Shown here piece by piece: positions 1-44,063 of a stretch of DNA of 44,063 nt. Where the stretch lies: NCBI GenBank assembly GCA_013696555.1, contig JACCYJ010000253.1, forward strand, positions 1-44,063, in the 5' to 3' direction. Every line of letters begins with the position of its first letter. The first letter of the stretch is position 1. The notes under the pieces were generated by a model. The model made no database searches. It worked only from the letters and a program-made list of their open reading frames with translations, and was not told the DNA's origin. This stretch comes from Nocardioidaceae bacterium (GTDB taxonomy: Bacteria; Actinomycetota; Actinomycetes; Propionibacteriales; Nocardioidaceae). A program made the translations under genes and the position numbers.

Positions 1-97
1 CGGGCTGCTGGCGTCTTCTTGCTCCGGTGACCCGGCATTATGTGGTTCGAACGGACGGCGGACGGCGGCGTGGGTCGGGAGAATGAAGCTGTGCTGA

Positions 98-421
98 CTC
101 GTCCTCGCCGGTGAGCTGCAACCGACCCGCCGCTACACGATCACCTACCGCAGCGGACGCCACGCCGTAGGGGCCGCCCGCAGCACGGTGCCGGAGCTGC
201 CTGACGGTTTCCGCTACCACGACCTACGGCACTACCTGGCGTCGCTGCTCATCGCCTCCGGTGCCGACGTGAAGGTGGTTCAGGCGAGGCTGCGGCACGC
301 ATCGGCCAAGACGACGCTGGACACGTCCGGGCACCTGTGGCCGGACTCCGACGACAGCACTCGCGCCGCTATCGACGCGGTGATAACAGCTCGCACCTCA
401 AGCACTAGGAGGGCCGTCTAG
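98..421 (+). pseudogene. Tyrosine recombinase (integrase) C-terminal remnant
   Basis: This is the C-terminal end of a phage-type tyrosine recombinase; the usable start is a GTG at 188. Visible family signatures are the H-x-x-R box (HDLRH, residues 11-15 from that GTG), the LRHAS box with its His at 37, and the closing TTLDT-x-GHLWP block. In the family the residue after TTLDT is the Tyr that attacks DNA. Here it is Ser47 (TCC at 326-328), one base from a Tyr codon. The frame is closed by TGA at 95-97 and no core-binding domain is visible upstream. The fragment therefore lacks the first catalytic Arg and Lys as well as the nucleophile and should be inactive. It probably marks an old integration event at the left edge. 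Confidence 0.75.
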
Positions 422-630
422 TGGAGTGCCAGAGTCCCAACTGCCAGCGTCCAGCCGAAGTGTGGATGGCCGCCGTCTACGCAACCGCCTACGAGTGGGA
501 CAACTACCACCAAGGTCGCCTCTGCCGCCGGTGCGCGGCAGAGTGGAGCAGCTGCGTGGCCACCGACGGCGGCGTCCGAGTCGAACTTGAGTCGCTCAAT
601 CCTGGCTCTTGCGGACTATCTGCGGACTAA
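421..630 (+). CDS. Small Cys-rich protein, possible zinc-binding
   Basis: This 69-residue ORF has no family I recognise. It starts with GTG at 421, sharing one base with the integrase-remnant stop, and has a strong ribosome site (AGGAGGG, 407-413) 7 nt upstream, so translation is plausible. Cys3 and Cys8, then a CRRC pair about 26 residues later, could bind zinc; the rest is rich in Trp, Tyr and Ala. Such small proteins are often translationally coupled to integrases in mobile elements, which is inference here. Whether it remains useful next to a dead recombinase is unknown. Confidence 0.5.
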   Translation: MECQSPNCQRPAEVWMAAVYATAYEWDNYHQGRLCRRCAAEWSSCVATDGGVRVELESLNPGSCGLSAD

Positions 631-658
631 ACCGAGCAGCTCCCCGCATTGTCGCAGG

Positions 659-886
659 TCAGATGCCCAACCGGGGTCGTATGTCGTAGTACGGCACAAA
701 CATGTGCACGGCGTGGGACCCGTGATGAACGGCGCAGGTGAAGAAGATCAATGCGGTTGCGGTGCCCAGCTTGTTGGTGCGCAATTCGTGGTTCTGGATC
801 AGCGGTACCACGATCGCCCGGACTATCCCGAAGTAGGCCAGGGCCACGATGGCGTTAGCGACCGCCGCAACCTGCCAAGACTCCAC
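659..886 (-). pseudogene. Truncated N-terminus of a membrane sensor protein
   Basis: Reading leftward from a GTG at 886, this encodes 75 residues with two hydrophobic segments (about residues 5-30 and 42-58) and the block FFTCAVHHGSHAVHM. I associate that arrangement with the N-terminal membrane sensor of actinobacterial GGDEF, PAS or histidine-kinase proteins. A good ribosome site (AGGGAGAG) precedes the start, so it was once a working gene. The frame ends at 659 after a few unrelated residues (YDIRPRLGI), and no output domain follows toward the integrase remnant. The break looks like a deletion or insertion junction between this gene and the left-edge mobile debris. Confidence 0.55.
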
Positions 887-998
887 AGTCAGCTCTCCCT
901 GCTGCTACTACATGCACAAGCTGTGACGAGTTAACTACTAAGAGTTTAGATACCGGAACGGCGTGAGCACCATCCCTGACTCCGAAGGGACTAGTCGA

Positions 999-1016
999 CA
1001 GCCGTCCGAACGGCTG
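999..1016. repeat. Short hairpin in gene-free stretch 887-1165
   Basis: Between the truncated sensor and the tmsA promoter there is no supportable gene. The stretch holds this 6-bp stem with a 6-nt loop (CAGCCG/CGGCTG) and the first family A repeat. No T-run follows the hairpin, so it is not a convincing terminator. Confidence 0.3.
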
Positions 1017-1076
1017 ACGCTGGAGGTCAGCCCGCATGCCCCGTGGGTCGTCGATGTCGCCGGGAGCTCTGCGGCG

Positions 1077-1160
1077 TACTTCCAATGGCTGGGGGGCACT
1101 TCCAATGGGTTCGACCCCATTGGAAGTGACCCGACACCACGTGAACGTGGGATCGGGACA
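1077..1160 (+). repeat. Intergenic palindromic repeat family A, copy 1
   Basis: This copy has, in order, a half motif ACTTCCAATGGCT, a 32-bp near-perfect inverted repeat (1097-1128, half-site CACTTCCAATGGG), the 14-bp near palindrome CCACGTGAACGTGG (1137-1150) and the tail GATCGGGACA. The same string occurs at about 7183-7257 (same orientation) and 14608-14691 (inverted). This copy ends only 6 bp before the -10 hexamer of tmsA, so its CCACGTGAACGTGG part covers the position of a -35 element and could be an operator there. Function is unknown. Confidence 0.9.
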
Positions 1161-1165
1161 GCCCC

Positions 1166-1171
1166 TACCCT
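1166..1171 (+). promoter_or_regulatory. Probable -10 of tmsA (leaderless)
   Basis: TACCCT lies exactly 6 nt before the GTG at 1178, the spacing expected if transcription begins at the start codon. No Shine-Dalgarno sequence precedes that GTG, which fits leaderless initiation. Confidence 0.5.
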
Positions 1172-1177
1172 TTCGGC

Positions 1178-2572
1178 GTGAGGGCGACAGGGGTGGGAAG
1201 CCGTACGCACAAGGCGGGCGTGGCGCGGCTGCTCGAGTCGTACGCGGCGATCCCACCGGACGCCCCGGTGCGGTTGGCCAAGCGCACCTCGAACCTGTTC
1301 CGGCCACGAACGGCGGCACCGCCGCAGGGCCTCGACGTGTCTGGCCTCGATGGCGTCCTCGAGATCGACCCCGTTAACCGCACCGCCGACGTGCAGGGCA
1401 TGTGCACGTACGAACGTCTCGTCGACGCCACGCTCGACCACGGGTTGATGCCGCTGGTCGTCCCGCAGCTGCGGACGATCACGCTTGGCGGTGCGGTGAG
1501 CGGGCTCGGCATCGAATCGACGTCGTTCCGCAACGGGCTGCCGCACGAGTCGGTGCTGGAGCTCGACATCCTGACCGGAGCTGGGGACATCGTCACCGCC
1601 CGTCCCGACGGGGAGCACGCCGACCTGTTCGAGACCTTCCCCAACTCCTACGGCAGCTTGGGATATGCGACCCGGTTGCGGATCGAGCTCGAGCCGATTG
1701 CCCCGTACGTCGCTCTGACGCACGTACGGCTGGACACCCTGGATGACCTGGCGCAGACCATCGCCGATGTGGTCGACCAACGCGCATTCGCGGGTGCTCC
1801 GGTCGACTTCGTCGACGGCGTGGCTTTCTCGCCGGACGAGGCGTACCTCACTCTCGGTCGCGGCGTCGACGAGGTGTCGAAGACGAGCGACTACACCGGT
1901 GCTGGCATCTACTACCGATCCATCGCCGAGCGCCCGACCGATTCCCTGACAAGTCACGACTACTTGTGGCGTTGGGACACCGACTGGTTCTGGTGCTCGC
2001 AGGCCTTCGGCGCGCAGCACCCGGTCATCCGCCGGATGTGGCCAGCGCGCTACCGCCGCAGCGACGTCTACCACCGGCTGGTCGGTCTCGAGGATCACTG
2101 GCATCTCGCCGCCCGCCTCGACCGGATGCGGGGGAGACCTGCCCGCGAACGGGTGGTGCAGGATGTCGAGGTCCCGGTGGGGCGGCTGGCTGACTTCTTG
2201 CGCTGGTTCGATGCGAAGGTTGGGATGCGGCCGGTGTGGCTGTGCCCGTTGCGACTTCGCGAGCCGGGAGGTCCCGGATCGGCGCGGACGTGGCCAGCGT
2301 ATCCGTTGCGCCCGGGCGAGACCTACGTCAACGTCGGCTTCTGGGGCACAGTCCCCATCGCCGCTGACGCTCGCGACGGTGATGTCAACCGTGCCATCGA
2401 GGCGGCCGTCGCCAGCCATGACGGCCACAAGTCGCTCTACTCCGACACCTACTACGACGAGCCGACGTTTGACCGGCTCTATGGCGGCGCCTCCCGTGTG
2501 GCGGTCCAGCGGCGTTACGACCCCGAGCGGCGACTGACGGGACTGTACGAAAAGGTGGTGGCACGACCGTGA
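1178..2572 (+). CDS. tmsA: FAD-dependent reductase for 10-methyl fatty acid synthesis (TmsA/BfaA-like)
   Basis: This 464-residue protein is an FAD-binding (PCMH-type) oxidoreductase related to the DHCR24 sterol-reductase group. The flavin domain is seen in VPQLRTITLGGAVSGLGIES (about residues 101-120) and GSLGYATRLRI. It is translationally coupled by a GTGA overlap to a cyclopropane-synthase-like methyltransferase, the arrangement of tmsA-tmsB (bfaA-bfaB). In that pathway TmsB adds a methylene group to the double bond of an oleoyl phospholipid, and TmsA reduces 10-methylene to 10-methyl stearate with NADPH. The GTG at 1178 was chosen for its TAnnnT-N6 promoter; GTG 1193 is the alternative. 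A third gene, tmsC, sometimes present, is not seen. The family is clear; the exact product is inferred from the pairing. Confidence 0.82.
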   Translation: MRATGVGSRTHKAGVARLLESYAAIPPDAPVRLAKRTSNLFRPRTAAPPQGLDVSGLDGVLEIDPVNRTADVQGMCTYERLVDATLDHGLMPLVVPQLRTITLGGAVSGLGIESTSFRNGLPHESVLELDILTGAGDIVTARPDGEHADLFETFPNSYGSLGYATRLRIELEPIAPYVALTHVRLDTLDDLAQTIADVVDQRAFAGAPVDFVDGVAFSPDEAYLTLGRGVDEVSKTSDYTGAGIYYRSIAERPTDSLTSHDYLWRWDTDWFWCSQAFGAQHPVIRRMWPARYRRSDVYHRLVGLEDHWHLAARLDRMRGRPARERVVQDVEVPVGRLADFLRWFDAKVGMRPVWLCPLRLREPGGPGSARTWPAYPLRPGETYVNVGFWGTVPIAADARDGDVNRAIEAAVASHDGHKSLYSDTYYDEPTFDRLYGGASRVAVQRRYDPERRLTGLYEKVVARP

Positions 2573-3852
2573 GCACAACGACCGGAGCGCGGGTGGCGAT
2601 CGCGGAGGCACTCCAGGTGGTCCTGCCTGAGGGCCTGCCGTTCCGCTTCAGTGCATACGACGGCAGCACCGCCGGTCCGCCCGACGCTGAGATCAGCATG
2701 CATCTGGCCAACGAACGCGGACTGTCGTACGTGCTCACGGCACCGGGTGACCTCGGCATGGCGCGAGCGTACGTGTCAGGCGACCTGATCATCGGCGGCG
2801 TCCACCCCGGTGACCCGTTCGAGTTGCTGCGGATGATGTCGGACGAGGTGCGGTTCCGCCGCCCGCCCGCAGCGGACGCGGTCCGGGTGGTTCGCGGGCT
2901 CGGTTGGGGCCATCTCAAGCCGCCGCCCCCGCCGCCGCAGGAGCATCTGCCGCGCTGGCGGCGCACATTCGAGGGGCTGCGGCACTCGCGGAGCCGCGAC
3001 GCTGCCGCCATTCACCACCACTACGACGTCTCCAACGCGTTCTACGAGATGGTGCTCGGGCCGTCGATGACCTATACCTGCGCCGTCTACCCGTCACCGA
3101 AGGCCACCCTGGAAGAGGCGCAGCGCGAGAAGTACGACCTGGTTGCCCGCAAGCTGGGTTTGCGTCCAGGCATGCGGTTGCTCGACGTGGGTTGCGGTTG
3201 GGGCGGAATGGTGCGCCATGCGGCTCGGGAGTACGGGGTGCACGCCATCGGCGTCACGCTGTCGCGGCAGCAGGCTGAGTGGGGAGCCGGCGCTATCGAG
3301 CGCGAAGGTCTGGGGGACCTGGCGGAGGTGCGGTTCTGCGACTACCGTGACGTGCCGGAGTCGGCCTTCGATGCCATCAGCTCGATCGGGCTGACCGAGC
3401 ACGTCGGGCTGCGCAACTACCCGGCGTACTTCGGGTTCCTGCGCGATCGGTTGCGGCCGGGTGGCCGGCTGCTTAACCACTGCATCACCCGTTGCGACAA
3501 CCGCCCACGCGACACGGGTCCCTTCCTCGACCGGTACGTGTTCCCCGACGGCGAGCTGACCGGGTCTGGGCGAGTGATCACCGAGGCACAGGACGCCGGG
3601 TTGGAGGTACGGCACGAGGAGAACCTGCGTGAGCACTACGCGCTCACGCTCGAGAGCTGGTGCGGCAACCTGGTCGACTCCTGGGACGCGTGCGTACGAG
3701 AAGTCGGAGAAGGCACCGCCAGGGTCTGGGGCATCTACATGGCCGGCTGCCGGCTCGGATTCGAGCGCAATGAGGTGCAGCTCCACCAAGTGCTCGCCGC
3801 GCGGGTCGACGACGACGGTGATGCGTCGTTCCCGCTGCGCCCGGACTGGTGA
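2569..3852 (+). CDS. tmsB: SAM-dependent fatty acyl methyltransferase (TmsB/BfaB-like, cyclopropane synthase family)
   Basis: This 427-residue protein has the N-terminal helical region of cyclopropane-fatty-acyl-phospholipid synthases, then HHHYDVSNAFYEMVLG, the SAM-binding loop LLDVGCGWGGM (about 204-214) and TEHVGLRNYPAYF around the acidic active-site region. It transfers a one-carbon unit from SAM to an unsaturated phospholipid acyl chain at the membrane surface. A proline run, PPPPPPQ (about residues 122-128), separates the halves. The GTG start overlaps the tmsA stop. On sequence alone it could be a plain cyclopropane synthase (cfa/ufaA); coupling to the flavin reductase favours 10-methyl products. 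Confidence 0.85.
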   Translation: MSTTTGARVAIAEALQVVLPEGLPFRFSAYDGSTAGPPDAEISMHLANERGLSYVLTAPGDLGMARAYVSGDLIIGGVHPGDPFELLRMMSDEVRFRRPPAADAVRVVRGLGWGHLKPPPPPPQEHLPRWRRTFEGLRHSRSRDAAAIHHHYDVSNAFYEMVLGPSMTYTCAVYPSPKATLEEAQREKYDLVARKLGLRPGMRLLDVGCGWGGMVRHAAREYGVHAIGVTLSRQQAEWGAGAIEREGLGDLAEVRFCDYRDVPESAFDAISSIGLTEHVGLRNYPAYFGFLRDRLRPGGRLLNHCITRCDNRPRDTGPFLDRYVFPDGELTGSGRVITEAQDAGLEVRHEENLREHYALTLESWCGNLVDSWDACVREVGEGTARVWGIYMAGCRLGFERNEVQLHQVLAARVDDDGDASFPLRPDW

Positions 3853-3860
3853 CCCACCGG

Positions 3861-3907
3861 GAGTTGTCACTGCCAGATCAGGTCATTGCCTGGCGTGGCA
3901 GTGAAAG
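3861..3907. repeat. Nested-hairpin repeat family B, copy 1
   Basis: The outer stem is CACTGCCA (3868-3875) with TGGCAGTG (3896-3903), and an inner CAGG/CCTG (3879-3882, 3889-3892) makes a nested hairpin. The same skeleton (TGTCAC, CAGG, CCTG, GTGACA) recurs at 25576-25624 and 32002-32050. All three copies lie just downstream of gene ends. This one begins 8 nt after the tmsB stop. Confidence 0.85.
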
Positions 3908-3983
3908 ATCGAGTTCCATCGCGCGAGTCAGCGCATCGCCCGAACGGGCCATGAGTTGTGGATGACCGGTTGATACACGGTGT

Positions 3984-4004
3984 GTAGTCGAGCGACTACT
4001 TTTT
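3984..4004 (+). terminator. Rho-independent terminator candidate after tmsAB
   Basis: GTAGTCG and CGACTAC pair as an inverted repeat centred on AG (in practice a 6-bp stem with a 4-nt loop), followed at once by five T. T-runs are rare in this GC-rich sequence, so an intrinsic terminator for tmsAB is plausible. An operator for the next gene is the alternative. Confidence 0.5.
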
Positions 4005-4059
4005 GGAGAGTTGGTCTCGCCTATGAGAGGCACGGCCGCTTCTGAAAAGGACACCGCAC

Positions 4060-4593
4060 ATGCGAAAAGGGATCTGTCTCGGTCTCGCGAGCGTTGGAAC
4101 TGCAGCGATTCTGTCCGGCACCGCGGCCCCCGCCTCGGCTGCAACCAGCGGCGACACCACAGTCACATTCGCACTCATCGGCGCCGCGCTGAGCATCGAC
4201 GTGCAGCCAACTGCTGACCTCGGAACGGGCGCAACGGGCGCTGCGTCTGTCAGCGGTCAGCTGGGCACGGTGCGAGTTACCGACCTGCGGGGTGGCATCC
4301 AGAACTGGAGTGCCAGCGCAACGTCCACCACGTTCTCCAATGGCGGAACCGGAGCCGGGCGGACAGTGTCGAGTGGTGTCAGTTACACCACCGGAGCTCT
4401 CACCACCAGCGGCACCATCGTTATCGCTCCGATCGGTCCGACCGCCCTCAGCGGGACACCCGCCACGGTGGCTCGACCGACGGCCGTCGTCGGCAACAAC
4501 ACCGCAGCATGGAACCCCACCCTGACGGTCTCGCTGCCGTCTGACGCTCTGGCCGGCTCGTACAGCGGCACCATCACTACCTCGGTGCTCTAG
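4060..4593 (+). CDS. Secreted WxL-like surface protein
   Basis: This 177-residue protein begins with a clear Sec signal peptide (MRKG, hydrophobic core, cleavage after APASA near residue 27). The mature part is Thr/Ser/Gly-rich, predicted beta-sandwich, and resembles the WxL cell-wall-binding domain: a GTVRVTDLRG block, a Trp motif QNWSASAT, and a C-terminal strand ending YSGTITTSVL. WxL domains attach non-covalently to peptidoglycan and usually accompany DUF916 proteins, as here 10 nt downstream. The start has a ribosome site (AAAAGGA, 4044-4050). Only the first WxL-type Trp motif is recognisable, so the assignment is structural. Likely role: part of a surface complex of unknown ligand. Confidence 0.6.
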   Translation: MRKGICLGLASVGTAAILSGTAAPASAATSGDTTVTFALIGAALSIDVQPTADLGTGATGAASVSGQLGTVRVTDLRGGIQNWSASATSTTFSNGGTGAGRTVSSGVSYTTGALTTSGTIVIAPIGPTALSGTPATVARPTAVVGNNTAAWNPTLTVSLPSDALAGSYSGTITTSVL

Positions 4594-4603
4594 AGGTCGA
4601 GCC

Positions 4604-5659
4604 GTGCGCAGGCCTCTGATCGCGCTTGTTCTGGTGGCGGGCGCAGTTGCCACTGTCACGCTCGCCTCGGCCGGAGTTGCCGACGACGCGGGCGTTGGGC
4701 ACGGCCTCGGCATCCGGCTCGTGGATGTCCCGGTCGCAGCAGCGGACAATCCGCGAGCGCGGGTCTACATCATCGACCATGTCCGACCGGGCGAGACGAT
4801 CGAGCGCCGCGTTCAGGTGGTCAACGACACCCGCCACCCGGCGAACACCGCCTTGTACGCAGCCGCAGCAGACATTGGGGGAGGGGGGTTCATCGGCGCC
4901 CAGGGCCGGGCTGAGAACGAGCTGTCCAGCTGGACCTCGGTCAAGCCGAGATCGCCCTTCTTGGAGCCCGGGGATCGCAGATTGGCAACCGTGCGCATTC
5001 GGGTGCCCGAGGATGCATCCGAGGGTGAGAGATACGCCGCCGTGTGGGCCGAAGTCACGACGCCCCCGAGGCGACCCGGCGGCATCCTCCACGTCAGCCG
5101 GGTAGGCGTGCGCATCTACTTGTCCGTCGGACCTGGAGGCGAACCAGCCTCCGACTTCGCGATTCGCTCGTTCACTGCCGCACGGGCAGACGATGGCAGC
5201 CCAGTCGTTCAGGTACTGGTTCGCAACACAGGTGGGAGGGCGCTCGACCTCGAGGGACGCCTGCGGCTGTCCGAGGGTCCCGGGGGCCTGTCCGCGGGTC
5301 CTTACCGGCTGTCCCCCGGAACCACGCTGGGCATCGGGCAAGCTGAGCAGGTAAGCGTGGTTCTCGACAAGCGACTGCCCGATGGTCCGTGGCTTGCTGA
5401 AGCCACTGTCCGCAGCGGACTGCTCAAGCACACCGCTTCGGCGAAACTGACCTTTCCGTCAGCCCCGGGGGCCAGTTCTACGGTCGAGGCGAAGCACGGA
5501 GCCGGCCTGCCCTGGGTCGCTATCTTGGCGTTGGTGATGGCCGTTCTGTTGCTGGCATGGCTGGCATGGCTGGTGTGGCGCAGGCGTCGCGCTACCGGGC
5601 GAGTAAGTGATACGCAGCCAGAAACGCTGACTCATGAAGACCGACTGGTCAGGCGATGA
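4604..5659 (+). CDS. DUF916-like secreted protein with C-terminal membrane anchor
   Basis: This 351-residue protein has an N-terminal signal sequence (about 1-25), an extracellular part made of two immunoglobulin-like folds (about 30-165 and 175-285), a transmembrane helix (about 303-325) and a basic cytosolic tail starting WRRRRATGR. The blocks YIIDHVRPGETIERRVQVVN, EPGDRRLATVRIRVPEDASE and RVGVRIYLSVG match the DUF916 (WxL partner) pattern in which conserved strands pack beside a beta-sandwich. In Firmicutes these proteins pair with WxL domains on the wall. The preceding WxL-like gene makes a two-component surface unit likely. It ends 6 bp from the oppositely oriented methyltransferase gene. 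Confidence 0.65.
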   Translation: MRRPLIALVLVAGAVATVTLASAGVADDAGVGHGLGIRLVDVPVAAADNPRARVYIIDHVRPGETIERRVQVVNDTRHPANTALYAAAADIGGGGFIGAQGRAENELSSWTSVKPRSPFLEPGDRRLATVRIRVPEDASEGERYAAVWAEVTTPPRRPGGILHVSRVGVRIYLSVGPGGEPASDFAIRSFTAARADDGSPVVQVLVRNTGGRALDLEGRLRLSEGPGGLSAGPYRLSPGTTLGIGQAEQVSVVLDKRLPDGPWLAEATVRSGLLKHTASAKLTFPSAPGASSTVEAKHGAGLPWVAILALVMAVLLLAWLAWLVWRRRRATGRVSDTQPETLTHEDRLVRR

Positions 5660-5665
5660 TCGCCC

Positions 5666-6490
5666 TTAGTCCAGTTGGCGGCGGACCTCGTAGAGCACGA
5701 TGCCGGCCGCGACCGCCAGGTTGAGTGACGACACGCGCCCGTGCAAGGCGATGCTGACCTGAGCCGATCCGCGAGCCAGCGCGGCGGCCGGCAACCCGCT
5801 TCGTTCGCTGCCGAACATCACCACCATCGGCAGGCGCAACGATACTTCGGCCAATCGCGTCGGCGCTCGCGCGGAGGTCGTCACGGTTGCGGCGCCGCCA
5901 GCCTCGGCCCAGTCGAACACTGTCTCCAGCCGGGCCTCGTGCACCACCGGGACCGCGAACAAGGAACCCATCGATGCTTTCACCGCCAGTGGGGCGAACG
6001 GGTCGGTGGTGTCACCGACGAGTACGACGCCAGCAACGCCCATGGCGTCGGCGGTGCGGATGATCGTGCCGAGGTTGCCCGGGTTCGCTACCTCGTGGAG
6101 CGCCATGAAGAGCGAGTCGCTGCCGATAACCAAGTCGTCGAGATCGCCGATCCGGCCGCGGACGATTGCAGCCAGACCGGACGGTCCGTCCCGCTCGGAC
6201 AGCCGGGTGAAAAGCTCCGCACTCATCCGGGCGACCGGTGTCCCGAGACGCTCCCGCTCACTGACCATGGCCAATGCCGGTGAGTCCTTGAGCAGGTCGG
6301 GCGCGATCACGAGTGTCTCGACGTCAGCATCGGCGTCGACCGCGTACCAGACCGGCGCAACGCCCTCGACGAGGTAAGCACCCTCCCGTTGGCGGTTTCG
6401 CCGCTGCGACAACGACCGCATCCGCTTGGCCAGCGGGTTGGCGGCGCTGGTGATCAAGCCCGGTTGCATGGCAACCATCATCGCTGTCAC
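5666..6490 (-). CDS. TrmH/SpoU-family RNA 2'-O-methyltransferase
   Basis: This protein of about 274 residues has an N-terminal substrate-binding region (LITSAANPLAKRMRSL through YLVEG) and a C-terminal SPOUT knot. The three knot motifs are present: EVANPGNLGTIIRTADA, VMFGSERSGL and SSLNLAVAAGIVLYE. Family members methylate a ribose 2'-OH in rRNA or tRNA using SAM. The N-terminal part resembles 23S rRNA methyltransferases of the RlmB/TsnR type, but the target base cannot be read from sequence. The GTG at 6490 is the longest start; ATGs at 6478 and 6475 are equally plausible. Confidence 0.85.
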   Translation of the reverse strand: MTAMMVAMQPGLITSAANPLAKRMRSLSQRRNRQREGAYLVEGVAPVWYAVDADADVETLVIAPDLLKDSPALAMVSERERLGTPVARMSAELFTRLSERDGPSGLAAIVRGRIGDLDDLVIGSDSLFMALHEVANPGNLGTIIRTADAMGVAGVVLVGDTTDPFAPLAVKASMGSLFAVPVVHEARLETVFDWAEAGGAATVTTSARAPTRLAEVSLRLPMVVMFGSERSGLPAAALARGSAQVSIALHGRVSSLNLAVAAGIVLYEVRRQLD

Positions 6491-6524
6491 CCCCTAGCAT
6501 GGTCGCCGAGTCTTCCCTCTATGA

Positions 6525-7135
6525 CGGGAGTTCGGCGGCGCGTTCTTGCTGATGACCGGGATCATGTGGATGTTCCGCAATGCCAGTCCGACAAGGACGG
6601 CACGCGGCTTTCGTCTGGCGCAAACTGTCTCGGCTGCAGCAATGGCGCTCGGGCACGGCCTGCAAGACGCCCAGAAGACGATGGGCGTCATCTTCTTGGC
6701 GTTGCTCGTCTCCGACCGTGTCGATCAGAACGCCCCCATTCCCTGGTGGGTCAAGGTCGCCGCCGCGAGCGCCATCTCGCTCGGCACCTACTCTGGCGGT
6801 GGCGAGCGCGATCTCGCTCGGCACCTACTCCGGCGGTTGGTGGATCATGCGGACACTCGGCAGGCGAATCATCCATCTCGACCCGCCACGCGGTTTCGCG
6901 TCCGAGACGGTCGCGGCAGCCACGCTGTACGTGATGGCGATCGGGCTGCACGCGCCGGTGTCGACCACGCACACGATCACGTCGTCACTCATGGGAGCCG
7001 GTGCGTCGAAGCGACTCTCTGCGGTCCGCTGGGGGGGTCGCGCGCGGCATCGTGTTGGCCTGGATCGTCACAATCCCGATGGCCGGACTGATGGCTGCCG
7101 GCGCGTACGGCATCGCCCGACTGTTCCTGTCCTGA
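6525..7135 (+). pseudogene. pit: Inorganic phosphate transporter Pit, C-terminal half, frameshifted
   Basis: Three consecutive frames spell the C-terminal half of a PiT phosphate permease. The first runs from FGGAFLLMTGIMWMF to TYSGG and includes AMALGHGLQDAQKTMG. The second runs from WWIMRTLG to SAVRWGG and includes the signature HAPVSTTHTITSSLMG. The third is VARGIVLAWIVTIPMAG to the stop at 7133-7135. The first break is a 36-bp tandem duplication with a 37-bp offset. The second is a run of seven G (7031-7037) where six would keep the frame. The N-terminal half is missing behind a stop at 6522-6524. Low-affinity phosphate uptake by this locus is therefore lost; the adjacent high-affinity pst operon is intact. 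Confidence 0.85.
6765..6837 (+). repeat. 36-bp tandem duplication inside pit
   Basis: Positions 6765-6800 and 6802-6837 are copies differing at two bases, each encoding AISLGTYSGG. The 37-bp period shifts the frame, so the duplication itself inactivates the gene. The two substitutions suggest it is not very recent. Confidence 0.85.
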
Positions 7136-7182
7136 GCACGTCGCCTTGTTGCGCGATCGCGAGCTCCGCTGGAGGACGGTGC

Positions 7183-7257
7183 ACTTCAAATGGCTAAGGG
7201 ACACTTCCAATGGGTTCGAACCCATTGGAAGTGTCCCTATCCCACGTTAACGTGGGA
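7183..7257 (+). repeat. Intergenic palindromic repeat family A, copy 2
   Basis: This is the best-preserved core of the family. A 40-bp perfect, loopless palindrome spans 7198-7237 (half-site GGGACACTTCCAATGGGTTC), followed 3 bp later by a 16-bp perfect palindrome CCCACGTTAACGTGGG (7241-7256). The left half motif ACTTCAAATGGCTAAGGG is present and the GATCGGGAC tail of the other copies is absent. It lies between the convergent ends of the pit remnant and pstB. Confidence 0.9.
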
Positions 7258-7275
7258 AAGAAACCTGAGCCGCGC

Positions 7276-8166
7276 TCAGCCGAAGCGGCCGGAGATGTAG
7301 GCCTCGGTACGTTTGTCCGACGGGTTGGAGAAGATGGTTGCTGTCTTGTCGTACTCGACCAGCAGGCCCGTCCGGTTGCCGGTCGTCTCGTCGGGACGCG
7401 CGGTGAAGAAGGCGGTGCGGTCGGAGACGCGGGCGGCCTGCTGCATGTTGTGAGTCACGATGATGATCGTGTACTGATCGCGCAATTCGCTCATGAGGTC
7501 TTCGATTCGCGAGGTCGCTATCGGATCCAACGCTGAGCACGGCTCGTCCATCAAGATGACGTCCGGCTTGGTGGCAATGGTCCGCGCGATGCACAGTCGC
7601 TGCTGCTGCCCACCGGACAGTCCGAACGCGCTCTGTTTGAGCTTGTCCTTCACCTCATCCCAAAGTGCCGCATCGTTGAGCGCGCCTTCGACGTGGGCAT
7701 CCATGTCCGGCACGTCCATGCCGGTCACGCGGGGCCCGTAAGCAACATTGTCGTAGATCGACTTGGGGAACGGGTTTGGCTTCTGGAACACCATTCCGAT
7801 CCGGCGACGCACCTCGATGGCGTCCACGTCTTTGGCGTAGATGTCCTGGCCGTGGTAGGAAACCTGGCCCGCCACCCGTGCCTCGGCGATCAGATCGTTC
7901 ATCCGGTTCAAGCAGCGGAGAACGGTGCTCTTGCCACAGCCGGAGGGACCGATGAGGGCGGTGATCTCGTGCTTGCCGAACGACAGGTTGACGTCGTGAA
8001 CGGCGTGAAAGTCGCCGTAGTAGACGTTGAGATCCACACACTCCATGACAGGGCTCGGGGAGTCGGGAATCGGCCGAGCTTCGCTCAGCTGGGCGTCGAG
8101 GAAGGGCTCATCGACCGCCGCTTCGTCCTTGCTGCGCGCTGCTGTGCTGACCATGTACCGCGCCAT
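7276..8166 (-). CDS. pstB: Phosphate ABC transporter ATP-binding protein PstB
   Basis: This 296-residue protein is the cytoplasmic ATPase of the high-affinity phosphate importer. It shows Walker [10 protein letters not shown], the PstB-specific [11 protein letters not shown], the Q-loop block [19 protein letters not shown], the ABC signature [13 protein letters not shown] and Walker [14 protein letters not shown] 40-residue N-terminal extension precedes the ABC fold. The ATG at 8166 has a GAGGAG ribosome site, and the pstA stop is 12 bp upstream. It is the last gene of pstSCAB. Confidence 0.97.
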
Positions 8167-8178
8167 CTCACTCCTCGA

Positions 8179-9081
8179 TTACCAGCGCCGCTGGAACTTG
8201 TTACGGATGTAGATCGCCAAGCCGTTGAGCGCCAGCACCATGCCTAGCAGGACAATGATGCCGGCCGCCGCCGCGATCTTGAACTCATCTCGGGATTCAC
8301 TGGTCCAGTTGAAGACCTGCAGAGGCATGGCGGTGAACGATGACATGATGCCGTCGGGGTCAAAGCGCACGGTCACGGCCACACCGATAATCAGCAGTGG
8401 GGCTGCCTCCCCGATTGCTCGTGACAACGCGATGATCGTCCCGGTGGCGATACCGGGGACCGCCGATGGCAGAACCTGTCGCCAGGTGGTCTGCAACGGT
8501 GTGGCGCCGAGCGCCAAGGAACCGTCGCGAATCTCACGGGGTACCGCCCGCAGGGACTCTCGAGTTGTGATGATGATGACCGGAAGGATGAGCAAACCCA
8601 GGGCGACTGCTCCGACGAGGACGATGGCGGTACGGTCCACCCCGACGAGGGCGAAAATCGCGACGGCCAACATTCCGTAGATGACGGACGGGACGGCTGC
8701 CAGGTTTTGCAGGTTGAGCTCGACAAGCCTGTTGTACCAGCGCCGGTTGTCGGCGAACTCTTCGAGATAGATGGCAGCAGCGATGCCAATGGGTATGGCC
8801 AGCAAGGCCGTGGTGACCATCAGCCAGATCGTGCCGAGCAGGGCAGCACGCAGCCCGGTGGTTTCGGGTGACAGCTGCGAGCTGTACTCGGTGAACAAGG
8901 CGCCGTCGAAGCGGCCCGCGCCGTCAATGGCTGTGGTCACGATCAACGTCATCAAGAAGGTGATGGCCAACGCGAGCGAAAGCCACAACGCGATCAGGAA
9001 GATGACTGACAGAAGGGTGTTGTCGTGGCTCCTGGCCGAGGAGCGGATCGCAGCCGGGGACGCGGTCATAGTTTCTGCCAT
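8179..9081 (-). CDS. pstA: Phosphate ABC transporter permease PstA
   Basis: This 300-residue inner-membrane permease has about six transmembrane helices. The permease EAA-type loop is visible as SLALGATPLQTTWRQVLPSA followed by GIATGTIIALSRAIGEAAPL. With PstC it forms the channel through which PstS-delivered phosphate passes. Its ATG overlaps the pstC stop by one base (TGATG), implying translational coupling. Confidence 0.96.
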   Translation of the reverse strand: MAETMTASPAAIRSSARSHDNTLLSVIFLIALWLSLALAITFLMTLIVTTAIDGAGRFDGALFTEYSSQLSPETTGLRAALLGTIWLMVTTALLAIPIGIAAAIYLEEFADNRRWYNRLVELNLQNLAAVPSVIYGMLAVAIFALVGVDRTAIVLVGAVALGLLILPVIIITTRESLRAVPREIRDGSLALGATPLQTTWRQVLPSAVPGIATGTIIALSRAIGEAAPLLIIGVAVTVRFDPDGIMSSFTAMPLQVFNWTSESRDEFKIAAAAGIIVLLGMVLALNGLAIYIRNKFQRRW

Positions 9082-10043
9082 CAGTACGCCTCGCGAATGC
9101 GGCGCACCAGCGCGATGCTGATGATGTTGATGACGAGCGTGATGATGAACAACAGCAGGCCAACCGCAAACAACGTGTTGTAAGAAACGGATCCAACGAT
9201 GTTCTCGCCGCCTGCTGTGTTCGCGATGTAGCCGGTCATCGTCTGCATTCCCTCACGGACGTCAACGCTCAGGTTGGGTTGGGAGCCGGCTGCGAGCGCG
9301 ACGACCATGGTTTCCCCAGCGGCGCGTGATATCCCCAGCACGATGGCGGCCGCGATTCCTGAGATCGCTGCGGGGAAGACCACGCGCAATGTGGTTTGCA
9401 TCCGGTTGGCGCCCATGGCAAAGGATCCCTGCCGCAGGGACTGCGGCACAGCAGACATGGCGTCCTCGGACAAGGAAGCGACGGTGGGGATGATCATGAC
9501 ACCGAGCACGAGCCCTGCAGACAAGGCGTTGGTGAAACCCACGTCCACACCAAGCCAGCCGCGCAGAACGGTGGGAGTGATGAACTGAAGGGCGAAGAAT
9601 CCGTACACGACGGATGGCACTCCCGCCAACAGCTCGAGGACCGGCTTGAGAAGCTTGCGGACGCGAGGGTTGGCGTACTCCGAGAGGTACATCGCGGCAC
9701 CCAGACCGAACGGGACAGCGACCAGCATGCCGACCAACGTCGTCATCATCGTCCCGGCGACGAGAGGAAGTACGCCATACTCAACGGGATTCAAACTTGG
9801 ACGCCAGGTCGTGCCGAACAAGAATCCGGTGAGCGACACCTCGCGGAAGAAGTCGAGCGCCGGACGCAGCAAGGCGATGACGATACCGACGGTGATAGCG
9901 ACCGAGAGGAAAGCCGCCAGGCGCAGCAGGAACATGACGATCTGCTCGCCCGGTCGGCTGCGCCTGCGCAGGGCCCCGCTGTCACCGGGCGGCATAGCGC
10001 CGGTGCTAGTGGTCAAGGCCGCCGGAGGAGCGGTGGTGGTCAT
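9081..10043 (-). CDS. pstC: Phosphate ABC transporter permease PstC
   Basis: This 320-residue permease has an N-terminal cytoplasmic tail of about 30 residues, six or so membrane helices, and the permease loop FAMGANRMQTTLRVVFPAA with ISGIAAAIVLGISRAAGET. It pairs with PstA. It follows pstS after a 78-bp gap that carries a strong GC hairpin, which probably lowers permease expression relative to the binding protein. Confidence 0.96.
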   Translation of the reverse strand: MTTTAPPAALTTSTGAMPPGDSGALRRRSRPGEQIVMFLLRLAAFLSVAITVGIVIALLRPALDFFREVSLTGFLFGTTWRPSLNPVEYGVLPLVAGTMMTTLVGMLVAVPFGLGAAMYLSEYANPRVRKLLKPVLELLAGVPSVVYGFFALQFITPTVLRGWLGVDVGFTNALSAGLVLGVMIIPTVASLSEDAMSAVPQSLRQGSFAMGANRMQTTLRVVFPAAISGIAAAIVLGISRAAGETMVVALAAGSQPNLSVDVREGMQTMTGYIANTAGGENIVGSVSYNTLFAVGLLLFIITLVINIISIALVRRIREAY

Positions 10044-10078
10044 CGCTGACCCTTCTCATCTCGAACGAGGATCGTACT

Positions 10079-10115
10079 GTCCGCGGGGCGGGCTGGGGCC
10101 TCCCGCCCCGCGGAC
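10079..10115 (-). terminator. Strong hairpin between pstS and pstC (attenuating terminator)
   Basis: A perfect 14-bp stem (GTCCGCGGGGCGGG at 10079-10092 with its complement at 10102-10115) closes a 9-nt loop, 6 bp after the pstS stop in the direction of transcription. No U-run follows, so it probably acts as a partial terminator or 3'-end stabiliser, allowing more PstS than PstCAB. Confidence 0.7.
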
Positions 10116-10121
10116 ACAGAC

Positions 10122-11102
10122 TCACTGAAGCTGGCTGAGCGTGTCTGCCGTCTCCTGAGTCTGCTCGTCGTTCAGTGGGATGAACTGCGCCGCCTCGGTC
10201 ACGTCGGCAAGGTTGTCGATGTAGAAGTCGACGAAGCTGGCCACCTGTGGCTGGTCTGCGTACGCCTTGTTCGCGACGTAGATGAACAGCGGCCTCGCCA
10301 GCGGTGTGTACGACCCGTCTGCGGCGGTCTCAGCACTTGGCTCGACGCAACCGCCGCCTGAGTCGACCTGCAACGCGGTGAGGCTGTCCGCGTTCTCCTC
10401 GTAGAAGCTGAACCCGAAGTAGCCCATGCCGCCCTCGGTGTTGGCAACCCCATCGACCAGGACGTTGTCGTCCTCGGAGGCTTCGTAGTCGGAGCGTGAG
10501 GCTCCTTCTTCACCGTTGATCACATCGGTGAAGTAGTCGAACGTTCCCGAGTCGGTTCCTGGCCCGAACAGCGCGAGATCGAGATCGGGGAAGCTGGGGT
10601 CGACCTGGTTCCAGTTGGTGATCTTCCCTTCTGCGGCGGGCTCCCAGATCATCTTGAGCTGCTCCGTCGTGACGCATTCGACCCCGACCTCGGGATTGGA
10701 CACCACGGTGAGAGCGTCGGTGGCTACCTGGAGCTCGGTGTACTCGATCCCGGCCTTGTCGCAGATCTTGGCCTCGTCGTCCTCGATCGGGCGCGAGGCG
10801 TTCGAGATGTCGGTCTTACCGGCACAGAAAGCCTCGAAGCCGCCACCCGTACCCGCGCTGCCGACCGCAACTTGGACGTCTGGTTGCTCCTCTTGATAGA
10901 GCTCCGCAGCTGCTGAGGTCAGGGGCTCCACGGTGGAGGAGCCGTCGGCAGCCACCGAACCGGACAGGGTCTCACTGCCGCCGCCCTCGGTGCCATTCGT
11001 GGTGTCCCCTTCTGAGTCACCGCCGCAGGCTGACAAGCCGAGCCCAACGGTCAGCGCGACGAGGCTGGGCAACGCCGCCCGGCGCAAGGAAGTGCGATTC
11101 AC
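10122..11102 (-). CDS. pstS: Phosphate-binding lipoprotein PstS
   Basis: This 326-residue lipoprotein captures phosphate outside the membrane for PstCAB. The GTG at 11102 has an ideal ribosome site (GGAGGG, 7 nt away); the open frame extends further upstream but without support. A signal peptide ends in the lipobox LSAC (Cys26), followed by a Gly/Asp/Glu-rich linker. Phosphate-site blocks are visible: GSVAADGSSTVEPLT, VGSAGTGGGFEAF, DISNASRPI and GPGTDSGTFDYF. A PHO box lies 84-105 bp upstream of the start, so phosphate-starvation control by the SenX3-RegX3/PhoP-type regulator is expected. Confidence 0.96.
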   Translation of the reverse strand: MNRTSLRRAALPSLVALTVGLGLSACGGDSEGDTTNGTEGGGSETLSGSVAADGSSTVEPLTSAAAELYQEEQPDVQVAVGSAGTGGGFEAFCAGKTDISNASRPIEDDEAKICDKAGIEYTELQVATDALTVVSNPEVGVECVTTEQLKMIWEPAAEGKITNWNQVDPSFPDLDLALFGPGTDSGTFDYFTDVINGEEGASRSDYEASEDDNVLVDGVANTEGGMGYFGFSFYEENADSLTALQVDSGGGCVEPSAETAADGSYTPLARPLFIYVANKAYADQPQVASFVDFYIDNLADVTEAAQFIPLNDEQTQETADTLSQLQ

Positions 11103-11185
11103 GTCTGGTCCCTCCATGGGATCACGAGGTGGATTGTCTGCTTCTCCCTGCGACGGTAAGCGGGGCAGGTGACGGCTCCGGTCGG

Positions 11186-11207
11186 CCACGATGAACGAGC
11201 AGTGAAC
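11186..11207 (-). promoter_or_regulatory. PHO box upstream of pstS
   Basis: On the pstS-coding strand two adjoining 11-bp units read GTTCACTGCTC and GTTCATCGTGG. This is the direct-repeat GTTCAC architecture bound by PhoP in Streptomyces and RegX3-type regulators. It lies in the 182-bp gap between pstS and mutT1, oriented toward pstS. Confidence 0.75.
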
Positions 11208-11284
11208 GCTTGGGCACCATTCGGACACGCCGGGGGGTAGCAGAGGCGGACTGCGCGTGAACGCACATCCATCGCTGTCTTGGC

Positions 11285-12166
11285 TCAGGGGTGGTGCAAC
11301 TCGCGAGCCACGACGGTGTCGTCTCGACGGTGGAGAACGATCAGCTGCGATGTCTCGAGTGAGGGGTCTTCGATGTGCATGGCGTCGAACAGCATTGGCA
11401 ACACCGGCCGGTGCGTGCACACCACCGTTGGCTCGCCGTCGCCCAACAGCAGCTCGGCTCGCCGAGCCACCGTCTTGCGGGTGGCGTCCTCCTGGGACAA
11501 TCCCCTGTCGAGGGCGATGTCGACGTCGACAGAGTCGGCGTACGGCTCGACTGTCTGGACACAGCGGGTGGAGTCGCTGCTCACCACGGTGCGGATCCCG
11601 TACGCCTGCAGCAGGGGAACCAGCCGTTTCGCCTCGCTGAGTCCCCTGGCGGCCAACGTCCGCCTCCGGTCGTCACCCTTCCACCGCCGCCGCGACCGTG
11701 CCTTGGCGTGGCGCAGCACGATGAGCGGTATCGCCCGGTGCTCCGCGCCCGGCAGCAGTCGGGTGAAATCGTCGAGGACCCGCCGGTCGGTGTCATAGCT
11801 CAACGCCGCTGCGGTCTCATCCAGGTCGACCCACCGGACGGCGGTGATCTCGTGGGTTGGCTCGAAGCTCAGCTCCCCCTCCCCGTCGGGACGGGCGCAC
11901 CAGTAGCTGACCTGCTTGGTGCCGCCGGTGGTCAGCGGGTACTCCAGCCGTGAGAGCGGCACGCCGAGGTGGATGCCCAGCCCGGTCTCTTCGGCCGTCT
12001 CCCGTACCGCGGTCACGGGCAGCCGCTCGCCAGCGTCGATCTTGCCCTTCGGAAAGGTCCAATCGTCGTAGCGCATGCGATGGACCACCAGCAGCTGGAT
12101 CCGGCGGCCTCCCACCTCGCGCCACACCACCGCACCGGCCGCGAGCACCAGATCTCTAGGCTGCAC
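11285..12166 (-). CDS. mutT1: MutT1-type NUDIX hydrolase fused to histidine phosphatase
   Basis: This 293-residue two-domain protein has an N-terminal NUDIX domain (about 1-135) with the Nudix box GKIDAGERLPVTAVRETAEETG, here with its conserved REtaEEtG core, and a C-terminal histidine-phosphatase domain (about 147-293) starting IVLRHAKA with the catalytic RHA triad and a THRPVLP second His. Mycobacterial MutT1 has this architecture and degrades 8-oxo-(d)GTP and dinucleoside polyphosphates. Its position next to ppk matches mycobacterial mutT1-ppk1. The start is a GTG with no clear ribosome site. It probably sanitises oxidised nucleotides. Confidence 0.88.
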   Translation of the reverse strand: MQPRDLVLAAGAVVWREVGGRRIQLLVVHRMRYDDWTFPKGKIDAGERLPVTAVRETAEETGLGIHLGVPLSRLEYPLTTGGTKQVSYWCARPDGEGELSFEPTHEITAVRWVDLDETAAALSYDTDRRVLDDFTRLLPGAEHRAIPLIVLRHAKARSRRRWKGDDRRRTLAARGLSEAKRLVPLLQAYGIRTVVSSDSTRCVQTVEPYADSVDVDIALDRGLSQEDATRKTVARRAELLLGDGEPTVVCTHRPVLPMLFDAMHIEDPSLETSQLIVLHRRDDTVVARELHHP

Positions 12167-12363
12167 CCAGGGAGTGTTTCAGGCCCGACGACGATCTCGC
12201 CGCCCCTGTTGTGCCGGTGCCGCCGCAGAGTATGGTCGGGTCATTGGTCTGATCGGCCCTCCCCCGAGCCGGTCGGACCTCGACGGGCCGGCTCGTGCCT
12301 CTCCCCCCAGAGGCTGTGAGCTGGCCCGTCACCTGCTCCGGCCCGTTACGAGCCGGTACGAGA

Positions 12364-14541
12364 TCAGCCGTGCCGGTGTGCCGTCTCCCGACGTCGCCGG
12401 TGCAGCGTGATCAGGTGGTCTTGCATGTTGCGCAGGGGAGCACCGTTGTCGTCGGTGGCGTGCCGCTGCCACTTGCCGTCGGAGTCGAGGTGCCACGAGG
12501 CCGTCGCGTCGTCGAACGAGAGGGTCAGCAGCTCAGCAAGCTCACGACAGTGCCGCTCGCTCGGGATCTTCACCAACGACTCCACCCGGCGATCGAGGTT
12601 GCGGTGCATGAGGTCGGCCGAGCCGATCCACGCCTGTGGGCTGCCACCGTTCTCGAACCAAAAGATGCGACTGTGCTCCAGGAACCGGCCAAGGATGCTG
12701 CGCACCCGGATCGTCTCCGACAACCCCTTCGCACCGGGGCGCAGCGCGCAGATACCGCGGGTCAGCAGGTCAATCGGCACCCCGGCCTGACTGGCGTGCA
12801 ACAAGGCGTCGATCAACGCCTCGTCGACCAGCGAGTTGACCTTGAACCGGATACCCGCCGGACGGCCGGCCCGATGATGGTCGACCTCGGCCTCGATCCG
12901 CTCGACCAGACCGTCGCGGACGCCGTGCGGCGCCACCATCAGAGTCCGGTACTCACCCCGTAGCGAGTAGCCGGACAGGTTGTTGAACAAGTCGGTGATG
13001 TCGTCGGCGATGTTCGCGTCGGAGGTCAACAGCCCGAGGTCCTCGTACATCCGGGCGGTCTTGGGGTTGTAGTTGCCGGTACCGATGTGCGCGTACCGGC
13101 GGATGCCGTCGGGCTCGTCACGCACGACGAGGGCGAGCTTGCAGTGCGTCTTGAGCCCCAGCAGGCCGTAGACGACGTGACAGCCTGCCTGCTCCAGCGT
13201 TCGCGCCCAGCGAATGTTGGCCCGCTCGTCGAATCGGGCCTTGATCTCGACCAGCACCAGAACCTGTTTGCCGGATTCGGCGGCGTCGACGAGGGCCTCG
13301 ATGATCGGTGAGTCACCGGAGGTCCGATAGAGGGTCTGCTTGATCGCCAACACCTGGGGGTCGGCTGCCGCCTGCTCGATGAACCGCTGCACACTGGTCG
13401 CGAACGAGTCGTACGGGTGGTGCACGAGCACGTCGGTGGCCGACAGCGCCGCGAACATGTCGGCTGGGTTGGCTGTCTCGACCTCGGCCAGGTCCGGGTG
13501 AGTGCCGGGGATGAAGGCGGGGAACTTGAGCTCTGAGCGGTCGGAATCTGCGATCGCATGAAGGCCCCGCAGGTCCAGCGGACCCGGCAGGCGGATCACC
13601 TCAGGGCCGTTGATATCGAGCTCCGAGACGAGCAGCTCGAGCACGTGTGGGTCGATGGATTCCTCGACCTCCAACCGCACTGGCGGTCCGAACCGGCGCC
13701 GTAGCAGCTCCTTCTCTAATGCTTTCAGGAGGTTTTCGGCGTCGTCCTCCTCGACCTCGAGGTCCTCGTTGCGGGTGACTCGGAAGGCGTGGTGGGCCAC
13801 CACCTCCATGCCCGGGAAAAGCAGGTCGAGGTGGGCGCCGATGACATCCTCGATCGGTACGAAGCGCTGCTGCCCGAGCGCCACCCACCGGGGAAAGTTC
13901 GGCGGGACTTTGACCCGGGCGAAGTGCTCTTTACCGGTATCGGGGTTGCGCACACCCACCGCGAGGTTGAGGGAGAGACCGGAGATGTACGGGAACGGGT
14001 GCGCCGGGTCGACGGCCAGTGGCGTGAGCACCGGGTAAAGCCGGTCGCGGAAAAGCTCTCGGCCGTGATCGCGCTCCTCGCTGGTGAGGTCGTCCCAACG
14101 CAACAGCTCGATATCGGTTTCGGACAACCGGGGGACCAGGTCGTCGTGGAAGAGCCGTCCGTGGCGCTCCATCAGGGCGCGACTCTCCTGCCAGATGGCC
14201 CCCAGGACCTCGCGAGGGCGTAGCCCGCTCACGGCCGGCACCGCCACTCCCGCGGCCATGCGCCGCTTCAATCCCGCCACCCGAACCATGAAGAACTCGT
14301 CGAGGTTGCTGGCGAAGATCGCGGCGAAGCGCACTCGTTCCAGCAGCGGCAGCGCGTCGTCCTCAGCCAGCTCGAGGACACGGGCGTTGAACGCCAGCCA
14401 CGACAGCTCACGGTCGAGAAACCGGTCCTTCGGCAGCTCGGCGTCGTCCCTCGCGTACGGGGGCGAAACCTCGTAAGATTCCGGGACGAGCTGTAGCGCT
14501 TCGGCCAACTCGGGATCGGTCGTGACTTCGTCGACAGCCAT
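12364..14541 (-). CDS. ppk: Polyphosphate kinase 1
   Basis: This 725-residue enzyme reversibly transfers the gamma phosphate of ATP to polyphosphate. The N-terminal domain starts [19 protein letters not shown]. The phospholipase-D-like catalytic half includes [14 protein letters not shown], the [12 protein letters not shown] block and [19 protein letters not shown], whose His485 corresponds to the autophosphorylated residue of the family. The ATG at 14541 was preferred over an upstream extension reaching 14598, which runs into repeat copy A3 sequence. The 197 bp between it and mutT1 shows no feature. Polyphosphate storage fits the surrounding phosphate-uptake genes. Confidence 0.96.
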
Positions 14542-14607
14542 GAGCCCTATCGTGCCACCGCTCGGTGAACTCCGGGGACGCGTTCCCAGCGTCGGCACGC
14601 CGCGGGT

Positions 14608-14691
14608 GTCCCGATACCACGTTCACGTGGGATGGGGTCACTTCCAATAGATTCGAACCCATTGGAAGTGACCCTTAGCCATTGGAAGTCG
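14608..14691 (-). repeat. Intergenic palindromic repeat family A, copy 3 (inverted)
   Basis: On the minus strand this reads as copies 1 and 2: ACTTCCAATGGCTAAGGG, then a 40-bp inverted repeat (14635-14674) with two mismatched pairs, then CCACGTGAACGTGG (14617-14630) and the tail TATCGGGACA. It sits between the 3' end of mshD and the 5' end of ppk, with the CCACGT end about 67 bp before the ppk start. Confidence 0.9.
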
Positions 14692-14728
14692 TACGAAACC
14701 GGCGAGGTTGGTGCCACCCACGCGGTGA

Positions 14729-15655
14729 TCAGCGGTCGAGACGGTAAAGAGCGTCGGTGGCGACGTGACCGAAGCCGAGACGTTGGTAGACCGCGATCGC
14801 CGGTGCGTTGTCGGCTTCGACATACAGAAGTACGCAGCTGAGACCCCGATCGCGCAGGTAGTGCAGGCCGGTCAAGGTCAACAACCGGCCCAATCCGCCG
14901 CCCTGGGCAGCGGGATCGACGCCAACAACGTAGACCTCCCCCATCACCAGGTGCCCATGCTCGCCGTCGACGGTCGTGTCGCCGTGGATCTTGGTCCAGT
15001 GGAATCCGACGAGCTCACCGCTCCGCTCGGCCACGAAGAAACCCTCCGGATCGAACCACGGCTCGGACATCCGCTGGTCCAGATCGTGTCGAGTCATCTG
15101 GCCCTGCTCGGGATGCGAGTGAAATGCCCGGGCGTTCAGCGCCAACCATGCCGTCTCGTCGGCACCGGGCCGGAAGGCGCGGACATGGACGCCCGAAACG
15201 CCTTGCAGCGTTGGCAGTTCGACGGCGAGGTTGCGGCGCAGCTGCCACAGCTCCCGTACGCGTACGAAGTCCAGCGACTCGGCGAGCCGGGCAGCGGCCG
15301 GATCGTCACCGTGCGACCACAGCTGTACGGGACGCGGGGCCGTCAGCTCGAGCGCCGAAATGACCAGCGCGCGACCCCAGCCCTGCCGGCGACATGGCGG
15401 CGCGACCACGGCTTCCGCCTGCACCGGCCCACCCTTGGACACGTCGAGATGGAGGTAGCCCGCCAGCCCGTCGGCGGTGCGTGCCAGCAGATGCTTCGAC
15501 GCGCCGGCCTCGGGGTGGCGCAGGTGCAACAGCGCGTGTTCGTTCAGTGGGGGATGGCCGTCGAAGGCGCCGGCTGCCGCGACCAGCGTTCGGACCGCCC
15601 GGGCATCGGCTAGCTCGAGCGCGTCCAGCCGTTCGATCCGGCGCCGGACCGTCAT
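14729..15655 (-). CDS. mshD: Mycothiol synthase MshD
   Basis: This 308-residue protein has two GNAT domains in tandem. The N-terminal half (about 1-140) has a degenerate acetyl-CoA loop ([10 protein letters not shown]), and the C-terminal half an intact one ([19 protein letters not shown]) with the closing [19 protein letters not shown]. It acetylates Cys-GlcN-Ins with acetyl-CoA, the last step of mycothiol synthesis. The ATG at 15655 overlaps the glnR stop (ATGA), so the two are co-transcribed, as in Rv0818-Rv0819. mshA for the first step is also in this window. Confidence 0.95.
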
Positions 15656-16392
15656 GAGTCGCGGATCGTCGCCGGGTTGTCCACAGATGCTGGGTCGGGC
15701 ACGGGAGCGTGGTTTGCTACGGGGACGACGAAGCGGTAACCCACATTGCGGACCGTGCCGACCAGCGTCTCCCGTTCGGGGCCAAGCTTGGCCCGGAGCC
15801 TGCGGACATGGACATCGACGGTGCGCGTGCCACCGAAGTAGTCGTAGCCCCAGACCTCCTGCAGCAGCTGCTGACGGGTGAAGACCCGACCGGGGTGCTG
15901 CACCAGGAACTTCAGCAGCTCGAACTCCTTGAACGTCAGGTCGAGAGTTCGGCCGTCGAGCCTCGCGGTGTACGAGGCCTCGTCGACGACGACGTCGCCG
16001 GAACGGATCACCTGCGTGTCGGGGTCGTCGGCCCGCTCGCGACGCAGCCGTCCGGCCGCCAGCCGGAGCCTCGCTTCCACCTCGGCCGGTCCGGCAGCGG
16101 TCAGGAGCACGTCGTCGCAACCCCAGTCGGCCCTCACGACCGCAAGCCCACCCTCGGTCACGACCAGCAGTACGGGTACGTCCACGCCGGTGGTCCGGAT
16201 GAGCCGGGTCAGCGCTCGTACCTGGGCAAGGTTGCTGCGACCGTCCACCAGAACCGCGTCACAGCTCGGTGCGTCGAGCAACGTCGAAATAGTGGCCGGA
16301 AGAACGCGGACCGAGTGTGGTAGCACCGCCAGGGCGGGGAGGATCTCGGCGGGCTGTTGAGCTGAGACCGTCAGCAACAGCAGCGACGACAT
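15652..16392 (-). CDS. glnR: GlnR, orphan OmpR-type nitrogen regulator
   Basis: This 246-residue protein has a receiver-like N-terminal domain (about 1-115) and a winged-helix DNA-binding domain (about 140-232) with [20 protein letters not shown] and [18 protein letters not shown]. The receiver keeps Asp50 (LVDGR) but lacks the usual acidic pocket, as in GlnR, which works without a kinase. The match to mycobacterial GlnR as I recall it is close over both domains, including VLLVVTEGG and the [10 protein letters not shown] helix. It controls nitrogen assimilation. The start at 16392 follows a GGGCTGGGGG stretch; TATCTT (minus strand, 16426-16421) could be its -10. It is divergent from the MoaD-like gene. 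Confidence 0.9.
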
Positions 16393-16432
16393 CGTGACCC
16401 CCAGCCCTCGGCCCTGCGCCAAGATAGTCCAC

Positions 16433-16723
16433 ATGCCCACGACGCCGGCGACAACGCCGCCTCCGAATACCGCGACGGTGCGCTATTGGGCGGCTGCCCG
16501 AGCCGCTGCAGGTTGCGATACCGATGCCGTGACACCCGGCAACTTGGCCGAGGTGCTCACCGAGGTGCGGCGGCGCCACGCTGACAATCCGCGGTTTGCT
16601 CGGGTGTTGGACGTCTGTTCGGTGCTCGTCGGTGCGCAGCCGGTTGGCGGACGCGATCACGAGGCAGTCGACGTCGGCGCGGGCGATGTGGTCGAGTTGC
16701 TGCCGCCCTTCGCCGGCGGTTGA
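16433..16723 (+). CDS. MoaD/ThiS-family sulfur carrier protein
   Basis: This 96-residue ubiquitin-like protein ends PPFAGG; the terminal Gly-Gly is the residue pair that becomes a thiocarboxylate. The body has [12 protein letters not shown] and VVELLPPF, typical of MoaD/ThiS carriers. It may serve molybdopterin synthesis, as a molybdopterin oxidoreductase is at the right edge, or another sulfur transfer reaction. It lies beside the sulfurtransferase gene, whose promoter starts 35 bp after its stop. The ATG at 16433 was chosen to keep the gene clear of the divergent glnR start; an ATG-less extension to 16394 is unlikely. Confidence 0.8.
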
Positions 16724-16757
16724 AACGGGCTCTGCTGGCATTGTCGGCAGCTCGGTC

Positions 16758-16763
16758 TACACT
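16758..16763 (+). promoter_or_regulatory. Probable -10 for leader peptide and sulfurtransferase
   Basis: TACACT stands exactly 6 nt before the GTG of the Cys-containing leader ORF, so its mRNA would begin at the start codon. No clear -35 is seen. Confidence 0.55.
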
Positions 16764-16769
16764 CTTGTC

Positions 16770-16850
16770 GTGGCTCCGTCGACACCGCTCACCCGACGCC
16801 GCGCAGTGGATCACTGCCGCGTGCACTCGGCGCTCTGTCGCCTGCACTGA
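16770..16850 (+). CDS. Cysteine-containing leader peptide upstream of sulfurtransferase
   Basis: This 26-residue ORF translates as VAPSTPLTRRRAVDHCRVHS followed by ALCRLH. It carries the TRRRAVD-x-CRV-x-x-x-LCR pattern of actinobacterial putative leader peptides found before sulfur-metabolism genes. The two Cys codons (TGC, TGT) near the end make it a candidate sensor of charged tRNA-Cys. It starts with GTG 6 nt after a -10 hexamer and has no ribosome site, so it is probably leaderless. The 113 nt to the sulfurtransferase gene includes a hairpin just before that gene's ribosome site. When cysteine is scarce, stalled ribosomes would change folding downstream; that mechanism is inferred. Confidence 0.75.
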   Translation: MAPSTPLTRRRAVDHCRVHSALCRLH

Positions 16851-16927
16851 CCTGCCGGCGCCCCTCTCCTGCCGCTCCCGCGTGAGCCGCTGCGCGCCGT
16901 GTTAGACCCCGCGCCGAACCGTCCACC

Positions 16928-16944
16928 ATCCCCGCGACGGGGAT
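16928..16944 (+). promoter_or_regulatory. Hairpin just upstream of sulfurtransferase RBS
   Basis: ATCCCCG and CGGGGAT form a 7-bp stem with a 3-nt loop, ending 8 nt before GGAGG (16953-16957). It could be the responding element of the cysteine leader. No alternative pairing has been modelled. Confidence 0.45.
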
Positions 16945-16963
16945 CTCGTACTGGAGGTACCAC

Positions 16964-17824
16964 ATGAGCCGCGAATCCGCGCTCGTCACCGCAGACTGGG
17001 TCCAAGAGCATGCCGACGACCCCGGGGTCGTCCTCGTCGAGGTCGACGAGGACACCACCGCCTACGACAAAGGCCATCTCGCCGGCGCCGTGAAGATCGA
17101 CTGGCGACAAGATCTTCAGGACCCGGTGCGCCGTGACTTCATCGACCAGCAGCAGTTCGAGGCGTTGCTGTCTCAGCGTGGCATCGGCAACGACGACACT
17201 GTCGTGCTGTACGGCGGTAACAACAACTGGTTCGCGGCGTACGCGTACTGGTACTTCAAGTTGTACGGCCACTCCGACGTCAGACTGCTCGATGGCGGCC
17301 GCAAGAAGTGGGAGCTGGACAGTCGAGAGCTCACCGACGAGCGGCCCGTGCGCGAGGCGGCCACCTACGTCGCGCAGCAGCCAGACCTCTCCATCCGCGC
17401 CTTCCGTGACGAGGTTGTCGACGCCATCGGCACTCGGTTCCTCGTCGACGTGCGTAGCCCGGACGAGTATGCCGGCCGGCTCCTTGCCCCGGCACACCTT
17501 CCGCAGGAGTCTGCCCAGCGCGGCGGACATATCCCCACAGCAGCGAACGTGCCGTGGAGCAAGGCTGCCAACGATGACGGCACCTTCCGCTCGGACGAGG
17601 AGCTGACGCGCTTGTACGAGGCCGCCGGGCTCGGTCGGGGCACCGATGGGGGCAAGGACACCATCGCCTACTGCCGCATCGGGGAGCGCAGTGCGCACAC
17701 CTGGTTCGTCCTTCACGAGCTGCTCGGCCACGACAACGTCAAGAACTACGACGGTTCGTGGACCGAGTACGGCTCGCTGGTGGGGGTGCCGATCGCCGTT
17801 GGCGACGAGCCGGGCAGCGGCTGA
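16964..17824 (+). CDS. cysA: Thiosulfate sulfurtransferase (two-domain rhodanese)
   Basis: This 286-residue protein has tandem rhodanese domains: an inactive N-terminal one (about 5-125, with YDKGHLAGAVKIDW) and a catalytic C-terminal one (about 145-275) whose loop is YCRIGERSAHTW with Cys237. It transfers a sulfane sulfur from thiosulfate to cyanide or a protein acceptor. The gene symbol follows mycobacterial CysA2/CysA3, which are sulfurtransferases and not the sulfate importer ATPase of the same name. ATG with GGAGG 6 nt upstream. sseC follows after 2 nt, the mycobacterial order. Probably regulated through the Cys leader peptide. Confidence 0.92.
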   Translation: MSRESALVTADWVQEHADDPGVVLVEVDEDTTAYDKGHLAGAVKIDWRQDLQDPVRRDFIDQQQFEALLSQRGIGNDDTVVLYGGNNNWFAAYAYWYFKLYGHSDVRLLDGGRKKWELDSRELTDERPVREAATYVAQQPDLSIRAFRDEVVDAIGTRFLVDVRSPDEYAGRLLAPAHLPQESAQRGGHIPTAANVPWSKAANDDGTFRSDEELTRLYEAAGLGRGTDGGKDTIAYCRIGERSAHTWFVLHELLGHDNVKNYDGSWTEYGSLVGVPIAVGDEPGSG

Positions 17825-17826
17825 GC

Positions 17827-18126
17827 ATGTGCGGCGCGACGCAGGGCGGGCTGACCCTCGACGGCATCGACCTCACGACACAGACGGTCATCCAGGGGGT
17901 GGTCGTCCGGGCAGCGGAATCCCTACCAGGTGCCTACGTGCGCCTTCTCGACTCGGACGGGGAGTTCGTTGCCGAGGTTGCGACGTCGGCGACCGGGCAC
18001 TTCCGTTTCTTCGCCGCGCCGGGCAGCTGGACGTTGCGGACACTGGCCCCCCGCGGCGTGACGGCGGACCGAGCCGTCGTGGCCACCCGGGGTGAGGTCG
18101 CCGAGGTGACCGTCATCCTGGGCTGA
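17827..18126 (+). CDS. sseC: SseC-like DUF1416 protein
   Basis: This 99-residue protein begins MCGA and is predicted all-beta, with GVVVRAAESLPGAYVRLLD and GHFRFFAAPGSWTLRTLAP like a carboxypeptidase-regulatory or transthyretin-type fold. DUF1416 proteins (SseC) sit directly after CysA-type sulfurtransferases in actinobacteria and are presumed partners in sulfur transfer; the Cys at position 2 is conserved as I recall and may receive the sulfur. Two bases separate it from the sulfurtransferase stop. Confidence 0.88.
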   Translation: MCGATQGGLTLDGIDLTTQTVIQGVVVRAAESLPGAYVRLLDSDGEFVAEVATSATGHFRFFAAPGSWTLRTLAPRGVTADRAVVATRGEVAEVTVILG

Positions 18127-18136
18127 TGATCTGCTT

Positions 18137-19315
18137 CTACTTCACCTTGTCCGGTTTCCGCAACGTGTCGCCGGAGTGCCTGGCGGCATAGCGGTCGAGC
18201 TCCCCGTCGGCCAGTGCGCGCCACAGTGCCTTGGACTTCTTGGGATCCAGCAGCACCACGCTCTGCCCGTTGTCGCTGGTGTCGTACCGTCCGAGCGGTG
18301 CCGTGAGGAACGTGACCTCGTCGGTGTTGATGCCGCGCACTGACAGCGCGAGGTCACGGATGTCACCGTTGCTCCAGCCGTCGTCGACCGTGAGGTTGGC
18401 GGTGATGGCTTTGAGCGCGCTGGTGAGCTTGGTGGGACTGTTGGTGACCCCGCCGCTCAGCAGCTTGGCCATCATGGCGCGGAGGAAGTTCTGTTGGCGC
18501 GCGATGCGGTCGAAGTCGCCGTTGGCCAGACCATGACGGGTCCTGACGTACTGGAGTGCCTGTTGGCCTTCGAGGGTTTGCCACCCCTTCTTCCACCTGA
18601 GGTTCTGGCTGTCGTCGTAGAAGGTTTCCGGGACGAAGACGCGTACTCCACCGATGGCTTGGGTGACGTCCTTGAACCCGTCCCAGTCGATGATTGCGAG
18701 GTGATCCATCCGCAGCTTGGTGAGATGCTCGATGGTCGAGATGTAACCGGATGGACCGTATAGAGAGAACGCAGCATTGATCTTGTCGGTGTAGGTGTAG
18801 TCACCGTTCTCGTCGTAGAGCTTGACGTAGGAGTCCCGCGGAATCGAAACCAAGTAAGCGGTCTCGCGGTCGGCTGGCAGGTGCAGGATCATGATCGTGT
18901 CGCTGCGATGCGAGCCGGCTCTCCATCGGTCCGCCGCCACGTCGGCCGCGATGCTCGGGCCGGGTCCGTTGTCGGCGCCGGCTATCAGGATGTTGAGCTC
19001 CTCGCCTTCCGTGACCGGTGGCCGTTTGCTCTCCGCAAGTGTCAGGGGGACGCGGTCGATGTTGCCGAGCTGCGAGTTGAGGTAGAACAGCCAGCCACCG
19101 ACTCCACCGACGGTGACCAGAGTGACCACGATGACGCTGGCTACGATCCAGTGGCGCCGCAACCATGACGGCTGTGAGGACGCGCGGCGGTTGCCTTTGG
19201 AACCGTCGCTCTGCTCCCCGCTGCCGGGCGTCAGCCACCCGGTCACCGAGCTGAAGGCAGCCCGAAGCGCGTCGCCCGCTCCCCTCGGGCGCGCCGAAGC
19301 TTGGTCGCTGCTCAT
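18137..19315 (-). CDS. LytR-CpsA-Psr (LCP) family cell-wall ligase
   Basis: This 392-residue protein has a basic cytoplasmic N-terminus (about 1-55), one membrane helix (about 58-80) and an extracellular LCP domain. LCP blocks are present: LNILIAGADN, SDTIMILHLPADR, LVSIPRDSYV, DKINAAFSLYG, IDWDGFKDVTQAIGGV and YVRTRHG with its catalytic Arg residues. LCP enzymes move polymers such as arabinogalactan or teichoic acid from lipid carriers to peptidoglycan. The ATG at 19315 has GGAG just upstream; the frame continues to 19510 without a better site. It ends 10 bp from sseC, convergently. Confidence 0.9.
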   Translation of the reverse strand: MSSDQASARPRGAGDALRAAFSSVTGWLTPGSGEQSDGSKGNRRASSQPSWLRRHWIVASVIVVTLVTVGGVGGWLFYLNSQLGNIDRVPLTLAESKRPPVTEGEELNILIAGADNGPGPSIAADVAADRWRAGSHRSDTIMILHLPADRETAYLVSIPRDSYVKLYDENGDYTYTDKINAAFSLYGPSGYISTIEHLTKLRMDHLAIIDWDGFKDVTQAIGGVRVFVPETFYDDSQNLRWKKGWQTLEGQQALQYVRTRHGLANGDFDRIARQQNFLRAMMAKLLSGGVTNSPTKLTSALKAITANLTVDDGWSNGDIRDLALSVRGINTDEVTFLTAPLGRYDTSDNGQSVVLLDPKKSKALWRALADGELDRYAARHSGDTLRKPDKVK

Positions 19316-19388
19316 GCCACTCCAGTTGCTTACCCGGGCCTTACGCGGCGCGTCGGGTTCACCCATTCTGCCCGGATTCTTCCCGGTC

Positions 19389-19814
19389 TCAAACTTCGAG
19401 CAGAATTGTGACCGGACCGTCGTTGGTCGAGCTGACCGCCATGTCGGCGCCGAATACGCCGCGTTCGACCGCTGCACCCAACGCCTCGAGCTCGTCGCAG
19501 AGATGCTCATAAAGGGGTTCGGACACAGCTGCCGGCGCCGCCGCGGACCACGAGGGACGCCTGCCCTTGTTGGTGTCGGCGTACAAGGTGAACTGGCTCA
19601 CGACCATGATCGGGGCGCCGATGTCCCTGGCTGATCGCTCGTTGCGCAGGATCCGCAGCTGCCAGATCTTACGAGCCATCGTGGCAGCGTGCGCCGGTTC
19701 GTCGTCGTGCGTGACGCCTAGCAGGACGAGCAAGCCCGCCTCATTGATCTCAGCGAGGAGGCCGCCGTCAACCTCGACCTTGGCGCGCAAGACGCGTTGC
19801 ACGACGGCTCTCAC
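19389..19814 (-). CDS. dtd: D-aminoacyl-tRNA deacylase
   Basis: This 141-residue homodimeric enzyme removes D-amino acids from mischarged tRNA. Family landmarks are MRAVVQRVL at the start, [31 protein letters not shown] (with the SQxT substrate motif) and the C-terminal [11 protein letters not shown], which contains the NxGP motif. The length is usual. The GTG start has GAGGGGAAG upstream. The divergent BKACE gene begins 66 bp away. Confidence 0.95.
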
Positions 19815-19880
19815 GACTTCCCCTCACTGACCGGGGCCGCCCGGTCGACCGTGGCGGCGAAAGTCTGCCACCATGCCGCC

Positions 19881-20723
19881 ATGTCGCCTGCCCCGTCGCC
19901 TTCGACGCTGATCACCGTGGCGCCCACGGGGGCGGAGACCACCAAGGCCGACGTCCCCGCTCTGCCAACCACTCTTGACGAGCTGATCGAGACCGCTCGC
20001 CGCTGCGAGCGGGCAGGTGCCGCCATGGTGCACGTGCACATCCGCGACGACGACTCCCGGCCGACACTGGAGTTGTCCCGGCTTGCCGAGACTGTCGCCG
20101 CCCTGCGTGAAGAGACGACGCTGATCGTCCAGCTGTCGACCGGTGGCTCGGTGCACGATCCGCTCGAACAGCGGCTTCGCGTTCTCGAGGCGGCACCGGA
20201 CTCGTGCTCGCTGACGATGGGAACGGTCAACTTCGGCGACGATGTCTTCACCAACCCGTGGCCGTTCATCGTCGAGCTCTATCAGCTGAGCCAACAGGCT
20301 GAGGTAGTCCCCGAGTTCGAGCTGTTCGACCTGGGGCATGTGACCGCTTTGGCTCGGCTGCTCGATGCATACGGGATGCCGTTCGGCGGCCGGGTGCACT
20401 GCGACCTCGTGATGGGGGTGCCTGGTGGCATGCCGGGGACGGCCGATGCCTTGGTCGCCGCCGTCACCGCGCTGCCGGATGCTGTGACGTCGTGGTCGGC
20501 GACGGGGATCGGGCGTACTGCGCTGCCGGTGGCGTTGGCCGCGTTGGCGAAGGGTGGTCACCTGCGCGTCGGTATGGAGGACACCCTGACGTTGGCCCGG
20601 GGTGTTCCGGTCACGCACAACGTCGAGCTGGTCGAGCGTGCCGCCGCACTGGCCGGGCTTGCCCAGCGTCCGGCCATGACCCCCGCCGACGCCCGCACGC
20701 TGTTGCAGACCCGCGCCGCCTGA
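19881..20723 (+). CDS. Beta-keto acid cleavage enzyme (BKACE, DUF849)
   Basis: This 280-residue TIM-barrel enzyme belongs to the BKACE family, which condenses a beta-keto acid with acetyl-CoA to give acetoacetate and a new CoA ester. Metal-binding and signature blocks are ITVAPTGAETTKADVPALP, MVHVHIRDDDSRPTLE, VQLSTGG, SLTMGTVNFGDDVFTN, PEFELFDLGHV and the late RVGMEDTL. The substrate cannot be read off and no pathway partners lie nearby. The ATG at 19881 follows CACCAT by 6 nt, so it may be leaderless; the open frame extends to 19797 through dtd's start. It stands alone between dtd and the 20.8-kb repeat cluster. Confidence 0.88.
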   Translation: MSPAPSPSTLITVAPTGAETTKADVPALPTTLDELIETARRCERAGAAMVHVHIRDDDSRPTLELSRLAETVAALREETTLIVQLSTGGSVHDPLEQRLRVLEAAPDSCSLTMGTVNFGDDVFTNPWPFIVELYQLSQQAEVVPEFELFDLGHVTALARLLDAYGMPFGGRVHCDLVMGVPGGMPGTADALVAAVTALPDAVTSWSATGIGRTALPVALAALAKGGHLRVGMEDTLTLARGVPVTHNVELVERAAALAGLAQRPAMTPADARTLLQTRAA

Positions 20724-20742
20724 GCGCCCTCGTGCTGCTATC

Positions 20743-20816
20743 CCAGGTTCACCTGGTATCAGCGCACTTCACCCGGCGTGTGTGCCAGGTGAAGTGATGC
20801 TGAGCCAGGTGAAGTA
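20743..20816. repeat. Cluster of CAGGTGAAGT motifs and palindrome
   Basis: The cluster opens with CCAGGTTCACCTGG (20743-20756). It continues with GCACTTCACC reading on the minus strand (20764-20773), then CCAGGTGAAGTG (20785-20796) and CCAGGTGAAGTA (20805-20816) reading on the plus strand. The inverted pair can form a 9-bp stem with a 14-nt loop. It fills the gap between the BKACE stop and the -10 of the 33-residue gene. It may be an operator array or terminator; only one such locus was seen here. Confidence 0.7.
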
Positions 20817-20832
20817 CGCGGTCTGGCGTCGC

Positions 20833-20838
20833 TAGAGT
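20833..20838 (+). promoter_or_regulatory. Probable -10 of the 33-residue membrane protein gene
   Basis: TAGAGT stands 6 nt before the ATG at 20845, the leaderless spacing repeated throughout this window. Confidence 0.45.
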
Positions 20839-20844
20839 GGGTCA

Positions 20845-20946
20845 ATGGACGCCGTGGTCATCGCGCTGTTGGTGCTCGCAGCCCTGACACTCAGCGGGTT
20901 CTCGCTGTTCCTGGTCTACCGGTTGTTCAAGGGCTCCTCCTCCTGA
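20845..20946 (+). CDS. 33-residue single-helix membrane protein
   Basis: The ORF reads MDAVVIALLVLAALTLSGFS then LFLVYRLFKGSSS. It has an acidic N-terminus, one long hydrophobic helix (about 4-26) and a short basic tail, so it should sit in the membrane with the C-terminus inside. The ATG lies 6 nt after TAGAGT, the leaderless pattern. It is too short for family assignment. Its placement between a motif cluster and the nitrobindin gene suggests its own promoter. I do not know its role. Confidence 0.5.
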   Translation: MDAVVIALLVLAALTLSGFSLFLVYRLFKGSSS

Positions 20947-20979
20947 TCGCGATCCGCCTTCACCCCACGGTTTAGACCC

Positions 20980-21471
20980 ATGACGCAGCTCCCGAGCGAC
21001 CTCCACCCGGACCTGGTGCCGGTGGCCTGGCTGTTGGGTCGCTGGCAGGGAAACGGGCATGGTGACTACCCGACGATCGCGAGGTTCGAGTTCGGCCAAG
21101 AAGCTGTGTTCGCGCACGACGGTCGACCCTTCCTGCACTACTTCAGCCGCAGCTGGTTGATCGACCCCGACGGGACAAAGGTTAAGGAGTCCGCGCTCGA
21201 GACCGGGTTCCTCCGCGTCCGCCCCGACAGTGAGGTGGAGCTCCTTCTCGCCCACAACACCGGCTTCGTCGAGATCTGGTACGGCAGCATCGACGGTGCC
21301 AAGCTCGAACTGGCCACCGATCTGGTCGCCCGGACCCACAGCGCGAAGGAGCACACCGCCGCGCACCGGCTGTACGGCCTCGTCGAGGGGGACCTGCTCT
21401 ACGCGCACGACATGGCGGCGATGGGTCATCCGATGCACTCGCACACCTGGGCCCGGCTGCGGCGCGCCTAG
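20980..21471 (+). CDS. Nitrobindin-like heme-binding beta-barrel protein
   Basis: This 163-residue protein has the FABP/nitrobindin fold of Rv0813c and Rv2717c: the N-terminal WLLGRWQGNGHGDYP contains the GxWxGxG motif, the middle has FLHYFSRSWLID and SALETGFLR, and the C-terminal MHSHTWARLRR supplies the presumed heme-ligand His. Family members bind heme b and react with nitric oxide or peroxynitrite. Its TAG stop forms part of the -10 of the next gene (fur). The order with Fur and YgfZ resembles other actinobacteria. Confidence 0.85.
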   Translation: MTQLPSDLHPDLVPVAWLLGRWQGNGHGDYPTIARFEFGQEAVFAHDGRPFLHYFSRSWLIDPDGTKVKESALETGFLRVRPDSEVELLLAHNTGFVEIWYGSIDGAKLELATDLVARTHSAKEHTAAHRLYGLVEGDLLYAHDMAAMGHPMHSHTWARLRRA

Positions 21472-21474
21472 ACT
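21469..21474 (+). promoter_or_regulatory. -10 of fur overlapping the upstream stop codon
   Basis: TAGACT begins with the TAG stop of the nitrobindin gene and lies 6 nt before the fur GTG. A stop codon is thus reused as the first bases of a promoter. Confidence 0.5.
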
Positions 21475-21480
21475 CGGGGA

Positions 21481-21930
21481 GTGGGCAGTCAGCACGAAGA
21501 CACGGTCGAGGGCGGTGACTGGCAGGAAACGCTGCGCTCGGAGGGCTACCGGCTGACCCCGCAGCGCCAGCTCGTACTCGAAGCCGTTCAGGCGCTGGGA
21601 CACGCGACGCCGGACGATGTGTTGCGTCAGGTCCAAGAACGCGCTAGCGGCGTCAACGCCTCCACCGTCTATCGAACGTTGGACGTACTGGAGAAGACCG
21701 GGTTGGTCAGCCACGCCCATCTCGGACACGGGGCGCCGACCTATCACCCCACGACCACGCCGGCGCACGCTCATCTCGTGTGCCGAAGCTGCAGTCGGGT
21801 TGGCGAGATCGATCCAGCGCTGGCCGCCGCCTTCGGAGCCGCCCTCGACGACGCCGACGGGTTCGAGACCGATGTCCGCCATCTCACTGTCTTCGGTCGC
21901 TGCGCCAGCTGCCGCAGGGAGGACGCGTGA
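21481..21930 (+). CDS. Fur-family metalloregulator
   Basis: This 149-residue protein has a winged-helix domain (about 15-95; GYRLTPQRQLVLEAVQALGH, NASTVYRTLDVLEKTGLV) and a C-terminal metal and dimer domain with two CxxC pairs (CRSC and CASC) for structural zinc and the His-rich HAHLVCRSC sensory segment. Which metal it senses (iron, zinc or nickel) cannot be decided; a Nur-like role is possible because I recall a similar nur-ygfZ order in Streptomyces. GTG start, 6 nt after TAGACT. The stop overlaps the ygfZ start (GTGA). Confidence 0.88.
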   Translation: MGSQHEDTVEGGDWQETLRSEGYRLTPQRQLVLEAVQALGHATPDDVLRQVQERASGVNASTVYRTLDVLEKTGLVSHAHLGHGAPTYHPTTTPAHAHLVCRSCSRVGEIDPALAAAFGAALDDADGFETDVRHLTVFGRCASCRREDA

Positions 21931-22865
21931 CCTATCGCAGCCCCCTGCTGCAGGTTTCGGGTGCGGTCGCAGCGGATGGCCTCGATTCCGGCGTCGCCGC
22001 CCACTACGGCAACCCAGTCTCTGAGCAGCGGCGACTCGTGGACGGGTCGGGTTGGGTGGACCTGTCGCATCGTGACGTCGTGGCCGTCGCCGGCCCGGAT
22101 CGGCTGCCGTACCTGCATGCAATGACGACGCAAGGATTCGCAGATCTGGCTCCTGGCGTCACCGTCGATGCGCTGCTGCTGTCACCCCAGGGCCACATCG
22201 AGCACGCCTTTCGGGGGGTCGACGACGGCGAGAGGTTCCTCGGGCACACCGAGGCCGGCGAGGGGGCGGGGCTGGTGGCGTTCCTGGAAGCGATGAAGTT
22301 CATGATGCGGGTCGAGATCAGCCAGGTCACCGAGGACTTCGCCGTTGTCCATCAGGGCACCAGCGGTGACCTGCTGCTCGAGCGGACGGAGCTCCCCGCG
22401 TACGCCACCACGCATGGTCCTGCGTGTGGGGTCTGGGCCCGAGAGGCGTTGCGCATCGCCGAGGGGCGGCCCCGGATCGGGTTGGACAGCGATCACCGCA
22501 CCATTCCCAACGAGCTGGGGCTGCTCGGCCATGCGGTCCAGCTGGACAAGGGCTGCTATCGAGGCCAGGAGACCGTGGCACGGGTGCACAACCTCGGCCG
22601 GCCACCGCGTCGCCTCGTGCTGCTGCACCTCGATGGATCGGTGAATCACCTACCGCCGCACGGTGCCGCGGTCACGGCATCGGATCGGGTGGTGGGATCC
22701 GTGGGCTCGTCGGCGCGCCACCATGAGCTGGGGCCGATCGCACTGGCCCTGGTCAAGCGCAACATTCCGCTGGAAGCAACGCTGCTCGCCGATGGTGTGC
22801 CCGCGGCTCAGGAAGCTGTCGTGGACCCGGAGATCGGCCTGCACGTACGCCCCGCACTTCGCTGA
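21927..22865 (+). CDS. ygfZ: YgfZ/GcvT-like folate-binding Fe-S repair protein
   Basis: This 312-residue protein resembles the glycine-cleavage T protein. The diagnostic KGCYRGQETVARVHN box (Lys208-Gly-Cys210) identifies YgfZ, which uses tetrahydrofolate to help assemble or repair iron-sulfur clusters and affects tRNA methylthiolation. The N-terminal block WVDLSHRDVVAVAGPDRLPY is the typical folate-domain opening. It is coupled to fur by a 4-bp overlap, so metal-dependent control of both is likely. Confidence 0.92.
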   Translation: MTYRSPLLQVSGAVAADGLDSGVAAHYGNPVSEQRRLVDGSGWVDLSHRDVVAVAGPDRLPYLHAMTTQGFADLAPGVTVDALLLSPQGHIEHAFRGVDDGERFLGHTEAGEGAGLVAFLEAMKFMMRVEISQVTEDFAVVHQGTSGDLLLERTELPAYATTHGPACGVWAREALRIAEGRPRIGLDSDHRTIPNELGLLGHAVQLDKGCYRGQETVARVHNLGRPPRRLVLLHLDGSVNHLPPHGAAVTASDRVVGSVGSSARHHELGPIALALVKRNIPLEATLLADGVPAAQEAVVDPEIGLHVRPALR

Positions 22866-22946
22866 CAAAGCGGGGGATCCGCGCACAGTGGCGAGCGCCG
22901 ACTCCTTGGGCACGACGGAGTGACGCCTTCGCTGGGGAGTGTCTCC

Positions 22947-23804
22947 TCAAGCCCGCTCGAAGCGGATGCGGTCGCCTGGCCGTGCCTGGCCACCTCGGTC
23001 GTTGTCGGCGTCTATGACCACGGCGATGACCGGGTAGCCGCCGGTGACCGGGCAGTCAGGCCCGAGCAGGATCAGAGCACCGTCGGTGATCACCTGCAGG
23101 GCACCCCGCAGGCAGCCCTCACTCGGCAGCTCAGCGCGGCGATGGCGCTCGAGCGTCCGACCCGACAGGCGCACGCCGACCCGGTCGGCCTGGCTCTGCA
23201 CAGTCCAAGGGAGCGTCAGCAGGTGCTCGATCGCCCCGGTCGGGAACCAGTCGTGCCGGGGGCCTAGAACGACGCGGAGCCGCAGTTCGCCGTGCGGCAA
23301 CGGTGACACCGCGCCGCACCGCTGCGGCTCGGACACCGTTTCGGAGCCGACCGGCAGCCGCGTACCTGGCGTCAACGGTGCCGGCCCGAGGCCGGACAAC
23401 GTGTCCGTTGCGCGTGAACCGAGCACGGGCTGGACCGCGATGCCGCCGCTGACAGCGAGGTACGTACGCAACCCGGTGACCGGGGCGCCGAGCCGCAGCA
23501 TGGCGCCGACGCCGAGGCGTACCGGCTCACCGCTTGGCACCGGATGGCCGTCGATGTCGGCCGGTCCGGCTGCTCCGGTGAGTGCGACCAGGAGGTCGCG
23601 CTCCGCCCGCACCTGCAAACCGCCCAGGGTGGCCTCGACTCCGGCCGCAGTGTCGGCGTTGCCGACCAGGCGGTTGGCGAGCCGCAGCGCAGCCCGATCG
23701 GCAGCTCCGGAGTGCGAAACACCGAGCACGGCATGACCGGGTCTGCCCTGATCCTGGACGGTGGCCAGGGGGCCGGGAGCGAGGACGGTCAGCATCGGCT
23801 GCAT
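22947..23804 (-). CDS. pxpC: 5-oxoprolinase subunit PxpC
   Basis: This 285-residue protein (KipA, carboxyltransferase fold) has the opening LTVLAPGPLATVQDQGRPGH and the following GVSHSGAADRAALRLAN that define the family, plus TYLAVSGGIAVQPVLGSRAT. With PxpB and PxpA it hydrolyses 5-oxoproline to glutamate using ATP. It follows pxpB after 37 bp on the same strand and ends the operon. The product recycles pyroglutamate formed spontaneously from glutamine or glutathione-type peptides. Confidence 0.93.
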   Translation of the reverse strand: MQPMLTVLAPGPLATVQDQGRPGHAVLGVSHSGAADRAALRLANRLVGNADTAAGVEATLGGLQVRAERDLLVALTGAAGPADIDGHPVPSGEPVRLGVGAMLRLGAPVTGLRTYLAVSGGIAVQPVLGSRATDTLSGLGPAPLTPGTRLPVGSETVSEPQRCGAVSPLPHGELRLRVVLGPRHDWFPTGAIEHLLTLPWTVQSQADRVGVRLSGRTLERHRRAELPSEGCLRGALQVITDGALILLGPDCPVTGGYPVIAVVIDADNDRGGQARPGDRIRFERA

Positions 23805-23841
23805 GGTGGCACTTGCGACGAAGCGACAGCATCCCCCCGGC

Positions 23842-24468
23842 TCAAAGCGGCCGGAACCGTACCGGTACGCCCGGGCGCAGCAATGCGGATGGCTTTCGCT
23901 CGGTGTCCCAGAGCACTGCGTCGGTGCGACCGATCAACTGCCAACCGCCCGGCGACTCCCGGGGATAGACCCCACTGAACTCGCCAGCGAGGCCGACTGC
24001 ACCGGCCGGGACCCGAGCCCGCGGCTCTCGTCGGCGTGGCACCTGAAGGCATTCGTCGCCGCCCACCAGATAGCCGAAGCCGGGCGCGAACCCGCAGAAC
24101 GCCACCCGCCACATCGCCTCGATGTGCGCCGCCACGACCCCGTCGGCTCCCAGGCCGGTCAGGTCGCCCACCTCGTCGAGGTCCGGGCCGTCGTAGCTCA
24201 CCGAGATTGTCACCGGCTCCCTTTCCGCCTCCCGGTGCATGCCCTCCTCACGATCCGAGACTTGTGGCGGTCTCAGCGCCGCAATCGAACGCTTCGCCGC
24301 ACGCGCGGTCTCTGGTCGCAGCCGGACCAAGACGGTGCGGGCCGCCGGTACGAGCTCCTCGACGCCTTCCACTGCGGCGGCCGCAAGCGCATCGCGCCAC
24401 CCGAGCGCCTCAGTCAGCGTCTTGCAGTCGACAAGCACAGCCGCGTCGCCGTAGGGCAGCAGCCGCAT
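23842..24468 (-). CDS. pxpB: 5-oxoprolinase subunit PxpB
   Basis: This 208-residue KipI-like protein opens RLLPYGDAAVLVD and contains FCGFAPGFGYLVG and VPAGAVGLAGEFSGVYPRES, the family's conserved loops. The ATG at 24468 follows the pxpA stop by one base, so the genes are coupled. It forms the PxpBC complex acting on 5-oxoproline phosphorylated with PxpA. Confidence 0.93.
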   Translation of the reverse strand: MRLLPYGDAAVLVDCKTLTEALGWRDALAAAAVEGVEELVPAARTVLVRLRPETARAAKRSIAALRPPQVSDREEGMHREAEREPVTISVSYDGPDLDEVGDLTGLGADGVVAAHIEAMWRVAFCGFAPGFGYLVGGDECLQVPRRREPRARVPAGAVGLAGEFSGVYPRESPGGWQLIGRTDAVLWDTERKPSALLRPGVPVRFRPL

Positions 24469-24469
24469 C

Positions 24470-25192
24470 TCAGGCCGTTCCGGCGAAGGCGCGTACGTCC
24501 ACACCGGCGCTATCCAGTGCGGTGCGGACGGCGGTGGCCAGCCCGACCGCGCCGGGGGAGTCGCCATGCACGCAGACCGACTCCACCACGTCGGCCAACG
24601 CCAACGCCTGGGCGGCCGCGTCGGCCGGGGCCTCCAGCGTCGAGCCTGGCTGCTCCCGTGGGACCAGCGTGCCGTCGGCGGCGTACGCGCGGTCCGCGAA
24701 GCCCTCGGTGACCGACCTCGATCCGGCCGCGGCGGCCTCGTCGAGCAGCACCGAGCCGGGCAGGCACAGCAACGGCAGGCTGGTGTCGTACGACCGTACT
24801 GCCGACACCACCGCTCGTGCCTGTGCCCGGTGATGGCCGACGGCACCGTAGAGGGCGCCATGCGGTTTGACGTAGGCAACGGTGCCGCCGACGACTCGCG
24901 CCAGCCCGGCCAGTGCGCCAATCTGATAGATGACATCGGCAGTGAGGTCGTGGGGCGGTACGTCGATGAAGCGTCGGCCGAAGCCCCGGAGGTCGGCATA
25001 CCCCACCTGAGCTCCGATGACCACTCCGGCCGCGATCGCTGCCTCACAGGTGCGCAGCACAGTCGTGGGATCGCCGGCATGGAAGCCACAAGCGACGTTC
25101 GCGCTGGTCACCAGGCCCAGCAACGTCTCGTCATCCCCGAGCCGCCAGTGTCCGTAGGACTCGCCCAAGTCGGCGTTCAGATCCACCCTCAT
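24470..25192 (-). CDS. pxpA: 5-oxoprolinase subunit PxpA (LamB/YcsF family)
   Basis: This 240-residue protein opens [16 protein letters not shown], with [34 protein letters not shown] and the C-terminal [10 protein letters not shown], all family hallmarks. It catalyses the lactam-handling half of ATP-dependent 5-oxoprolinase. The ATG at 25192 overlaps the stop of the MmcQ/YjbR gene (TGATG). Confidence 0.94.
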
Positions 25193-25539
25193 CAGTGCCC
25201 GTCGTCCCACTCCCGGACGTCAGCGCCGGGTGCTCGAAGCCGCCACGACTCGGTAACCAGCTCGCGAAGCTCGTCGGCCTCCACGGCGCCGAGCCGGACG
25301 AGCACGATCGGATGGCCGTCGTAGTGCGGTGTGGTGGTGAACCGGTCGGAGTCCGACGCGATGAGTGCCCGCTTCTCATCCTCATCAGCCACCCACACGA
25401 CGGCGATACTGCCCTCGTCCCTCACTGTGGCGAACATGCGTGGCTTCGTCCGGAACGACGGCGTGTTGTTGTACGACGCGTGCTCATAGGCCCCAGGCAG
25501 CGACAAGGCGATCCGGCGTACGTCCGCCTCGGTGGCCAC
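25192..25539 (-). CDS. MmcQ/YjbR family protein
   Basis: This 115-residue protein with the CyaY-like MmcQ/YjbR fold shows [34 protein letters not shown] and [16 protein letters not shown]. The family resembles small double-wing DNA-binding proteins but a molecular role is not established. It is the first gene of the pxp operon and its stop overlaps the pxpA start, so a link to 5-oxoproline metabolism is possible. A B-family repeat lies upstream. Confidence 0.8.
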
Positions 25540-25575
25540 GACGCCAGTGTCTCATCGGCCTCTGGTCACGGTCAT

Positions 25576-25624
25576 GAGTTGTCACCGCGAGACCAGGTTC
25601 AGACCTGTTCTGACAGTGACAGGT
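25576..25624. repeat. Nested-hairpin repeat family B, copy 2
   Basis: TGTCAC (25580-25585) pairs with GTGACA (25616-25621) and encloses CAGGT-TCAG-ACCTG (25594-25607). It starts 38 bp after the cysN stop in the transcription direction and ends the gap before the MmcQ gene, the same 3'-end placement as the other copies. Confidence 0.85.
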
Positions 25625-25662
25625 CGCGTCGTTGCGGCGTCACCCGGGATGCCGTGAGGGGG

Positions 25663-26904
25663 TCAGTTGATCATGCCGGCACCGACGGTGACACCGGTGG
25701 CTTCGTCGACGAGGATGAACGACCCTGTCGTCCGGTTCTTCTCGTACGGGTCGCACAGCAGCGGGATCGTGGTGCGCAGCTGCACCCGGCCGATCTCGTT
25801 GAGCCCGAGCTCCTTGGTTTCCAGGTCGCGGTGCAGCGTGTTGACGTCGAGGCGGTACTGCACGTCCTTGACGAGCACCCGGCCGGTCCGCGTGGTGTGC
25901 TTGATCGCCAGTTTCTGGCGCGGTCGCAGCGGCGCGTTGGTCATCCAGCACACCATCGCGTCGATGTCCTGGCTCGGTTCCGGAGCGTTCTGGGGTCGGC
26001 AGATCATGTCGCCACGCGAGACGTCGAGGTCGTCCGCGAGGCGGATCGTCACCGACATGGGCGGGAACGCCTCTTCGATCTCGGTGTGGAAGTGATCGAT
26101 GCCAGCGATCGTCGAGGTGAAACCGCTCGGCAGCACCAGCACGTCGTCACCCGGCTTCAGCACGCCACCGGCGATCCGCCCGGCGTATCCGCGGTAGTCG
26201 TGGAACTCGTCGGACTTCGGCCGTACCACGTACTGCACCGGGAACCGCGCGTCCACCAGGTCGCGGTCGGAGGCGACGTGGACATGCTCGAGGTGGTGTA
26301 TGAGCGACGGGCCGGCATACCACGGCATGTGTTCGCTGCGCTTCACGACGTTGTCGCCTTGCAGCGCCGAGATCGGGACGATGGTGAGGTCGGGGATCGT
26401 CAGCTTGGTTGCAAAGGAGGTGAACTCGTTCTGGATGGAGTTGAACACATCCTCGGAGAAGTCGACGAGGTCCATCTTGTTGACCGCCAGCACCAAGTGG
26501 GGGACGCGCAACAGAGACAGGATCACGGCGTGCCGGCGGCTCTGCTCGGTCAGCCCCTGCCGGGCATCCACGAGGACCAGCCCGAGGTCGGCGGTCGATG
26601 CCCCGGTGACCATGTTGCGCGTGTACTGCACGTGTCCAGGGGTGTCGGCGATGATGAACTTGCGGGTCGGGGTGGCGAAGTACCGGTACGCGACGTCGAT
26701 CGTGATGCCTTGCTCACGCTCCGAGCGCAGGCCGTCGGTGAGCAGCGCCAGGTCGGTGTAGTCGTAGCCCTTCGCCATCGAGGTACGTTCTACGGCTTCC
26801 AGCTGGTCTTCGAAGATTGCCTTCGAATCGAGCAGCAGGCGCCCGATCAGCGTCGACTTGCCGTCGTCGACCGAGCCCGCGGTGGCGAATCGGAGGAGAT
26901 CCAT
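25663..26904 (-). CDS. cysN: Sulfate adenylyltransferase subunit 1 (GTPase) CysN
   Basis: This 413-residue EF-Tu-like GTPase shows P-loop AGSVDDGKSTLIGRLL, GITIDVAYRYF, DTPGHVQYTRNM and NKMDLVDF, then two beta-barrel domains. With CysD it makes APS from sulfate and ATP, driven by GTP hydrolysis. It stops after the third domain, so no APS kinase is fused; the kinase is the separate cysC upstream. The ATG overlaps the cysD stop. Confidence 0.96.
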   Translation of the reverse strand: MDLLRFATAGSVDDGKSTLIGRLLLDSKAIFEDQLEAVERTSMAKGYDYTDLALLTDGLRSEREQGITIDVAYRYFATPTRKFIIADTPGHVQYTRNMVTGASTADLGLVLVDARQGLTEQSRRHAVILSLLRVPHLVLAVNKMDLVDFSEDVFNSIQNEFTSFATKLTIPDLTIVPISALQGDNVVKRSEHMPWYAGPSLIHHLEHVHVASDRDLVDARFPVQYVVRPKSDEFHDYRGYAGRIAGGVLKPGDDVLVLPSGFTSTIAGIDHFHTEIEEAFPPMSVTIRLADDLDVSRGDMICRPQNAPEPSQDIDAMVCWMTNAPLRPRQKLAIKHTTRTGRVLVKDVQYRLDVNTLHRDLETKELGLNEIGRVQLRTTIPLLCDPYEKNRTTGSFILVDEATGVTVGAGMIN

Positions 26905-27833
26905 CAGAAGTACCCCTCACGTTTGCGGTCTTCCATCGCGGCCTCGGAGAACCGGTCGTCGCCGCGCGTCGCGCCGCGCTCGGTGACCCGGGCAATCGCG
27001 ATCTCATCGATGATGGCGGCGACGTCGGACGCATTGCTCTCCACGCACCCTGTCAGCGTCATGTCTCCGACGGTTCGAAAGCGAACGGTCCGCTCCTGCA
27101 CCGTCTCACCGGGACGTAGCAGCAGGTGGTCCCCGGCGGACAACAACATTCCGTCGCGAACGAAAACCTCGCGGGTGTGGCTGAAGTAGATCTCCGGGAG
27201 CTCGATCTTCTCCTGACCGATGTAGTACCACACGTCCAGCTCGGTCCAGTTGGAGAGCGGGAAGATTCGCATGTGTTCGCCCGCGCGGATCCGACCGTTG
27301 TAGAGGCTCCAAAGCTCCGGACGCTGGTTTTTCGGGTCCCATTGGCCGAACTCGTCACGGTGGGAGTAGACCCGCTCCTTGGCCCGCGCCTTCTCCTCGT
27401 CACGCCGCCCGCCCCCGAAGGCGGCGGTGAAGCCCTCTTTCTCGATCGCGTTCAGCAGCGTGCCGGTCTGCAACCGGTTGCGGCTGGTCTTGCCGTCGTC
27501 GACCACCACGCCATCGGCGATCGCCTGGTCGACCGACGCCACGATGAGGCGTACGCCGAGGCGGCTCACCCATGAGTCGCGGCAGGACAGCACCTCGGGA
27601 AAGTCGAAGCCGGTGTCGACCTGTAGTACGGGGAACGGGATCTTCGCAGGGTAGAAAGCCTTCTCGGCCAAGCGCATCATGCAGATGGAGTCCTTGCCGC
27701 CAGAGAACATCAGCACCGGCTTCTCGAACTCCGCTGCTACCTCGCGGAAGATGTGGATCGACTCCGCCTCCAGCTCATCGAGTTGGCTGAGGCGGTAGTC
27801 AGCGTGCGCAGGAGGCGCAGCAGTGTTCGACAT
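26904..27833 (-). CDS. cysD: Sulfate adenylyltransferase subunit 2 CysD
   Basis: This 309-residue PP-loop ATP pyrophosphatase has MFSGGKDSICMMRLA as the PP-loop and FPVLQVDTGFDFPEVL, GGGRRDEEKARAKER and FPLSNWTELDVW as further family blocks. It adenylates sulfate to APS together with CysN. The start has AAGGAG 9 nt upstream. The TauE/SafE gene ends 57 bp upstream on the same strand. Confidence 0.96.
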   Translation of the reverse strand: MSNTAAPPAHADYRLSQLDELEAESIHIFREVAAEFEKPVLMFSGGKDSICMMRLAEKAFYPAKIPFPVLQVDTGFDFPEVLSCRDSWVSRLGVRLIVASVDQAIADGVVVDDGKTSRNRLQTGTLLNAIEKEGFTAAFGGGRRDEEKARAKERVYSHRDEFGQWDPKNQRPELWSLYNGRIRAGEHMRIFPLSNWTELDVWYYIGQEKIELPEIYFSHTREVFVRDGMLLSAGDHLLLRPGETVQERTVRFRTVGDMTLTGCVESNASDVAAIIDEIAIARVTERGATRGDDRFSEAAMEDRKREGYF

Positions 27834-27890
27834 GGATCGAGGGGCTCCTTGAATTGTCAGCGACAGGCCATGCTATCGGGGCCAGTGGGG

Positions 27891-28811
27891 CTAGCGAGGC
27901 GAGTTGGCGACGTTGATCTCAGCCGAATCCCTGCCGGACCGGGCATAGCGTCTGCGCAACGCTCTCCAGGCGAAGGTACCCGCTATGAGTGCGGCGACTC
28001 CGATTCCCAGCGCCAGGACCGGGTCGACACCGAGCAGGTTGAGGCCGGTGATGAAGAGCAGGAGCACGATGCCCCGGCGGATGACTTTCTGTGGCATCCG
28101 GTTTGCGATCTTGGAGCCGACGTAGATGCCCGGCGTGGCGCCGATGACCAGCGGGAGCAGGACGCTCCAATCAACCCCCGTGACGAGGACGTGACTCACC
28201 GCCGCCGCGAGCACCAGCGGAACCGCTTGGACCAGGTCGGTGCCGACCAGCCGGACTGCCTGCAGACCGGGGTAGAGGAGCAGCAGGGTCACCATGATGA
28301 CCGAACCCGACCCGACCGAGGTCAGCCCGACCAAGGCGCCGCCGACGGCTCCCACGGCGACCGTGGGCAGTGGGCGGATCGGGGGGTCCTCGTCGTGTCG
28401 CGCGCTGCGCCGCTCGCGAAGGGTGACGAACATCCGGAGTGCGTACGTCGACGCCGCGATCAGCAGCGCGACACCGATCGCGTACTTGACGAACTGCTCC
28501 TGGTCCTCACCACCCCCGACGGCCCTGATGACAAAGGCTCCGGCGAACGCGCATGGGACCGAGCCGACGCCCAACCACATTGCCAGGCGGAGGTTCGGCG
28601 ACCCCTCACGCCAGTGCACGCCCGCACCGACCGACTTGTAGATCGCGGCGGCGACGAGGTCGTTGGCGATCGCGACCGTGGGGTCCACCCGCAAGAAGAT
28701 CAGTGCCGGGGTCATCAAGGCACCGCCGCCCATGCCGGTCATACCGACCACGGTGCCGATGAGCAGCGCCGAGAGGGCGATCAGGACCACGGTGGTGTCC
28801 ACGGTTATCAT
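27891..28811 (-). CDS. TauE/SafE family sulfite or sulfur-compound exporter
   Basis: This 306-residue protein has about eight membrane helices in two halves, each with a Gly-rich motif: MTGMGGGALMTPALIFLRVD and TSVGSGSVIMVTLLLLYPG. TauE/SafE proteins move sulfite, sulfoacetate or related organic acids. The 4-bp ATGA overlap with cysC and the cysDN genes downstream favour a sulfur substrate, possibly sulfite export or sulfate import; sequence alone does not say which. Confidence 0.87.
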   Translation of the reverse strand: MITVDTTVVLIALSALLIGTVVGMTGMGGGALMTPALIFLRVDPTVAIANDLVAAAIYKSVGAGVHWREGSPNLRLAMWLGVGSVPCAFAGAFVIRAVGGGEDQEQFVKYAIGVALLIAASTYALRMFVTLRERRSARHDEDPPIRPLPTVAVGAVGGALVGLTSVGSGSVIMVTLLLLYPGLQAVRLVGTDLVQAVPLVLAAAVSHVLVTGVDWSVLLPLVIGATPGIYVGSKIANRMPQKVIRRGIVLLLFITGLNLLGVDPVLALGIGVAALIAGTFAWRALRRRYARSGRDSAEINVANSPR

Positions 28812-30031
28812 CCTTCGGGAGCGAGGGCTGCTGGCGACCGGCTTAGCCGACCATCCAAGTAAAGTACGTCGAGTACGGCAGCCAGGGCATCATCGATGCT
28901 GCGGCCAGTCGTGTCCACCGAAACGCGCGCATCGGCTGGTTTCTCGTACGGCGATGAGATGCCAGTGAACTCGGGGATTCTGCCGGCGCGGGCTTTGGCG
29001 TACAGGCCCTTGCGGTCGCGTCGCTCGCACTCCTCCAGCGGTGTGGCGACGTGCACCAGGACAAACCCGCCACCGGCGGCTTCGACCATGCCGCGCACCA
29101 GCTTGCGGGTGGCGTCGAACGGTGCGATAGGGGAGCAGATCGCGACGCCACCGTGGCGGCTGATCTCCGCGGCGACCCAACCGATCCGGGCGATGTTGGT
29201 CTCCCGGTCCGCGCGGGAGAAACCGAGACCCTTCGACAGATGGTGGCGCACCACGTCGCCGTCGAGGCTGGTCACGGTGCGGTCCCCGCGTTCGAGCAGG
29301 ACGTCGTGCAGTGCCCGGGCGAGAGTCGACTTGCCGGAGCCGGAGAGACCGGTGAAGAAGACAACCAGGCCACGCCGGTCGAGCGGCGGCCGGTCTTGGT
29401 CCCGGATCCGGGCGACCGCAGCGGACGGTTCGCCCTCGCCGTCGACGGAAAAGGTCTCGTCCGCGTAGGCCGCTGCGACCTCCGCCGAACGGTGTTGCCC
29501 GGCTGCGGCCGCCACCGCGACCACCACAGCGTCCGGGATGTCTCGGGCGGCTGCAAGGGTGGCGCGAACCAACCCCGGTGCCGACAGATCCTGCGGCGAC
29601 CCGGGGCCGGTGAGTGCAAGCAGCAACGGAGTCCTGCCGGTTTCGGCGGCGTGTGCCCTGACGGCGTCGACGTCGGAAGTCGAGAGTATCGCCGTTACCG
29701 GGACCGCGAAGGCCTCCGGATTTTCGTTGCGTACCTCTGCTGGCGTGCGGTGGTAGCGCCGGAACGGCCCAAATTCGGTGTGTGCCAGCGGCTCGACGGG
29801 ACCTGCCAGCGTGACCGTCGCGCCGGCTGCCAATCTGCTCTCGACCGTGAGCCGCGCCAGCGGGACACCTTCGGGATCGATGAGCTCGAGAGTGTCAGTG
29901 GCTGCCACGGCGGCGGAGATCGCGGTCGGGACGGCGACTCGGAAACCACGCGAAGAGTCGATCACGCCGCTGCTCAGCAGCTCGAGGTCCGCCAGCTCGA
30001 CCGGTGTCGGCGTCCATTGCGCGCGGTTCAC
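28808..30031 (-). CDS. cysC: APS kinase CysC with N-terminal ATP-sulfurylase-like region
   Basis: This 407-residue protein carries APS kinase at about 222-395: P-loop GLSGSGKS at 228-235, LDGDVVRHHL, GLGFSRADRETNIARIG and GISSPYEKP. It phosphorylates APS to PAPS. The first about 215 residues open like a dissimilatory ATP sulfurylase (DLELLSSGV, GVPLARLTVES) but I see no HxxH nucleotide motif, so that part is probably non-catalytic. The GTG at 30031 is 6 nt after CACAAT on the minus strand. First gene of the cysC-tauE-cysDN operon. Confidence 0.9.
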   Translation of the reverse strand: MNRAQWTPTPVELADLELLSSGVIDSSRGFRVAVPTAISAAVAATDTLELIDPEGVPLARLTVESRLAAGATVTLAGPVEPLAHTEFGPFRRYHRTPAEVRNENPEAFAVPVTAILSTSDVDAVRAHAAETGRTPLLLALTGPGSPQDLSAPGLVRATLAAARDIPDAVVVAVAAAAGQHRSAEVAAAYADETFSVDGEGEPSAAVARIRDQDRPPLDRRGLVVFFTGLSGSGKSTLARALHDVLLERGDRTVTSLDGDVVRHHLSKGLGFSRADRETNIARIGWVAAEISRHGGVAICSPIAPFDATRKLVRGMVEAAGGGFVLVHVATPLEECERRDRKGLYAKARAGRIPEFTGISSPYEKPADARVSVDTTGRSIDDALAAVLDVLYLDGRLSRSPAALAPEG

Positions 30032-30064
30032 CCCGCGATTGTGCCAGCGACTAGGGTCGCGGCC
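30032..30064. promoter_or_regulatory. 33-bp divergent promoter region, cysC and asparaginase
   Basis: Only 33 bp separate two divergent GTG starts. The minus strand offers CACAAT (30043-30038), 6 nt before cysC; the plus strand offers TAGGGT (30052-30057), 7 nt before the asparaginase gene. Each -35 zone falls near or inside the other gene, so the promoters must overlap. Confidence 0.45.
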
Positions 30065-31015
30065 GTGGAACACGTCGTGGTGGCGGAGGTCGTGCGGTCA
30101 GGCTTCGTAGAGGGCCAGCACCAGGGGTCGATTGTCGCCCTCGGACCTGACGGTTCGCTCCTATGGTCGGTGGGTTCGGTGGCCGAGCCGATCTTTCCCC
30201 GCTCGTGCAACAAACCGCTCCAGGCCACGGCCATGGTACGAGCCGGCCTGCCGGTGCGCGATCGGCTGCTGGCGCTGGCCTGCGCCAGCCACTCCGGCGA
30301 GCCGTTCCACCTCGACGGCGTGCGCGAGATCCTCTCGGGCGCGGGCCTCGACGAGTCCGCGCTGCAGACGCCGGCGGACTGGCCGCTCGACGGCGATGCC
30401 CGCGACCAGTGGCTGTTGTCTGGCGCGGCCCGGTCGGCGGTGGCGATGAACTGCTCCGGTAAGCACGCGGCGATGCTTGCCACCTGCGTCGTAAACGGCT
30501 GGGACACCGGCACCTACCGCGAGCCCGATCACCCGTTGCAACAACACATCGCCGCGGTGTTTGCCGAGCTCACCGGCGAACCCGTCGCCGCGGTTGGTGT
30601 CGACGGCTGCGGAGCGCCCCTGGTCTCGAGCAGCCTGCGAGGTCTCGCGCGCGGGTACAGCCGGCTCGTGCGGTCCGACCCCGACAGCGCCGAGCGCGCG
30701 GTCGCCGATGCGATCAGCGGATTCCCTGAGTACGCCAGCGGCACTCGACGGGACGAGGCATCGCTGCTTCGTGCGTACCCCGGTGCCATCGGCAAGGCGG
30801 GTGCTGAGGCCTGCTACGCGGTGGCCATGCCGGACGGCGCGGCAGTCGCTCTCAAAATTGCTGATGGTGGTGGTCGAGCCCGGCCCGTGGTGATGGCTGC
30901 CGCACTGCGCCGGCTGGGATACGACGATGCCGTCCTCGATGAGGTGGGAACCTGTCTGCTCTACGGAGGGGGCCGGCCGGTGGGAGAAGTCCGCGCCGTG
31001 CTGCCAACCGCCTGA
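30065..31015 (+). CDS. Asparaginase II family protein
   Basis: This 316-residue protein of the Rhizobium-type asparaginase II family is unrelated to the common two-Thr asparaginases. It has VRSGFVEGQHQGSIVAL, EPIFPRSCNKPLQA, CASHSGEPFH, MNCSGKHAAML, GVDGCGAP and the C-terminal KIADGGGRARP. The serine/lysine pairs in the CNKP and SGKH loops are probably catalytic. It hydrolyses asparagine to aspartate and ammonia. The GTG at 30065 was selected for its -10; the open frame continues upstream to 29051 only as a shadow of cysC. Confidence 0.87.
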   Translation: MEHVVVAEVVRSGFVEGQHQGSIVALGPDGSLLWSVGSVAEPIFPRSCNKPLQATAMVRAGLPVRDRLLALACASHSGEPFHLDGVREILSGAGLDESALQTPADWPLDGDARDQWLLSGAARSAVAMNCSGKHAAMLATCVVNGWDTGTYREPDHPLQQHIAAVFAELTGEPVAAVGVDGCGAPLVSSSLRGLARGYSRLVRSDPDSAERAVADAISGFPEYASGTRRDEASLLRAYPGAIGKAGAEACYAVAMPDGAAVALKIADGGGRARPVVMAAALRRLGYDDAVLDEVGTCLLYGGGRPVGEVRAVLPTA

Positions 31016-31177
31016 CGACTCCGAATCACTGCGAAGACCGTGTGGAGGGCATTGTTTGGCGCGTTGCGGTTTGCCTCGCCGGGGCGTGTCGGCAACCGCT
31101 TTGCGCCACTCGACGGGTCAGGTGCTGGCTCGCCGGCCACGTGTCTGCCCGCGCCGTGCTGCCAACCGCCTGACGAC
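30991..31177 (+). repeat. 29-bp direct repeat duplicating the asparaginase gene end
   Basis: An identical 29-bp string occurs at 30991-31019 and 31149-31177 (period 158 bp). It covers the last eight codons and stop of the asparaginase gene. The 129 bp between holds no gene that I can support. A past duplication or a recombination scar would explain it. Confidence 0.9.
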
Positions 31178-31188
31178 GCCCGCCTGAC

Positions 31189-31194
31189 TACTCT
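31189..31194 (+). promoter_or_regulatory. Probable -10 of DUF2516 gene
   Basis: TACTCT lies 6 nt before the GTG at 31201 and 11 nt after the second copy of the 29-bp repeat. Confidence 0.45.
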
Positions 31195-31200
31195 GGTCGC

Positions 31201-31488
31201 GTGATCGACCTTTTCTCCGTGCAGAACGGCATCATGCTGGCGCTGACCTTTGCGCTGTTCGTCTGCAAGGCGGTGGCGTTCGTCGACGCCGTGATGCGGC
31301 CGGAGAACGCGTTCGTGGCGGGCGACAAGCAGACCAAGCCGTTCTGGTTGCTGGTCCTCGGTCTCGCGGTCGTTGCGAACACATTGATCTGGTCCCCGCT
31401 CAGCTTCCTCAACCTGATCGGAACCGTCGCCGCCCTCGTCTATCTGGCGGACGTGCGACCAATACTCAAGACACTGACCCGCCGCTGA
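31201..31488 (+). CDS. DUF2516 small membrane protein
   Basis: This 95-residue protein has three predicted helices (about 8-28, 45-66, 70-88) and the pattern VDAVMRPENAFVAGDKQTKPFWL between helices 1 and 2, where GDKQTKPFW is the family landmark. DUF2516 proteins are actinobacterial and of unknown function. The macrodomain gene follows one base after its stop, so they are coupled. Confidence 0.82.
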   Translation: MIDLFSVQNGIMLALTFALFVCKAVAFVDAVMRPENAFVAGDKQTKPFWLLVLGLAVVANTLIWSPLSFLNLIGTVAALVYLADVRPILKTLTRR

Positions 31489-31489
31489 C

Positions 31490-31996
31490 GTGCGACTGTA
31501 CGTCCAGCGAGGCGACATCACCTCGATCACAGTCGATGCGGTGATCAACGCTGCAAGCTCGAGGATGCGCGGTGGCGGCGGCGTAGACGGAGCGATTCAC
31601 AGAGCCGGAGGGCCGGCGATCCTGCGAGACTGCATCGCCCGACACCCCCATGGGTTACGCACCGGCGCCGCCGGCTGGACCACTGGTGGTGCCCTCCCGG
31701 CCCGTTGGGTCATCCACGTCGTCGGCCCCAACCGAAACGCCGGCCAGGACGACCCCGAGTTGCTCGCCTCGTGCTATCGCAACGCGCTGGCTGTTGCCGA
31801 CGAGCTCGGCGCCCGTACCCTCGCCAGCCCGTTGGTGTCGGCCGGTATCTACGGTTGGCCGCTCGACGACGCCGCCCGGATCGCCGTCACCACCGTGGGG
31901 AGCACCGAATCCGCGGTCACCGATGTCACCTTCGTGGCGTTCGGCGCCGACGCCCACCGGGCGTTGGACCGCGCCCTCGCCGAGCTGAACGCCTAA
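31490..31996 (+). CDS. Macrodomain O-acetyl-ADP-ribose deacetylase-like protein
   Basis: This 168-residue single macrodomain shows VQRGDITSITVDAVINAASS, MRGGGGVDGAIHRAGG, LPARWVIHVVGP and the C-terminal SPLVSAGIYGWPLDDAA, the ADP-ribose pocket of the YmdB/MacroD type. It likely hydrolyses O-acetyl-ADP-ribose or ADP-ribose on proteins. The GTG start is one base after the DUF2516 stop. Confidence 0.92.
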   Translation: MRLYVQRGDITSITVDAVINAASSRMRGGGGVDGAIHRAGGPAILRDCIARHPHGLRTGAAGWTTGGALPARWVIHVVGPNRNAGQDDPELLASCYRNALAVADELGARTLASPLVSAGIYGWPLDDAARIAVTTVGSTESAVTDVTFVAFGADAHRALDRALAELNA

Positions 31997-32001
31997 CTCC
32001 C

Positions 32002-32050
32002 GAGCTGTCACTTCCAGATCAGGCTCTGACCTGGCGCCGCAGTGACAAGT
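32002..32050. repeat. Nested-hairpin repeat family B, copy 3
   Basis: TGTCACT (32006-32012) pairs with AGTGACA (32041-32047), enclosing CAGG and CCTG (32020-32023, 32030-32033). It fills the 63-bp gap between the convergent macrodomain and typA genes and may terminate both. Confidence 0.85.
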
Positions 32051-32059
32051 TGCGGGTGG

Positions 32060-33940
32060 TCAGGCCTTGGCCCGGCGGCCGCGGGTCTTGGCCCGCTCGC
32101 TGGCGTCGAGCACGACCTTGCGCAGCCGCACGGCGGCCGGTGTGACCTCGACGCACTCGTCCTCACGGCAAAACTCCAGAGCCTGCTCCAAGGAGAGCCG
32201 ACGCGGTGGGATGAGTCGCTCGAGCTCCTCGCCTGTGGACGAACGCACGTTGGTCAGCTTCTTCTCTTTGGTGATGTTGACGTCCATGTCCTCGGCGCGT
32301 GAGTTCTCCCCGACGATCATGCCCTCGAACACCTCGGTGGCGGGCTCGACGAATAGCGACCCCCGTTCCTGCAGGTTGAACATCGCGTACGAGCTGGCGA
32401 CGCCGGCGCGGTCGGCGACCAGCGAGCCCGTCGGTCGGGTCCGGAGGTCACCTGACCAGGGTTCGTAGGCCTCGAAGACGTGGTGCGCGATGCCGGTGCC
32501 TCGGGTGTCAGTGAGGAAGTCGGTGCGAAACCCGATCAGGCCACGTGCTGGCACGAGGAACTCCATCCGCACCCAGCCGGTGCCGTGGTTGATCAGCTGC
32601 TCCATACGACCGCGTCGAACCGCGAGCAGTTGCGTCACGGCGCCGAGGTAGTCCTCCGGGCAGTCGATCGTGAGTCGCTCCACCGGTTCGTGCAGCGCAC
32701 CGTCGACCTGGCGGGTCACGACCTGCGGCTTGCCGACGGTGAGCTCGAACCCCTCCCGGCGCATCTGCTCGACAAGGATCGCCAGCGCCAGCTCACCCCG
32801 ACCCTGCACCTCCCAGGTGTCGGGGCGTTCGGTGGGCAGGATCCGGATGGAGACGTTGCCCACCAGCTCCCTGTCGAGCCGGTCCTTCACCATCCGGGCG
32901 GTGACCTTCGAGCCCTTGGCGCGGCCGGCGATCGGTGAGGTGTTGATACCCATCGTCATCGAGATGGCGGGTTCGTCGACAGTGATCAGAGGGAGCGGCA
33001 CCGGGTTGTCGAGGTCGGCCAGCGTCTCGCCGATGTTGATCTCCGGGATACCCGCGATGGCGACGATGTCGCCGGGACCGGCCTGCTCGCCGGGCACCCG
33101 ATCGAGCGCCTTGGTGACCAGCAGCTCGGTCACCTTGACGCGCCCCACCGAGCCGTCGCGTCGGCACCAGGCAACGGTCTGGCCCTTGCGCAGGATGCCC
33201 TCGTGGACCCGACACAGTGCCAGCCGACCGAGGAACGGCGAGGCATCAAGGTTGGTCACATGGGCCTGCAGGGGCGCCCCTTCGGTGTATCTCGGCGCCG
33301 GGACGGTATCGAGAATCATCCGGAAGAGTGGCTCGAGATCCGGTGCGTCCGGCATGCCGCCGTCGGCCGGCTGTTCGACCGACGCCCGGCCAGCCCGGGC
33401 GCAGGCGTACACCACTGGGAAGTCGAGCGAGTCCTGCGCGGAGTCCGACTCCAACAAGTCCAAGAACAGCTCGTACGTCTGGTCCACCACCTCCCGGATC
33501 CGCGCATCCGGCCGATCGACCTTGTTGACCACGAGCACCACCGGCAGCTCGGCGGCCAGCGCCTTGCGCAAGACGAAACGCGTTTGTGGCAGCGGGCCTT
33601 CGGAGGCGTCGACGAGCAGGACGACGCCGTCGACCATCGCCAGCCCGCGCTCGACTTCGCCCCCGAAGTCGGCGTGCCCCGGGGTGTCGATGATGTTGAT
33701 GGTGACGCCACCGTCCGGCGCTCCTGGACCGCTGTAGCGGACGGCGGTGTTCTTGGCCAGGATCGTGATGCCCTTCTCTCGCTCGAGATCACCGGAGTCC
33801 ATGACCCGCTCAGCAACGTCCTGATTGGCCCGGAAGGCTCCTGACTGCCACAGCATGGCGTCGACCAACGTGGTCTTGCCATGGTCGACGTGTGCCACGA
33901 TCGCGACGTTGCGAAGGTCTGGGCGGGTGAGCACGGGCAT
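32060..33940 (-). CDS. typA: Ribosome-associated GTPase TypA/BipA
   Basis: This 626-residue translational GTPase has the full domain set. The G domain shows [50 protein letters not shown] and [10 protein letters not shown]. Domain II follows, then the family-specific C-terminal part with [40 protein letters not shown] and [20 protein letters not shown]. It binds 70S ribosomes under stress and helps large-subunit assembly. The ATG at 33940 has AAGGA upstream. Confidence 0.97.
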
Positions 33941-34066
33941 GGGGGAGTAGCAGTCCTTCTGAAGGGGGGCCGCGGACGGCGCGACGGCCCCAGTCTATCG
34001 ACGCCGGCTGTTGGCGCGGTCGCCACCGACGTTTGCCCGCCGAGGAGGCGGGGTACGCGGCGGCCT

Positions 34067-34558
34067 ATGACTGGGTTGAACACCGAGCTGCTCGCGATCT
34101 ACCTCCAGGACCACCTGGCCGGTGCCACGGTCTCTGTCGAGCTGTCTCGGCGAGTGGCGGGCGCGCATGAAGGCACGCCACTCGGAGACGTGCTCGAGGC
34201 GCTCACCCTGGAAGCGATCAACGATCGTCAGGCGCTGGAGGACCTGATGGCGGTGCTGGAGATTCAACCGGACCGGATCAAGACTGCTGCGGCGTGGGCA
34301 GGTGAGAAGGTCGGTCGGCTGAAGTTCAACGGTTCGCTGTTGCAACGCTCGCCCCTGAGCGACGTCGTCGAGCTCGAAGGCATGCAGATGGCGGTGGCGT
34401 GGAAGGCGGCCGGGTGGCGACTCCTGCAGTCGCTGGCAACCGTCGACCCGCGACTTGGTGAGGCCGATCTCGACGATCTGGTACGGCGGGCCGACGACCA
34501 GATCACGAGGATCGAGGAGCTGCTGGCGTCGCTCGTGCAGGAGCGTCTGACCGACTGA
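34067..34558 (+). CDS. Helical protein of unknown function
   Basis: This 163-residue, almost entirely alpha-helical protein is rich in Leu, Ala, Glu and Asp, with [40 protein letters not shown] and [19 protein letters not shown]. Spaced Glu and Asp on long helices recall a ferritin-like four-helix bundle, but no EX2H metal motif is visible. It lies between typA and mshA in the direction of mshA. I do not recognise a function. Confidence 0.7.
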
Positions 34559-34647
34559 ATGCGCGACCTTGCCGCCCCAGCGTCCAGTGTCGGTGGAATG
34601 GATCAGCATCGGCCAGGGTTGAGCCAACGGCAGTGGAGGTGGCGCAC

Positions 34648-35937
34648 ATGAGTCGTGGCACGCAGCGAGCTGGCGCCATCAGGCGGGTGGCGATGCTGTC
34701 CGTGCACACCTCTCCCCTGGACCAGCTGGGCACCGGCGATGCCGGCGGCATGAACGTCTACGTCTTGGAGTTGGCCCGGCGGCTGGCCGCACTGGGAGTG
34801 GAAACCGAGGTCTTCACTCGGGCCACGTCCTCGCGACTACCGCCGGTGGTCCACTGCGAGCCGGGAGTCAGTGTGCGACACGTCGCCGCCGGCCCGTTCG
34901 AAGGGTTGTCGAAGGAAGATCTGCCGGCGCAGCTGTGTCCGTTCGTCCGGGAGGTCTTGCGGGTTGAGGCGGCTCATTCGCCCAATCGGTACGACGTCAT
35001 CCACTCCCATTACTGGCTGTCCGGACAGGTAGGGGCCGTCGTACGCGACTTGTGGGGTGTGCCGCTCGTACACACGATGCACACGACCGCCAAGGTCAAG
35101 AACGGCTCACTGGCGAGGGGGGACACCCCGGAGCCGTGGGCCCGCGTCGTCGGCGAGGAGCAGGTCGTGGAGGCAGCGGACCAGCTGATCGCAAACACGG
35201 CGGAAGAGGTCCGCCAGCTTGTGGATCTCTACGGCGCCGACCCTGCTCGCATCGAGGTCGTTCATCCTGGCGTGGATCTCCGCATCTTCTCTCCGCAACC
35301 GACTCGGGCGGCTCGGGCCACCCTCGGACTGTCCGAGCGCGGCCACGTGTTGCTCTTCGCCGGGCGACTGCAGCCGATGAAGGCCCCCGATGTGCTCCTG
35401 CGGGCGGTTGCCGTGCTCCTCGACGCCTCGCCGCAGCTGCGCAACGAGCTCCAGGTCGCGGTCGTCGGTGGGCTGTCCGGCTCCGGTCTGCAGCGGCCGC
35501 ACGCACTGCAGAAGCTTGCTGCCGGGCTGGGCGTCGGTGATGTCGTTCGGTTCGTCCCTGCCGTCTCCCAACCTGAGCTTGCGCTGTGGTACGCAGCTGC
35601 CTCGCTGGTCTGCGTGCCGTCCTACAGTGAGTCGTTCGGCCTGGTTGCTCTGGAGGCTCAGGCGTGCGGCACGCCGGTGGTCGCGGCGGCGGTGGGCGGG
35701 CTCACGACGGCTGTCCGGGACGGGGTGACGGGCGTGCTGGTGCCCGGACACGATCCAGCCAGGTACGCCTCGGTAGTCGCCGATCTGCTCGCCAACCCCC
35801 GGCGGCGCGAGCTGATGGGTCAGCGTGCGGTGACCCATGCCGCGTCGTTCGGCTGGGACCAGACGGCGGCCCGAACGTTGCAGGTCTACCGCGCCGCCGT
35901 GGGCTCATTGGGGGCCGACCGACTGGCGGCCTCGTGA
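34648..35937 (+). CDS. mshA: D-inositol-3-phosphate glycosyltransferase MshA
   Basis: This 429-residue GT4-family enzyme makes the first committed step of mycothiol: UDP-GlcNAc plus inositol-3-phosphate. Landmarks are [20 protein letters not shown] (acceptor loop), [43 protein letters not shown] and the EX7E motif in [23 protein letters not shown] 34648 with GGAGG (34635-34639) was preferred over GTG 34633. Its stop overlaps the ybjN start. Confidence 0.95.
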
Positions 35938-36458
35938 CGCAGCCGCCCCAGGTGGCCGAGATCATCCGCGCCGCGTTGCGGGAGGGGAAGATCGAGCACG
36001 CCGAGCCTCGACCGGGAATCTTCGAGGTGACTCTGCCTGGTGAGCGGAAGCTGCAAACCCCGTGCCGGATCGAAGTCGGCCAGCACGCCGTTGCCGTGCA
36101 CGCCTTCGTCGCCCGCAACCCCGACGAGAACCACCGGGCCGTCTACCGTTGGTTGCTGGAGCGCAACCTGCGGATGTACGCGGTGGCGTTCGCAGTGGAC
36201 CACTCCGGTGACATCTATCTTGACGGCCGGCTGCCGCTGCACGCGGTGACCACTGATGAGGTCGACCGGCTGCTCGGGTCGGTGCTCAGCTACGCCGACG
36301 AGTCGTTCAACACCATCCTCGAGCTCGGCTTCGCCTCCTCGATCCGCAAGGAGTGGGACTGGCGTACCGCCCGTGGTGAATCCACGCGAAACTTGGACGC
36401 GTTCCGCGGCTGGCTCGAGCGAGAGACGGGTCCAGGCGGCAACGGCGACCCTCGCTAG
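35934..36458 (+). CDS. YbjN-domain protein
   Basis: This 174-residue protein has a YbjN/type-III-chaperone-like fold: [39 protein letters not shown] and [20 protein letters not shown]. It corresponds to the gene following mshA in mycobacteria. Molecular role unknown. GTG start inside the mshA stop (GTGA). Its TAG stop supplies the first bases of the gpmA -10. Confidence 0.85.
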
Positions 36459-36461
36459 GGT
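36456..36461 (+). promoter_or_regulatory. -10 of gpmA overlapping the ybjN stop codon
   Basis: TAGGGT starts with the TAG stop of ybjN and sits 6 nt before the gpmA ATG. The intervening CGGAGG could also act as a ribosome site on a longer transcript. Confidence 0.45.
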
Positions 36462-36467
36462 CGGAGG

Positions 36468-37220
36468 ATGACCGCGTCCTACCGGCTCGTGCTGCTTCGA
36501 CACGGCGAAAGCGAGTGGAACGCCAAGAACCTGTTCACCGGCTGGGTCGACGTCCCGCTCAACGCCAGGGGTCGAGCGCAGGCAGCCCGCGGTGCGCAGA
36601 TGCTCGCCGGGCGGGCTTTGACCCCCGAGGTCTTGCACACGTCGCTGCTGCGCAGGGCGACCCAGACTGCGGAGCTTTGCCTCGACGGAATCGACCGCCA
36701 TTGGATCCCGGTGCGCCGGTCTTGGCGGCTCAACGAACGTCATTACGGCGCGTTGCAGGGCAAGGACAAGAAGGCGACGCTCGCGGAGTACGGCGAGGAG
36801 CAGTTCATGCTCTGGCGGCGCTCGTACGATACCCCACCTCCTCCGATCGCCGACGACGACGCGTACAGCCAGGTTGGTGACGCCCGCTACGCGCAGCTGC
36901 CGTCGGAGTTGATGCCGCGAACCGAGTGCTTGGCCGACGTCGTGAGTCGGCTGCTCCCGTACTGGTACGACGCGCTCGTGCCGGACCTCCGCGCCGGAAA
37001 GACGGTGCTGGTGGCCGCGCACGGCAACTCGCTGCGAGCGCTGGTCAAACATCTCGACGAGATGAGCGAGCAGGCCGTGGTCAGCCTCAACATCCCGACC
37101 GGGATTCCGCTGCTCTACGATCTGGACGGCGATCTGCGCCCACACGTTGTCGGCGGGGAGTACCTCGACCCCGAGGCCGCCGCGGCCGCAATCGAAGCGG
37201 TCAAGAACCAGGGTCGCTAG
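36468..37220 (+). CDS. gpmA: 2,3-bisphosphoglycerate-dependent phosphoglycerate mutase
   Basis: This 250-residue glycolytic enzyme interconverts 3- and 2-phosphoglycerate. The phosphohistidine motif [10 protein letters not shown] is at the N-terminus, followed by [34 protein letters not shown] and the second His loop [18 protein letters not shown]. It sits before phoU/senX3 as gpm1 does in mycobacteria. Confidence 0.97.
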
Positions 37221-37266
37221 CGGCTGGCCACCATCCCGGCTCGCGAGTGGCGCAAAGCTCCCCTTG

Positions 37267-37944
37267 TCAGAGGCTGCGGACCGCTGGAGTGTCCTGCTGC
37301 GGTGTCGGAAGCTCTCCGGTGACCAGGTAGACGACGCGGCGGCCCATGGACACCGCATGATCCCCGATTCGTTCGTAGTAGCGGCCGAGCAACGCGATGT
37401 CGATGGCCGGCTCTACCCCGTACGCCCAGTCGTCAGACAGCAGCATGCGAAACAGCAGCCGCCGCAGCTGGTCCATCTCGTCGTCCTCGTCCTCGAGCTC
37501 CAACGCCGCCTGAACGTCGCGCTCGGCCAGGATGCGAGACGCGGAACCAACCATGCGCTCGGCAACTTCGGCCATGCGGGCGATCGTCGGTCGGGAGGTC
37601 TCGGGCACGGCGATGTCGGGGATGCGCATCCGAGCCACCTTGGCGATGTGCACGCACAAGTCGCCCATCCGCTCGAGGTCGGCGACCATGCGCAGGGCCG
37701 CGACCAGCATCCGCAAGTCACCGGCCACCGGCTGCTGGGTCGCCAACAGCTGCATGGCGCGGTCTTCGATCTGCTCACGGCTCGCGTCGATTGCCCGGTC
37801 GCCACTGATGACGGACTCGGCCGCATCGGCCTGCGCTGACAGGAGCGCTTCGGTGGACTCACGGACGGCGTCACGCACCGCACCGGTCATGGCCACGAGG
37901 TCATCGACGATCGAGTCGAGCTGGTCGTAGTACAGATCACGCAT
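37267..37944 (-). CDS. phoU: Phosphate signalling regulator PhoU
   Basis: This 225-residue protein is made of two three-helix bundles with metal-binding repeats: ADLERMGDLCVHIAKVARM in the first half and YYERIGDHAVSMGRRVVYL in the second. It represses the Pho regulon when phosphate is plentiful by linking PstSCAB to SenX3. The ATG at 37944 is 6 nt after TACGGT on the minus strand and a PHO box lies further upstream. Divergent from senX3. Confidence 0.95.
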   Translation of the reverse strand: MRDLYYDQLDSIVDDLVAMTGAVRDAVRESTEALLSAQADAAESVISGDRAIDASREQIEDRAMQLLATQQPVAGDLRMLVAALRMVADLERMGDLCVHIAKVARMRIPDIAVPETSRPTIARMAEVAERMVGSASRILAERDVQAALELEDEDDEMDQLRRLLFRMLLSDDWAYGVEPAIDIALLGRYYERIGDHAVSMGRRVVYLVTGELPTPQQDTPAVRSL

Positions 37945-37950
37945 CCTCAG

Positions 37951-37956
37951 ACCGTA
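37951..37956 (-). promoter_or_regulatory. Probable -10 of phoU
   Basis: TACGGT on the minus strand lies 6 nt before the phoU ATG; the PHO box begins 26 bp further upstream. Confidence 0.45.
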
Positions 37957-37982
37957 ACCCGTCCACGTGACCGGTGAGCGCC

Positions 37983-38004
37983 CCGCCATGAACGCGATGT
38001 GAAC
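37983..38004 (-). promoter_or_regulatory. PHO box in the phoU-senX3 intergenic region
   Basis: Reading toward phoU, two adjoining 11-bp units are GTTCACATCGC and GTTCATGGCGG, the same architecture as the pstS box. A weaker plus-strand pair, GTTCACGAACC and GTGAGCGTGAG (38030-38051), faces senX3. Confidence 0.7.
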
Positions 38005-38029
38005 AGTGTGGGAAGAGGCAGGCCCAGCT

Positions 38030-38070
38030 GTTCACGAACCGTGAGCGTGAGGGCCGCCCCGCCGTACCCT
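38030..38070 (+). promoter_or_regulatory. senX3 promoter region
   Basis: TACCCT (38065-38070) lies 7 nt before the senX3 GTG, and a degenerate PHO-box-like pair (38030-38051) is 13 bp further upstream. This suggests autoregulated, leaderless expression. Confidence 0.4.
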
Positions 38071-38077
38071 TTGCCTT

Positions 38078-39271
38078 GTGGACAACATCGGCCCGCTGGT
38101 CACGCTCCTTCTCGGAGCTGTGATCGGCGGGCTCGTGGTCTGGTGGTGGCGTCTCAGGGAGCACCAGCGTGTCACGGTGCCGGTGCCGCCCGAGCCTGCG
38201 GTTCCGCCGGGCGTCGCATCGCTGCTGACGATCCTGCCCTCGTCAGCGGTGCTTGTCGGTGATGACGACTCGGTTCTGGACGCGTCGGCACCAGCGCTGG
38301 CGTTGGGCCTCGTCCGCAACGACCGGCTGATGCCTCCGCAGCTGCTCGAGGTGGTGCGCTCTGTGCGCCGCGACGGTCGGATCCGCGACTTGGAGCTGGT
38401 GCTCCGCCGCTCCCGTTCGGCCCTGTCGCTGCAGGTCACGGCGCGGGTGGCACCGCTTGGTCGGCTGGTGCTGGTCCTCGCCGAGGACCGCACCCACGAG
38501 CGCCGCGTGGAGGTGATCCGGCGGGACTTCGTTGCCAATGTCAGCCATGAGCTGAAGACCCCGGTAGGTGCGTTGACACTGCTGTCCGAGGCGGTCGCCG
38601 AGGCGGCCGACGACCCGGCGGCGGTGCGACGATTTGCGGGGCGGATGCACTCCGAGAGCGGCCGACTGAGCCGACTCGTCCAGCAGATCATCGCGTTGTC
38701 GCGACTGCAGGGAGACGAGCTGATCCACGAGCCGACCTCTGTCGACGTGGGCGCCCTGATCGACACCTCGCTCGATCGAGTACGGACGGACGCCGAGTCG
38801 CGGGGGGTCACCTTGGTGTCGCGCGTCGACCCCGGGCTGACGGTGCCCGGCAACCCAGACCAGATCCTGGTCGCGGTCAGCAACCTGGTCGACAACGCCG
38901 TCGTCTACAGCCCGGAGGGCGGCCGGGTGGCGGTGATGGCCGGCCACGCCCGTGATCGGGTCACCATCACGGTCAGCGATCAGGGGATCGGTATCCCCCA
39001 CGACGAGCTGGACCGCATCTTCGAACGCTTCTACCGGGTCGACCCCGCCCGGGCTCGCGCCACCGGCGGTACGGGTCTCGGCCTGTCCATCACCAAGCAC
39101 ATCGCAGCGAGCCACGGCGGTGAAGTCACCGTCTGGAGCGTCGAGAACCAGGGGTCCTCGTTCACGCTCTCACTGCCCGCGATCAATCCGGAAGACACCG
39201 AGTCGCTGTCTGACCTGTGGTCGGCGCCGATGGCTGTCGAGGTCCGGACGCCTGAGGAGGCATCTTCGTGA
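38078..39271 (+). CDS. senX3: Phosphate-sensing histidine kinase SenX3
   Basis: This 397-residue kinase has one N-terminal membrane helix (about 5-25), a PAS-like region (about 50-135) and the HisKA/HATPase core with phospho-acceptor VANVSHELKTP (His157), N-box VSNLVDNAVVYSP, G1 SDQGIGIPHDEL and G2 GGTGLGLSITKHI. It phosphorylates RegX3 under phosphate limitation, antagonised by PhoU. The stop overlaps the regX3 start by 4 bp. Confidence 0.95.
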   Translation: MDNIGPLVTLLLGAVIGGLVVWWWRLREHQRVTVPVPPEPAVPPGVASLLTILPSSAVLVGDDDSVLDASAPALALGLVRNDRLMPPQLLEVVRSVRRDGRIRDLELVLRRSRSALSLQVTARVAPLGRLVLVLAEDRTHERRVEVIRRDFVANVSHELKTPVGALTLLSEAVAEAADDPAAVRRFAGRMHSESGRLSRLVQQIIALSRLQGDELIHEPTSVDVGALIDTSLDRVRTDAESRGVTLVSRVDPGLTVPGNPDQILVAVSNLVDNAVVYSPEGGRVAVMAGHARDRVTITVSDQGIGIPHDELDRIFERFYRVDPARARATGGTGLGLSITKHIAASHGGEVTVWSVENQGSSFTLSLPAINPEDTESLSDLWSAPMAVEVRTPEEASS

Positions 39272-39948
39272 CTCGCGTACTCGTGGTGGAGGACGAGGAG
39301 AGTTACAGCGACGCGCTCGCGTACATGCTCCGGAAGGAAGGCTTCGAGGTGGCCGTGGCTGCGACCGGGCCAGATGCCTTGGCGGAGTTCGATCGCAACG
39401 GTGCCGACATCGTGCTGTTGGACCTCATGCTGCCCGGGCTACCCGGGACCGAGGTGTGCCGCCAGCTCCGGCAGGTGTCCAACGTGCCAGTGATCATGGT
39501 GAGTGCGAAGGACGCCGAGGTCGACAAGGTGGTGGGACTCGAGCTGGGTGCCGACGACTACGTGACCAAGCCGTACAGCCCACGCGAGCTGGTGGCGAGG
39601 GTACGCGCGGTGCTGCGCCGAGGAACCGAGGTCGATCCGGGTGCTCCGGCCACGCTCGAGTCGGGTCGGGTGCGCATGGACGTCGAACGGCACGTGGTCA
39701 CGGTCGAGGGTTCGGACGTCCGGTTGCCGCTGAAAGAGTTCGAGCTGTTGGAGATGTTCTTGCGCAACTCCGGCCGTGTCCTGACCCGGGGCCAGCTCAT
39801 CGACCGGGTGTGGGGGGCTGATTACGTCGGAGACACCAAGACACTGGATGTCCACGTCAAACGCCTTCGCGCCAAGATCGAGCCTGACCCTTCCCAACCG
39901 CGCTACCTGGTCACGGTACGAGGCCTCGGCTACAAGTACGAAGCCTGA
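39268..39948 (+). CDS. regX3: Response regulator RegX3
   Basis: This 226-residue OmpR-family regulator has the receiver phosphoacceptor Asp52 in IVLLDLMLPGLPG, switch residues in VIMVSAKDAE, the KPYSPRELVARV end, then a winged helix with RLPLKEFELLEMFLRNSGR and TLDVHVKRLRAKIE. It should bind the GTTCAC-type PHO boxes found before pstS and phoU. Its last 19 bp overlap the convergent lipoprotein gene. Confidence 0.95.
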   Translation: MTRVLVVEDEESYSDALAYMLRKEGFEVAVAATGPDALAEFDRNGADIVLLDLMLPGLPGTEVCRQLRQVSNVPVIMVSAKDAEVDKVVGLELGADDYVTKPYSPRELVARVRAVLRRGTEVDPGAPATLESGRVRMDVERHVVTVEGSDVRLPLKEFELLEMFLRNSGRVLTRGQLIDRVWGADYVGDTKTLDVHVKRLRAKIEPDPSQPRYLVTVRGLGYKYEA

Positions 39949-40517
39949 TCAGCCGCTGAGCTAGCCGCGGGCGGGCAATCCTGTTGGGGCTCGTCGGCCC
40001 CGGGAGTCTCCGCCACGCTGTCATAGATATCGGTGTCGCCTCGCGCGACCACCGGCACTTGCATGGTTACGGGAGCCGCATCCGCGAAGGTCAGCGCTAG
40101 GGTCACTGTCTGCCCATCGACGAAGTCGCCGCTGAAGGTCACCGCCGCGTCCGGACCGACGATCGTCAGCCTGGTGGAGCAGATCGGCAGCGGCTGAACG
40201 CTTTGCGTCACCTCGATTGGCTGGTCGGGTCCATCGCTGGCGTCGACCGAGGTCAACTCGTCCCCGTCGCCGAACTTGGCGAGCAGCGAAACCGACAAGG
40301 TGCCGGTCCCGTCCTCGTTCGCGACGATGAGCGCGTTGAGGACGTCCACCCCACCACCGCGGGCATTGAGCCCGGCGCCGGCGTCGTAGACTTGGACTGT
40401 TTGGGCGCCGAACCCCGTACCGCAGCCGGCCAGGCCGGCCAGGCCGAGCGCGATCACCAGGTGACCGAATCGGGTGGCAGCCGGCGCGGTGCCGGCCGGG
40501 CGCGGACTGTGGCTCAC
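39930..40517 (-). CDS. Actinobacterial lipoprotein of unknown function
   Basis: This 195-residue lipoprotein has a signal peptide ending in lipobox LAGC (Cys32), then a beta-rich domain with VYDAGAGLNARGGGVDVLNA and ALIVANEDGTGTLSVSLL, resembling the copper-chaperone-like DUF461 fold, though no His/Met copper motif is evident. The GTG at 40517 is 7 nt after TAGGCT on the minus strand. Its 3' end overlaps regX3 by 19 bp tail to tail. Role unknown. Confidence 0.7.
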   Translation of the reverse strand: MSHSPRPAGTAPAATRFGHLVIALGLAGLAGCGTGFGAQTVQVYDAGAGLNARGGGVDVLNALIVANEDGTGTLSVSLLAKFGDGDELTSVDASDGPDQPIEVTQSVQPLPICSTRLTIVGPDAAVTFSGDFVDGQTVTLALTFADAAPVTMQVPVVARGDTDIYDSVAETPGADEPQQDCPPAASSAADQASYL

Positions 40518-40682
40518 GACCCGAAGCCTAGCGAGCCGCCGCGGTTGCTGACCCGCTTGGGCAGAGTCCGGTGTGGCTCGTGGGACGACTGGGCGGCCAA
40601 GGCACGGACGGAGCCGTTTGTCAACCCCCAATTTGCCCTCTGACCTGCGGAAACGTTAGAGACGGCCCTCATCCCCGCGTGT

Positions 40683-40688
40683 TAGACT
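40683..40688 (+). promoter_or_regulatory. Probable -10 of carD
   Basis: TAGACT lies about 27 nt before the carD start, leaving a short leader that contains the ribosome site GAGGAAAGG. The 197-bp gap upstream holds no other feature. Confidence 0.5.
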
Positions 40689-40714
40689 GGCGCTGAGGAA
40701 AGGGTCACTGACAC

Positions 40715-41200
40715 ATGACTTTCACTGTCGGAGAAACGGTTGTGTACCCAAATCACGGTGCCGCCGTCATCGAGGATATCGAGACCCGGCAGATCAACGG
40801 CGAGGACAGGGACTATTTGGTCTTGCGCATCGTTGCGCAACATGACCTCGTCGTTCGGGTGCCGGCCTGCAACCTTGATCTGGTTGGCGTCCGCGATGTG
40901 GTGGACAAGGAGGGCCTCGAGCGCGTGTTCAAGGTTCTCCGCGCGGAGCACACCGAGGAGCCAACCAACTGGTCGCGGCGTTACAAGGCCAATCTGGAGA
41001 AGTTGCATTCCGGTGATGTGATGAAGGTGTCCGAGGTCGTCCGCGACCTGTGGCGCCGGGAGCGCGAGCGCGGACTCTCAGCCGGTGAGAAGCGGATGCT
41101 GGCCAAGGCGCGGCAGATCCTGGTCTCCGAGCTTGCCCTTGCCGAGCACACCAACGAGGACAAGGCCGAGACCCTTCTCGATGAGGTCCTCGCCTCCTGA
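40715..41200 (+). CDS. carD: RNA polymerase-binding transcription regulator CarD
   Basis: This 161-residue protein has an N-terminal Tudor-like RNAP-interaction domain ([20 protein letters not shown]) and a C-terminal helical DNA-binding domain with [17 protein letters not shown] and its conserved Trp that wedges the promoter. CarD stabilises open complexes at rRNA and many other promoters and is essential in mycobacteria. GAGGAAAGG serves as ribosome site. Its stop overlaps the apparent ispD start. Confidence 0.97.
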
Positions 41201-41889
41201 CCCGGTCGCGTCGGGTCGCTGTTGTCGTCGCGGCGGCTGGTAGCGGAGTTCGGCTCGGCGCATCGACACCCAAAGCCCTGTGCCATCTCGCCGGTGAGCC
41301 ATTGTTGGTGCACGCCGTGCGGACCATCGCTACCGTCGGGGTGGAGCGCATCGTCGTCGCCGCGCCGCCGCATCTGGTGGCCGCCTGTAACGCGATGCTT
41401 GCGCCGGTGACCGGCGACATTGCGCTGACGGTGGTTGCCGGGGGCACTACCCGCCGGATGTCCGTCACGGCCTGTCTTCGTGAGCTCGGCGACACTGACC
41501 TGGTCCTTGTCCACGATGCTGCCCGACCTCTGGTACCGGTGACAGTGTTCGGCCGGGTGCTGGCTGCGCTGCACGCCGGTGCCGAAGCGGTGGTTCCCGC
41601 GATCCCGGTCACCGACACGGTCAAGCAGGTCGATTCGGCCCGGGTCGTGCGTACTCTCGAACGCCGGGCGCTGTATGCCGTGCAAACTCCGCAGGGTTTC
41701 ACCCGGGAAGTGCTCTTGGCGGCCCACGACGCCTCGCGTGCTGCCGCGGATGCGACCGACGACGCTTCGTTGGTGGAGGCGCTTGGTGTTGCGGTCAGCG
41801 TTGTCGAGGGAGTCGCCGAGGGTTTCAAGATCACCGGGTCGGTGGACCTCCAGCTCGCTGAGGTCATGCTGGCTCACCGCGGCACATGA
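41197..41889 (+). CDS. ispD: 2-C-methyl-D-erythritol 4-phosphate cytidylyltransferase (apparent CTG start)
   Basis: IspD makes CDP-methylerythritol in the non-mevalonate isoprenoid pathway. The CTP-binding motif [17 protein letters not shown] and later [19 protein letters not shown] and VQTPQGF are all present, so the enzyme looks complete. No ATG, GTG or TTG lies in frame between the closing TGA (41182-41184) and the motif. CTG at 41197 overlaps the carD stop as CTGA and has GAGG 10 nt upstream, matching the 4-bp overlaps elsewhere here. A frameshift from ATG 41181 is the alternative. About 230 residues, usual for the family. Confidence 0.85.
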
Positions 41890-42422
41890 CGGTCATCGTC
41901 CGAGCGGCCACACCGGCGGATGCCGGCGCCATCGCAACCATCTACGGGCCGGTCATCACCGATACCGCCATGTCCTTCGAGGAATCGCCGCCGGACCCAG
42001 CGGAGATCCGTCGCCGGATGCTGGTCCCACCGCGGTTGCCTTGGCTGGTGGCCCAGCAGTCGAACCGCATCGCCGGCTACGCGTACGCCTCACCACATCG
42101 CTCCAGACCCGCGTACCGGTGGTCGTTGGACTGTTCGATCTACCTGGACCTGGGTTTCCGATCCATGGGTCTTGGGCGGTTGTTGTACGAGCGACTGACG
42201 ACGGAGCTCGCGGAGCTGGGTTACGTCTCCCTGTTCGCTGGCATTGCGTTGCCGAACCCGGTCAGCGTCCGTTTCCACGAGGTGATGGGGTTCGAAGCAG
42301 TGGGAGTCTTCCGAGAGGTCGGCTACAAGCTCGGTGCCTGGCGAGACGTTGGGTGGTGGCAGCGAACGCTCACGGATCTCCCGGAGCAGCCGTCGGAGCC
42401 TGCCGAGTGGAGACCGAGGTGA
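41886..42422 (+). CDS. GNAT acetyltransferase, phosphinothricin acetyltransferase type
   Basis: This 178-residue single GNAT domain shows VRAATPADAGAIATIYGPVI, a TAMSFEESPPD segment, GYAYASPHRSRPAYRWSLDC, SIYLDLGFRSMGLGRLL (acetyl-CoA loop) and GFEAVGVFREVGYKLGAWRD. This matches the Pat/Bar/MddA group, which acetylate phosphinothricin, methionine sulfoximine or related amines. It is coupled to ispD by ATGA. True substrate unknown; resistance is possible but not shown. Confidence 0.88.
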   Translation: MTVIVRAATPADAGAIATIYGPVITDTAMSFEESPPDPAEIRRRMLVPPRLPWLVAQQSNRIAGYAYASPHRSRPAYRWSLDCSIYLDLGFRSMGLGRLLYERLTTELAELGYVSLFAGIALPNPVSVRFHEVMGFEAVGVFREVGYKLGAWRDVGWWQRTLTDLPEQPSEPAEWRPR

Positions 42423-42425
42423 CAG

Positions 42426-42935
42426 TCATGAGTCGCGCATCGGGAGGTCTCGCACAGACACGAGGGCGCTGGCGATCGCGGCGAGCCCTTCGCCACGCCC
42501 GGTGAGACCGAGGCCGTCCGTCGTTGTCGCCGCAACCCGGACCGGTGCACCGCAGGCGTCGGAGAGCACGGCCTGCGCCTCGTCGCGACGCGGGCCGAGG
42601 GTCGGCAGGATGCCGATCAGCTGGACCGCGACGTTGTGCACGGTGCATCCCGCGGCACGGACCGTGCGGGCGCACTCCGCCAACAGCTGCCGGCCGCTGG
42701 CCCCGGCCCAGGCCGGGTCCGACGTACCGAAGACCGATCCGAGATCACCTATCCCGGCCGCGCTGAGCAGGGCGTCACAGGCTGCGTGGGCCACGACATC
42801 ACCGTCGGAGTGAGCGACCAGCCCACGCGGCTCGTCCGGCCAGTGGAGTCCCGCGACCCACAGCGGCCGACCGCGCTCCAGGGCGTGAACGTCGACGCCG
42901 ATTCCGGTCCACGACAGTGCGGGCGCAGAAGACAC
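42426..42935 (-). CDS. ispF: 2-C-methyl-D-erythritol 2,4-cyclodiphosphate synthase
   Basis: This 169-residue enzyme of the MEP pathway has [16 protein letters not shown] (metal Asp/His), [31 protein letters not shown] and the C-terminal [19 protein letters not shown]. The GTG at 42935 has AAGGA about 8 nt upstream; GTG 42962 is possible. Unlike the usual ispD-ispF order it is inverted and separated by the GNAT gene, ending 3 bp from it. Confidence 0.95.
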
Positions 42936-42993
42936 GAGCGTGATCCTTGCGCATTGAGCCACCTGATTTGTCCTCACCAGCGAACATGGAGGT

Positions 42994-44063
42994 GTGACGC
43001 TCTCACCGCGCGCCGCTGCTGCCTTGGCAGGAGCGAGCGCCGGAGCCATCGGGCTGGCCACCGCTGAGCTGGCCGCTGCGCTCTTGCATGCGCGGGTGTC
43101 GCCCGTTCTGGCGGTCGGAGAGGCCATCATCGAGCTCACCCCTGGTGCCGTTGCCGAGAGAGCGATCTCCGTGGTGGGTCGCGCTGACAAGCCGCTGCTC
43201 GTCATCGGCGTCCTCTGCGGGCTGCTGATCGGCAGCGCGCTCGCTGGGGTGGTGATGCTGCGGCACCGTGGCCTGGGGACCACCGCGCTGGTGGCGCTGC
43301 CAGTGGTTGCGCTGGTGGCCGCGATCACCCGTGCCGATGCCCGAGCCGCCGACATGCTCCCCGCCGTGGTGGGTGGAGTCGTGGGATTGATGGTCGCGCT
43401 GTGGCTCGTGCCGCGGTCCACCGTGAGCCCGTCGGCACCTCAGGAGCGCGCGCATGTCGCCTCGCGCAGCCCGTCACGCCGCCTCTTCCTTCGCGACGTC
43501 GGGCTGACGCTACTTGCCGCGGGCGTTGTGGGTGGTGCCAGCCGATGGGCGGGCAGCGCTCGCCGCTCTGTGGAGGAGGCGCGGCGCAAGGTGCGGCTCA
43601 CGTTTGCCGCCCCGACGGCACCTTCTGGAGTTGAGCTCGGCGTACCGGGCATCTCGCCGTGGACCACGCCGACGGACACGTTCTACCGGATCGACACCTC
43701 GCTCGCGCCGCCACTGATCAAGCCTGCCGACTGGGTGCTCCGCATTCATGGCATGGTCGAGCGCGAGCTGCGGTTGTCGTACTCCGATCTGGTCGAGCGC
43801 GGCCTGACGGACAGTTGGGTCACGTTGTGCTGCGTCTCCAATGAGGTTGGCGGGGAGCTGATCGGCAACGCGTTGTGGTCAGGAGTCCGGATGGACGATC
43901 TGCTCGCCGAGGCCGGACCGCTGCCCGAGGCCGATGCGTTGCTGTCCACCTCGCGCGACGGGTGGACCTGCGGCACGCCGCTGTCGGCGCTGACCGACGG
44001 TCGCGACGCACTCCTCGCCGTGGCGATGAACGGCGAACCGCTGCCGGTCGAGCACGGCTTCCC
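42994..44063 (+). CDS. Membrane-anchored molybdopterin oxidoreductase, sulfite oxidase family (cut by window end)
   Basis: The visible 356 residues give four N-terminal membrane helices (about 5-30, 65-90, 95-115, 125-145) and a twin-Arg-like SRRLFLRD before a fifth hydrophobic stretch. A periplasmic sulfite-oxidase-type domain then begins near [14 protein letters not shown], where Cys280 is the likely Mo ligand. It would oxidise sulfite or reduce an oxidised substrate on the outer face. The GTG at 42994 is the only start after the in-frame stop; GGAGG is too close to act as a ribosome site, so leaderless initiation (GAACAT-N6) is likely. The gene runs off the edge. Confidence 0.85.

Follow-up and report, generated by a model that had tools for sequence, protein, structure and literature searches.

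Cysteine leader peptides located before cys operons were described in 2005, without a conserved terminator (PMC1262725, available sections). In mycobacteria, the arrangement of such a leader before cysA2 has already been published together with ribosome occupancy (Shell 2015, available sections). The founding example is a leaderless Cys-rich ORF before cysA2/Msmeg_5788, for which attenuation was suggested, and 70S ribosome occupancy was reported on the orthologous leader and the downstream genes (PMC4633059, available sections). Regulation of such genes in M. smegmatis by translation attenuation is cited in PMC13236596 and likewise in PMC9031893, in the sections available of both. The leaders treated in PMC1262725 precede the cys operons of mycobacteria and P. 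acnes as well as cbs of B. longum. They have in common with the leader analysed here a short ORF, Cys codons near the stop and the fact that no terminator hairpin was found; however, they contain runs of Cys codons, and sulfurtransferase loci are not treated in the available sections of that paper. The cysS attenuator uORFC-8-2 of Rhodobacterales (PMC8632094) likewise uses a short upstream ORF that contains Cys codons, whereas these codons are tandem and mostly UGC, an intrinsic terminator is present, and other genes and organisms are concerned.

The leader and its operon in the window

The window is the whole analysed stretch of 44,063 nucleotides from a Nocardioidaceae bacterium (contig JACCYJ010000253.1). 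The leader ORF, which was delimited from the sequence, NCBIfam NF042933 and the related loci, runs on the + strand from GTG at 16770 to TGA at 16848-16850 (16770..16850; 26 codons plus stop, MAPSTPLTRRRAVDHCRVHSALCRLH). The -10 element TACACT (16758..16763, +) is separated from this GTG by the spacer CTTGTC (16764-16769, +) and thus lies 6 nt upstream, predicting a leaderless start. The first Cys codon, TGC (16815..16817, +), is at position +2 from the Asp of RRAVD, where Cys, Gly or Arg is found in relatives, and the second, TGT (16836..16838, +), is at +9 and is the proposed sensor codon. A 7-bp hairpin, ATCCCCG-CGA-CGGGGAT (16928..16944, +), forms part of the interval fold and ends 8 nt before the Shine-Dalgarno sequence GGAGG (16953..16957, +). 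The sequence-only reading had described this 26-codon ORF with two Cys codons, the -10 element 6 nt before its GTG and the hairpin 8 nt before the next ribosome site, all of which are present in the sequence.

The ATG of the downstream gene (16964..17824, +) is 113 nt from the leader stop. Its product is a two-domain rhodanese (Pfam Rhodanese) of the CysA2/CysA3/SseA type of thiosulfate sulfurtransferase, with best PDB matches to 3aax/3aay ('putative thiosulfate sulfurtransferase') and 3hwi at E about 1e-135. A DUF1416 protein gene (17827..18126, +; Pfam DUF1416, E 1e-36) follows and, judging from the spacing, forms an operon with the sulfurtransferase gene; we take its product to be SseC-like. 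On the other side, genes for MshD mycothiol synthase, a GlnR-type regulator and a ThiS/MoaD-like protein (14729-16723) adjoin the leader and provide further thiol and sulfur-carrier context; the ThiS/MoaD-like gene is on the leader's strand, and the genes for the regulator and the mycothiol synthase are on the opposite strand. A second short ORF of 22 codons (16899-16967, GTG at 16899) was also observed, whose TGA overlaps the sulfurtransferase ATG as ATGA. It resembles the 'coupled' ORFs in the available sections of PMC4633059, and the overlap may be incidental because the sulfurtransferase gene begins with ATGAGC.

The best family match of the leader was NCBIfam leader_Ms5788A (NF042933), with an E value of 6.1e-8 and 32.2 bits, below the curated cut-off of 45, in agreement with the earlier statement that the family of putative leader peptides is known. 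The second match, the putative leader peptide cis_reg_atten (NF042934), has the RRAVD...LC core in common with the window leader and scored 20.8 bits (19.3 by genome search), below its cut-off of 27. No Rfam family was found at the gathering threshold, nor at E values up to 10. The Ms5788A family and the window leader are alike in the LT[KR]RRAVDxCR core, in the leaderless spacing (-10 element about 6-8 nt before RTG, read here from the promoter sequence) and in their position before a CysA2-type thiosulfate sulfurtransferase gene. They differ in that the polycysteine tract of the published class is replaced by two Cys at codons +2 and +9, six residues apart. A run of Cys is present in the same LTKRRAVDLCR leader of mycobacterial-type genomes. 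NF042933 matches were present in all 61 genomes sampled from the taxonomic family of the window, of which 0/61 reached the cut-off of 45, and the cut-off was passed in 7/27 genomes of another search. By sequence comparison, the window leader is a below-threshold homologue, as are the matches in those 61 genomes. The sequence-only reading had proposed that this instance ties the family to sulfane-sulfur transfer; that link had already been published, since the founding example precedes cysA2/Msmeg_5788 (PMC4633059, available sections) and the name of the NCBIfam model refers to Ms5788A.

Conservation of the leader, its position and its promoter

One genome per species was scanned around relatives of the sulfurtransferase; more loci existed than the best 80 that were kept. 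Sixteen of the 81 leaders (best 80 loci plus window), the window leader among them, served to construct a profile. In a search with it, a leader was found 5' of the sulfurtransferase gene on the same strand in 80/80 of the best loci, either directly before it or before an extra gene. Such an extra gene between leader and sulfurtransferase was seen in many relatives (DUF4395 at L010:1034-1486; the window has none), and other long-spacing loci contained C-terminal sequences similar to that of the L010 gene. A wider set of 191 leaders from further genomes gave 168 distinct sequences, leaving out L118, L123, L124 and L125, where the motif search gave no leader, and L128, L132 and L141, in which no ATG/GTG start was found.

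A TANNNT element 6-8 nt before the leader start was observed in 81/81 of the best loci plus window and in 168/168 distinct leaders, against a background of 110/9346 at ATG/GTG codons; the leader starts were picked with the -10 element in view, and in 11/81 the nearest in-frame start lacked one and the next start out was used. The number of Cys codons per leader ranged from 1 to 4 in the best 80 loci plus window, the first Cys was replaced by Gly or Arg in some leaders, and leader length and both ends varied among relatives. A chance ORF was ruled out by the NCBIfam match, the presence of the leader in all 80 best loci and the -10 spacing in all 81, and the observation of a leader in the window, present as one clear copy in its genome (genome search), was confirmed as real and beyond chance. 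Homology, the conserved position and the promoter spacing give good support to the earlier claim of a leaderless cysteine leader before the sulfurtransferase operon.

Routes by which a stalled ribosome might act

Taken together, these findings make it probable that the window carries a leaderless leader peptide that senses cysteine and belongs to the actinobacterial kind known first from cysA2, with control of the operon through Cys-tRNA-dependent stalling. Judging from the promoter spacing, transcription would start at or beside the GTG and a 70S ribosome would begin at the 5' end. When Cys-tRNA is plentiful, the ribosome would run through the leader and the sulfurtransferase/DUF1416 operon would be kept low; when it is scarce, the ribosome would stall, most likely at the conserved UGU, and expression would rise, either through a freed Shine-Dalgarno sequence or through blocked Rho-dependent termination. 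The Cys dependence of the window's leader is one that we infer from the mycobacterial relative. The best family match, the conserved position, the -10 spacing, the Cys-run leaders of mycobacterial-type genomes, the published ribosome occupancy and translation attenuation, and amino acids conserved with variable third bases except at UGU speak for a cysteine leader, and the missed cut-offs of both NCBIfam models, the absence of a Cys run and the results on masking, terminator and hairpin given below speak against it.

The first route, translational attenuation by masking, is one we regard as quite possible, though short of probable. According to it, GGAGG is paired with RNA of the leader-to-gene interval (16851..16952, +) until a ribosome that stalls on the leader breaks this pairing. 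Indeed, the interval of the window folded alone places ACC-G-UCC onto GGAGGU, and this mechanism is the one cited for M. smegmatis in the available sections of PMC13236596. Placing a ribosome on the UGU raised the mean Shine-Dalgarno accessibility from 0.318 to 0.366 in the 155/168 leaders with a recognisable next gene, some of whose starts are possibly wrong and one of which (L005) was set by hand. However, shuffled intervals behaved alike (0.298 to 0.332), and the change did not differ between real and shuffled intervals (p 0.29). The folds of the leader transcript (z -0.46) and of the interval (z +1.29) were no better than those of dinucleotide shuffles.

The earlier proposal of a compact attenuator, in which the 7-bp hairpin is followed by the next ribosome site, is not supported as a conserved part of the system: the hairpin was missing from L005, the closest relative found, no terminator was found, and Shine-Dalgarno accessibility did not exceed that of shuffles.

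The second route would be Rho-dependent attenuation, a possibility we hold with some reserve, in which Rho is loaded on the C-rich interval after the ribosome has left the leader, and termination is blocked by a stall at the Cys codon. The interval is C-rich and G-poor, and from the base composition of the loci it is a possible Rho-loading region. Among the 137/168 loci with an interval of at least 60 nt, C exceeded G in 136/137 loci and in 27/27 clusters, and the mean skew was 0.21 in the interval, compared with 0.05 in leaders and 0.08 in gene starts. In addition, no intrinsic terminator of the kind that defines a trp-type attenuator was found between leader and gene, and PMC1262725 (available sections) put Rho forward, as a weak prediction, for the cys operons of mycobacteria. 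However, with few controls at hand, another gene gap in the window had the same skew (0.25), and C-richness may therefore be a general property; moreover, regulation in M. smegmatis is described as translation attenuation in the available sections of PMC13236596.

A programmed frameshift at the UGU was rejected, the frame of the next gene being spread over 59, 55 and 41 of 155 loci. The frame was open to the next start in 91/155 loci for +1 (78.2 expected) and in 45/155 for -1 (76.9 expected). These distributions leave read-through from the leader into the gene unsupported.

Explanations for the fixed UGU codon

Codons were counted from the Asp of RRA[VI]D. Position +9 was Cys in 168/168 distinct leaders and TGT in 165/168, counts that refer to sequences and not to independent events, and the three exceptions were the Cys-run leaders L120-L122. 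The earlier Cys codon at +2, in contrast, was Cys in 153/168 distinct leaders, with TGC in 142 and TGT in 11. A pattern permitting TGC or TGT at +9 gave TGT in 103/103 matches over 296 genomes, and in a sister leader type, RRH[VI]D, TGT was found in 113/114 matches over 197 genomes, both counted from the match rows; the lone TGC among the latter may be a chance match. For this sister type, a -10 element at 5-9 nt was seen in 1/30 loci read, so that the leaderless feature does not extend to it. At L223:1501-3040, an RRH[VI]D-type leader (RRH[VI]D...C with TGT) precedes a nitrite/sulfite reductase gene. In the downstream sulfurtransferase genes of the best 80 loci plus window, TGC made up 98.8% of 85 Cys codons. 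TGT accounted for 5/21 Cys codons in the window's own genes, and the rule is therefore striking for the family, not for the genome of the window. No description of it was found in the passages covered on the rule and on the leader family, a coverage outside which the 2020 M. smegmatis study lies; that study, by Canestrari et al., is reportedly an experimental one of polycysteine ORFs.

At the other conserved codons of the 168 leaders, the first and second bases were fixed and the third bases varied, for example CGG in 55, CGC in 53 and CGA in 34 for the Arg at -4, and GAC in 128 and GAT in 40 for the Asp, which argues for selection on the peptide itself. TGT was followed by C in 154/168 leaders, irrespective of whether the next codon was for Arg, Pro, Leu, Gln or His, and this preference for C points to a nucleotide-level constraint as well. 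Together with the leader, its position and its promoter, the codon constraint is demonstrated at the level of sequence, and it suggests one obligatory UGU sensor codon inside a conserved peptide context.

How this constraint arises can be read in more than one way. Possibly, albeit doubtfully, the RR-x-[VI]-D-x-x-R nascent chain slows the ribosome and makes one obligatory UGU, usually with C as the next base, hypersensitive, the number of Cys codons being irrelevant. The opposite codon choice at the two Cys positions, the persistence of UGU in the sister type, the existence of leaders with one Cys, the fixed first and second bases with variable third bases and the C after UGU independent of the following amino acid would all fit such a sensor. 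Against it, the Cys-run leaders mix UGU and UGC, three of them with UGC at +9, and the rule on the base after UGU is nucleotide-level and could reflect RNA structure.

RNA pairing is an unlikely explanation of the fixed UGU. It would require a long-range helix, P0, between UGUCG and the 5' region of the leader, similar to the protector helix of a trp leader. In the window, the possible strands of P0, placed from sister-clade folds, are CGACA (16780..16784, +) and TGTCG (16836..16840, +), the latter overlapping the TGT codon; the helix would have 5 bp here and was absent from the minimum-energy fold. P0 was found, and was strong, in the consensus folds of Streptomyces-, Streptosporangiaceae- and Nocardioidaceae-type leaders, but was absent from Micromonosporaceae-type and mycobacterial leaders, clade labels being assigned from named loci and resemblance; as a universal cause of the UGU it was therefore rejected, two clades lacking it. 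The leaders' own pairing was better than that with codon-resampled N-termini in 19/28 clusters (p 0.006), and compensatory bases at one base pair, -30/32, occurred in 31/52, a significant excess over the shuffle mean of 20.7 with phylogeny ignored. However, own partners exceeded swapped ones narrowly (17/28 clusters, p 0.047) and resampled C-termini not clearly (15/28, p 0.07), the window leader was no better than the null, 22% of resampled versions being as good, and a covariation test on the tree has too few independent pairs. Furthermore, the sister RRH[VI]D type has no room for P0 and keeps the UGU. In whole-transcript folds, no consistent partner of the U of UGU was found: it was paired in 129 of 155 loci, with a leader base in 73 of them and with a downstream base in 56.

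A separate hairpin within the leader ORF, P1 (GCAGTG / GAT / CACTGC, 16803..16817, +), forms in the leader fold and is found again when leaders are folded to a consensus, both for 39 of Micromonosporaceae type and for 44 of Nocardioidaceae type. At the Ala of RRAVD (16803-16805), 142/168 distinct leaders have GCA or GCG, although the window's genes most often use GCC for Ala; within P1, this Ala position could be the pairing partner of the first Cys codon.

That the ORF encodes a small protein acting in trans is very improbable, for although its amino acids are conserved over the whole class, it lies before the same operon in 80/80 of the best loci, varies in length and at both ends, and carries a single nucleotide-level codon constraint.

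The instance in the window is ordinary: a Nocardioidaceae-like bacterium adds one further case of a sulfurtransferase operon preceded by a cysteine leader. The new part, which is worth following, is the fixed UGU at +9, with the neighbouring Cys codon fixed the opposite way as TGC. A synonymous codon fixed class-wide gives a sharp clue, and one that is cheap to test, about the way in which these attenuators read the cysteine supply, and the rule would give annotators a better criterion than the counting of Cys codons. As a tentative generalization, in which we place less than even confidence, cysteine may be sensed by these leaders throughout the Actinomycetes at only one, codon-specific point, namely an obligatory UGU (wobble-read, and mostly followed by C) within the conserved nascent-chain sequence RR-x-[VI]-D-x-x-R-x4-[LIMVF], the Cys runs being a mycobacterial elaboration. 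The same UGU rule was observed in leaders that precede the sulfurtransferase operon and, in at least one case, a nitrite/sulfite reductase gene; if the single-codon reading is true, a single switch at the level of the ribosome may thus coordinate sulfur genes throughout a bacterial class.
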